The notes beneath the pieces are model-generated. The model did not search any database. It was not told where the DNA came from and saw only the letters and a list, made by a program, of their open reading frames with translations. From Bacteroidales bacterium (lineage in GTDB: Bacteria > Bacteroidota > Bacteroidia > Bacteroidales > VadinHA17), in assembly GCA_029974835.1 (NCBI GenBank), contig JARKQN010000097.1, positions 1 through 42,333 on the forward strand: 42,333 nucleotides of DNA, given 5' to 3'. The position numbers and the translations under genes are program-made. Numbering within the stretch: the stretch's first letter is position 1; each line of letters begins with the position of its first letter. Shown here piece after piece: positions 1 through 42,333 of the stretch.

Positions 1-254
1 GCATGAGCGAAGCGAATAAGGGATTTTTCTTCTGTCGGCCCATCAATACGGATCAGCGAAGCTAATCCTGATACCTCTGCAGGCTTGCCTGAATCCTGAA
101 ACAAACAAAAAAGACCGGGCATGAGCGAAGCGAATAAGGGATTTTTCTTCTGTCGGCCCATCAATACGGATCAGCGAAGCTAATCCTGATACCTCTGCAG
201 GCTTGCCTGAATCCTGAAACAAACAAAAAAGACCGGACATAAGCGAAGCGAATG
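1..254. repeat. 118-bp perfect tandem repeat array, 2+ copies
   Basis: Positions 1-118 and 119-236 are identical, and 237-254 is the degraded beginning of a third copy. The array probably continues left of the window. The unit holds two GCGAAG motifs and short inverted repeats. An open frame on the minus strand runs through the array only because the unit repeats in frame; it has no sign of being a gene. Confidence 0.93.
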
Positions 255-282
255 AAAAACACGAGACCTCCGGGGGATTTTG

Positions 283-354
283 TACTCCATGACGGAATCG
301 AACCGTCGTTTACAGACTGAGAATCTGTCGTCCTAACCACTAGACGAATGGAGC
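283..354 (-). tRNA. tRNA-Glu (anticodon CTC)
   Basis: On the minus strand the sequence folds as a cloverleaf. The acceptor stem GCTCCAT/ATGGAGT has one terminal G-T pair. The D-arm contains the Glu-typical TCGTCTAGTGGTTAGGAC. The anticodon stem ACAGA/TCTGT encloses the loop TTCTCAG, giving anticodon CTC. The T-loop reads GGTTCGATTCC. No CCA is encoded; the discriminator is A at 283. It reads glutamate GAG codons. A plus-strand open frame that appears to start at 348 overlaps this gene and is not used as a start. Confidence 0.93.
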
Positions 355-363
355 AGGCGGGTG

Positions 364-394
364 CAAAATTAGCTTTTTTTTATAACCCTGCAAA
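364..394 (-). promoter_or_regulatory. Promoter of tRNA-Glu
   Basis: Reading the minus strand, TTTG (394-391) is followed after 19 bp by TAATTTTG (371-364). This fits the Bacteroidota -33/-7 pattern TTTG-N19-20-TAnnTTTG. The predicted start of transcription lies a few bases before the tRNA at 354. Confidence 0.7.
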
Positions 395-395
395 T

Positions 396-421
396 CTTAC
401 CCGGTCAACCTCCCGGGTAAG
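396..421. terminator. Hairpin, possible terminator
   Basis: CTTACCCGG (396-404) and CCGGGTAAG (413-421) form a perfect 9-bp stem with an 8-nt loop. On the plus strand it is followed by ATTTATTTT, a weak U-tract. It sits between the tRNA-Glu promoter and the OsmC-like gene and may insulate the two. Confidence 0.5.
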
Positions 422-515
422 ATTTATTTTGGCAGGTACAACTGAAGTGGAGATCATAAAAAATCTGATTTACTTCAAATCAAAATTTATTTCCGATTTT
501 TGCAAAAAAGCGGCG

Positions 516-941
516 ATGAAGAAAGTCAGAGTTTCAACAAGGTGGCTTGACAACATGGCGTTCGAAAGCGATGTTTACGGACATAAAATCACTCTTGATG
601 CCGATTCACATTCCGGAGGCGGTAACAGGGGGCCCGGACCAAAACTCCTTATGCTTCCCGCACTTGGCGGATGCACCGGAATGGACGTGATCTCCATCCT
701 GAGAAAAATGAAGGTTGAAGTTGAAAGCTTCAATGTGATAACCGAAGGATACCTGACGGAAGAATATCCTGTTCACTTTAATAAAATACATGTAATTTAC
801 GAGCTTGCCGGGAAGAACCTGCCGCTTGATAAAATAGAGCACGCGGTCAGACTTTCAGAAGAAAAATACTGCGGCGTAACTGCAGTATATAAAAAAGCGA
901 TGGAGATAACATCCGAAATAAGAATCATTGGCCAGCCTTGA
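516..941 (+). CDS. OsmC family protein
   Basis: 141-aa protein of the OsmC/Ohr fold. Members of this family reduce organic hydroperoxides or act as redox-linked thiol proteins in the cytoplasm. The family pattern is visible: a G-rich N-terminal part with GPGPKLLMLPALGGCTGMDV, whose Cys corresponds to the first conserved cysteine of OsmC, and a later Cys in the segment EEKYCGVTAVYKKA that matches the second redox cysteine. The ATG at 516 is chosen because the upstream in-frame start at 348 lies inside tRNA-Glu; GATTTTTG at 495-502 resembles a -7 element just before this start. A second, shorter OsmC-like gene lies at 6580. The substrate cannot be told from sequence. Confidence 0.88.
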   Translation: MKKVRVSTRWLDNMAFESDVYGHKITLDADSHSGGGNRGPGPKLLMLPALGGCTGMDVISILRKMKVEVESFNVITEGYLTEEYPVHFNKIHVIYELAGKNLPLDKIEHAVRLSEEKYCGVTAVYKKAMEITSEIRIIGQP

Positions 942-986
942 TAAAAAGAGTACTTTTCAGACGACATAAATCTTAATCTGGAATAT

Positions 987-1850
987 ATGGAAGAGACATT
1001 CAAAGAATGGGCCGACAAGCTGGTTCCGTGGCTGCTGAGCCACGGTTTGAAAATGCTGCTGATAGCTGCAGGCGCTTATATCCTTAATAAAATACTTAAC
1101 AGGGTTATCGACAGGGCTGTAAGGCTTGCAGTGATAAGAGACGGGACAATGACTGTGGAAGCCGAGAGACAGAGAGAGGATACACTTATCAGGATTTTCA
1201 ACGGTGCCAAGGGAATTGTAATACTGGTTATTGCCGTGCTGACTATCCTGAAAGAGGCCGGGCTTGACATAGGTCCGATGCTGGCTGGAGCAGGAATAGT
1301 AGGCCTTGCCGTTGGTTTCGGAGGGCAGTATATGATAAGGGATATAATATCGGGGCTTTTTATCATCCTCGAGAATCAGTACCGTATCGGCGATGTTATA
1401 ACAATTAACGACAAAGGCGGCGTGGTGGAAGATATCAGCCTCAGAAAAACAACACTCAGGGATATTAACGGTGTTGTACACCATATACCGCACGGTGAGA
1501 TTAAGATCGTCTCAAATCAGTCGAAAGATTTTGCCAGGGTGAATATTGACATTGGAATTGCTTACCGGTCAGACATCGAAAAAGTAATTGAAGTAGTAAA
1601 TAAAACAGGGACGGAGCTTGCCGCCGACCCGTATTTCGGCGACCTGATAATCAGCCCTCCCAGATTCCTGAGAGTCAATGAATTCGGAGATTCTGCCATC
1701 ATTATCAAGATTCTCGGCGACACAAAACCTTTGAAGCAATGGGAAGTGGCAGGTGAATTGCGCAAGCGTCTTAAGACGGCCTTCGACAGGGAAGGAATAG
1801 AGATTCCCTTCCCGCAAAGGGTTGTTCATACAGCCGGGACAAAAGAGTAA
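987..1850 (+). CDS. Mechanosensitive ion channel, MscS family
   Basis: 287-aa small-conductance mechanosensitive channel, an inner-membrane protein that opens under hypo-osmotic stress. About three hydrophobic helices fall at residues 17-40, 70-90 and 93-120. The pore-lining third helix has the typical Gly/Ala pattern (AGAGIVGLAVGFGGQ) followed by the amphipathic segment and the MscS beta-domain entry ENQYRIGDVITI. The C-terminal part (about 130-280) fits the cytoplasmic cage and contains the family's VHHIPHGEI-type strand. It starts 45 nt after the OsmC-like gene and is followed 25 nt later by the aminotransferase gene, so co-transcription is possible. Length is typical of the short MscS class. 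Confidence 0.93.
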   Translation: MEETFKEWADKLVPWLLSHGLKMLLIAAGAYILNKILNRVIDRAVRLAVIRDGTMTVEAERQREDTLIRIFNGAKGIVILVIAVLTILKEAGLDIGPMLAGAGIVGLAVGFGGQYMIRDIISGLFIILENQYRIGDVITINDKGGVVEDISLRKTTLRDINGVVHHIPHGEIKIVSNQSKDFARVNIDIGIAYRSDIEKVIEVVNKTGTELAADPYFGDLIISPPRFLRVNEFGDSAIIIKILGDTKPLKQWEVAGELRKRLKTAFDREGIEIPFPQRVVHTAGTKE

Positions 1851-1875
1851 CGCGCAAAAAATTAAATCGATTGAA

Positions 1876-3384
1876 ATGAATACTTCCGAGAGCCATTTTG
1901 AAAAGTTCAGAAAGAAGATAGTAGGGATAGATGCCACAATCCTGACTCCGTTCGGTGAGAAGAAAATTGTTTACGCCGACTGGATAGCGAGCGGAAGGCT
2001 TTATGAACCCATAGAGAAAAGAATATCGGATGAGATCGGGAAGCTTGTAGGCAACACACATTCGGAGTCGAGCGCAACAGGGGCAGCTATGACCGGGGCC
2101 TACAGGATGGCTCAGAAAATTGTCAAGAAACATGTAAATGCAGATGAGAATGATGTTCTGATCTTTACCGGGTCGGGTATGACCGGTGCTATCGCAAAGC
2201 TTCAGAGGATACTCGGTCTGAAAGTTCCGGAGCAGGCGGCGAGGTACTGCAGCATGCCGGGTGCTGCCGGCTTCGGCAAATGCAAGGATATACCAAACAG
2301 TAACAGACCTGTCGTTTTTATTACACATATTGAACACCACTCAAATCACACATCATGGTTTGAGACCCTTGCCGAAGTGGTTATTATTGAACCCGGACCC
2401 AGGCTTACCGTAAATCCTGATTCCCTGAGAAAGGAGATTGTAAAGTACCGCGACAGGCCCCTGCTTATCGGATCCTTTTCCGCATGCTCAAATGTGACCG
2501 GGTATTTCCCGCCATACAGGGAACTGGCGAAGATTATGCACGAGAATAACGGGTATTGTTTTGTCGATTTTGCAGCCTCGGCCCCTTATGTTGACATTGA
2601 CATGCATCCTGCCGATCCGATGGAGCATCTGGATGCAATATTCTTCTCGCCTCATAAGTTTCTGGGAGGGCCTGGCAGCAGCGGAGTTCTGGTGTTCAGT
2701 AAAAAGCTATATCACAACTACTCCCCCGACACCCCCGGCGGCGGAACAGTAAAATGGACAAACAGGTGGGGCGGGTACAGCTACATTTCTGACATTGAAG
2801 TTAAGGAAGACGGAGGAACCCCGGGTTTCCTGCAGGGAATTAAATCGGCGCTTGCCATCAGGCTGAAAGAGGCGATGGGAACATCCATGATCCACCGCAG
2901 GGAGAAGGAGCTTCTTTCCCTGGCATTCCCGGAGCTTAAGAAAATCCGTGGAATGCATATTCTTGCAGAAGACATCACAGAACGGCTGGGGGTAATTTCA
3001 TTTTATATTGACAATCTTCACCATAATCTGGTAACCAGACTTCTCAACGATTATTACGGGATACAGGTCAGAGGCGGTTGTTCGTGTGCAGGCACTTACG
3101 GTCATTATCTGCTTGATGTGGATTTTAAGCTGTCGAAGGAGATCACAGAAAGGATAGAAGCGGGAGATTTATCCCTTAAGCCGGGCTGGATAAGGTTATC
3201 ACTTCATCCCACCATGACCGATGAGGAGTTGCTTTTCATAACCGGTGCTATTGCTGAAATTGCGGAGAGAGGTAAGGAAATGGGCAGGGATTATGTTTAT
3301 GACAAGCACACCAATGAATTCTGTCATAAGAATTTCAGTGATAAACTGCCATGTGAAATTAAAAACTGGTTTTCTGTAATCTGA
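1876..3384 (+). CDS. Class V aminotransferase / cysteine-desulfurase-like PLP enzyme
   Basis: 502-aa PLP-dependent enzyme of fold type I, class V. The Schiff-base lysine is K261 in the motif SPHKFLGGPGSSG, and the PLP-binding aspartate lies in YCFVDFAASAP. A Cys motif GGCSCAG (C402, C404) near the C-terminal domain occupies the position of the persulfide-forming cysteine of SufS/NifS-type desulfurases. Selenocysteine lyase or isopenicillin-N-epimerase-like activities cannot be excluded. It is longer than SufS (about 400 aa), with an insertion around residues 100-140 and a C-terminal extension. ATG 1876 is preferred over an in-frame ATG at 1822 that lies inside the MscS gene; the following protein sequence starts the conserved part soon after. 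Transcription may continue into tRNA-Lys, which has its own promoter. Confidence 0.85.
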   Translation: MNTSESHFEKFRKKIVGIDATILTPFGEKKIVYADWIASGRLYEPIEKRISDEIGKLVGNTHSESSATGAAMTGAYRMAQKIVKKHVNADENDVLIFTGSGMTGAIAKLQRILGLKVPEQAARYCSMPGAAGFGKCKDIPNSNRPVVFITHIEHHSNHTSWFETLAEVVIIEPGPRLTVNPDSLRKEIVKYRDRPLLIGSFSACSNVTGYFPPYRELAKIMHENNGYCFVDFAASAPYVDIDMHPADPMEHLDAIFFSPHKFLGGPGSSGVLVFSKKLYHNYSPDTPGGGTVKWTNRWGGYSYISDIEVKEDGGTPGFLQGIKSALAIRLKEAMGTSMIHRREKELLSLAFPELKKIRGMHILAEDITERLGVISFYIDNLHHNLVTRLLNDYYGIQVRGGCSCAGTYGHYLLDVDFKLSKEITERIEAGDLSLKPGWIRLSLHPTMTDEELLFITGAIAEIAERGKEMGRDYVYDKHTNEFCHKNFSDKLPCEIKNWFSVI

Positions 3385-3399
3385 AATGATACTTTTTTA

Positions 3400-3407
3400 T
3401 AAATTTG
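3400..3407 (+). promoter_or_regulatory. -7 element of tRNA-Lys
   Basis: TAAATTTG matches the Bacteroidota -7 consensus TAnnTTTG exactly and ends 10 bp before the tRNA. No good -33 TTTG is seen at the usual distance. Confidence 0.55.
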
Positions 3408-3417
3408 CAGCCGATTC

Positions 3418-3490
3418 CGGCCCGTAGCTCAGCTGGTAGAGCACGTGACTCTTAATCATGGGGTCGAGAGTTCGATCCTCTCCGGGCCGA
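3418..3490 (+). tRNA. tRNA-Lys (anticodon CTT)
   Basis: 73-nt cloverleaf: acceptor CGGCCCG/CGGGCCG, D-arm GCTCAGCTGGTAGAGC, anticodon stem CGTGA/TCATG with loop CTCTTAA (anticodon CTT), T-arm GAGAG-TTCGATC-CTCTC, and discriminator A at 3490. CCA is not encoded. It reads lysine AAG codons. Confidence 0.95.
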
Positions 3491-3497
3491 CTCAAAG

Positions 3498-3536
3498 AAA
3501 GGGAAGTTGCCATAAAAGTGTGACTTCCCTTTTTAT
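3498..3536 (+). terminator. Rho-independent terminator after tRNA-Lys
   Basis: AAAGGGAAGT (3498-3507) pairs with ACTTCCCTTT (3523-3532) and is followed directly by a T-rich tract. The 10-bp stem and its position 8 nt after the tRNA make this a convincing terminator. Confidence 0.82.
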
Positions 3537-3815
3537 TTCAGAGCATTCCGGCCCGTCATTGAAGGCGAAGTAATAACCGTCAGTAATTATGAGCAACCGA
3601 AGCAGAAGATAGTTAATTCGTGCAATGATTGGTTTAAAAGGAGTTATCTGCTGCAGGGTATAAATAAAAGGTTTTTTATTTCCAGGAGGCTAAAGAGGCT
3701 TTTAATAAATTAAGGTATGATTGCTGACCGGACATTACAATGATTAGTTGTTTTCTTCTGAAATATTAGAAAAGGGTTCAGGGATTTACAGCAGGGTTTT
3801 TATTTTCCGGTTTAG
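3537..3815 (+). other. Gene-free stretch with a possible open-frame remnant
   Basis: No complete gene was found between the tRNA-Lys terminator and the repeat array at 3816. One plus-strand frame stays open from 3516 to a TAA at 3711-3713 (about 65 codons) but has no usable start and overlaps the terminator. Its product is basic and ends in a run of Arg and Lys. It could be the tail of a decayed gene beside the tRNA, for example an integrated element, but no family was recognised. Confidence 0.25.
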
Positions 3816-3951
3816 AATTTTTATTATTTGATAATTTTTATTATTTGATATTTTTTATTATCTGATAAATTTTATCATTTAATATATTTTACTATTTAGT
3901 ATTTTTTATCATCTGATAATTTTTATCATCTGATAATTTTTATCACCTGAA
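3816..3951. repeat. Eight 17-bp tandem repeats forming an array of Fur/PerR-like boxes
   Basis: Eight units in perfect 17-bp phase (3816, 3833, 3850, 3867, 3884, 3901, 3918, 3935) follow the pattern AATTTTTATCATCTGAT with drift; a ninth at 3952 is unrecognisable. Unit junctions read TGATAATTTTTATCA (3914-3928 and 3931-3945) and TGATAAATTTTATCA (3863-3877). The last is a perfect 7-1-7 inverted repeat, and the first two differ at one position from the classical Fur box TGATAATnATTATCA. The array lies 38 bp upstream of the -7 element of the Fur-family gene at 4027, so autoregulation by cooperative binding is the natural reading. Confidence 0.85.
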
Positions 3952-3988
3952 AATATTTCTTAAAGAATAATTTTTCTAAAAAACTTCC

Positions 3989-3996
3989 TATCTTTG
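3989..3996 (+). promoter_or_regulatory. -7 element of the Fur-family gene
   Basis: TATCTTTG fits TAnnTTTG. It overlaps a TTG triplet at 3994 that would otherwise extend the reading frame, which argues that the gene starts at ATG 4027. No -33 TTTG stands at the usual 19-20 bp. Confidence 0.6.
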
Positions 3997-4026
3997 TTAT
4001 TACCTAATCTGAAAAACATAATCACC

Positions 4027-4482
4027 ATGGCCGATCTTACAGCCCCTAAAATACTTATGGATCACGGACTTAAAGTCACGCCCCAAAGAACCCTGATACT
4101 CGAAGCCCTCTTCAGCCTCGACGAACACCCGTCATACGATATCCTGATGAAATTCATGAGAGCCAGATACCCGAATATTTCTCTGGCAACTATCTATAAC
4201 ACCCTAAAACTCTTCAAAGAAAAAGGTATAATAAAACAGGTCGCCACCGGCAGCGAGGAAATCCGGTTCGATCCCGTGCAGGGAAACCACCACCACCTCT
4301 ACTTCAGAGATACCGATAAACTCGAAGATTTCGAAGATAAAGAACTCGACAGAATCCTTAAAAACTACTTCATTAAAAAACAAATTCCCGGATTTAATAT
4401 AGAAAATATAACCCTAATGGTCACCGGACACGCAGAAAAGTCAAAGACTCCGGAAAAAACAAAACAAACAAAACAAATCTGA
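4027..4482 (+). CDS. Fur-family transcriptional regulator, PerR-like, cysteine-free
   Basis: 151-aa metal-dependent repressor of the Fur/PerR family. The winged helix is visible with recognition helix ISLATIYNTLKLFKEKG at about 51-67, followed by the dimerisation domain. Candidate regulatory metal ligands are H34, D82, H88-H90 and D101. At the position where Fur usually has Glu (GKVIEF) this protein has Asp (DKLEDF), as PerR does, which favours a peroxide sensor. It has no cysteine at all, so the CxxC structural zinc site of most Fur and PerR proteins is missing. The Lys/Thr-rich tail is probably disordered. Neighbouring ferritin and peroxiredoxin genes fit a peroxide-stress role. Upstream lies the 17-bp box array, probably its own operator. 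Confidence 0.88.
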   Translation: MADLTAPKILMDHGLKVTPQRTLILEALFSLDEHPSYDILMKFMRARYPNISLATIYNTLKLFKEKGIIKQVATGSEEIRFDPVQGNHHHLYFRDTDKLEDFEDKELDRILKNYFIKKQIPGFNIENITLMVTGHAEKSKTPEKTKQTKQI

Positions 4483-4567
4483 TATACTGTTAATAACCGG
4501 AATGCAGAAGATAACTTATTCAGCATTATTGACAAAACCGAAAATTCAAACTTAAAATAATTAAACT

Positions 4568-5068
4568 ATGGCAGAAATCGGAAGATCAATCGTAAAAATG
4601 AATGTTGATGAACTTATCAACCTTCTTAACAAAGCCCTGGCCGATGAATGGCTGGCCTACTACCAGTACTGGATAGGCGCAAAGGTCGTTAAAGGCCCCA
4701 TGAAGGACGCCGTTATGTCCGAACTTAACCTCCACGCCACTGAGGAACTTACTCATGCACAACTGCTCGTCGACCGTATCATCCAACTGGGCGGGACCCC
4801 TCTGCTTACCCCCGAAGATTGGATGAAAATGACAAACTGCGGATACGATGCCCCGGTTGATCCTTATGTGGAGGAAATCCTGGAACAAAACATCAAAGGA
4901 GAACAATGCGCAATAAGAACATATAACGCTCTGCTTGATATTACAAGGGAAAAAGACCCTGTTACCTACGACATCATTGTTCAGATTATTACCGATGAGG
5001 TGGAACATGAGGAAGACCTTATGGCCCTCAGGGAAGACCTTGAACTTATGCTCGCAAGAAGAAAATAA
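4568..5068 (+). CDS. Dps-like ferritin (DPSL / bacterioferritin-like)
   Basis: 166-aa four-helix ferritin-like protein that should bind a di-iron centre and oxidise Fe(II) with peroxide, storing iron and protecting DNA. Di-iron ligands can be traced as E27 (ADEWLAYYQY), E60 with H63 (EELTHA), E112 (KGEQ), and E144 with H147 (DEVEHEED), that is, the two ExxH motifs of bacterioferritins. The two cysteines C91 and C114 match the Cys pair of the Dps-like (DPSL) subfamily described in Sulfolobus and Bacteroides. The gene sits 85 nt after the Fur-family gene and 37 nt before a peroxiredoxin gene, all on the same strand, so one peroxide regulon is likely. No separate clear promoter was seen. Confidence 0.88.
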   Translation: MAEIGRSIVKMNVDELINLLNKALADEWLAYYQYWIGAKVVKGPMKDAVMSELNLHATEELTHAQLLVDRIIQLGGTPLLTPEDWMKMTNCGYDAPVDPYVEEILEQNIKGEQCAIRTYNALLDITREKDPVTYDIIVQIITDEVEHEEDLMALREDLELMLARRK

Positions 5069-5105
5069 CCAAATTTCTTAATCATTAATCTTAAAACATA
5101 CAACT

Positions 5106-5813
5106 ATGTGCGATGAACATGCTTTCCCGATGCCGCGAATAGGCGACAAAGCCCCGGAATTTAAGGCAATCACAACCCAGGGCGAAATCAATTTCCCCAA
5201 CGACTACAAAGGAAGCTGGGTAATTCTCTTCAGCCATCCTGCCGACTTCACTCCTGTCTGTACTTCAGAGTTCATGACTTTTGCCACAATGGAAAAACAA
5301 TTCAATGAGGCAAACTGTAAACTTGTCGGACTATCTGTTGACGGACTCTACAGCCATATTGCATGGCTGCGTACCATCAAGGAAAAAATCGAATATAAGG
5401 GAATGAAAAACGTCGAGGTGACTTTCCCCCTGATCGAAGATATTACCATGGAGGTGGCAAAACTTTACGGAATGTTACAGCCCGGAGAGAGCTCCACCAA
5501 AGCAGTCAGAGCAGTCTTTTTTATCGATCCCAAGGGTATTATCAGAACAATAATCTATTACCCGCTCAGCCTGGGCCGTAACTTTGATGAACTTTACAGG
5601 GTACTCATCGGACTACAAACCGCCGACGCCTTCTCGGTGGCTCTTCCGGCCGACTGGAGACCGGGCGATGATGTGATTGTACCTCCTGCAGGGTCCTGCG
5701 GCGCAGCTAAAGACCGTATGGAAGGCAAGGAGGATATGAAATGCTACGACTGGTTCTTCTGCACCAAACCTATCCCTAAGGAAACTGTACTGAAGAAAAT
5801 TCTTAACAAATAA
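5106..5813 (+). CDS. Peroxiredoxin (Prx6 / AhpC-TSA family)
   Basis: 235-aa thiol peroxidase reducing H2O2 and organic peroxides in the cytoplasm. The peroxidatic site is PADFTPVC with T49 and C52. The length and the extended C-terminal arm are typical of Prx6-type enzymes from archaea and anaerobes. Additional cysteines lie in the C-terminal segment (GSCGAAKDR, KCYDWFFC), as in archaeal homologues where they support thiol recycling. It is the third gene of the Fur-Dps-Prx cluster and is followed by a terminator. The N-terminal MCDEHAFPMP adds one more Cys. Confidence 0.93.
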   Translation: MCDEHAFPMPRIGDKAPEFKAITTQGEINFPNDYKGSWVILFSHPADFTPVCTSEFMTFATMEKQFNEANCKLVGLSVDGLYSHIAWLRTIKEKIEYKGMKNVEVTFPLIEDITMEVAKLYGMLQPGESSTKAVRAVFFIDPKGIIRTIIYYPLSLGRNFDELYRVLIGLQTADAFSVALPADWRPGDDVIVPPAGSCGAAKDRMEGKEDMKCYDWFFCTKPIPKETVLKKILNK

Positions 5814-5838
5814 TCCACAAGGGGACATTAACTGAAAG

Positions 5839-5893
5839 TGTCTCAGAAAACTACAACTACATAACAGTTGTTTGAATTTTGAGACATTTTTTT
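5839..5893 (+). terminator. Terminator of the peroxiredoxin gene, nested hairpins
   Basis: TGTCTCA (5839-5845) pairs with TGAGACA (5880-5886), and inside the loop ACAACT and AGTTGT form a second 6-bp stem. A run of T follows from 5887. The T-run then merges into the -33 region of the next promoter. Confidence 0.72.
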
Positions 5894-5924
5894 TTGCTTT
5901 TTGAACGTACGTTCATTATCTTTG
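5891..5924 (+). promoter_or_regulatory. Promoter with TGAACGTACGTTCA operator in the spacer
   Basis: TTTTTG (5891-5896), a 20-bp spacer and TATCTTTG (5917-5924) form a full Bacteroidota promoter. The spacer holds the perfect 14-bp palindrome TGAACGTACGTTCA (5902-5915). A repressor bound here would block RNA polymerase. The shape resembles operators of TetR-family regulators, but no tetR gene is in the window, so the regulator must act from elsewhere. Confidence 0.8.
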
Positions 5925-5936
5925 CAAAAAAAAAGA

Positions 5937-6188
5937 ATGAAACCCCTTATTGTAAAAATTTTTATAATTCTTCCTCTTATCCTGTTCGCAGATTATATAA
6001 TCCTTGCCTTACTGGGTTGCTCAGCCTGTCTTTTCGGATCAGGTGATGATTTCTACTGCGGACCATTCTGCATCATTGGTAAAATTCTTTTATTGATATC
6101 TTTTCTTTTCTTCGTATTCCTTATATATCCTGACATTAAAAACCTATACAGACACAAAAAGAATGCCCAGGCCCAGAAAGAAGCGTAA
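5937..6188 (+). CDS. Small membrane protein of unknown function
   Basis: 83-aa protein with two hydrophobic segments (about residues 4-24 and 45-66) separated by a short Cys-rich stretch (GCSACLFG, YCGPFC). The C-terminus is charged (HKKNAQAQKEA) and probably cytoplasmic. ATG 5937 is preferred to an in-frame upstream start at 5901, which lies in the promoter spacer. The four cysteines between the helices could bind a metal or form disulfides; this is speculation. It is first in an operon with DUF134, OsmC-like and NifX-like genes and overlaps the DUF134 gene by 26 nt. Confidence 0.72.
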   Translation: MKPLIVKIFIILPLILFADYIILALLGCSACLFGSGDDFYCGPFCIIGKILLLISFLFFVFLIYPDIKNLYRHKKNAQAQKEA

Positions 6189-6567
6189 AATCTGCAACCC
6201 TCCGCTGATGAAGGGTTTCAGACCATTCGGCTTACCAGGCTGCAAAAATGGTTATGTTACTCTAAGCTTTGAGGAATACGAAAGCATCAGAATGATCAAT
6301 TATCTTGATATGCAGCAGGAAGATGCGGCCCGGGAAATGGGAATATCAAGACCCACCTTCACCCGGCTCTACAACAAAGCCCTGAAACAAATAGCTGGTT
6401 CATTTGTTGAAGGAAAGACAATTGTATTTGACGGAGGAGATTACAATCTTACTGATGAATGGTACAGATGCAGAAAATGTTACAAGCTTATAAAAGGAAT
6501 TGAGAATCACACCAGGTGTGATAACTGCAACTCATATAATATCAATGAATTAATAAAAATCAACTAA
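6163..6567 (+). CDS. DUF134 / UPF0251 family DNA-binding protein
   Basis: 134-aa protein of the DUF134 family. The start MPRPRKKRKI with the following PPLMKGFRP is characteristic, and a sigma-like helix-turn-helix is visible at about 47-75 (QQEDAAREMGISRPTFTRLYNKA). A CxxC...CxxC zinc-ribbon-like pair sits at the C-terminus (CRKCYKL, CDNCNS). Such proteins often neighbour NifX-like Fe-Mo-cofactor-binding proteins in anaerobes, as here. The gene overlaps the previous one by 26 nt, so the two are co-transcribed and possibly translationally coupled. Confidence 0.9.
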   Translation: MPRPRKKRKICNPPLMKGFRPFGLPGCKNGYVTLSFEEYESIRMINYLDMQQEDAAREMGISRPTFTRLYNKALKQIAGSFVEGKTIVFDGGDYNLTDEWYRCRKCYKLIKGIENHTRCDNCNSYNINELIKIN

Positions 6568-6579
6568 AAATTAAATGAT

Positions 6580-6972
6580 ATGATTGAAATAACTTTTGAC
6601 GGCGGTAAAGTAATAACCGCACACCTGAACGGACACAACATCAGAACGGACCAGCCTCTCGATAACGGGGGCACAAACACCGCACCTGCACCTTTCGATC
6701 TGTTCCTTGCATCAATAGGAACCTGCGCCGGCATATACGTAAAATCATTCTGCGATCGCAGAAACATCCCTTCCGACGGAATAAAAATTATCCAGTCCAT
6801 GGAGGTCGACAGCGAAAAAAGATTACCGTCAGCTTTTAAGCTTGAAATAATCCTCCCGCCCGATTTCCCCGACAAATACAGCGATGCTGTCATTAACGCA
6901 GCCGACCTGTGCCTTGTTAAAAAAACCATAGCAAATAATCCCAAATTCATTATAACCACAAAAAAACAATAA
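6580..6972 (+). CDS. OsmC family protein
   Basis: 130-aa OsmC-like protein. The segment PAPFDLFLASIGTCAGIYV carries the first conserved cysteine, and the second lies in ADLCLVKKTI. The family reduces peroxides or handles sulfur species via this Cys pair. Start ATG 6580 follows the DUF134 stop by 12 nt, and the next gene starts 2 nt after its stop, so this is a tight operon. It is shorter and distinct from the OsmC-like protein at 516. Confidence 0.88.
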   Translation: MIEITFDGGKVITAHLNGHNIRTDQPLDNGGTNTAPAPFDLFLASIGTCAGIYVKSFCDRRNIPSDGIKIIQSMEVDSEKRLPSAFKLEIILPPDFPDKYSDAVINAADLCLVKKTIANNPKFIITTKKQ

Positions 6973-6974
6973 TC

Positions 6975-7349
6975 ATGAAAATTGCTGTACCTGTAACAAA
7001 TGATAATCAACTTGATGAACATTTCGGCCATTGTGATTTTTTCAAAATTTACGAGACCGAAAACAATAAAGTATTATCCTCAAAGAAAATCTCCTCAGGC
7101 AACGGCTGCGGCTGTAAAAGCGGAATTGCTTCAACCCTCGCCGCCGGGGGAGTGACGGTAATGCTTGCAGGAGGTATCGGAAACGGGGCAATAAATACCC
7201 TGCAGGCAAACGGTATAAAAGTCATCAGAGGCTGCCAGGGAAATCCCGATGAACTGATTGTTCAATACCTGGACGGTAAACTGTCAGACAGCGGAGAAAG
7301 CTGCCAGCATCATGAACATCATCACCGGCACGAACAGCACTCATTCTGA
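6975..7349 (+). CDS. NifB/NifX-family iron-molybdenum cofactor-binding protein
   Basis: 124-aa protein of the dinitrogenase Fe-Mo-cofactor biosynthesis family (NifX/NafY/MTH1175-like). The start MKIAVPVTNDNQLDEHFGHC is the family signature, with H and C as possible cluster ligands. GCGCKSGIAS and AGGIGNGAINTLQANGIKV complete the fold. The tail after residue 105 is rich in His (HHEHHHRHEQH), suggesting metal storage or delivery. No nitrogenase genes are in the window; in non-diazotrophic anaerobes these proteins accompany Mrp-type ATPases and DUF134 regulators and probably carry Fe-S or Fe-Mo-like clusters. It is last in the 5937 operon. Confidence 0.9.
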   Translation: MKIAVPVTNDNQLDEHFGHCDFFKIYETENNKVLSSKKISSGNGCGCKSGIASTLAAGGVTVMLAGGIGNGAINTLQANGIKVIRGCQGNPDELIVQYLDGKLSDSGESCQHHEHHHRHEQHSF

Positions 7350-7418
7350 AAAATATTATACGGTCGCTCTCTCTTCCTGAAATGACATTCATCATATCGG
7401 GCCGTAATGTTATTACTC

Positions 7419-7474
7419 TATTTTTGCAGATTATAATCCGGCAGAATATTTTTACAGCCGGATAAAATGCACTT
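7419..7474 (+). promoter_or_regulatory. -7 element and stem-loop leader of the membrane-NTPase gene
   Basis: TATTTTTG (7419-7426) fits TAnnTTTG. The roughly 43-nt leader that follows is almost filled by one hairpin: ATCCGGC (7436-7442) pairs with GCCGGAT (7457-7463) around a 14-nt A/T-rich loop, ending 11 nt before the start codon. It has no T-tract, so it is more likely a translational or mRNA-stability element than a terminator. Confidence 0.45.
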
Positions 7475-8332
7475 ATGAAGATATTTTCTTCAGGATCACT
7501 TCGTCAGGTATGGCTGCAGGCATCAGTGGCAGGCAGCATCTGGGCATCGTTCGAGATCATACTGGGAAGTTTCCTCCATAATCTCAAAATACCCCTCTCG
7601 GGAGCTGTTCTTGCATTTATCGGGGTCTGGATAATGATCGCTTTCCAGCACCTGTGGAAGGTGAAGGGCCTCTTATGGCGTGCAGGCCTCATCTGCGCTC
7701 TGATGAAATCCATCTCCCCCTCAGCCATAATCCTCGGCCCGATGATCGGAATCTTTACCGAAGCACTGCTGATGGAAATATCTGTCAGACTGCTCGGAAG
7801 AAACCTTATCGCCTACATCATCGGAGGAGGGCTGGCAGTTCTCAGCACACTTCTGCAAAAAATAATAAGCCTGATAATTCTCTACGGACTCGACCTGGTA
7901 AGAATTATTGAAGCACTTTATAAATATGCGGTAAAACAGACAGGACTGGAACATATTAGTGCAGCTAACCTGATACTCCTGATTACTTCAATTTATATTC
8001 TTGCAGGCATCGCAGGCGCCATTCTCGGCTACCGTACCGGCAGGAGGCAATCCGGCATTTATCAAAACAGAACCTCACCTGGTACAATAAGCCTCGGAAG
8101 CAACAGAAACCTGCTCCGGAATGATGAAAATGAGAAGTACTCCCTGTTATTTCTGGCACTAAACATCGCAATAATGGTTGCAATTCTCGGCCTGCTGAAT
8201 TTCAACCTTCTTATCCCGGGCATCGCTGCAGCATTGTCTTTTATAACTTTCTGTATCATAAGATATCCCGGGTCAATGAAAAGACTTAAAAAACCTGGTT
8301 TCTGGATCACTTTCATTCTTATTACTTTTTAA
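7475..8332 (+). CDS. Membrane protein, N-terminal part of an interrupted membrane-NTPase fusion
   Basis: 285-aa very hydrophobic protein. About six helices can be placed in residues 10-190, a polar linker near 190-225, then two more helices. The first segment (GSIWASFEIILGSFLHNLKI) is reminiscent of substrate-binding S components of ECF transporters; this is an impression. The frame ends at TAA 8330-8332, but the same frame continues without another stop to 9247, starting AAFLWDWVSQGVFF, with more membrane sequence and then a P-loop NTPase. The native gene was therefore probably one reading frame of about 590 codons, with a substitution that created the TAA, unless the stop is read through or is a sequencing error. 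It lies 125 nt after the NifX-like gene and may belong to the same pathway. Confidence 0.7.
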   Translation: MKIFSSGSLRQVWLQASVAGSIWASFEIILGSFLHNLKIPLSGAVLAFIGVWIMIAFQHLWKVKGLLWRAGLICALMKSISPSAIILGPMIGIFTEALLMEISVRLLGRNLIAYIIGGGLAVLSTLLQKIISLIILYGLDLVRIIEALYKYAVKQTGLEHISAANLILLITSIYILAGIAGAILGYRTGRRQSGIYQNRTSPGTISLGSNRNLLRNDENEKYSLLFLALNIAIMVAILGLLNFNLLIPGIAAALSFITFCIIRYPGSMKRLKKPGFWITFILITF

Positions 8333-8404
8333 GCCGCTTTCCTGTGGGACTGGGTTTCGCAGGGTGTCTTCTTTACTGCTGAAGGACTTGTCACAGGTCT
8401 GAAA

Positions 8405-9247
8405 ATGAACGCAAGAGCCGTGGCAATGATTACCGGTTTCACTGCTGTAAGCACCGAACTCAAAAACCCTGTAATAAAATCGGTTTTATACAACCAGGGG
8501 TTCTCTTCCCTTTACCAGTCACTAAGCCTCTCCTTCTCTGCCCTTCCATACCTCGTTTCGGCTCTCAATCCCAGAGGCGGAAATGGTAATGCCATGGGAA
8601 GGAAATCGCTCAACTCCGCATTCAGCCATGCCCTTGTGCTTTATGACACTTTTGAAAAGGAGCTTGAAAAGAGGCCATCTGTGTTTATTATTACGGGTGA
8701 AGTCCATCAGGGAAAAACAACATTCGCCGGTAAAGTTGCAGGTCTGCTCAGGGAGAAAGGAATAAAAACGGGTGGCTTCCTGGCAACGGCAATAAATGAA
8801 AACGATGAAAGAACCGGTTTCAATCTGGTTAACCTTTCAAACGGTTTCACCATACAGATCTGCTCTATAAACCCTGATGAGAATGCCATCCGCCATGGCC
8901 ATTATTATTTTAACCCTGAAGCGATAAAAAAAGGCGAAGAAATACTCGGAACAGCAGCGGAAGAATCTGATGTAATCTTCATTGATGAAATAGGACCACT
9001 GGAGCTTAACGGCAAAGGCTGGAACAACGCCCTGGAGCAACTTTGCAGAAAGAATGTGTCACCGCAGGTATGGGTTGTGCGAAAATCGTTGGTAAGAAAA
9101 GCGTCCAGAAGATGGCATGTTGGTGAAGTGGTTATCATAGATATCGCCGAAGACAGCGAATCTGAAGCCGCCGATCTGATAGGCAGCAAGGCAACCGGCA
9201 GTTCAGAAACAAAAACTCCGGAAATTTCACAGAAACTTCCGGAGTAA
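8405..9247 (+). CDS. THEP1-like P-loop NTPase with N-terminal coupling-helix region (downstream part of the interrupted fusion)
   Basis: 280 aa from the first ATG after the in-frame TAA at 8330. Residues 1-65 look like the coupling helices of ECF T components (ELKNPVIKSVL, SLYQSLSLSFSALPYLVSAL). From residue 95 an NTPase domain of the THEP1 (NTPase_1) family begins: Walker A GEVHQGKT, the KTGGFLA strand, Walker B VIFIDEIGPLEL, and a downstream WVVRKSLVRKA segment. All motifs are intact. The frame is open back to 8333, so 24 upstream codons read as protein but contain no ATG. Whether this part is translated alone from 8405 is unknown. Combining permease-like helices and an NTPase suggests an uptake system, substrate unknown; the NifX-like neighbour hints at a metal or cofactor. 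Confidence 0.72.
   Translation: MNARAVAMITGFTAVSTELKNPVIKSVLYNQGFSSLYQSLSLSFSALPYLVSALNPRGGNGNAMGRKSLNSAFSHALVLYDTFEKELEKRPSVFIITGEVHQGKTTFAGKVAGLLREKGIKTGGFLATAINENDERTGFNLVNLSNGFTIQICSINPDENAIRHGHYYFNPEAIKKGEEILGTAAEESDVIFIDEIGPLELNGKGWNNALEQLCRKNVSPQVWVVRKSLVRKASRRWHVGEVVIIDIAEDSESEAADLIGSKATGSSETKTPEISQKLPE
9215..9245 (-). terminator. Terminator of the DUF2892 gene, inside the end of the NTPase gene
   Basis: ACTCCGGAA (9215-9223) and TTCCGGAGT (9237-9245) form a 9-bp stem. On the minus strand it is followed by TTTTGTTT, a good U-tract; on the plus strand no T-run follows. It therefore ends transcription from the convergent DUF2892 gene and overlaps the last codons of the NTPase gene. Confidence 0.75.
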
Positions 9248-9268
9248 CGACAAAAGAAAAATTATTGT

Positions 9269-9481
9269 TTATTTCTTTTCCTGTACCTTGCAGGTACTTA
9301 TCCCGAAAAGAGAGTACAATCCGCAAAAACCTACAAGCGCCGTGAGAACAAGTATTCCCGCAAAAACAAGCAAAATAATGCCAATTGTTCCGGTTATTAC
9401 CTTGGTAAAAAACAGCACAGCTATCAATGCTGCAACCAGGAATCTGATAACCTTATCAATACTGCCAACATTCTTTTTCAT
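9269..9481 (-). CDS. DUF2892 family small membrane protein
   Basis: 70-aa protein with the DUF2892 (YgaP-like membrane domain) pattern: an N-terminal MKKNVGSIDKVIRFL, two membrane helices (about 12-31 and 33-52), and the closing GFCGLYSLFGISTC. The two cysteines at the end of the second helix are typical for the family. In other bacteria this domain is fused to or neighbours rhodanese domains, which links it loosely to sulfur metabolism; no rhodanese gene is present here. It is a single gene, convergent with the NTPase gene, with a terminator shortly after the stop. Confidence 0.9.
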   Translation of the reverse strand: MKKNVGSIDKVIRFLVAALIAVLFFTKVITGTIGIILLVFAGILVLTALVGFCGLYSLFGISTCKVQEKK

Positions 9482-9600
9482 GATTTAAAATATTAAATTT
9501 ATATATGAATCAGTTATATTTATTCCTTTAAACAATAAATGGATATTTAAGTTCACCCATAAAGATAATAATTTCATTTTTTATCCTAACTGCCAGAATA

Positions 9601-10959
9601 ATGAAATACTATCCGTTCGCGCTGATACTCATATTAATTCTTTCAACGGAATGCGGCAACAAAAGCCCGAAGAATAATAAGTCAAATCTTTCCGCGGCTG
9701 ACTCGCTCATGGAGATGGAATACAGAACTTCGTTGGAATTCAGTCTCACTGAAGCGGAGATTGATTCTGCCCTGTCAGCAAGAAACATCTCTTTCTCTCC
9801 CTCAGACAAAAAGGAGTGGGAGAACAAAGGATGGCTTGAATACCGTGTTATTAACGGAACGAAAATGTATTTTAACAGGGCTCTGTCTAATCTGCTTCTT
9901 TTAAAATCCTTCCACCTCAACAGAAGTGAACGCGATTCTGCACAGGCAAGCGATCCCAGAATTTTATTCCGCAAGAACCACACGGCCTCGGTTATCAGTA
10001 AAGCAGGAGTTTCGTCAGTCCCCGTCCTGCCGGTAAATGTTGAAATTGCCTATACCATTACCGTCAAACCCGACGTCGTGCCTCCCGGAGAAATTATCAG
10101 GTGCTGGCTCCCTTTCCCGAAAGAGAATAATCAGCGCCACTCTGAGGTTTATCTTCTGGGAATTTCAAACGAGGATAATTTTCTTCTTGCTCCTGATTCG
10201 GCAACGCACCGTTCAATTTACATGGAGGAAAAAGCCAGGAAAGGTGAGCCAACAGTTTTTAAGACAGCCTTTTCTTACACCTCTTATGGACAGTATTTCG
10301 ACCCGGCCACACTCAAAATACTTCCATATAACAAAAACTCAGATATTTATAAAAGATACACAAGGGAAGAACCCCCGCATATAAATTTCAACGAAGGTGT
10401 GAGACAGATTGCCGACAGTCTGGCCGGCAACGAGACTGACCCTTATAAAATTCTCAAAAAATTCTATTACTGGTTCTCCGATAATATTCCATGGGCCGCA
10501 GCTCTGGAATATTCAATAATACCCGATATCCCTTCCTACACTCTTAAAAATATGAGAGGCGACTGCGGCATGCAGACATTCCTGCTAATGTCGATGCTTC
10601 GCTATAAAGGCATTCCGGTTAAATGGCAAAGCGGATGGATGGTGCCGCCACAGGCCGAAAACCTGCACGACTGGTGCGAGGTTTGGTTCGAAGGTGTCGG
10701 ATGGGTGCCGGTCGATATCTCATACGGCCTCCATGATTCAAACTATACCAGATTAAAGGAGTTCTATATAACAGGGATTGACTCTTACAGAATGATTGTC
10801 AACGACGGTATCTCAGGAGAGCTCTTTCCTCCAAAAAAATTCATCAGGAGTGAGCCTTTTGATTTCCAGCGCGGAGAAGTGGAATGGACAGGAGGTAATC
10901 TCTATTTCGACAAATGGGATTATGATATCAAAATCAACTACAGCCGGGGAAGGAATTAA
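9601..10959 (+). CDS. Transglutaminase-like lipoprotein
   Basis: 452-aa secreted protein. The N-terminus has a hydrophobic stretch ending in LSTEC (C19), a plausible but imperfect lipobox, so outer-membrane or periplasmic anchoring is likely. Residues about 130-230 form a beta-rich domain seen before bacterial transglutaminase domains. The transglutaminase core follows with the catalytic triad Cys322 (RGDCGMQ), His356 (NLHDW) and Asp372 (PVDISYG). Such proteins act as peptidases or amidases on peptides or cell-wall fragments. The 3' end overlaps the dipeptide epimerase gene by 38 nt, which points to a joint role in murein-peptide degradation. Confidence 0.88.
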   Translation: MKYYPFALILILILSTECGNKSPKNNKSNLSAADSLMEMEYRTSLEFSLTEAEIDSALSARNISFSPSDKKEWENKGWLEYRVINGTKMYFNRALSNLLLLKSFHLNRSERDSAQASDPRILFRKNHTASVISKAGVSSVPVLPVNVEIAYTITVKPDVVPPGEIIRCWLPFPKENNQRHSEVYLLGISNEDNFLLAPDSATHRSIYMEEKARKGEPTVFKTAFSYTSYGQYFDPATLKILPYNKNSDIYKRYTREEPPHINFNEGVRQIADSLAGNETDPYKILKKFYYWFSDNIPWAAALEYSIIPDIPSYTLKNMRGDCGMQTFLLMSMLRYKGIPVKWQSGWMVPPQAENLHDWCEVWFEGVGWVPVDISYGLHDSNYTRLKEFYITGIDSYRMIVNDGISGELFPPKKFIRSEPFDFQRGEVEWTGGNLYFDKWDYDIKINYSRGRN

Positions 10960-11980
10960 ACTAAGTTTCAGACTACACACTCTTGAACTCCGGCATCAGT
11001 TCACTCTTGCCTCAGGCTCACGAAAAACCACTCCTGTTATAATTACTTCACTTGAGTACGGGGAATTTACAGGTTACGGGGAAGCCAGTATGCCTCCCTA
11101 CCTGGGTGAAAACCACGATACAGCTTCTTCCTTTCTTTCATCACTGGAACTTTCACAGTTTAAAGACCCTCTGCTTATTGATGACATTCTTGAATATGTT
11201 GATAATCACAGGCCCGGAAACTATGCCGCAAAAGCCGCTGTAGATATTGCCCTTCACGACCTGGCCGGCAAGATTTCAGGGTTGCCGGTTTACCGGATAT
11301 ACGGACTAAACCCCGATGAGACCCCTTACACCAGCTTTACGATAGGTATAGACAATCCCGATGTTGTGCGGCAAAAGGTTTCCGAAGCGGAACCATACAA
11401 GATTCTGAAGGTCAAACTTGGCAGGAATAACGACAGGGAAATGATAGAAGTGATCAGGTCTGTCACAGATAAGCCTCTTTGCGCCGACGTAAACCAGGGA
11501 TGGAAGGATAAATCATATTCTCTGGAAATGGCGCACTGGCTTCATGAGAAAGGAGTGATATTTCTCGAACAACCTCTCCCCAAAGAACTTATTGAGGAAA
11601 CCGCCTGGCTCAGGGAAAGAAGCCCTATCCCGGTTATTGGGGATGAAGCTGTGAAGAATCTGGCCGACCTTGTAAAGTATAAAGACGTATATAGCGGAAT
11701 AAACGTCAAGCTGATGAAATGCGGCGGCATCAGAGAGGCTTTTATTATGCTGAAGACCGCAAAAAAACTCGGATTAAAAACTATGATCGGCTGCATGACC
11801 GAGACTTCCTGCGCTGTCACTGCTGCAGCACACCTAAGTCCTCTGGCCGACTGGTGCGATCTCGACGGAAACCTCCTTATAAGCAACGATCTCTTCGACG
11901 GACTGAAAATTACCGGAGGAAAGGTTACCCTGCCTCAGAACAGAAGCGGCCTTGGGGTTAATTTGCTTCAAAAGACATAG
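10922..11980 (+). CDS. Dipeptide epimerase (L-Ala-D/L-Glu epimerase family)
   Basis: 352-aa enolase-superfamily enzyme that epimerises the second residue of dipeptides such as L-Ala-D-Glu released from murein. Active-site signatures are in order: KVKLG with the K163/K165 pair, D189 (CADVNQGW), E216 (FLEQPL), D241 (IGDEA), and KLMKCGG (K263-K266). The latter region fits the acid/base lysine on the opposite face. ATG 10922 is chosen over an in-frame start at 10796 because the extra residues are only the out-of-frame image of the upstream gene and the N-terminal capping domain begins near here (SFRLHTLELRHQF). It overlaps the transglutaminase gene, so the two are one operon. Confidence 0.9.
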   Translation: MISKSTTAGEGIKLSFRLHTLELRHQFTLASGSRKTTPVIITSLEYGEFTGYGEASMPPYLGENHDTASSFLSSLELSQFKDPLLIDDILEYVDNHRPGNYAAKAAVDIALHDLAGKISGLPVYRIYGLNPDETPYTSFTIGIDNPDVVRQKVSEAEPYKILKVKLGRNNDREMIEVIRSVTDKPLCADVNQGWKDKSYSLEMAHWLHEKGVIFLEQPLPKELIEETAWLRERSPIPVIGDEAVKNLADLVKYKDVYSGINVKLMKCGGIREAFIMLKTAKKLGLKTMIGCMTETSCAVTAAAHLSPLADWCDLDGNLLISNDLFDGLKITGGKVTLPQNRSGLGVNLLQKT

Positions 11981-11981
11981 T

Positions 11982-12024
11982 GTGACTTAAGTCACTCAGA
12001 CCTGCATCCGTTTGTATATTTTTG
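11982..12024 (+). promoter_or_regulatory. CRP/FNR-type operator and -7 element
   Basis: GTGACTTAAGTCAC (11982-11995) is a perfect palindrome, and TGTGA-CTTAAG-TCACT (11981-11996) matches the CRP half-site pattern TGTGA-N6-TCACA in nine of ten positions. TATTTTTG (12017-12024) is a -7 element. No -33 TTTG is present. With the start site expected near 12030 the palindrome is centred near -42, the position of a class II activator. Confidence 0.72.
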
Positions 12025-12039
12025 CAAAAATTCTTCAAA

Positions 12040-12876
12040 ATGCGCAAAGACAGATTTAACCTCAGAAGCTTTACCAGCTTTTCATTACTCTTCTCAACAA
12101 TAATAATGTCATGGTCCGGAATAATTCTCTATATCGCACCTGCAGGGCGTGTGGCTAACTGGACCAACTGGCAGCTTATGCTGTTTACAAAGGCTGAATG
12201 GCAGGCAATGCATACAATCTTTTCGTACCTGTTTTTTATTCTTTTTGTCATTCACCTGTTTTTTGTGAACTGGAAGGCTTTCCTTACCTACATAAAAAGC
12301 AAAATAAAGACCGGCCTCAACAGGAAATGGGAACTTGCGGCAGCCACACTCATGACTGTGGTCTTTTTCATCGGGACTTTGCGTTCATGGGTTCCTTTCG
12401 GTCCCGTAATGGATTTCGGTGAGAAAGTAAAGGCAAGCTGGGAAAAAACATACAGTAATCCCCCTGTCGCACACATGGAGACATTCACTTTGTCACAGCT
12501 AAGAAGTAATTTCCCCGGCATAACCACTGCAGAAATGATGAAAGTCCTCAACGACAGCAGCATATCTGTATCTGATACGTCATTGACACTGGAAGCACTG
12601 GCAGCCGAAAACAAAATTGCCCCAATCAGAATTTATGAGGTGCTTTCTTCTGTTTTCAACTCTTCAAAAACTTCACAGCCACAGGGCGCACCTGCCGGTG
12701 TCGGAAAACTGACAATTAAGGATGTGGCGGCCAGACTGGGAAAAGATCCTTCAGAACTTATCAGGATTTTAAAGGAAAAGGGTGTGGATGCAACAGAGGA
12801 AATGACCATGAGGTCGGCAGCCGAGGCGCTCTCAGTCTCACCTCACGATATTTACGGCCTTTTCGAGGGAAAATAA
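12040..12876 (+). CDS. DUF4405-type membrane protein with C-terminal helical domain
   Basis: 278-aa protein. Helices lie at about 16-34, 55-77 and 98-115. The first two with WSGIILYIAPAGRVANW and MHTIFSYLFFILFVIHLFF fit the DUF4405 (cytochrome-b-like) family, with H58 and H72 as possible haem ligands. After the third helix a soluble part of about 160 residues contains two similar small helical modules (around 150-205 and 220-275). The upstream TTG at 12022 lies inside the -7 element, so ATG 12040 is chosen. The CRP/FNR-like operator suggests control by redox or respiratory state. The 3' end overlaps the convergent SDR gene by 39 nt. Confidence 0.8.
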   Translation: MRKDRFNLRSFTSFSLLFSTIIMSWSGIILYIAPAGRVANWTNWQLMLFTKAEWQAMHTIFSYLFFILFVIHLFFVNWKAFLTYIKSKIKTGLNRKWELAAATLMTVVFFIGTLRSWVPFGPVMDFGEKVKASWEKTYSNPPVAHMETFTLSQLRSNFPGITTAEMMKVLNDSSISVSDTSLTLEALAAENKIAPIRIYEVLSSVFNSSKTSQPQGAPAGVGKLTIKDVAARLGKDPSELIRILKEKGVDATEEMTMRSAAEALSVSPHDIYGLFEGK

Positions 12877-13635
12877 AAAATCCTCCGACTCTTCATTCAT
12901 CTCAGGAGCGGCAACACTCTTCCTGCCCCTGGCCATAAAAACCTTACTGCTGTCATACAGATTATTATCAATAAGATGCAACAGCCGGCGCGCAGGCCGG
13001 CCCGGCCCGGGCATAAATGGCTCTGCAACCAGATAGACCGCTCTTAAAAAGGGTCGTCTCATGCGGAATATCCCTGAGCCGAATACTCCGGGACTAAATT
13101 TCAAAATATTCAGCTTTTTATCAGAATACTTTGCAGCCAGGTAATCGCCTGTCAGAAGCAGGAAGTATTTTGATTCTGCATAAGCCCTGAATGTTGAGTA
13201 TTCCGATTCCTCAGGGAGCCTGTATACAGGCTTTACCAATTTGAAAACAGGTGAGGTGACAAACACCAGTAATTTTTCCCCGCCCCCACCAGATGCCTTA
13301 AGCAGTAAATCATTCAGCAGAAGGTGTGAAATGAAATTAACCTGCCAGGTATACTCAAACCCGTCTTTAGTAGTTGTAAATGAAGCAGGACCAAGCGTGC
13401 CGGCATTATTAATAATTACATCAGGCGAAAAGCCATTGGTTATTAAGGCATTGGCAGCATCCCTGACACCCGATAAATCGGCGAAATCGGTATAAATAAA
13501 ACTCTCCCCTGACAAGGCAGATTTGCCGTTGCGACCTGTAACCTTAACATTATCTCCCCTTTTGGTAAATAGTTTTGCAAGCTCCAGCCCAAGCCCGGAA
13601 GTGCCGCCTGTTATTAAAATGTTTTTTCTGTTCAT
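12838..13635 (-). CDS. Short-chain dehydrogenase/reductase
   Basis: 265-aa NAD(P)-dependent oxidoreductase with a Rossmann fold. The cofactor motif TGGTSGLG is at 9-16, NNAG at 76-79, catalytic Ser near 128 (VTSPV), and Y152-x3-K156 (YAESK). The C-terminal part (RRPFLRAVYLVAEPF, ARRLLHLI) resembles retinol-dehydrogenase-like SDRs, suggesting a hydrophobic substrate, but the substrate cannot be read from sequence. It is convergent with the DUF4405 gene, overlapping its last 13 codons. Confidence 0.9.
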   Translation of the reverse strand: MNRKNILITGGTSGLGLELAKLFTKRGDNVKVTGRNGKSALSGESFIYTDFADLSGVRDAANALITNGFSPDVIINNAGTLGPASFTTTKDGFEYTWQVNFISHLLLNDLLLKASGGGGEKLLVFVTSPVFKLVKPVYRLPEESEYSTFRAYAESKYFLLLTGDYLAAKYSDKKLNILKFSPGVFGSGIFRMRRPFLRAVYLVAEPFMPGPGRPARRLLHLIDNNLYDSSKVFMARGRKSVAAPEMNEESEDFLFSLEKAVNIVR

Positions 13636-13803
13636 CCGTCAGTTTCTTGCAATGAATCTTCATCTGAAAACAGTTGCTAAATAAAACAAAAATCCCGAAT
13701 GGAGAAGGTTATCGTAATTTAACAGTAATTCTTATCATAATCAGGGATTTATTATTTCCGTTTTTAGTATCTTGGCTTTAATTAACCTGTAAAGTTTAAA
13801 CCG

Positions 13804-15024
13804 ATGAAAAGAATGAAAACATGTTTTTCGGTTGCTGTAATTTTAATGACAGCGACTGTTTCAATATGGTCGCAGGACTGGACCCAGTTCAGGGGAAGCA
13901 GACTTGACAACAGGGCAGACGGGTTCAGGGTACCCGTTTCATGGCCGGCAAATCTGACACAGGTATGGAAAGTTACCGTAGGAACCGGCGATGCAACGCC
14001 TGTTCTTCAGGGCAACAGGATATTTGTCCATACACGCCAGGGAGCGGAAGAGACTGTGCTTTGCCTCGACTCCTCAACAGGAAAGGAAATCTGGAAAAGT
14101 GCATACCCCTCCCCCGCCGTCACAGGTCCTTCGGCATCACATCCCGGTCCCCGCAGTACCCCTGCAATTGCAGATGGTAAAATTGTCACTCTCGGGGCTG
14201 CCGGCATACTTAGCTGCTTCGATGCTTCCTCAGGGAAACTCCTGTGGAGAAAAGATAACCCCGGAAACATTGTTCCCCAATTCTTTACAGGTACATCTCC
14301 TCTGATTGTCGACGGACTATGCATTGTGCATCTAGGTACAAGGGACAAGGGTACCATTTATGCCCTTGACCTGGGTACGGGAAAGGAAAAATGGACTCTT
14401 CCCGGCGATGGCCCGTCATACTCATCCCCTTCCGTGATGACTGTCTCGGGGAAAAAACATATTATTCTGGTAACCGAAAAGAACCTTGCTGCCATCGACC
14501 TTGCTGACGGAAAACTCCTGTGGAGCGTTGAAGCTCCCGTTCAGCAGAGATTCTATAACTGTGTCAGCCCCGTAATTGACGGTCAGAAAATTTATGTAAC
14601 GGGACAGGGTTCCGGCACCAAAGCCTTTATTGTAGAAAAACAGGGAGAGAATTACCTTCCGCGCCAGTTATGGCATAACACCTCAACAGGCGCCAAATGG
14701 AATACACCTGTTCTGAGGGATGGCTACCTGTACGGATTCACCGATACCCGCAGGATTTACTGCATCAATGCGTCAAACGGTGAATCAGCATGGACAGATG
14801 AGGCAGCCCACAGCGATTTTGCAACCCTTGTCGATTGCGGCCAGGTAATGGCTGGCCTGCCTTCTACAGGGAATCTGCTGTTTATGACACCCTCTCCAAA
14901 AGGTTACAATGAAGCTGCCAGGTATAAAGTATCGGAAACCGCAATATATGCCTACCCGGTAATCTCAGAAAACAGAATTTTTATTAAAGACGCTGAAAAC
15001 CTGACACTGTTCAGCCTCCGGTAA
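13804..15024 (+). CDS. Secreted PQQ-like beta-propeller protein
   Basis: 406-aa protein with an N-terminal signal peptide (residues 1-23, ending WSQ) and at least five propeller blades marked by the repeat D-x-x-[TS]-G-K-x-x-W: LDSSTGKEIW, FDASSGKLLW, LDLGTGKEKW, IDLADGKLLW and INASNGESAW. The N-terminal DWTQFRG is common in bacterial PQQ-like proteins (BamB-type fold). No Trp-docking quinoprotein catalytic residues are evident, so a structural or binding role is more likely than dehydrogenase activity. It stands alone; a start at the second Met (13813) is equally possible. Confidence 0.87.
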   Translation: MKRMKTCFSVAVILMTATVSIWSQDWTQFRGSRLDNRADGFRVPVSWPANLTQVWKVTVGTGDATPVLQGNRIFVHTRQGAEETVLCLDSSTGKEIWKSAYPSPAVTGPSASHPGPRSTPAIADGKIVTLGAAGILSCFDASSGKLLWRKDNPGNIVPQFFTGTSPLIVDGLCIVHLGTRDKGTIYALDLGTGKEKWTLPGDGPSYSSPSVMTVSGKKHIILVTEKNLAAIDLADGKLLWSVEAPVQQRFYNCVSPVIDGQKIYVTGQGSGTKAFIVEKQGENYLPRQLWHNTSTGAKWNTPVLRDGYLYGFTDTRRIYCINASNGESAWTDEAAHSDFATLVDCGQVMAGLPSTGNLLFMTPSPKGYNEAARYKVSETAIYAYPVISENRIFIKDAENLTLFSLR

Positions 15025-15031
15025 GAAAAGG

Positions 15032-16375
15032 TCAGGAGATTTTAACCGGCCCGCCGAAAAGGAAACGCTCGGGATTTGAGTGGCATATTATCGTTTTCTG
15101 CTCAGGTGTAAGAAAACCTGTTCTGATAAAATTACCTAAATACCCGGTGTAGGAACCTGACCAGAGAAGATTTATCAGAAAATCGGATCCGAAGAGTACA
15201 TGGTTTACGGCGTCACCCGTAAGGGTCTCCGCAACATCCTTATAATCTTTCTCTTCCGGAGTAAGACAGGAAAAATCCGTAAAGACGTTCTTATTTGACG
15301 CAGCGAGCGCCTGAATTGTTTCCAGCCATTCGGAACTGTTGTCTGCCCTGTTCCCCATGTGGGCAAAATTTATCCTGAGATTCCTGAATGAGGAATTGTT
15401 CAGAATTTTTTTCCATCTGGCAGGATCGGTAAACTTAACGGCATCCGGTGAGGTTTTAAATCCGCCGTCACTGCAGTGGATGGTAAGCGGGATGTTTTTC
15501 CTCGCACACTCACTGTAAAGGAACTTCACCTTGTCGAGTTCTGCAGGTTCATTTTCGGGCCAGGGATCAAAGCCCAGAGGCGGATAAAGCTTTATGCCTG
15601 CAAAGATGTAAGAATAGTATTCGGGATCTTCCTTCTCTTTCAGCCTGAAAATAAGATCCTCCAGAGTCGCATTTACGGTGCCAAGTTTTTTCTCGAGCTT
15701 TTTGTTTCTTTCCGCCGGGTCCCTGTCATTCTCGTAACCGGCAAAATATTTATCGATTAAAGCCTTTATCTCGAGCAGGTCATAATTCCTGGTATTTATG
15801 CCCAGAAAAGGAAATATCAGAAACAGTTTATCCTTTTTTTCACCGGTGCTTTTCACAAGCATCAGCTGACCTTCTTTTACCGGATGAACCACCATGTCGT
15901 AGGTGTAATAAAACCTGATTGCATTTATAAGGTCTGCAACCTGACCGGCGACGGGCTTTGCCGGAGGAAGATCATAAAAAACGTTGCTGTTTTTCAGATT
16001 CTTATAGCCGAAATCCATCAGCAGAGGACAGAGCACCACCTTGTCAATTTTGTTTCCGTCGGGCATTTCGGGAATACCGGCTTTCTTCAGGTAATAGTCG
16101 GTGAGCAGAAAGTGGTATTCTATCTGATTTTCCATCATGGTGAGCAGGTTTCTGAACCTTGCAGCATCATGTTCAATAAAATTCCTGATTCCGGCTGCTA
16201 TCTTGCCCGGGAACATTTTGAAGAGGCCTATGGGAGCAAGGTTCATCAGGCAAGGGAGCTTTCGGAGGAAATCCTTAACCGACCCCTTTGAAATCAGGTC
16301 TTCCCTGAGGATAAAAGCAAGCAGGTTGGGATGGCTCAGGTCGAAGGCATGATAATGTATGTCGTAAAATCTCAT
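15032..16375 (-). CDS. Amidohydrolase / metal-dependent TIM-barrel hydrolase
   Basis: 447-aa protein. Metal-ligand landmarks of the amidohydrolase superfamily are visible in order: HYHAF with the HxH-type motif at residues 6-8, IHCSDGG, NFAHMGN and LFGSDF with the terminal Asp. The insert between about 60 and 260 is larger than in simple amidohydrolase_2 proteins and rich in Lys and Phe. Its gene follows the nucleoside transporter gene by 9 nt on the same strand, so the two form an operon. A nucleoside- or base-related substrate is a guess from that neighbour only. Confidence 0.78.
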   Translation of the reverse strand: MRFYDIHYHAFDLSHPNLLAFILREDLISKGSVKDFLRKLPCLMNLAPIGLFKMFPGKIAAGIRNFIEHDAARFRNLLTMMENQIEYHFLLTDYYLKKAGIPEMPDGNKIDKVVLCPLLMDFGYKNLKNSNVFYDLPPAKPVAGQVADLINAIRFYYTYDMVVHPVKEGQLMLVKSTGEKKDKLFLIFPFLGINTRNYDLLEIKALIDKYFAGYENDRDPAERNKKLEKKLGTVNATLEDLIFRLKEKEDPEYYSYIFAGIKLYPPLGFDPWPENEPAELDKVKFLYSECARKNIPLTIHCSDGGFKTSPDAVKFTDPARWKKILNNSSFRNLRINFAHMGNRADNSSEWLETIQALAASNKNVFTDFSCLTPEEKDYKDVAETLTGDAVNHVLFGSDFLINLLWSGSYTGYLGNFIRTGFLTPEQKTIICHSNPERFLFGGPVKIS

Positions 16376-16384
16376 CCGGCAAAA

Positions 16385-17662
16385 CTACATAAGTATTCCG
16401 GCCAGGCTTGCTGAAATATAGGAAGCCATGGTTCCGCACAGCATGGCTTTAATCCCCAGCCGGGCCAGATCTGCTTTCCTGTCGGGAGCAAGCGCTCCTA
16501 TGCCGCCAATCTGTATTGCCACGGAACTGAAATTTGCAAACCCGCAAAGCGCAAAGCTTGCAATCACAACCGACTTTGCGCTCAGTGCTCCCTGCTGAAT
16601 AAGGGGCGAAAGGTCGGAATATGCAACAAATTCATTTATAACCATTTTTGTTCCCATCAGGGAGCCGACCTGCAGCGATTCGGATGACGGAACGCCCATG
16701 ACAACCGCAATAAGGGAAAACAGGGCTCCGAAAATATCCTTCAGCCTGAGGTGGTTGACATCTATTCCTATCGAATTGAGCGATACACCCGTCCATGCCA
16801 GGAAATGTCCAAGGTAACCGAGTACCGCATCAATAAGTGCAATCAGGGCAATGACTCCGATCAGCATCGCGACCACATTGATTGAGACCCTCATGCCGTC
16901 GCTTGCTCCGTGTGCAATGGCATCCATTATGTTGGAATGCTCCTTCTTCACCTCCAGCTTCACAGTCCCTTTTGTCTGCGACTCTTCTGTTTCGGGATAG
17001 ACAATCTTTGATATAACAAGTGCACCGGGTGCCGCCATGAGGCTTGCAGCAAGCAGGTACGATGCCGGCACTCCCATTGAGATATAAACCGCCATAACTC
17101 CGCCTGCTATACAGGCCATGCTGCCTGTCATCGAAGCAAGCAGCTCGGAACGGGTCATGCCCGAGAGATATGGTCTGATCATTATCTGGGCCTCTACCTG
17201 GCCAACGAAGGCGCTTGCCACGTTCGAAAGAGCCTCGCTGCCGCTAACCCTCATTGCCCAATGTACGAAACGTGCAAAAAGAGCAACAACCCTCTGCATT
17301 ATACCCACATGGTAAGCCATGGCCACCAGGACGCATACAAAAATTATTGTTGGCAGCAGAATGAACAGAAATACTCCGCTCTTCACTATTCCTTCCGGTA
17401 AAATATCAGAAACTTTGGTAAGATCGCCGAAAACAAAAAGAGCCCCCTCCTTCGAAAAATCGAGAAGCTTGTTTATTGCCCTGCCCAGCCAGTAAAATAT
17501 CTCCTGACCGAGAGGCACTTTAAGTATAAAAACAGCCAGCCCTGTTTGCAGGAGCAGACCGGTAATTACAATTCTGTAATTAATGGCTTTTCTGTTATTC
17601 GACCACAGCCATGCAATCAGAAGAATGACCATTATTCCGATAATGCCGGTAAATCTTGCCAT
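16385..17662 (-). CDS. Concentrative nucleoside transporter (NupC/CNT family)
   Basis: 425-aa inner-membrane symporter importing nucleosides with H+ or Na+. Family landmarks: the N-terminal helix pair, the AFVGQVEAQIMIRPYL motif (normally FxGQxEAP), SMACIAGGVMAVYI, the VPSSESLQVGSLMGTKMVINEFVAY segment and the final ALCGFANFSSVAIQIGG. The residues that line the nucleoside site in CNT proteins (Gly-Gln and Glu in GQVEA, then the NEFVAY and FANFSS loops) are present. The first gene of the operon with the amidohydrolase. Length and topology are typical. Confidence 0.93.
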   Translation of the reverse strand: MARFTGIIGIMVILLIAWLWSNNRKAINYRIVITGLLLQTGLAVFILKVPLGQEIFYWLGRAINKLLDFSKEGALFVFGDLTKVSDILPEGIVKSGVFLFILLPTIIFVCVLVAMAYHVGIMQRVVALFARFVHWAMRVSGSEALSNVASAFVGQVEAQIMIRPYLSGMTRSELLASMTGSMACIAGGVMAVYISMGVPASYLLAASLMAAPGALVISKIVYPETEESQTKGTVKLEVKKEHSNIMDAIAHGASDGMRVSINVVAMLIGVIALIALIDAVLGYLGHFLAWTGVSLNSIGIDVNHLRLKDIFGALFSLIAVVMGVPSSESLQVGSLMGTKMVINEFVAYSDLSPLIQQGALSAKSVVIASFALCGFANFSSVAIQIGGIGALAPDRKADLARLGIKAMLCGTMASYISASLAGILM

Positions 17663-17738
17663 AATAAAACAATTGCAGTGATATGTTTCAAACCTACATT
17701 ATTTTTTCCGAATAGCGCCTTCGGAGATAGGATTTTTT

Positions 17739-18551
17739 TCAGATGCGGACTGCAAACTCTCCTTTTGCAGGTATTGCCCTGTAAATTGCCTTGGCTTCCT
17801 TTGCGGGGAGAGTAATCTTTATGTATGGCTTGTAGTCGGGCCTGCTGAAGGTAAACATGCACCTTAAAATGTACCCGGCATTTCTTAACCTGTCGGCCAG
17901 GTCAAATGCAAAGCGGTGCATCCGGGCCGGCATGTTACCGCCGGTCTCCTGGTAAATGTAAAGCCTGAAACCGTTTTCTGTTTCGAGAATGATGTTTACA
18001 TATTCCTTCCTTGAAGTGTCGGGTACTTCATAAGGCTTATACTCTGAGGTGTCGCGGGGTGCAACCTTATGGACAACCGGCTCCTTCGGAATTGAAGCGA
18101 TGGAATTTTTTATTGTGAAAGGTTTGGAAAGCAGCGATGTTATTGCGTACTGGTCACATCCGGTAAAAACCCTGCTGATCCTGATACTGCTCATCCGTGA
18201 TGAAAATACGGTCACCCCTTTAATTTCAACTCTTGCAGTGCTGTCAGTCATGTCGAGAGATAATGCTGCTGAATCGGTTGCCGCCATTGTTATTCTGGCC
18301 TGCAGGAAGGCTTTCTGCCGGTAAAGGGCAATAAATGAAGAATCTGTCAGCAGGGTATCGTTTATACCACCCTTTTCAGGTTTTTTATACGCATACTCAT
18401 TTTTTATTGAATCTATCTTTGTTGAAGGGGCAAGGAGTGAAAGAAACAGATAACCGCCGGCAAACAATGCAATGACAATTGCAGCAATTACTCTCTTTCC
18501 TGAAACCTGTTTACGCGGTTCTTCAATATTGGTATTTTTGTCTGTTTCCAT
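17739..18551 (-). CDS. Membrane-anchored protein of unknown function
   Basis: 270-aa protein with a single N-terminal membrane anchor (about residues 22-42) after a polar cytoplasmic tail; the rest is extracytoplasmic. The C-terminal 90 residues (NIILETENGFRLYIYQETGG, LADRLRNAGYILRCMF, ITLPAKEAKAIYRAIPAKGEF) look like an alpha/beta domain. No family was recognised. It is the last gene of the minus-strand operon with a lipoprotein and two L,D-transpeptidases, with only 6 nt to the upstream gene, so it probably helps in the same envelope process. Confidence 0.72.
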   Translation of the reverse strand: METDKNTNIEEPRKQVSGKRVIAAIVIALFAGGYLFLSLLAPSTKIDSIKNEYAYKKPEKGGINDTLLTDSSFIALYRQKAFLQARITMAATDSAALSLDMTDSTARVEIKGVTVFSSRMSSIRISRVFTGCDQYAITSLLSKPFTIKNSIASIPKEPVVHKVAPRDTSEYKPYEVPDTSRKEYVNIILETENGFRLYIYQETGGNMPARMHRFAFDLADRLRNAGYILRCMFTFSRPDYKPYIKITLPAKEAKAIYRAIPAKGEFAVRI

Positions 18552-18557
18552 CTGCTT

Positions 18558-19346
18558 TCAGAAAATATATACTCTCGATCCTACCGTGAGTGAATTAAAT
18601 ACCGCTTCGAGATCCTCGTCATTCAACCTTACGCACCCGTGAGTGACCGGCATGCCCATGTATCTTTCATAGAGGGTCCCGTGAATCAGATATCCGTCAC
18701 CGAGGCTCATGGCATAATCGCCCAGCACTCCCCATTCGTATCTCGACTCGTCGTCGGCCGGCGGAACAGGCAGACCTTCTTCTATAAATGCCCAGTCGGG
18801 TTTCACCCAAAGGGGTTTAACTATTTTTTGCTGAATGGTAAATCTTCCCTTAGGTGTTTTAAATATCCACTCCCTCGAACCCTCGGGAGTAACAAGCCTG
18901 ATATAACTTCCTGAGCTGCAATAGCCTTCTCTGGTCATTTTCCGGTTCTGGTAAAGCCGGAATTTATTTTCGGTAGTGTTTATCACCAGATAGGAATATG
19001 GCGTATATGACTGATACTTTCCCGACAGGTTTCGTATTTCATTGTTCAGCTTTGCTATCTCCCGCTTATGATCCTTTACATAATTATGGTTTTTCAATGC
19101 CGGAGAAATATAGGATGATTTCCTTCCGGAGTCCTGCAGTGCAGGTACAAGGTAAAGGAAAAACCCTGTAATTGCAATAACGGAAAATAAGATTGCAAAT
19201 ATTCTGGATGTAAATGTAACTGTCTTTCTTACTACCCTGTTGGCGGCGACAGCCCTCACAAAACCTGATATCATCTGCACGAGCTCTGACTCTGCAAAGC
19301 TGCGGCCCTGACTATCAGGATGATCTGTATTCAGGTTTTCATTCAT
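18558..19346 (-). CDS. L,D-transpeptidase (YkuD domain), membrane anchored
   Basis: 262-aa protein. One membrane helix at about 46-67 follows a charged N-terminus. The YkuD catalytic domain spans about 118-262, with the motif IHG (H222) and VTHGCVRLND (H236, G237, C238, R240), the canonical HxxxS/THGCxR nucleophile region. It should make 3-3 cross-links or attach proteins to peptidoglycan in the periplasm. The start overlaps the end of the other transpeptidase gene by 8 nt, showing tight coupling. A short coiled-coil stretch (85-112) links anchor and domain. Confidence 0.92.
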   Translation of the reverse strand: MNENLNTDHPDSQGRSFAESELVQMISGFVRAVAANRVVRKTVTFTSRIFAILFSVIAITGFFLYLVPALQDSGRKSSYISPALKNHNYVKDHKREIAKLNNEIRNLSGKYQSYTPYSYLVINTTENKFRLYQNRKMTREGYCSSGSYIRLVTPEGSREWIFKTPKGRFTIQQKIVKPLWVKPDWAFIEEGLPVPPADDESRYEWGVLGDYAMSLGDGYLIHGTLYERYMGMPVTHGCVRLNDEDLEAVFNSLTVGSRVYIF

Positions 19347-20469
19347 TTTCTGCGGAAATTATATCCTCAATTTTCCTGAGTGAACCTACAATGGTTACCG
19401 GAGTTCCGGTCTTTACAAGAGGGAAGAGTATATCCATATCCTTGTCGGAAAGCGCCACGCAGCCGTCGGTCCAGTCGGCCCCCCTCCCGCCTCCGCCGTG
19501 TATCTCAATTCCGTTGCCGATTTTTGTTCCCTTGGGAATGATTCCCCGGGCAATATCCGATTTAAATCTTTCAACATCTTCGGAATTGGGATAATTTATT
19601 GCCAGCGACTTGTGATATTGTGTCTCTTTTCCCTGGTATTTACGGGTGATGACATATTTTCCCTCAGGGGTTGCCTTGTCTCCCATTCTTCTTTTATCTC
19701 CAACCCAGTTTTTACCGAGTTCTGCATCGAATTCATATTTTATTCTGCCATTGTTGTAGAGGTAGCATTTCCTGGCAATTTTATCCACCAGTATAAGCGC
19801 CGAGTTGTTTTTCGCCGATTCGGCAATGGAGGTTTCAGCCCACTTTTTCCACATGGGATATGCTCCGAAATAAGATTTTAATTCCTCCATTGCACTTTTT
19901 AAAACTTCTGCCAGCAGGTATTCTGCATCCGTAATCTTACGGTTTGCTGCGAGCAACTGGTTCTTTTTAAAAGCCACCTCTGCCTCACGCAGCATCAGTC
20001 TGCCCTTTGCAAGCCGTGTCCTCAGTTCTTCCCGGAGAGGGTACCTCCCAAAAAACCTTTCGATCTGACTGTCAGTTTTTTTTGTCTCTTTAATCTGGCT
20101 GCCTATTCTTTCCCTGAGGTTTCTGCTTCCCGAGACGGAGGAAGTTGCTGCAAGCCGGCCCTTTTCGGCAGCTTCTTTTGCAAAGGCTATGACGCCGGTA
20201 TAGTCGCGAAAATAAATAAATCTTCTGTTTTCTCTCCTCCACGCGGCCATGGCAGAATCGTATGCGGCTTTGGCTTCGCGGAAAAGCCTGCGTGAATAAA
20301 GAGGGGCATTGCTCGACGATGCTTCCGAAAGTGCAGCCATGGCTTCCCTTATTTCTTCCTCAGGCGAATCGGGGACAAAAATAACCGCGGCAATGCCAAG
20401 AAGGGCAGTAACTGACAGGATGATCGCCACTCTTCCTATTAATTTTACAACAACTCTGCCCTGTTTCAT
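19339..20469 (-). CDS. L,D-transpeptidase-like protein with helical N-terminal region and variant active site
   Basis: 376-aa protein. A membrane helix or signal anchor at about 11-32 is followed by a long Ala/Arg/Glu-rich helical region (35-215), likely coiled coil. The YkuD-like domain (222-365) has H324 in EIHGGGG and the nucleophile in ADWTDGCVAL (C337). This is the DWTxGC variant rather than SHGCxR; the usual His before GC and the Arg after it are replaced. Such variants are annotated as L,D-transpeptidases but could differ in activity. The long helical part resembles the neighbouring lipoprotein and may bind it or span the periplasm. Gene order: lipoprotein, terminator, this gene, second transpeptidase, unknown protein. 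Confidence 0.88.
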   Translation of the reverse strand: MKQGRVVVKLIGRVAIILSVTALLGIAAVIFVPDSPEEEIREAMAALSEASSSNAPLYSRRLFREAKAAYDSAMAAWRRENRRFIYFRDYTGVIAFAKEAAEKGRLAATSSVSGSRNLRERIGSQIKETKKTDSQIERFFGRYPLREELRTRLAKGRLMLREAEVAFKKNQLLAANRKITDAEYLLAEVLKSAMEELKSYFGAYPMWKKWAETSIAESAKNNSALILVDKIARKCYLYNNGRIKYEFDAELGKNWVGDKRRMGDKATPEGKYVITRKYQGKETQYHKSLAINYPNSEDVERFKSDIARGIIPKGTKIGNGIEIHGGGGRGADWTDGCVALSDKDMDILFPLVKTGTPVTIVGSLRKIEDIISAENE

Positions 20470-20476
20470 AATTTTA

Positions 20477-20503
20477 TAAAAAACCCCGGGTGATTACCCG
20501 GGG
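20477..20503 (-). terminator. Strong terminator between the lipoprotein and transpeptidase genes
   Basis: On the minus strand CCCCGGGT-AATC-ACCCGGGG is an 8-bp GC stem with a 4-nt loop, followed by TTTTTT. It lies 35 nt after the lipoprotein stop and just before the next gene. It probably makes the lipoprotein mRNA the major transcript, with read-through giving lower expression of the enzymes. Confidence 0.85.
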
Positions 20504-20537
20504 ATTTGAATGCAAAATTAATTCAATTTTTTACTTC

Positions 20538-21134
20538 TCAGATACGGCCGCCAACCTTTTTAATGGCTTCCTTAAGATCGTTGTTGATCTTGTCGGCAGT
20601 CTCTTTGGCAGCTTTCAGCTTGTTGAGGGCATCCATATATTTGCCTTCAACATAGAGATTCTGAGCTTCTGCAGAAGCAGCTGAAACAGTTTCCATTTCG
20701 GTTTTCATCTGCTCAAGAACAGCAGCGCCTTCCTTACCCCTCGGAGCCCTCGGGAAAAGTTTTGTATTCTCTTCAATTACGCCCTTGAGGCTTTCGATAA
20801 GGGTTTCAACTTCCTTCTTTACCTCTTCTTTTCTTGCAACTGCGCTTTCCTGAACTGTCTTGGCAAGTGCAACAACCTTAGTCAGATTTTCCTTTGCAGG
20901 ACCATACTTCTTGAAAAGTTTTGATTTCTGACCTTCAATGTAGGCATTCACAGCCCTCATTGAATCCTGAAGAGCTGCAAAATCGGCCGGAACGTACACG
21001 TCTGCCTGAGCTGTCTGTGCAGCTGCTATGGCAGCATTGGCTTCATCTACCTGTGCCTGGGGCACTTTTCCGCAACCTGCAAGCATAGCAGTCATTACTA
21101 CAACTGCAAATCCGGTTAAAATTCTGTTTTTCAT
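20538..21134 (-). CDS. Helical lipoprotein of unknown function
   Basis: 198-aa lipoprotein: signal peptide with lipobox LAGC (C21). The mature part is almost entirely alpha-helical, rich in Ala, Lys and Glu with heptad-like spacing, and lacks tryptophan and further cysteine. The pattern resembles DUF4398-like and Braun-lipoprotein-like helical outer-membrane lipoproteins. The C-terminus KKVGGRI has no terminal Lys, so a direct Lpp-type attachment is not evident. It is the first gene of the L,D-transpeptidase operon, separated by a strong terminator, which suggests it is made in excess. Confidence 0.85.
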   Translation of the reverse strand: MKNRILTGFAVVVMTAMLAGCGKVPQAQVDEANAAIAAAQTAQADVYVPADFAALQDSMRAVNAYIEGQKSKLFKKYGPAKENLTKVVALAKTVQESAVARKEEVKKEVETLIESLKGVIEENTKLFPRAPRGKEGAAVLEQMKTEMETVSAASAEAQNLYVEGKYMDALNKLKAAKETADKINNDLKEAIKKVGGRI

Positions 21135-21203
21135 CTTTCAGACCTTTTTACTTTGTTAATGATTAATATTAAAATAGTTATTTAAAGATTTCTTTTTGCC
21201 CTG

Positions 21204-21211
21204 CAAAGATA
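21204..21211 (-). promoter_or_regulatory. -7 element of the lipoprotein operon
   Basis: On the minus strand TATCTTTG fits TAnnTTTG, 69 nt upstream of the lipoprotein start codon. The region further upstream is very AT-rich (21212-21310), which may act as an UP-like stimulus; no clear -33 TTTG is seen. Confidence 0.5.
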
Positions 21212-21395
21212 AATCACTTAAATGAAACTTAAAAGAAATTTTTAATCTTTTTTTAATCTCGATTTAATATATTTTTAATTAATATTATATATCACAATAT
21301 ATCAATGCGTTATATTATCAGCCAAATATCGGTGATGAATCAGAATAAATACACGGATTCTCTTCGCCTGAAGAGGGTACCCTGTCCGGGAACCT

Positions 21396-22079
21396 TCAGA
21401 ATTTTATGCCTTTGTCGTTGAGAAGCCTGATGTAAACATCCCTGCGGGGCACATCCGACGACACCAGTCGCTTGTACCAGACCGCTGCCTCAACTTTATT
21501 GCCTGCATCAACAGCCGCATTGATGATATTGACATATAATAACCCGTCAACGCCGGGATTTGTGTTTTCTTTAAGAAACTGACTGAAAAGAGTTATATTT
21601 TCCCCGGGAGTCTTTACCGCCGCCTCGGAAAAAAGCCTCTCAAGCCTGTTATTCAATTCGTTATCGAGTACAATTCCGTATATGGCATAGCAATTAGCCC
21701 CGCACTCCTCAACAACATCAACCCATTTGGTTTTTTCAGGCAGAGGCGGGAACACAAGTTCATACTGAAGTTTCTCCCCAACACTCAGAAATTTATGAAG
21801 CTCCGGGCAATATGGTATGCCTGACGCTTTTGTAAGCCTTAGCCTCGTTTTGTCAGGTAAATATAAATAAGTCCTTCTGTCGGTGCAGAAGTACCCTCCG
21901 GCAATCCTGTTTTCCACTGAAAGGTATAATGTGGTTGATTGCGGGCTGGTCTCTATCCTCAGTAATTCAATTGTCTCCGGGGTTTTGGATGAATAGAATG
22001 GCTTGAGATATGTCTGTCCCGCCATTGGTGCACTCAGAAAAGTGCACATAATCAGTAAATATATCCTGCCTTTTTCCAT
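21396..22079 (-). CDS. Secreted protein of unknown function
   Basis: 227-aa protein with a signal peptide (MEKGRIYLLIMCTFLSAPMAGQ). The first half looks like a beta-sandwich with four or five cysteines (FCTDRR, PYCPEL, EECGANCYAIYG); the second half (about 150-227) is helical with a TPR-like repeat (NIINAAVDAGNKVEAAVWYKRL). No family was recognised. The in-frame ATG at 22145 would add 22 residues with no signal-peptide character and would overlap the 11-bp repeat operator, so the start at 22079 is preferred. It is divergent from the surface lipoprotein at 22262, and both could respond to the shared repeats. Confidence 0.72.
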   Translation of the reverse strand: MEKGRIYLLIMCTFLSAPMAGQTYLKPFYSSKTPETIELLRIETSPQSTTLYLSVENRIAGGYFCTDRRTYLYLPDKTRLRLTKASGIPYCPELHKFLSVGEKLQYELVFPPLPEKTKWVDVVEECGANCYAIYGIVLDNELNNRLERLFSEAAVKTPGENITLFSQFLKENTNPGVDGLLYVNIINAAVDAGNKVEAAVWYKRLVSSDVPRRDVYIRLLNDKGIKF

Positions 22080-22123
22080 AGCATTAAGAAGGCTGAAATT
22101 TACGATTTTTTTGAGTGTCGTCC

Positions 22124-22201
22124 GTAACCGTTCTGTAACTTTCACTTAACCGTCTCTTAACATCCTCTTAACCGGCATGAAACAAGCCTGGTCTACTTTT
22201 G
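22124..22201 (+). promoter_or_regulatory. Five 11-bp-spaced TTAAC/GTAAC repeats and -7 element
   Basis: GTAAC at 22124 and 22135 and TTAAC at 22146, 22157 and 22168 stand at exactly 11 bp. This is the direct-repeat geometry of OmpR/PhoB-family response regulators. TACTTTTG (22194-22201) is the -7 element of the downstream lipoprotein gene; no -33 TTTG is found, so the repeats probably replace it, as Pho boxes do in known promoters. Confidence 0.8.
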
Positions 22202-22261
22202 AACCGTAATTAAAACCGGTTTGAATTTTTAAAGTCAATAAATAAATCAAAAACAAAAATT

Positions 22262-24031
22262 ATGAAGAAATTACTTATTATTACTGCATTAAGCACCATG
22301 GCACTTGCCTTCGGGTGCAGGGAAAAATTCGCGCCTCCTGAGGTTACGGCGCCTCAATCCGAAAATGTTGAAACAGGAAAAGCTGTTGATCTTTCATTTA
22401 CGTTCAAAGCCGGGGCCGGTTTCGCATCAGCTTCCGTTACAGCAACCGGGGGAAGTGCAGCAATTAAAACCAATGCAACAAAAGGGGCTGCCGACGGGAC
22501 AATAGTTGTTACATTCACCGCAGGAACATCAATAGGTGCCGGTTCGGTTACTCTTAAGGTTACTGATGCAGAAGGACAAATGGCCGATGCCACTGCCATA
22601 CTTTCTCTCTTTGAGAAAGGTGCGCCTGAAATTTCACAGCCCCCGATAAGCGAAGTACAGCAGCTTAAAACAATTGACATCTCATTTAACTTTACTTCAG
22701 AGGCAGGTTACAAATCAGCCGCCCCTGCAGCAACTAACGGCACTGCAGTTATTAAAACCGCTCCTGCCGCCAATGCCACTACGGGAACCGTGGTTGTAAC
22801 ATTCACGGCCGCAAGAACCACAGGTGCCGGTTCGGTAACTCTTACAATTACGGACAACAACAACAAATCAGGGCAGAGAATTGCTGTTGTTAATGTGACC
22901 GGCAGGCCGACTGTTTCGGTAACACAGAATATTTCCACAAACACTACATGGACAACAGGTACAATATATATACTTGAAGGAAGAATAGCTGTTCTTGATG
23001 GTGCAACGCTTACCATTCAGCCGGGTGTTATCGTAAAAGGCCGTGAAGGAACAGGTTCAAATGCAACTGCCCTTATTGTGGCTCGCGGCGGCAAGCTAAT
23101 GGCAGAGGGAACAGCCGAATCGCCTGTTATCTTTACTTCTGTTGCCGACCAGATTCTTCCCGGCGAAATCGCCAGTCCGAACCTTCAGCCAACCGTACCT
23201 GGTCTCTGGGGAGGTTTGCTGATACTTGGCAAGGCCCCCATCTCCGCTGCCACCGACGAAATGCAGATTGAAGGTATTCCCGTAACAGATCTGAACGGAC
23301 GCTACGGAGGTTCAGTTCCTGACGACAACTCAGGTGTAATTAAATATATATCCATACGTCACGGTGGTGCAAACATTGGCGAAGGAAACGAAATCAACGG
23401 TCTTACGCTCGGTGGTGTGGGAAGCGGTACCGTAATTGAAAATGTAGAGGTTGTGGCAAACGACGATGACGGCATTGAGTGGTTTGGAGGGACTGTCAAC
23501 GTTAAGAACGTTATTATATGGAACCCGTTTGATGACGGTATTGACACAGATCAGGCATGGGCCGGCACTCTCGATAATTTTATCGTAATATGCGGTGAAG
23601 GCACTGACCATACTCTTGAGATAGACGGACCGGAAGGCACCATGATGGCGGCTCATACAGTCAGAAATGGCTCATGCAAAGGAGCAGTTAATGCCGAACT
23701 GGGTGATTTCAGGGCCGGTGCAAGAGGCCTCTTCGAGAAAATTTATTTCTTTGGATATCCCGATCCGGTTAACGACACACCTGCCGGTGAAGGCGACCTT
23801 ACTCTCAGCGGCACAGCTACACAGGATAATTTTGCCAACGGAATTCTTGTATTCAATAACCTGGAGATAGTACCTGAAAATACCACTACGCCGCTAAGTT
23901 CAATATTCCTCAACGGGACAGATGTTCACGCCACAGCTGTTACAGCAAATACAAAAACAGTCGGAGCCGACAAGACAAAATTCTCAGGCTGGTCGTGGGC
24001 AGCAGTTGCAAACCAGTTAACAAACTTTTAA
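22262..24031 (+). CDS. Surface lipoprotein with two Ig-like repeats and a beta-helix
   Basis: 589-aa lipoprotein (lipobox AFGC, C19). Two homologous Ig-like modules span about 27-118 and 120-215; they share the patterns VTFTAGTS/VTFTAART and GAGSVTL. A right-handed beta-helix region follows (about 220-560) with IYILEGRIAVLDGATLTIQPGVIVKG-type rungs shortened here to their start, plus Asp/Gly-rich loops (NDDDGIEWFGG, DDGIDTDQAW). It precedes a TonB-dependent receptor gene and probably works with it at the outer membrane, in the manner of SusD-like partners, though it is not a SusD homologue. Control by the 11-bp repeats suggests induction by the response regulator encoded at 27235, possibly under phosphate limitation. 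Confidence 0.85.
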   Translation: MKKLLIITALSTMALAFGCREKFAPPEVTAPQSENVETGKAVDLSFTFKAGAGFASASVTATGGSAAIKTNATKGAADGTIVVTFTAGTSIGAGSVTLKVTDAEGQMADATAILSLFEKGAPEISQPPISEVQQLKTIDISFNFTSEAGYKSAAPAATNGTAVIKTAPAANATTGTVVVTFTAARTTGAGSVTLTITDNNNKSGQRIAVVNVTGRPTVSVTQNISTNTTWTTGTIYILEGRIAVLDGATLTIQPGVIVKGREGTGSNATALIVARGGKLMAEGTAESPVIFTSVADQILPGEIASPNLQPTVPGLWGGLLILGKAPISAATDEMQIEGIPVTDLNGRYGGSVPDDNSGVIKYISIRHGGANIGEGNEINGLTLGGVGSGTVIENVEVVANDDDGIEWFGGTVNVKNVIIWNPFDDGIDTDQAWAGTLDNFIVICGEGTDHTLEIDGPEGTMMAAHTVRNGSCKGAVNAELGDFRAGARGLFEKIYFFGYPDPVNDTPAGEGDLTLSGTATQDNFANGILVFNNLEIVPENTTTPLSSIFLNGTDVHATAVTANTKTVGADKTKFSGWSWAAVANQLTNF

Positions 24032-24046
24032 AAACCAAACAAAGAC

Positions 24047-24077
24047 CCGCAGGGTACCGGACTCTGCGGACCTTTTT
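24047..24077 (+). terminator. Weak terminator or attenuator between lipoprotein and receptor genes
   Basis: CCGCAG (24047-24052) pairs with CTGCGG (24064-24069); the outer flanks AAG/CTT add pairs with mismatches, and TTTTT follows at 24073. It lies between two genes of an apparent operon, so it probably tunes the ratio of lipoprotein to receptor. Confidence 0.6.
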
Positions 24078-24105
24078 AATAAATATTCTAATATTACCTG
24101 AAATT

Positions 24106-27003
24106 ATGAAAAAATTAGTCTTTTACTTTTCTTTTTTGTTCTTCTTTTCAGCCAGTTCTCTCCTCGCGCAAAATGGAATAATAAGAGGTACCGTTTTTGA
24201 CAACTCACCCGGAGAACCCATGATGAGCGTAAGTGTCGTGGTTGAAGGCACAGGCAAAGGCGCCATGACTGACCTCGACGGGAAATTCAACATCAGCCTT
24301 CCCGCAGGAACCTACTCGCTCAAGCTATCTTTTGTTTCTTATGAAACAGTAATTATCAACGATGTTAAGGTCGTTGCAGGCCAGGTGACACTTCTCGACA
24401 ACCTGAGGCTTAAAGAAGCCGCCCTTGGCCTTTCGGAAGTGGTTGTCACCGCCACCATGACCAGAAACACGGAGATTGCAATGCTTAACATGAAAATGAA
24501 TTCCCCGAACGTGGTGGACGGTATTTCGGCACTCAGTTTCAAAAAGATCGGTGACTCTGATGCGGCGGCTTCAATGAAAAGAATAACCGGCGTCTCCGTA
24601 GAAGGCGGAAAATACATCTATATCAGGGGACTTGGCGACAGATACACCAAGACTATTGTCAACGGCGTTGACATTCCCGGCCTTGACCCCGACCGCAATA
24701 CCCTGCAGATGGATCTGTTTCCCACTTCGGTAATAGATAACATAATGGTCTTCAAATCATTCACCGCAGAGCTCCCTGCCGATTTCACAGGCGGGGTGGT
24801 AGATATTGCAACAAGGGATTTCCCCGATCAGAAAAAAATCAACTTCACCCTCACTGCAGGATATAACCCTGATTTCCATTTTGTAAATGATTATCTCACC
24901 TATAAAGGAGGACGTTTCGACTGGCTCGGATTCGACGACGGAACCAGAAAGATACCTGCATCCGCCGATATCCCTTTCTTCGCATCAGTTATCGGAAATC
25001 CTGAAGGAGAAGCATCCCAACGCTACAGGGATATACTTTCGGGTTTCAGCCCTGTAATGGCTGCAGTAAAACAGAACAGCTTTATGGATTACGGTTTTAG
25101 CGCCACTGCAGGCAACCAGATGCCATTCGGAAAAATAACCCTGGGTTACAATTTCGGACTCTCCTATAAAAGCAATACGGAGTTCTATAAAAATGCAGAA
25201 TACGGCCGTTACGGAATGGCTGCCGACCCTGACGTAAATGAACTTGAGGTACGCGAATTCCAGGTCGGTGATTTCGGTGTAAGCAGCGTAATGATAAGCG
25301 CACTGGCAGGATTTGCCATTAAAACTCAGAAGTCTAAATACCGGCTCAACTTTCTGCACCTTCATAACGGGGAATCAAAAGCAGGTATATTTGATTATGA
25401 AGGTTCCGAAAAAGGCAGCAACTTTACAGGTTTGCAGCATAACCTGGAATACAACCAGAGATCTCTTACAAACGTCTTACTGGATGGCCGTACTACACTC
25501 AACAAATCTAAAATTGACATTATCTGGAAGTTATCCCCCACTTTTTCAGAAATCAGCGACCCCGACACCAGGTTTCTCAGATATGTTACCGATGGTCAGT
25601 CACTCATGATAAACACCGAGGGAGGCTTCCCTGAAAGAATATGGAGAACACTCTCTGAGTTCAACATAGCAGGGGTACTGCATATTTCGAAAGAGTTTAA
25701 TTTTCGGGGAAATAAATCAAAGTTTGGTTTCGGAGGAGGCCATACATACAAGAACAGAAGGTTTGAGATAGAAAAATATGCGTTCAATGTCCGTAATGTT
25801 CCTCTCACAGGTAATCCGGATGAAATTTTCTTCCCGCAGAATCTATGGCCTTTAAATGGAACCGAAATCACAAGGGGCACAACCTTTGAGGCTAACTTTG
25901 TCCCGGTCAACCCGAACCGCTTTGATGCATCATCCAGTAACAGCGCCGGCTATGTTACCGCTGAAATAGGACTTACAAAATCTTTGAAAACAATTGCCGG
26001 GGTGAGACTTGAACACTTCACCCAGAGATATACCGGACAGGATCAGCTTGGCTCGAGAATACTCGATAATGCCAAAGTGCTCGATCAGACAAATCTGTTC
26101 CCTTCCTTAAACCTGATTTACAATATTAAAGACCGCCAGAACCTCAGGTTCTCATATGCAAAAACCATTGCACGTCCGTCATTCAAGGAGATGTCTTTCG
26201 CAGAGATCTCCGACCCGGTAAGCAACAGAACTTTTGTCGGCGGAATGTTCATGGACGAAAACAGGAACCTTGGCATAAAATACTGGGACGGCAATCTCAG
26301 GTGCAGCTTTATAAGTAACATCGACCTCCGCTGGGAATGGTTTATGGATGAAGGGCAGATGATTTCCCTGAGCGGATTCTGCAAGAACTTCATTGATCCT
26401 ATCGAGGTGGTACAATTTGCCACCCAGTCCGGATCTTTCCAGCCAAGAAATGTCGGAGACGGTAAAGTGTTCGGAGCCGAACTTGAATTAAGACAGAACT
26501 TCGGCTTTATCGGCAAATCTTTCAGAAACCTGAGTATATCGGGCAATGTTTCCATAACCAGGTCGCGTATTGAGCTGAGTTCAACCGAATACCTTTCCAG
26601 GGTCGAAAACGCACGAACAGGCCAGACGATAAGCAAATACAGGGTGATGGCCGGACAGGCTCCGTATATTGTAAATGCAGGACTATCCTATAACGGAGGC
26701 GAAAAGGGATTCGCAAACGGCTTCGAGGCGGGATTTTACTACAACGTCCAGGGTATGACACTCCAATACGTCGGAATAGCCGATCTGCCCGATATCTATT
26801 CAATGCCTTTCCACAGCCTTAATTTCAATGCAGCAAAAAGTTTAGGAAAGGATAAAAAGGCACAGCTGGGACTGAAAATTGAGAACCTGCTTAACGACAG
26901 GAAGGAATCGGTATTCAAATCATTTAACGTAACCGATCCCTTCTTCACCAAACTTGAACCAGGAATCACCTTCCAGGTCAGGTTCACCTATTCGTTATAT
27001 TAA
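24106..27003 (+). CDS. TonB-dependent outer-membrane receptor
   Basis: 965-aa receptor. The signal peptide ends SLLAQ (about residue 22). A carboxypeptidase-regulatory-like domain follows (25-115, RGTVFDNSPGEPMM), then the TonB-box-like SEVVVTATM and the plug (about 135-260, with IRGLGDRYTKTIVNGVDIPG). The beta-barrel runs to the C-terminal VRFTYSLY, ending with an aromatic residue as expected for outer-membrane insertion. ATG 24106 is chosen over an in-frame start inside the previous gene because the signal peptide begins there. The substrate is unknown; with the lipoprotein upstream and the two-component system downstream, a phosphate-responsive nutrient uptake role is likely. Confidence 0.93.
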   Translation: MKKLVFYFSFLFFFSASSLLAQNGIIRGTVFDNSPGEPMMSVSVVVEGTGKGAMTDLDGKFNISLPAGTYSLKLSFVSYETVIINDVKVVAGQVTLLDNLRLKEAALGLSEVVVTATMTRNTEIAMLNMKMNSPNVVDGISALSFKKIGDSDAAASMKRITGVSVEGGKYIYIRGLGDRYTKTIVNGVDIPGLDPDRNTLQMDLFPTSVIDNIMVFKSFTAELPADFTGGVVDIATRDFPDQKKINFTLTAGYNPDFHFVNDYLTYKGGRFDWLGFDDGTRKIPASADIPFFASVIGNPEGEASQRYRDILSGFSPVMAAVKQNSFMDYGFSATAGNQMPFGKITLGYNFGLSYKSNTEFYKNAEYGRYGMAADPDVNELEVREFQVGDFGVSSVMISALAGFAIKTQKSKYRLNFLHLHNGESKAGIFDYEGSEKGSNFTGLQHNLEYNQRSLTNVLLDGRTTLNKSKIDIIWKLSPTFSEISDPDTRFLRYVTDGQSLMINTEGGFPERIWRTLSEFNIAGVLHISKEFNFRGNKSKFGFGGGHTYKNRRFEIEKYAFNVRNVPLTGNPDEIFFPQNLWPLNGTEITRGTTFEANFVPVNPNRFDASSSNSAGYVTAEIGLTKSLKTIAGVRLEHFTQRYTGQDQLGSRILDNAKVLDQTNLFPSLNLIYNIKDRQNLRFSYAKTIARPSFKEMSFAEISDPVSNRTFVGGMFMDENRNLGIKYWDGNLRCSFISNIDLRWEWFMDEGQMISLSGFCKNFIDPIEVVQFATQSGSFQPRNVGDGKVFGAELELRQNFGFIGKSFRNLSISGNVSITRSRIELSSTEYLSRVENARTGQTISKYRVMAGQAPYIVNAGLSYNGGEKGFANGFEAGFYYNVQGMTLQYVGIADLPDIYSMPFHSLNFNAAKSLGKDKKAQLGLKIENLLNDRKESVFKSFNVTDPFFTKLEPGITFQVRFTYSLY

Positions 27004-27067
27004 TAACAGAATAGCTCATTAACGTGTAACTAATTCCTCCCTTCAGGTGATATTAGTTTAATCCGGT

Positions 27068-27100
27068 AAAAGGGGGCGTAAATGCGCCCCCTTTTCTTTT
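27068..27100 (+). terminator. Rho-independent terminator of the receptor operon
   Basis: AAAAGGGGGCG (27068-27078) and CGCCCCCTTTT (27085-27095) form an 11-bp stem with a 6-nt loop, followed by CTTTTTTT-like sequence. It cleanly separates the receptor operon from the two-component genes. Confidence 0.92.
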
Positions 27101-27128
27101 TCCGGCAACTGACACCGGTTTGATTTTT

Positions 27129-27173
27129 GTAACCGTATTGTAACAGAATCTAACTGAAACTATAGTAAATTTG
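27129..27173 (+). promoter_or_regulatory. GTAAC/CTAAC direct repeats and -7 element of the response regulator
   Basis: GTAAC at 27129 and 27140 and CTAAC at 27150 repeat with 11- and 10-bp spacing, as in the operator at 22124. TAAATTTG (27166-27173) is the -7 element. The similarity suggests the response regulator controls both its own gene and the lipoprotein-receptor operon. Confidence 0.65.
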
Positions 27174-27234
27174 AGGCAAAATATTTATTTTCATTCAGAT
27201 AATAAGTTTACAAATCTCCCTTACATTTTTTCGC

Positions 27235-27921
27235 ATGGAGAAGAAAGATAAAAAAATACTGATTGTCGACGATGAAGAGGATCTGTGCGAGATCCTTCAG
27301 TACAATCTTATAAATGAAGGTTACAACACCGAAATAGCCCACTCGGCCGAGGAAGCACTCAAACGAAGCCTGGAAGATTTTGATCTTATCCTGCTCGACG
27401 TAATGATGGGCAATATGTCAGGTTTTAAATTTGCAGATATTTTAAGGAAAGAAAAGAATATTGAAACCCCGATAATATTTCTTACCGCAAAGGACAGCGA
27501 AAACGATATACTTACGGGCTTCAGCCTGGGAGCTGACGATTATATCCCTAAACCTTTCTCAATAAATGAACTTTCCGCCAGGGTTAAGGCTGTCCTGAAG
27601 CGGGCAGGTAATGAAAAGAAAAAACAGGCTGCAATAGTCAGATTCGGTGAAATTGAACTCGACACACACCGTAAAAGGCTTATCGTCCATGACGAAAAAG
27701 TGGAACTCACTAAAAAGGAGTATGAAATCCTACGCCTCCTTCTTGATAACCCGGGAAAAGTCTTTTCAAGGGAAAATATTCTTGAGAAAGTCTGGGGAAA
27801 TGACGTAATAGTCACCGAAAGAACCGTTGACGTAAATATTACAAGGCTCAGATCAAAACTGGGAGAATATGGCTCATACCTGAAAAACAAGACAGGTTAC
27901 GGTTATTATATAGAATTCTGA
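27235..27921 (+). CDS. OmpR/PhoB-family response regulator
   Basis: 228-aa DNA-binding response regulator. The receiver domain (6-120) has acidic residues at ILIVDDEED, the phospho-acceptor D55 (LLDVM), a Thr in FLTAKD and K106 (YIPKPF). The winged-helix output domain (about 130-228) shows ELTKKEYEILRLLL, the recognition-helix region ERTVDVNITRLRSKLG and the final wing KTGYGYYIEF. The kinase gene follows by 18 nt. Upstream repeats of PhoB-like geometry suggest autoregulation. Gene order, kinase type and repeat pattern point to PhoB, but phosphate sensing is inferred, not shown. Confidence 0.92.
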   Translation: MEKKDKKILIVDDEEDLCEILQYNLINEGYNTEIAHSAEEALKRSLEDFDLILLDVMMGNMSGFKFADILRKEKNIETPIIFLTAKDSENDILTGFSLGADDYIPKPFSINELSARVKAVLKRAGNEKKKQAAIVRFGEIELDTHRKRLIVHDEKVELTKKEYEILRLLLDNPGKVFSRENILEKVWGNDVIVTERTVDVNITRLRSKLGEYGSYLKNKTGYGYYIEF

Positions 27922-27939
27922 CATCATTCCAACCACCAC

Positions 27940-29700
27940 ATGACCTCAGCCAACAGGTTCAGGAACAATCTTCTGTTTTTTTACTCTGCGGTTTTTCTGT
28001 TTGTTGCCGTTCTCATACTCGGATACCTCTATGCAAGGGAGAAAGAGTACCGGATCTCCACACTTAACGACGAGCTGCTGAGTGTCGCAAAAATCACCGA
28101 CAATTTCCTGAAATTAAACAGAATTACCCGGACCGGCGATTACGGTAAAATCGACTCTCTCATACACCTTCTTCCACAGCAGAATCTGAGAATTACTATA
28201 GTTGATAACAAAGGAGAAGTCCTCTACGACAGCAGCGTGCCCGAATGGGAAAGCATGGAGAATCATGCCGGCCGGCCCGAAATTATCAGAGCCGGAAATG
28301 AAGATTTTGGTACAGCAGTAAGAACCTCCGGCACCACAGGAAGTGACTACTATTACCTTGCAAAACGCTTTTCAGACCATTATATCAGGGTGGCCGTATT
28401 ATACGATGTTAATGTTGCCAACTTCCTGAAAGCCAAACTCTATTTCCTCCTTATCATTCTGGCGGCATTCATCGCCCTTGGAATTATATTATTTGTCGTC
28501 ACAAACAGGTTTGGTGAAGCTGTTACACGGCTGAAGGATTTCGCCCTGAGCCTCAGCACCGATAAACCTTTTAAGGCAGACTTCCCGAAAAATGAGATTG
28601 GTGTTATCGGCTCCAGAATTCTGGAAATGTACAACAACCTGCTCCGGACAAAAAATGACCTGTCGAACGAGAGGGAAAAACTCTTCAGCCACCTTAATGC
28701 CCTAAACGAAGGAATTGCCTTCTTCTCGGAAGAAAAAGATATCATCTTCTCAAATAATCATTTCACCCATTACATGACAATGCTGACGGGAGAACTTTCG
28801 CTTGTACCGTCAGACCTCTTCAGAATACCCGAATTTACGCAGGTAAATGAGTTTCTTGAGACAGCGTTCGGCACATCTGATCAACCCGGCGACATACAGA
28901 AAACCGAATATACCCTGAACAGAAACGGAAAATTTTATAAAATACAATGCGTGGTTTTCAACGACCGGACTTTTGAAATAATAATTAACGACATAACCAA
29001 AACGGAAAAAAACAGGATCATCAAGCAGCAGATGACCTCAAATATAGCGCATGAGCTTAAGACACCCGTAGCATCGGTGAAGGGGTACCTCGAAACCCTG
29101 TACAACGAGCCTGAAATGGACAAAAAAACATATAAATACTTCCTTAAAAAGGCACTCGCGCAAACCGACAGGCTCGGCTTCCTCATCAACGACATATCGC
29201 TTCTTAACAAGATTGAAGAGTCGGCCGGCAGCTTCCAGACCGAGAAAATCAAAATCAAAAAAATTGTCCGTGATGTTGCCAATAACTTCAAATCGGCCAT
29301 TCAATCCAGGAATATGAAGGTTGAGGCCGATATAGATGATGATATAATTATTAAAGGTAACAAGTCCCTGATTATCTCCATCTTCCAGAATCTGATGGAA
29401 AATTCCGTCAACTATGCCGGTGACGGAACAACCATTTCAATAAAGGTGTACAGCCGCGATAAGAAATACTACTATTTCTCATTCTCCGACAACGGAGTGG
29501 GGATACCGGAAAAGCACCTGCCACGCGTTTTTGAAAGATTTTACCGTATCGACTCAGGCCGCTCAAGGAAAAGCGGAGGTACCGGACTTGGCCTCGCAAT
29601 AGTAAAAAATGCCGTACTTCTGCATAAGGGAGAAATATCAGTCCGTTCCAGGCCCGGAGGGGGAACAGAATTCCTCTTCTCCCTGCCGGGGTTAAAATGA
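27940..29700 (+). CDS. Sensor histidine kinase, PhoR-like
   Basis: 586-aa membrane kinase. Helices at about 10-27 and 168-188 enclose a periplasmic sensor part; then a HAMP-like linker, a PAS-like segment (about 240-345, containing ALNEGIAFFSEEKDIIFSN), the dimerisation helix with H371 (NIAHELKTP), and the ATPase domain with N-box N488 region (QNLMENSVNYA), DNGVGIPEK, F-box VFERFYR and GTGLGLA. This order (two helices, PAS, HisKA, HATPase_c) is that of PhoR. Its partner is the response regulator 18 nt upstream. The periplasmic domain is larger than in E. coli PhoR, so an additional external signal is possible. Confidence 0.92.
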   Translation: MTSANRFRNNLLFFYSAVFLFVAVLILGYLYAREKEYRISTLNDELLSVAKITDNFLKLNRITRTGDYGKIDSLIHLLPQQNLRITIVDNKGEVLYDSSVPEWESMENHAGRPEIIRAGNEDFGTAVRTSGTTGSDYYYLAKRFSDHYIRVAVLYDVNVANFLKAKLYFLLIILAAFIALGIILFVVTNRFGEAVTRLKDFALSLSTDKPFKADFPKNEIGVIGSRILEMYNNLLRTKNDLSNEREKLFSHLNALNEGIAFFSEEKDIIFSNNHFTHYMTMLTGELSLVPSDLFRIPEFTQVNEFLETAFGTSDQPGDIQKTEYTLNRNGKFYKIQCVVFNDRTFEIIINDITKTEKNRIIKQQMTSNIAHELKTPVASVKGYLETLYNEPEMDKKTYKYFLKKALAQTDRLGFLINDISLLNKIEESAGSFQTEKIKIKKIVRDVANNFKSAIQSRNMKVEADIDDDIIIKGNKSLIISIFQNLMENSVNYAGDGTTISIKVYSRDKKYYYFSFSDNGVGIPEKHLPRVFERFYRIDSGRSRKSGGTGLGLAIVKNAVLLHKGEISVRSRPGGGTEFLFSLPGLK

Positions 29701-29791
29701 AACCGGAATTTTCTGACCACCTTCTTAAAAATATCAATTCGTATACCCAAAAAGCTTATTTTTATGCGTAATAAAATTTAACCGCATAAAA

Positions 29792-32167
29792 ATGAAATCG
29801 ACAGTCATGAAAAAATTGATTATTGCGTCAGTTATTGCGATTTTCCCGGCTATGGCATTCTCCCAGGTTAAACCGCCTCTCCCGTCGGGAGAAGATAAGG
29901 TTAAGCTTTTTGAAAAGCATACCGTGATGGCTCAGAATTCTCCGTACAAAGATCTTGTATGGCAATATATAGGTCCATCCAATATTAGCGGACGATGCAC
30001 GGATATTGAAGCAATTTCGCCCCGCGGAAGGAATTACACGATATGGGTTGGTTCAGCCTCAGGAGGAGTATGGAAATCAACCAATGAAGGAACCACTTTT
30101 ACCCCTGTCTTCGACGAAATGCCCACAGGCTCGATAGGCGACATCGCCATCGACCCGAAAGATCCTGAAACTGTATGGGTAGGCACAGGGGAAGCAAATA
30201 TATTCAGAAGCTCAAATGCAGGATGCGGTGTATTCAAAACAACCGACGGAGGAAAAACCTGGTCAAAAATGGGTCTCGAAAATACATTCACCATCAGCAG
30301 GATTAGAATCAATCCGCGCAATACGGATATCGTATATGTCGCTGCCTCCGGCCATGAGTGGACCCCTAACCCTGAAAGGGGCCTCTTCAAAACAACCAAC
30401 GGAGGGAAAACATGGGAAAAAATCCTTTACATCGATCCCAACACAGGCGCTTCCGACCTGCTTCTCGACCCAAGAAACCCTGATGTGATCTACTGCACCA
30501 CCTGGGAAAGAACCAGACTCAAATGGAACGACCCCCGCACCTACGAAACCACAAAGGGAACAGGCATCTGGAAATCGACCGACGGCGGCGCCACATGGAA
30601 AAAGATTAATGAAGGCCTTCCCGAACCAAACCGCAGAGGAAGGATAGGTATTGACCTCTGCCTTACAAAACCCGACATTCTATATGCACTCGTCGACAAT
30701 TATGAGATTGCCTACAAGGCTCAGCCGGGTGAGACGGATTCGTACGGCCGGCCAAGAGCAGATGTTATCAAGGGCGCCACTGTTTACCGCAGCGACGATG
30801 CGGGCGAAACATGGAAACAGGTCAGCGGCCTTACTCCCGACCAGAAAACATATATGGAACGCCATTCCGGTACCTATGGCTGGGTTTTCGGACAGATCAG
30901 GGTCGACCCTGTTGATGAAAACACAGTTTATTCCCTTGGCATAAACCTCAACCAGTCGACCGACGGAGGAAAAACATTCAGGCAGCTCAGAGGCCCGCAT
31001 GCCGACCATCACGGACTATGGATCGATCCGGATAATCCAAACTATCTCTTAAACACACAGGACGGTGGGATAACCATTTCCTACGATAAGGGCAAAACAT
31101 GGAAATATCCCATCGAACCATTGCCCCTGGCCCAGTTCTACAATGTGGCATACGACTTCAGCACCCCCTTCCGGGTATTTGGCTCAATACAGGATCACCA
31201 CAGCTTCTACGCACCGGTCGACCTCTCGAGAGGACGCGACAGGGTTCCAGTTCAGGAATTTAAAAACATTCTCGGTGCGGAAGGCAGTATGCATGCGGTT
31301 AATCCTGTGGATAACAACACAATATATGCAAGCTCATTCTACGGCAGCCTCTCCAGAGGGAAAATCGACACCTATCCCGCAGGAACAAAATCCCTGCTGC
31401 CCGAAACCTATCCGGATGAAACACCTCTCAGAGGCGAATGGAATGCCCCGACACTTATCTCTCCGCATAACCCTTCAATAATTTACCACGGCATGCAGTA
31501 TGTCCTGATGTCGAAAGACGCAGGCGATACGTGGGAGATAATCAGCCCCGACCTTTCATATAACGATCCGAAAAAGAGAGGGGATATCAATTTCCAGACT
31601 GTATCGGTGCTTGATGAATCGCCGCTCAGACCGGGACTGATCTATGCCGGTACCGACGACGGCAGGGTGTGGAGAACAAGAGACTGGGGCAAATCATGGA
31701 CCGAGATCCGCAGCGGGGCTGTACCCCAGAAATTCGTTTCAAGAATCGTCGCATCCAGATATAAAATCGGAACTGTTTATATGACGCAGACCGGAAGAAG
31801 GGATGACGATTTACAGGTTTATATCTGGAAATCCACAGACTTCGGTGCCACCTGGAAGGATATCTCGGGAAATATACCCGTTGGCCCCGTGAATGTTATA
31901 AGGGAAGATCCCGTCAATCCTGATATCCTCTATGCCGGAACCGACGGTGCGGTGTATGTAACCAAAAACGGCGGCGAGAAGTGGGATGTACTTGGGAAAC
32001 TGCCCTTTGCATACGTACACGATCTTATTATCCACCCGCGCGACAATATGATCGTTATTGCTACACACGGCAGAGGCATGTGGGTGATGGATGCCAACCA
32101 GGTAAACGAAAAGGACCGCAGAAACCGCCCGCGCCAGGCCGGTGAAACCATTGAAGACCCTGAATAG
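29792..32167 (+). CDS. Sortilin-like (VPS10/BNR) Asp-box beta-propeller protein
   Basis: 791-aa secreted protein. The signal peptide ends MAFSQ; a start at the second Met (29807) is equally possible. Many Asp-box motifs of the form S/T-x-D-x-G-x-T-W recur: FKTTDGGKTW, FKTTNGGKTW, WKSTDGGATW, YRSDDAGETW, QSTDGGKTF, WKSTDFGATW. These mark a sortilin/exo-alpha-sialidase-type ten-bladed propeller. Bacterial proteins of this class are often annotated as glycosyl hydrolases, but no catalytic residues are assured here. It ends at residue 791 soon after the propeller, without the second C-terminal domain seen in the roughly 1000-residue relatives. No T9SS-type tail is visible. It stands alone after the kinase gene. 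Confidence 0.87.
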   Translation: MKSTVMKKLIIASVIAIFPAMAFSQVKPPLPSGEDKVKLFEKHTVMAQNSPYKDLVWQYIGPSNISGRCTDIEAISPRGRNYTIWVGSASGGVWKSTNEGTTFTPVFDEMPTGSIGDIAIDPKDPETVWVGTGEANIFRSSNAGCGVFKTTDGGKTWSKMGLENTFTISRIRINPRNTDIVYVAASGHEWTPNPERGLFKTTNGGKTWEKILYIDPNTGASDLLLDPRNPDVIYCTTWERTRLKWNDPRTYETTKGTGIWKSTDGGATWKKINEGLPEPNRRGRIGIDLCLTKPDILYALVDNYEIAYKAQPGETDSYGRPRADVIKGATVYRSDDAGETWKQVSGLTPDQKTYMERHSGTYGWVFGQIRVDPVDENTVYSLGINLNQSTDGGKTFRQLRGPHADHHGLWIDPDNPNYLLNTQDGGITISYDKGKTWKYPIEPLPLAQFYNVAYDFSTPFRVFGSIQDHHSFYAPVDLSRGRDRVPVQEFKNILGAEGSMHAVNPVDNNTIYASSFYGSLSRGKIDTYPAGTKSLLPETYPDETPLRGEWNAPTLISPHNPSIIYHGMQYVLMSKDAGDTWEIISPDLSYNDPKKRGDINFQTVSVLDESPLRPGLIYAGTDDGRVWRTRDWGKSWTEIRSGAVPQKFVSRIVASRYKIGTVYMTQTGRRDDDLQVYIWKSTDFGATWKDISGNIPVGPVNVIREDPVNPDILYAGTDGAVYVTKNGGEKWDVLGKLPFAYVHDLIIHPRDNMIVIATHGRGMWVMDANQVNEKDRRNRPRQAGETIEDPE

Positions 32168-32216
32168 GTTTTGCCTCTGTAGGTTAAACTTGAACCTCAA
32201 AGAAGTATTACCGGCC

Positions 32217-33668
32217 TTATTGTGAATTTTTTAACAACCGGTAATAGAAAGAGATGCCGCGCAGGTAATCTGCAATCATCGTCCTTTCATTAAGACCGTG
32301 GACGCGCGCCATATCTTCGGAGGTCATCATCAGCGGAGCAAAACGGTAGATGTTATTTGTAACCTGTGAGAAATGGCGACTGTCAGACGCACTAAGGGTA
32401 AGAGTGGGAGCCACAACAGCCTCGGGATAAATCTCCCTGATGGTTTTAAATATTGCCCTGAAACCGGTTGTATTTGATGGAGAGAATGGTGCCGGCTCAT
32501 TGATAAAATCCTCTGCAGGTTCAATAATGATCCTTTCATCATTCACCGTCCTTTTAACATGATCGAGCACATCGCCTGAATTCTGCCCCGGCAGTATCCT
32601 GAAGTTCACAACAGCCCCGGCTGTTACCGGAATGACGTTATCCTTTACGCCTGAACTGATTATTGTAGGTGCTGTGGTGGTGCGCACCAGGGCATTGCCC
32701 GAAGCGCTTCCTGTATAAATGCCGAGCAGCAGCTTCTTAAAAAGCCATTTATTGGCAAAGATCACCTTTGCATAAAATGGCATTTCAGGACCGACATATC
32801 TTATGAAATCATTTACCGGCCCCGACAGTTGCGGTTTCATCTGGTTTTTATTAAGCCTGTCGACAGCCCCCGCAATAAGTGTCAGCGCCGATTCCTTCTC
32901 CGGTGTGGACGAATGTCCGCCCGGCATACCGCATGAGAGCCTCACCGAGATATATCCTTTCTCCGAGGTTCCTATCAGGGCCACCGGCTTTTTAATCATC
33001 GGAACCATTCCCTTTGTAACAGCCATTCCCTCATCGAGAACGAAATCCACTTTTACACCTCTTTCCCTGAGAGTTGCGGCAATGGTTCCCGCTCCCCTTA
33101 CACCGCTTATCTCCTCATCGTGGCCGAATGAAAGGTAAACAGTTCTTTCAGGTGTGAAACCTTCGCTCAGCAGCTTCTCCGTTGCTTCAAGAACCGATAT
33201 CATTGCTGCCTTATCATCGAGAGTGCCACGCCCCCAGATATAAGTACCGTCGTTGTAACCTGAAAATGGTCCCTTTTCCCAAAGAGCGGTATCACCCGGG
33301 GGAACAACATCATAATGAGCCATCAACACCAGGGCTCCGGCCGACCTGTTGCTTCCCTCCCAGGTGTAAAGCATGCTGAGCCCGTTAATTACCTCTCTTT
33401 TAAGCTTTGAATGAACAAGAGGGTACTTATCTCCGAGAAATTCCATATATCCCATGAATGCGGCAGTGTCGACAGGGGAGTCAACTGCGTAGGAGATGGT
33501 CGGAAACTTAACCGCTTCAGAAAGGCGGTTCACGCTCTCATCACCGAAAACGACAGGCTCGGGGCTGCTGAAATCCTGCTGCAGAGATTTGAATAACAAT
33601 GTCTTAACAACAATAATTATTACCAGCACTACAGCCAGCCAGACAAGAAACCGGAATAACTTTTTCAT
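32217..33668 (-). CDS. M20 family metallopeptidase (carboxypeptidase PM20D1-like)
   Basis: 483-aa enzyme with an N-terminal membrane anchor or signal (about residues 5-27). Metal-site motifs of family M20: MAHYDVVPPG (His and Asp), GRGTLDDKAA (Asp), FGHDEEISGVRG (catalytic Glu and metal Glu), and VLDEG. The dimerisation domain contains GGHSSTPEK, and a late His lies in SDSRHFSQ. It probably cleaves peptides or N-acyl amino acids in the periplasm. It is divergent from the membrane-regulator-creD operon and convergent with the sortilin-like gene. Confidence 0.92.
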   Translation of the reverse strand: MKKLFRFLVWLAVVLVIIIVVKTLLFKSLQQDFSSPEPVVFGDESVNRLSEAVKFPTISYAVDSPVDTAAFMGYMEFLGDKYPLVHSKLKREVINGLSMLYTWEGSNRSAGALVLMAHYDVVPPGDTALWEKGPFSGYNDGTYIWGRGTLDDKAAMISVLEATEKLLSEGFTPERTVYLSFGHDEEISGVRGAGTIAATLRERGVKVDFVLDEGMAVTKGMVPMIKKPVALIGTSEKGYISVRLSCGMPGGHSSTPEKESALTLIAGAVDRLNKNQMKPQLSGPVNDFIRYVGPEMPFYAKVIFANKWLFKKLLLGIYTGSASGNALVRTTTAPTIISSGVKDNVIPVTAGAVVNFRILPGQNSGDVLDHVKRTVNDERIIIEPAEDFINEPAPFSPSNTTGFRAIFKTIREIYPEAVVAPTLTLSASDSRHFSQVTNNIYRFAPLMMTSEDMARVHGLNERTMIADYLRGISFYYRLLKNSQ

Positions 33669-33689
33669 TCTTGAGATTCTTTAAGAATA

Positions 33690-33721
33690 CAAATATCTGA
33701 ATTTAACGTTAATATGTGCAA
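33690..33721 (-). promoter_or_regulatory. Possible promoter of the M20 peptidase gene
   Basis: On the minus strand TTG (33721-33719) and GATATTTG (33697-33690, seven of eight matches to TAnnTTTG) are separated by 21 bp and end 21 bp before the start codon. Confidence 0.4.
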
Positions 33722-33836
33722 CGAGTGACGTTAGCCGGGCCGGTTCGTCCCGGGTGCCCGTGATGAGAGGCAGCAGGCCGGCCGTTTGATCCTGTGTCGC
33801 CTTCACGGTGTTAATAAAAAATTCTTTGAAAAATTT

Positions 33837-33877
33837 TTGTTTTAAAAAAACATTTATTTACTTTGTATCTCAAAGTA
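33837..33877 (+). promoter_or_regulatory. Promoter with inverted repeat TACTTTG-TATCT-CAAAGTA
   Basis: TTG (33837-33839) stands 18 bp before TTACTTTG (33858-33865), close to the Bacteroidota -7 element. A perfect 7-5-7 inverted repeat, TACTTTG (33859-33865) and CAAAGTA (33871-33877), overlaps this -7 element and the expected start of transcription. A bound repressor would block initiation; the winged-helix protein encoded at 34526 is the obvious candidate. Confidence 0.75.
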
Positions 33878-33893
33878 CTTTTTACAAACGAGT

Positions 33894-34529
33894 ATGAAAG
33901 AAAATGATCAGCCACTGGATGACATTAAAACCATTAAGAAAATAATGGAGCAGTCTGCCCGATTCATTTCGCTAAGCGGATTGTCAGGAATATCGGCAGG
34001 CATCATTGCCATAGCAGGCGCCGTAACGGCGCGGATAATAATCAACGGGCCCGTAATTCATGAATGGAATTACTCACCTGCACTTGATTTTACTGAAGAC
34101 AACCGCAGGACCATTATCCTCCTTCTTATTAATGCCGCGGCTGTACTTGCGCTTGCTGTATCATCGGCAGTCTGGTTTTCGTGGCGGAAAGCGGGGAGAA
34201 GCGGGAACAGGATATGGACACCTGTCACCGGAAGGCTGCTGCTTAACCTTTCAGTACCGTTACTGGCAGGGGCGCTTTTTATCCTTCTTACCCCCGGCAG
34301 GCTTGACGGCGGTATGATTGCCGCAGCCACGATTATTTTCTATGGTCTCGGGCTTGTAAATGCGGCTAAATTCACTCTTGGCGAAATATTCTGGCTGGGA
34401 ATCATGGAGATCATCACCGGCCTCGCATGTCTTGTCATGCCCGGCTGGGCGTTCATTTTCTGGGTCTTCGGTTTCGGTATACTGCATATCGCTTACGGTG
34501 TTTTCATGTACCTTAAGTACAAGGGATGA
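33894..34529 (+). CDS. Integral membrane protein of unknown function
   Basis: 211-aa protein with about six membrane helices (around 25-48, 77-97, 117-135, 140-158, 165-183 and 186-205). The N-terminal polar tail contains IKKIMEQSARFISLSGLSGI, a start seen in hypothetical proteins neighbouring winged-helix regulators and CreD in Bacteroidota. Its stop overlaps the next start (ATGA at 34526-34529), so translation is coupled. Role unknown; possibly a membrane signal sensor for the regulator. Confidence 0.82.
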   Translation: MKENDQPLDDIKTIKKIMEQSARFISLSGLSGISAGIIAIAGAVTARIIINGPVIHEWNYSPALDFTEDNRRTIILLLINAAAVLALAVSSAVWFSWRKAGRSGNRIWTPVTGRLLLNLSVPLLAGALFILLTPGRLDGGMIAAATIIFYGLGLVNAAKFTLGEIFWLGIMEIITGLACLVMPGWAFIFWVFGFGILHIAYGVFMYLKYKG

Positions 34530-34822
34530 AAGAGCTTCTTTCAAATATCAACAAGGCATTTGAAAGCAGAGTGCGACTGGGCATCATGTCGGTCCTGATT
34601 GTGAACACTCAGGCTGATTTCAGGACTCTCAGGGATACACTTGAAGTCACCGACGGCAACCTCGCCACCCACCTGCGTGCCCTTGAAGAGGCCGGCTACA
34701 TAACTTCGGAAAAAAGATTCCTGAATAAAAAGCCAAACACAGTTTACCGCATCACTTCCGAAGGGACAGAAAGTTTCAGAAATCATATCAACGCACTGGA
34801 AGAATTAATAAAACATAAATAA
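34526..34822 (+). CDS. Winged-helix transcriptional regulator
   Basis: 98-aa protein with a MarR/ArsR-like winged helix: recognition helix TDGNLATHLRALEEAGYI (about 48-65) and wing KRFLNKKPNTVYRIT. There is no sensor domain. It is translationally coupled to the membrane protein upstream and followed 9 nt later by creD. It probably binds the inverted repeat TACTTTG-N5-CAAAGTA in the operon promoter and represses its own operon. Confidence 0.88.
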   Translation: MKELLSNINKAFESRVRLGIMSVLIVNTQADFRTLRDTLEVTDGNLATHLRALEEAGYITSEKRFLNKKPNTVYRITSEGTESFRNHINALEELIKHK

Positions 34823-34831
34823 CTATAAATC

Positions 34832-36133
34832 ATGGAATCAAACAAAAGATTTCCCGAGATTCTGTTCGAATCGCTCACTGTAAAGATGGTCATTCTTGGC
34901 TTCCTTGGACTGCTGCTGCTTATACCGCTCGAGCTTGTGCGTGAAGTGATTAAAGAGAGGGCAAAGTATGCAGACGAAGCGCGTGCCGAGATAGATAAAA
35001 GCTGGGCTCTGCCGCAGACATTAACAGGGCCTGTCCTTAATGTCCCGGGAATGAAAACAACAGAAAACGGACTTAATGTTATTACCACCACTCTTCATAT
35101 TATGCCGGAGAACCTGAATATCAGAGCATCAATGACACCTGAAACAAGGTACCGCGGCATTTACGAAACAGTCATCTACCGCGCCGCTGTTGAGATGTCG
35201 GGTAATTTCAACCTGAACGGAACTGATGGTTTTGAAGGCTACATTTACGACTGGAACCAGGCATATCTTACACTCGGGGTGACAGACAACAAGGGACTCT
35301 GTGGTGAGATTACCCTGAGACTGGGAGCCAGAGACCTGCAGGCCGAACCGGGCACTGTTCAGAAGGATGTTTTCGGCAGCGGTATCTCCTTCCCTGCCGG
35401 AGTATCCGGTAAGAATACCGAACCACTACAAGAGGCCTTCAGCATGAAGTTTGACCTCAACGGCAGCGAGGCACTCTTCTTTTCCCCCGCCGGCAAAACA
35501 ACAAAAGTCAACATCACATCTCCATGGCCATCCCCGTCGTTCGGAGGAAACTTCCTTCCAGGCGAAAGAAATGTATCCGGGGAAGGGTTCCACGCAAGCT
35601 GGGAAGTGACACATCTCAACCGGAAATTTCCGCAGTTATGGAACGGCGGAGGCTTCTCGCCCGAAAGTGATGCCTTCGGGGTGAACCTGATGCTGGAGGT
35701 TGACCATTACAGAAAAGCAGAAAGAAGTGCAAAGTACGGAATTCTGTTTATTCTGCTTACCTTCTTCGTGCTTATCCTTATTGAAGTTCGTTCGTCGGAA
35801 AGAATACATATATTCTACTACCTTCTTGTCGCCGGCGCCCTTATATTATTCTTTTCTCTGCTGAGTGCGCTGAGTGAACATATAGGATTTAATCCTGCAT
35901 ATCTTGTTGCCTCAGCCGCAACCATTGCACTGCTAAGTTACTTTTTCAATTCGCTGCTCGGCAAAAGATGGGTGGTTTTACTGGTAGCCGGACTGCTTAC
36001 AACTCTTTATCTTTTTGTCTTTATACTTCTGGCCCTTAAGGACTATGCCTACCTGGCCGGCAATATAGGGTTATTCGTTCTGCTTGCCATACTGATGATT
36101 GTATCGGCGAGGTACAGAATTTTCAGGACATGA
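34832..36133 (+). CDS. creD: Cell envelope integrity protein CreD
   Basis: 433-aa inner-membrane protein. Recognisable CreD features: the N-terminal helix followed by LELVREVIKERAKYADEARAEI, the SWALPQTLTGPVLNVPG segment, the large extracytoplasmic beta-rich domain (about 40-280, with ASWEVTHLNRKFPQ), and five or six C-terminal helices starting YGILFILLTFFVLILIEV. CreD is linked to envelope stress and beta-lactam or colicin resistance in enterobacteria. Here the usual CreBC kinase system is absent and the gene follows a small winged-helix regulator, the common arrangement in Bacteroidota. Confidence 0.92.
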   Translation: MESNKRFPEILFESLTVKMVILGFLGLLLLIPLELVREVIKERAKYADEARAEIDKSWALPQTLTGPVLNVPGMKTTENGLNVITTTLHIMPENLNIRASMTPETRYRGIYETVIYRAAVEMSGNFNLNGTDGFEGYIYDWNQAYLTLGVTDNKGLCGEITLRLGARDLQAEPGTVQKDVFGSGISFPAGVSGKNTEPLQEAFSMKFDLNGSEALFFSPAGKTTKVNITSPWPSPSFGGNFLPGERNVSGEGFHASWEVTHLNRKFPQLWNGGGFSPESDAFGVNLMLEVDHYRKAERSAKYGILFILLTFFVLILIEVRSSERIHIFYYLLVAGALILFFSLLSALSEHIGFNPAYLVASAATIALLSYFFNSLLGKRWVVLLVAGLLTTLYLFVFILLALKDYAYLAGNIGLFVLLAILMIVSARYRIFRT

Positions 36134-36137
36134 CTAT

Positions 36138-36221
36138 GCTGAACGCTGAACGCTGAACACTGAACGCGGAACGCTGAACGCTGAACGCGGAACGCGGAAC
36201 GCTGAACGCGGAACGCTGAAC
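36138..36221. repeat. Twelve 7-bp tandem repeats (GCTGAAC)
   Basis: Exactly 84 bp made of twelve heptamers: seven GCTGAAC, four GCGGAAC and one ACTGAAC. It starts 4 bp after the creD stop. Slippage could change its length. From 36222 to 36410 no further feature was recognised. Confidence 0.93.
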
Positions 36222-36410
36222 AAACAATTCATGTCAGCGTGGAGGTAATTATCATGTAAGGATTGTCCGCACAACTGTCCCGGCAATCAGGTCGGGTTTT
36301 CGTTCTGCTTTGGGGTACTCAACATGACCTTACTGCCAGCCGTAAATTAACCTGCCAAAACTTAATTTAAATAACGTTTCATCCTTCTCGTCCACACCCC
36401 GGGTCTGTTC

Positions 36411-36452
36411 GTCAAAATATTTTGTTTATATAATTGATTTATCCTAAATTAG
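36411..36452 (+). promoter_or_regulatory. Promoter of the first S74 locus with CAAAATATTTTG palindrome
   Basis: TTTG (36421-36424), a 20-bp spacer and TAAATTAG (36445-36452) form a promoter. The -33 TTTG is the right arm of the perfect palindrome CAAAATATTTTG (36413-36424). The same layout, with the same spacing, is found at 39709-39750 before the second S74 gene. Just after the expected start of transcription GTTACT (36460-36465) and AGTAAC (36474-36479) form a small stem. Confidence 0.72.
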
Positions 36453-36526
36453 TTTTTTTGTTACTAAAATAACAGTAACAGCTTATGAAAAATGATTCTA
36501 TTAAAGTCCAAAAAAATTACATTTAA

Positions 36527-36660
36527 ATGAAAACAAGATTTTTTCTTTCGGTAATTCTTTCCCTGAGCTCTCCCGCTTCGCGGGACTTCGCTTCGCTTCG
36601 TGCGCTACTGACACTCCTTCGTCGGTCAGCACCTTAGGCCTGAGCCAAATCCCGCAGAAA
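36527..36660 (+). pseudogene. Broken duplicate of the S74 protein's 5' end, split by a hairpin-rich insert
   Basis: ATG 36527 begins a reading frame encoding MKTRFFLSVILSLS, nearly identical to the start of the protein at 36699. At 36569 homology stops and a GC-rich insert of about 69 bp (36569-36637) appears, containing CCCGC-TTC-GCGGG and a CTGAC/GTCAG hairpin, with stop TAG at 36635-36637. Homology to the gene then resumes (36638-36657, CCTGAGCCAAATCCCGCAG), now cut off from translation. Upstream, a 13-codon open frame at 36485-36526 ends right at the ATG; it may be a leader or chance. Confidence 0.75.
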
Positions 36661-36698
36661 TTAATTTTAAATACAATAATCTGATAAAACCTAACACC

Positions 36699-39389
36699 AT
36701 GAAAACGAGGTTTATTCTTTCAGCTATTCTTACCCTGAGCACTGCGCTCTGTGCCCTGAGCCAAATCCCGCAGGGATTTAACTATCAGGCTATCGCCCGC
36801 GATGCATCCGGTAACCCCATTGTAAACACTGCCATGCCTGTGCGCATTACCATACAGAGCGACCTGACAGGCACCACAATCTTCTGGCAGGAGTTGCACT
36901 CATCGGTAACAACCAACGATTTTGGAATGCTTACCCTTGTTGTCGGACAGGGTACCAGAGAGGCAGGCACTGCAGCAACTTTTGCCAATATTGACTGGAG
37001 TGTTACTCCGAAATACATCAAAACCGAAATAAATTATAGCGGTTGGAAAGAGATGGGAGTCAGCCCATTGTGGTCCGTGCCATTTGCCATGCGGGCGAAC
37101 TCCTCCGCAAGCGAAAAATGGCTGCAGGCGGGAGCCAATATTTATCACAATGCGGGAAAGGTTGGTATCTGGACAAGCATTCCGCTGACAGCCCTTACCA
37201 TAACAGAAAACAATAATACCGGTATAACCTATCCGCTTTATATCCAGAATGCCAGCAGTGACTGGACAGCCACTGAAAAAGGTGTAGGACTGAAGTTCGG
37301 AAGGGTGAATCCTACATCAGGACATGATTACGGTACCATAATGGGAACAATTGCAAGTAACAACGGTAGTGCCGGAAGACTTCAGTTTATCGGAGGAGGA
37401 GGAACCGTTCCTCATATGACAATTGATTACACCGGAAATGTCGGTATAGGCACAACATCACCTGGAGAAAAGCTCCATGTAAACGGAACAATAGCAGGTA
37501 ACATGCTCCTTCTGGGCAATCCCGTACAAACAACATTGAGATTTACCAAAACTGATAATGCAGTTGATCAGAGAATTACTGAATTTATCTCAACAGGGAC
37601 AGGCTTTGTAGGCAGATTTGTCAATGATGCATATACCGCCGCAAGTAATTGGCTTACAGTTACCCGCAATCCTGGCACGTATACTGTAAACAGTGTGCTG
37701 ATTTCAGCAGATAATTTTGGAGTCGGCACATCATTACCCACAGGCAGGGCCGAAATACAGGCACCCGGTACGTGGCCCGATGATGTCCCCCTCTTCCAGG
37801 TTAAGAATAGACTAGGTGTTCCGGTACTCGCAGTATACAACAATGGTGTCAAGATACTTGTAGAAGACACCGATGGCAAGGGTGTGAAAGGAGGATTTGC
37901 TATTGGTGGTTTCGACCCTATCAAGGCACCTGGTGCTGAAACAGTCAATCTTATGATGGTGACACCCGACAGCGTAAGGATAAACATTGATAACAATCCG
38001 GCAAAAGCTGTCAAGGGCGGTTTTGCAATCGGAAGCTTTGATGCAACGAAGGCGGTTAATCCAAAAGCATTTATGAACGTCACACCTGAGGCCTCAGCAA
38101 CCGGGAAATATAATACATTTCTTGGTTATCAGTCCGGTAATAGTACTCAATCCACAGGTATATACAATACTTTTATAGGCTACCAGTCCGGTTATAGCAA
38201 TATAAGCGCTGACAATAACACATATATTGGCTACCAGGCTGGTTTTTATTCAAGAGGGCCGCACAATACGTACATCGGATTTAATGCCGGAAAAAGTGCC
38301 GCCGCGGGAAGCAGTTCAGCATGGAATATTTTCATTGGAGAAGGTTCAGGAATGAATAACAGCGGAGGATACGAGACATTTACATTATTTTTACCAGGGG
38401 GCGGCTCCACTACTGCTTATAGCTCCTGGGGAGGAAACAATGTAGCTATTGGTGCATATACCGGAGTTAACTTAAAGGGCGATGTCTCGCATAAAAATTA
38501 TGGTAACAGCAATGTGATGGTCGGCCATTATTCCGGTTTCAGCCTTGAGACAGGATACAGGAACACTATTATCGGTAACGGGGCAGGCTATAGCCTTGCA
38601 TCAGGTCTTGGTAACGTATTCTTAGGATATAATGCAGGCGCACAGGAGACCGGATCAAACAAATTATATATTGCCAACAGCAATACTACAACTCCTCTCA
38701 TATACGGAGATTTCAATTCAGGACTCCTTACAGTCCATGGTTCACAAACCATAAGCAGTGCGGTACCTGAACTTCTCCTTTATACACAATCAGGCGAAGC
38801 AGGCAGGAAATCTGCAGTGTATTTATACGGAACCTTTGGTCCGGGAGCAACAGATCTGACTGCAAGGAACTTCGCCACGATAGAGGTTGGCAGCACAAAT
38901 GCCGGCTGGTCGGGAGCATATTTCAGGGTTCTGGGCCGTGTCAATGACGGAGCTCTATTTGAAACTATGAAGATAAATACTTCCAACGGTGATTTTTATG
39001 TATCGGCCAATGCTTACAAACCCGGTGGCGGATCGTGGCTAAACAGTTCAGATGGCAGGCTTAAGGATCTGGAAGGAGAGTTTACGGGTGGCTTAAATGA
39101 AATCCTGAATCTAAATCCATCATATTTCAGATACAAAAACGGAAATGCAAGAAATCACTCATCCGAAAAAGAATATATAGGCTTTGTGGCACAGGATGTT
39201 CAGAAATATCTTCCGGATGCCGTAAGTACAGGAGAAGACGGATACCTGAACCTCGACATGCACGTTATTAACGTGGCCCTGGTGAATGCAGTGAAGGAGC
39301 AGCAGAAAATAATAGAATCACAGAAGGAAGAACTCGAATCACTCAAGGAAAGGCTATCTGCCATTGAAGCGATGGTTGGGAATAAATAA
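36699..39389 (+). CDS. Secreted fibre-like protein with YadA-type head repeats and Peptidase_S74 chaperone domain
   Basis: 896-aa protein. The signal peptide ends LCALS; a beta-rich domain begins IPQGFNYQAIARDASGN (about 22-150), as in many Bacteroidota surface proteins. Then comes a VGIGTTSPGEKLHVNG segment, the conserved block LGVPVLAVYNNGVKILVEDT with two KGGFAIG repeats (about 365-455), and trimeric YadA-head-like repeats of the form N-T-[FY]-[IL]-G-Y-x-[AS]-G (about 465-660). The C-terminal intramolecular chaperone (Peptidase_S74) has the self-cleavage dyad S784 and K789 in SSDGRLK and ends in a coiled coil (860-893). Such proteins trimerise and release the chaperone by autocleavage. Paralogue of the gene at 39861. 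Confidence 0.88.
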   Translation: MKTRFILSAILTLSTALCALSQIPQGFNYQAIARDASGNPIVNTAMPVRITIQSDLTGTTIFWQELHSSVTTNDFGMLTLVVGQGTREAGTAATFANIDWSVTPKYIKTEINYSGWKEMGVSPLWSVPFAMRANSSASEKWLQAGANIYHNAGKVGIWTSIPLTALTITENNNTGITYPLYIQNASSDWTATEKGVGLKFGRVNPTSGHDYGTIMGTIASNNGSAGRLQFIGGGGTVPHMTIDYTGNVGIGTTSPGEKLHVNGTIAGNMLLLGNPVQTTLRFTKTDNAVDQRITEFISTGTGFVGRFVNDAYTAASNWLTVTRNPGTYTVNSVLISADNFGVGTSLPTGRAEIQAPGTWPDDVPLFQVKNRLGVPVLAVYNNGVKILVEDTDGKGVKGGFAIGGFDPIKAPGAETVNLMMVTPDSVRINIDNNPAKAVKGGFAIGSFDATKAVNPKAFMNVTPEASATGKYNTFLGYQSGNSTQSTGIYNTFIGYQSGYSNISADNNTYIGYQAGFYSRGPHNTYIGFNAGKSAAAGSSSAWNIFIGEGSGMNNSGGYETFTLFLPGGGSTTAYSSWGGNNVAIGAYTGVNLKGDVSHKNYGNSNVMVGHYSGFSLETGYRNTIIGNGAGYSLASGLGNVFLGYNAGAQETGSNKLYIANSNTTTPLIYGDFNSGLLTVHGSQTISSAVPELLLYTQSGEAGRKSAVYLYGTFGPGATDLTARNFATIEVGSTNAGWSGAYFRVLGRVNDGALFETMKINTSNGDFYVSANAYKPGGGSWLNSSDGRLKDLEGEFTGGLNEILNLNPSYFRYKNGNARNHSSEKEYIGFVAQDVQKYLPDAVSTGEDGYLNLDMHVINVALVNAVKEQQKIIESQKEELESLKERLSAIEAMVGNK

Positions 39390-39708
39390 GGGTTAACAGA
39401 TCCCGAAAGGTTTCGCTATCGGCATCTCCGTTTCACTTATTCCCGGCGCAGTTGGTTTCGGTCTGCGCAAATCCGCGCTCCCGCTGAGCCGGGATCAGCG
39501 TCATCAGCGTGCCATTTATTTTTAAGGTCATTTGCGCCTCGCTGTGCTCGGCGCGTCATTCAATGGTCATTCGATGGTCATTTGTACTTCGCTTATTCCC
39601 TGCACAGTCGGTAACGCAAACCCTTTAAAATGTTCACCACGAACCCCGAAACTATACCTTTCGATTATCTAAAAAATTCCTCCTTTCATTTACATCTAAA
39701 TTCAATTC
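39390..39708. other. Intergenic stretch between the two S74 genes
   Basis: No gene was found. The first half (39390-39625) is GC-richer and holds imperfect direct repeats: CTTATTCCC followed by GC-CAGT-GGT occurs near 39436 and again near 39590, and GGTCATT occurs three times (39528-39581). No terminator with a clear T-tract follows the first S74 gene. Confidence 0.4.
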
Positions 39709-39750
39709 GTCAAAAAAATTTGACTTTCGCTGGTTTGATTAGTAAATTAG
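39709..39750 (+). promoter_or_regulatory. Promoter of the second S74 gene with GTCAAA-N4-TTTGAC palindrome
   Basis: GTCAAA (39709-39714) and TTTGAC (39719-39724) form an inverted repeat whose TTTG is the -33 element; after 20 bp follows TAAATTAG (39743-39750). The distances are identical to those of the promoter at 36411. The start codon lies 110 bp further on. Confidence 0.75.
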
Positions 39751-39860
39751 CTATGAAATTTTACATCAGATGATTGTATAATCTCAGGCTTTCCGGCCGG
39801 GGATTACAATTAAATATTGGTTCCCTCCGCCGCCAAGCCTCCAAAAAACATATTTAAGTC

Positions 39861-42035
39861 ATGAAAACAAGGTTTATTCTTTCAGCGATTCTAACTCTGA
39901 TCTCTGTGCTCTGTGCTCTGAGCAACCTTGAGGCACAGGTGCCTCAAGGTTTCAACTATCAGGCCATCGCATCTGATGCTTCGGGAAATGCCATTAAAAA
40001 TGCCACTATTAAAGTAAGACTTTCAGTATTATCCGATACAACCGGATTTTATACCGGCGGCGGCACTTACCTTTGGGAGGAAGAGCATGGCGGGGTTGCT
40101 ACCAACTCATATGGTATGTTCACAATCGTGCTTGGAAGTACTACTGCCATAAAGATACAGGGTTCTGCACCTTCTTTCAATGCAATTGATTGGTCGTTGC
40201 CAAATCTGTATGTGGGAACAAAAATAGCCAACCCGACAACTTACAAAATTATGGGAGCTGCAAAATTATGGTCAGTTCCATATGCCCTAAGGACGAATTC
40301 ATCTGCAGGCGATAAATGGATTCAATCGGGATCAAATATATCTTACAATGCCGGAAATGTTGGAATAGGAACTTTAACCCCGGCAAGCAAAGTCGCAATA
40401 GAGCCTCCCACATCCTGGGATGACAACATCCCGCTATTCGAAGTAAAAAATAAACTGGGTGTTCCGGTACTTGCCGTGTATAATAACGGAGTCAGGATAT
40501 TGGTTGAAGATACCGACGGCAAGGGAATAAAGGGAGGTTTTGCAATTGGAGGGTTCGATCCCACGAAAGCTCCGGGTACAGAAACATATAATCTTATGAT
40601 GGTTACCCCCGACAGTGTAAGAATTAATATCGATAATACAACAAAAGCAACCAAAGGCGGCTTTGCTATAGGAGGATTTGATAACTCAAAGGGATTCGCA
40701 AATTATCTGAACATAACACCTGACAGTACAAGAATATTTACAGGAGATCCTATCAAAGGATTCGGTATTGGCAACATCTCATCCGGAATAATTGAAAACT
40801 ATCTCAAATTAAATCCGTCGAATTACTTCATCGGACATGAAGCAGGAGGAAAAATCACGACCGGATTGTACAATTCGGTTTTTGGTTATAAGGCAGGGGC
40901 AAGCTTAACATCAGGTCCGTCTAATATTTTTATAGGTCACCAGGCTGGTCAGAATGCTACAACAGGTGACGCCAGCATATTTTTGGGAGCATTTGCAGGC
41001 AATTCCGTTACAACCGGACAAAGATCTGTTCTGATAGGAGCTTATGCGGGTCAGTACTGGGAGACAGGAGAAGGAAACACATATATCGGATATGCTGCCG
41101 GTCAGGGGTTAGGTGCCGGAATGTGCCTGGGCACCAATAATACATATATCGGTGAACATGCCGGTCAGCGAATGAGGTGGGGAGATCACAATGTATTTAT
41201 TGGTGACAGGTCGGGCGTTGAATGCAGAAAAGGTATGAAAAATGTGCTTATTGGCGGACTTGTAAACTATAATTATGATGGCTTTGCCAGAAATGATACA
41301 ATTAATGAAAATGTTATTATAGGTTTTAACGCTGCAGGAAGCAATTATCATGGTGATAAGAATGTAATTATCGGAGCTTATGCGAACGGGCTGAATAAAA
41401 GCGGCGGTTTCAATGGCTCTTCCAATGTCTTTATTGGATATATGGCAGGCTATTCGGAACAATCATCCAATAAACTTTACATTGACAATTCAGGAACCTC
41501 AAGTCCGTTGATTTACGGTGATTTTACAGATGGTTCAGAAAAACTTGTCTTTAACGGTAACGTAGGAATAGGTGTTACACCCGGAACAAGGTTATCTGTT
41601 TCAGGTCTTACCGGTTCTGCTTCAGGCAGCACACTTGTGATCTCAGGAAATAATGTCTATTACCTGACATCAAAAAAGAGTTCCAAGGAAGATATTGTTC
41701 CGCTTCAGGATGATTTTGACAAAATTCTTCAGGCAACACCTGTGGCATTTAAAGATAAAGCAACAGGTAACCCTGGAATTGGTTATATAGCAGAAGATTT
41801 TGAGGATGCAGGACTTCATAATCTGCTTGTATATGAGAACGGGGAACTTGTATCACTCAGATATGATCTGATAAGTGTTTATAACCTCGAAATAATAAAG
41901 AAACAACAGAAACTTCTGGAAGGACAGCAGCAACAAATTGAAGCGGAAAAGGCCAAAAACAAGGAACTTGAAAACGAACTTATCACCCTTAAAGAACGCC
42001 TTTCGGCACTTGAGGCGATGATGGGGAACAAATAA
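39861..42035 (+). CDS. Secreted fibre-like protein with YadA-type head repeats and variant S74 domain
   Basis: 724-aa paralogue of the protein at 36699. The signal peptide ends SNLEAQ; the N-terminal VPQGFNYQAIASDASGN and the block LGVPVLAVYNNGVRILVEDT with KGGFAIGGF repeats (about 195-285) are nearly the same. The head region (about 320-545) has more than ten repeats of the form N-x-[FY]-I-G-x-x-A-G. The C-terminal S74-like domain is divergent: it reads SKKSSKEDI, keeping Ser604 and Lys609 at the dyad spacing but not the SDxRLK signature. It ends in a long Gln/Glu/Lys coiled coil (about 675-720) closing with SALEAMMGNK, like its paralogue (SAIEAMVGNK). Confidence 0.87.
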   Translation: MKTRFILSAILTLISVLCALSNLEAQVPQGFNYQAIASDASGNAIKNATIKVRLSVLSDTTGFYTGGGTYLWEEEHGGVATNSYGMFTIVLGSTTAIKIQGSAPSFNAIDWSLPNLYVGTKIANPTTYKIMGAAKLWSVPYALRTNSSAGDKWIQSGSNISYNAGNVGIGTLTPASKVAIEPPTSWDDNIPLFEVKNKLGVPVLAVYNNGVRILVEDTDGKGIKGGFAIGGFDPTKAPGTETYNLMMVTPDSVRINIDNTTKATKGGFAIGGFDNSKGFANYLNITPDSTRIFTGDPIKGFGIGNISSGIIENYLKLNPSNYFIGHEAGGKITTGLYNSVFGYKAGASLTSGPSNIFIGHQAGQNATTGDASIFLGAFAGNSVTTGQRSVLIGAYAGQYWETGEGNTYIGYAAGQGLGAGMCLGTNNTYIGEHAGQRMRWGDHNVFIGDRSGVECRKGMKNVLIGGLVNYNYDGFARNDTINENVIIGFNAAGSNYHGDKNVIIGAYANGLNKSGGFNGSSNVFIGYMAGYSEQSSNKLYIDNSGTSSPLIYGDFTDGSEKLVFNGNVGIGVTPGTRLSVSGLTGSASGSTLVISGNNVYYLTSKKSSKEDIVPLQDDFDKILQATPVAFKDKATGNPGIGYIAEDFEDAGLHNLLVYENGELVSLRYDLISVYNLEIIKKQQKLLEGQQQQIEAEKAKNKELENELITLKERLSALEAMMGNK

Positions 42036-42164
42036 GAATCCGGTGGTTTGCGAAACCGGTAGTTAGCGGCTATAGTGCTTGCTGGACTTGGAGGTTTTTC
42101 ACACAAAGACCACAAAGGACACAAAGGTTGTGCATAGCTCAACAGCAAGGTAACACTTATTTAT

Positions 42165-42172
42165 TACCTTTG
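42165..42172 (+). promoter_or_regulatory. -7 element before the partial gene
   Basis: TACCTTTG fits TAnnTTTG exactly and lies 24 bp before the start codon at 42197. No -33 TTTG is at the right distance. Between 42094 and 42127 CACAAAG-type short repeats are seen. Confidence 0.5.
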
Positions 42173-42196
42173 TCGCGTCACTTTAAAAATGTCGCT

Positions 42197-42333
42197 ATGC
42201 GCAAGATAACCTTCATTTTCTCCATATTGACCATTCTTTTCATCTTCAATACTTTCAACAGCCGGGCTCAGGCAGATAAAAATCAGATGGCCGGCTCGTG
42301 GCTCGGCAGCCTTGAAGTGGGAGCCCTGAACCT
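42197..42333 (+). CDS. Secreted protein, 5' end only
   Basis: The first 45 codons of a gene cut by the window edge. It starts with a signal peptide (MRKITFIFSILTILFIF, cleavage probably after SRAQA), followed by QMAGSWLGSLEVGALNL. A start of the type 'GSWxGxLxVGxxxL' is common in secreted Bacteroidota alpha/beta hydrolases, but too little is present to name the product. Confidence 0.7.
   Translation, partial: MRKITFIFSILTILFIFNTFNSRAQADKNQMAGSWLGSLEVGALN

Follow-up and report, generated by a model that had tools for sequence, protein, structure and literature searches.

Phased arrays of Fur/PerR-type boxes at a PerR-like gene and at dispersed intergenic sites in a Bacteroidales genus, possibly marking recurrent single-strand exposure

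Classical Fur/PerR operators have one to three boxes, often overlapping, and the 7-1-7 model of these boxes comes from Fur and PerR of Bacillus subtilis. In the window analysed here, a 42,333-nt stretch of a Bacteroidales genome (G000; 2.9 Mb, 127 contigs, 92% complete), an initial annotation described eight 17-bp repeats in perfect phase upstream of a gene for a Fur-family protein and read their junctions as Fur boxes. Is such an array an ordinary operator of unusual length, or does it represent something else?

The eight phased repeats proved to be real. Tandem Repeats Finder reported a period of 17 bp at 3816-3943 (7.5 copies) and at 3816-3958 (8.4 copies, 83% matches). The lag-17 identity in the 400 bp 5' of the PerR-like gene is 0.81 (z 11.1), a value equalled by none of 200 dinucleotide shuffles; here and below, E-values and shuffle figures are per-test values. 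The perfect 7-1-7 palindrome claimed at 3863-3877 is likewise present. Beyond the window, a 231-kb sample of the same genome contained no second 17-bp array (threshold 0.60). The shuffles, this sample and the control tiles described below rule out a chance repeat as the origin of the array. The -7-like element (Table 1) fits the Bacteroidota motif TAnnTTTG, and the array thus likely lies upstream of the promoter, not across it. Two other repeats occur in the window, namely a separate tandem array of twelve copies of the 7-bp GCTGAAC (36138-36221, 89% matches) and, at the contig edge (1-253), a 118-bp repeat in two copies that are 98% alike. Two further contigs of G000 (L144, L157) show lags of 14, 21 and 28 bp that may belong to the GCTGAAC-array class.

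Table 1. Features of the window (positions of the 42,333-nt stretch) and locations of the other 17-bp arrays of the same genome.
Feature	Position or location	Strand	Remark
tRNA-Lys(CTT), 5' of array	3418..3491	+	ARAGORN (window only)
GC-skew inversion zone centred on the window array	1800..6000	.	
17-bp array	3812..3981	+	ten in-register units: eight clear, two degenerate (right end)
Left-end array unit TTAGAATTTTTATTATT	3812..3828	+	
Perfect 7-1-7 palindrome TGATAAATTTTATCA	3863..3877	.	sequence reading
Predicted -7 promoter element, Bacteroidota type, TATCTTTG	3989..3996	+	sequence reading
Fur-family PerR-like gene, 151 aa	4027..4482	+	ATG at 4027
Dps/ferritin-like protein	4568..5068	+	
Peroxiredoxin	5106..5813	+	
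G000 array	between 5'-nucleotidase and acyltransferase genes		names from translations
G000 array C32 (L112)	contig ends in array		
G000 array	between lacI-type and glucuronidase-like genes		names from translations
G000 array	before YqeY-like gene		name from translation
G000 array	gltB-gltD gap		names from translations
G000 array	before GH92-like gene		name from translation

The gene that follows the array indeed codes for a Fur-family protein (PF01475, E 1.5e-24) with no Cys among its 151 residues. Its best PDB match is B. subtilis PerR (2fe3, E 9.6e-22), and H37, D85, H91, H93 and D104 of the latter are aligned with identical residues. The structural Zn(Cys)4 site is absent, with C96 and C99 replaced; the ligand numbering is that of the B. 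subtilis protein. Zero or one Cys is also found in 36 of the 41 listed proteins of the genus. The best NCBIfam model, TransRegPerRClab, gives 81.5 bits, below the PerR equivalog cut-off of 180. The genes immediately 3' of it code for a Dps/ferritin-like protein and then a peroxiredoxin, a peroxide-defence neighbourhood as expected for PerR. We call the product PerR-like and consider it a putative peroxide sensor. By eye, a tRNA-Lys-like sequence, whole or reduced to its 3' part, can also be recognized upstream in L003, L014, L016 and L036.

We searched 62 genomes of the genus and found a perR match at E 1e-18 or better in 36 of them. In a tree of 70 orthologues, 28 proteins form a clade, called clade A (support 97/93); the group A and B labels had been assigned by eye and were then checked against the tree. 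An array was called where the lag-17 identity reached at least 0.50 in an 85-bp window within 400 bp upstream. Two loci at contig edges (L005, L022) and two copies (L053 of L020, L033 of L032) were excluded, the distant matches L026-L031 were kept out of the group counts, and JAKPDL010000108.1 and G084:C7, which share perR upstream scores, were treated as one. On this basis, 17-bp-phased arrays precede 24 of the 27 clade-A loci with upstream DNA, the exceptions being L008, L010 and L039. The 13 other loci of the genus have none, and neither do 233 control tiles drawn from the loci analysed and from the window. The mean lag spectrum of clade A peaks at 17, 34, 51 and 68 bp (13.3, 11.5, 9.1 and 7.7; next 2.7), and lag 17 ranks third (2.7) at the 13 other loci.

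At the level of the order, six of the best-scoring 29 loci reach the array threshold (at most three do so at any other lag), 93 of 393 genomes being listed with a match. Lag 17 is again the top lag (5.1; next 3.1), and one or a few boxes lie near the start of many of the listed orthologues. Comparison with related genomes, the check proposed in the initial annotation, thus revealed arrays before clade-A orthologues in copy numbers from 6 to 23, as counted with a simple extension rule. At L040, 11 units are obtained with 400-420 bp searched and 23 with 700 bp. By the same rule this locus (L040/L169, genome G068) harbours the longest perR array, which extends from 606 to 215 bp before the gene. 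The arrays in related genomes rule out that the feature is private to one metagenome-assembled genome. As 24 of 27 clade-A loci carry it even though the box itself changes, compared with none of 233 tiles, phased operator arrays are an old feature of this gene. We take the array to have grown out of a short operator that preceded it.

Are the repeat units Fur boxes? Units were pooled from the seven arrays of G000 (79 units) and the nine arrays of its sister genome G084 (98 units), some of them degenerate. They give the consensus TRATAAW-T-TTTAYYA with a less conserved 2-bp linker. Column complementarity peaks at the 7-1-7 centre (position 8), with correlations of 0.70 in G000 (79 units) and 0.82 in G084 (87 units, array C39 left out); the next-best dyad centres reach 0.45 and 0.46, respectively. 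The claim of the initial annotation therefore stands for the pooled units, which are Fur/PerR-type 7-1-7 boxes in 17-bp phase, but not for the consensus of the window array, whose dyad score of 10/17 is at chance level. Evidence for the dyad thus comes from the pooled columns and from individual boxes. Other species of the clade have GAGAATNATTCTC-like units, and some have T-rich ones devoid of a dyad. Given these T-rich units and the chance-level consensus of the window array, some units may bind no dimer. The steeper switch put forward in the initial annotation, through dimers polymerising on alternating DNA faces, would be a prediction of the array.

The drift of the units with retention of their phase, also pointed out at first, extends to the clade, in which the 17-bp phase is kept and the box shifts between GATAAT and GAGAAT types. 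In one subclade (L035, L004, L045, L019), the arrays upstream of perR are T-rich, with the dyad weak or lost and the phase kept; an ATTCTC half-box is visible by eye at their distal end. Within clade A, proteins with Asn pair with T-type boxes, and the window locus scores equally for both types. Six order-level Asn proteins (L018, L054, L062, L064, L071, L074) have G-type boxes, and because of such exceptions, strict covariation between recognition residue and box was dropped as proof of the binder.

The view of the array as a feature of the perR promoter alone had to be abandoned, since six further arrays of the same unit are present elsewhere in G000. A degenerate two-unit pattern gave 42/37 matches in this genome, all of them in the seven arrays, and the reversed pattern gave 0/0. 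Unrelated genes flank five of the six, and the remaining one is at the end of a contig (Table 1). The sister genome G084 has nine arrays, one at perR and eight more, with neighbours that include genes for a histidine kinase, an isomerase-like barrel, a GH88 protein, a 3-keto-disaccharide hydrolase, a DUF6807 protein, a diacylglycerol kinase and sulfate activation. Three sites are common to both genomes, namely perR, the lacI/glucuronidase site and the nucleotidase site. The dispersed arrays occur in both orientations relative to genes. A TTAGAA-type first unit is common to the window array, C84 of G000, and the perR, C193b, C39 and C181 arrays of G084. The TGATAA-type unit of G000 is abundant in only these two of 60 genomes of the genus; six others have one to three matches to it. 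Within a genome, the perR and dispersed units look alike by eye in G000, G084, G082 and G002, and poorly so in G079 and G068. Arrays are present in G066 and G027 with no clade-A perR detected in these incomplete genomes. Together with the non-peroxide neighbours, this suggests that another Fur protein may be the binder. The dispersed arrays weaken the notion of a simple promoter operator; the window array is probably at once a long, phased version of an old type of Fur/PerR operator and a member of a dispersed set.

Several arrays of other genomes deserve mention. In G066 (L160) and G079 (L123), arrays of GAGAATNATTCTC-type boxes lie directly upstream of hutH, a recurrent non-perR site, and GAGAAT-type arrays adjoin orthologous-looking TIM-barrel genes in G082 (L121) and G079 (L122). 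A near-perfect array of unit GAGAATTATTTGTATTT (lag identity 0.98) is found at 2387-2649 of L162 (G027), upstream, by eye, of a papain-type-protease-like gene. That of L164 (G002; 2242-2618) spans 377 bp with unit AGGAATNATTCTCAAAT and, by eye, an internal duplication of longer period. The contigs of L112 (C32 of G000) and L122 (C48 of G079) end inside or just beyond 17-bp arrays; short-read assemblies may thus break there, and the array counts may be lower bounds.

The arrays coincide with local inversions of GC skew. For the window array, the skew is +0.16 on the left and -0.17 on the right over 1 kb, and +0.11 and -0.11 over 2 kb. All 15 arrays of G000 and G084 with two flanks (C32 of G000, in which the contig ends, was excluded) have a positive left-minus-right difference over 1 kb, and it is at least 0.2 for 13 of them; at random positions the standard deviation of this difference is 0.098. 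Over 300 bp, the sign changes from plus to minus at 13 of the 15 (exceptions, C88 and C193a). The pooled skew is +0.38 at the left edge and -0.34 at the right edge, and it decays over approximately 1 kb leftward and 2 kb rightward. In a 273-kb sample of the window's own genome, window included, the strongest plus-to-minus inversion is the one at the perR array. This association was found post hoc and then examined in further loci, not all of which are independent of the first; the skew windows vary slightly between the two-flank, array-less and perR comparisons. At third codon positions, genes of the two directions have top-strand skews of +0.26 and +0.34 to the left of the arrays and of -0.32 and -0.20 to the right; the coding-strand background is -0.07. 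As the inversion is alike for both gene directions, transcription explains it poorly, and we consider transcription disfavoured as its cause. For a replication terminus, each chromosome would be expected to have one skew maximum that spans the replichores; here the pooled skew is lost over 1-2 kb and is seen again at the arrays of both genomes.

The inversion follows the presence of the array. Eight arrays (nine gene rows) could be compared with a sister lacking the array at the same site, C32 of G000 and C89 of G084 being excluded. None of the nine array-less rows reaches a skew flip of 0.2 (highest values, 0.16 and 0.15), whereas with the array six of the eight sites do; the other two are C193a of G084 (0.16, with no sign change) and C39 (0.15). 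The inversion also tracks array length. At perR, the flip correlates with unit number among the 24 clade-A arrays (Spearman 0.81, or 0.82 with 700 bp searched). All nine arrays of nine or more units have a flip of at least 0.25, and 2 of the 15 shorter ones exceed 0.2 (L007, L012), compared with 0 of 42 perR loci without long arrays. Phylogenetically independent contrasts are limited to three, none of them opposed (p 0.25 at best), and shared ancestry may thus inflate the correlation. The short, dyadic, dispersed arrays of G082, G066 and G079 (L123) flip little; the flip is moderate in G002 and G027.

Substitutions near the arrays were inferred from the array-less to the array-bearing sister, on the strand with its 3' end toward the array; the array-less sister served as the baseline in place of an outgroup, and comparing each change with its complement cancels the overall GC difference between the species. 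Within 700 bp of the array, A>G exceeds T>C (325 versus 150), C>T exceeds G>A (297 versus 197) and C>G exceeds G>C (103 versus 57). These asymmetries are weaker at 700-1500 bp. A>G is above T>C at all eight sites and C>T above G>A at seven, with C117 as the exception; at C193a and C39, which are among the eight, the flip is weak although the array is present. At the three G000 sites, C>G is not in excess (56 versus 57) and C>T is weak (167 versus 140). Mirror-image asymmetric substitutions over 1-2 kb, as would be expected of break hotspots, are thus present, with a smaller effect for C>T and C>G to the right of the arrays. This expectation is contradicted in part by A>C, which is in deficit (101 versus 149), and by C>A, which shows no excess (129 versus 151). 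No nuclease is known to act at these arrays.

At human meiotic break hotspots, C>N and A>N changes are described in the single strand that resection exposes over 1-2 kb (PMC7615360). The resemblance of the array spectrum to these PRDM9/SPO11 hotspots is partial. Polarity and scale agree, and both have mirrored changes of C and A on the 3'-ended strand, over approximately 2 kb on each side in the hotspots, with C>G and A>G among them; the hotspots differ in being programmed eukaryotic breaks and in their raised C>A (PMC7615360).

We tentatively favour, while placing it somewhat below an even chance, the idea that these are Fur/PerR-box arrays that, when long, become sites of recurrent single-strand exposure or breakage. 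The array would serve a Fur-family repressor, in all likelihood the adjoining PerR-like protein, as a cluster of operators with one dimer-sized 7-1-7 box per 17 bp. An ancestral operator of a few boxes would have lengthened in the genus, and similar arrays would have been gained and lost at other intergenic sites. Long arrays, of about nine units or more at perR, would cause recurrent single-strand exposure, most plausibly as protein roadblocks: a coated array might stall replication forks, a stalled fork might collapse or break, and 5' resection would then expose 3'-ended single strand for 1-2 kb in both directions. In the exposed strand, changes of the types A>G, C>T and C>G would accumulate, giving rise to the GC-skew inversion. 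Some points speak against parts of this scheme. A fork block is expected to act mainly on the origin-proximal side, and most arrays look two-sided. Furthermore, the canonical dyadic arrays of G082, G066 and G079 (L123) should bind best and yet flip little.

Other explanations of the same data were weighed. That the array is an ordinary long autoregulatory PerR operator, with cooperative repression by tandem boxes and a skew unrelated to it, is in keeping with the peroxide-related operon and with the boxes close upstream of many listed order-level orthologues, for which 17 bp is the top lag. Nevertheless, we consider it unlikely: six more arrays lie elsewhere in G000, the window array is upstream of the likely promoter, and such an operator would not explain skew inversions that are absent from array-less orthologous rows and track unit number. 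It is somewhat unlikely that the arrays are a minisatellite or repeat element, scattered between genes, that spreads or expands by slippage and breakage-repair and owes its likeness to Fur boxes to a founding perR operator, this likeness being non-functional elsewhere. The presence of an array in one sister and its absence from the other at eight sites, the two orientations relative to genes, the shared TTAGAA first units, the abundance of the TGATAA-type unit in just 2 of 60 genomes and the loss of the dyad in some arrays would all agree with this. The pooled dyad and the phase nevertheless persist in both sisters despite the drift of single units, three sites are common to the sisters, two genomes have arrays before hutH (L123, L160), and clade-A perR keeps its array in 24 of 27 cases.

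Single-strand exposure might also stem from DNA structure, with an SbcCD-type nuclease cutting hairpins or cruciforms, and not from bound protein. As single-stranded DNA, the window array folds better than its shuffles do (z -2.96, 0/200). The dyadic array of G013, on the other hand, does not fold beyond its shuffles (z -0.81), and the T-rich array of G072 has no such fold (z 0.05) and still a flip of 0.32, which disfavours a purely hairpin-based cause; we regard this possibility as distinctly unlikely. Very unlikely, in our opinion, is a strand bias that is selected, through Chi- or KOPS-like polar words, or that results from transcription converging on the array. G- and T-rich words do point at the array, as recombination or translocase signals would. 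However, none dominates, which rules out a single polar Chi-like word, and depletion broadly affects words containing C, CC or AAC; as for transcription, it does not predict the similar asymmetry that genes of both directions show at third codon positions.

Tus-Ter and RTP-Ter are protein-DNA barriers to replication forks, and a change of skew sign occurs at the terminus. The arrays have a skew sign change of this type, but it is confined to 1-2 kb and occurs at many sites. The REP/BIME repeats of enterobacteria are dispersed, intergenic, palindromic and clustered, like the arrays; the latter differ by their 17-bp Fur-box unit, by the finding of only seven to nine arrays per genome and by the skew inversion at most of them. 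The B. subtilis Fur/PerR boxes share with the arrays the 7-1-7 dyad, a TGATAAT-type half-site and an adjoining Fur-family gene, and the arrays depart from classical operators by their 6-23 abutting units, conserved 17-bp phase and copies at other intergenic sites. Desulfovibrio PerR sites such as AATAGGAATCGTTCCTGTT resemble the TAGGAAT-type units of G002, but they are tabulated as single predicted sites per gene, not as arrays (PMC545781). In Escherichia coli, repressor-bound operator arrays stop replication forks, and both collapse within 5 min and fork reversal are reported (PMC4737137). These artificial arrays resemble the ones described here in having tandem operators and a repressor coat, the coating being a prediction in our case. 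They are engineered, with 240 operators and overproduced TetR, unlike natural arrays of 6 to about 23 units (PMC4737137). Among the top-ranked matches in an open-access full-text library, we found no description of arrays like those reported here.

If the favoured reading is true, an operator array would set local mutation rates and strand bias, and a metal- or peroxide-sensing regulator would be linked to genome instability. A GC-skew inversion with an excess of A>G, C>T and C>G would then provide a computational mark for natural roadblocks or break hotspots in bacteria. The part most surprising to a specialist would be a dispersed set of arrays that marks recurrent single-strand exposure, for which the case is built on sequence statistics. 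In its strongest form, the proposal would make the dispersed operator arrays natural break hotspots, coated by a Fur-family protein and repeatedly broken, with a mirror-image mutation signature in the flanking 1-2 kb; genes beside the arrays would evolve under a mutation pressure set by the regulator and perhaps by redox conditions. We hold this extended form to be doubtful. Even without the break model, a 17-bp phase that has outlasted the change of the box points to selection on how neighbouring dimers pack.
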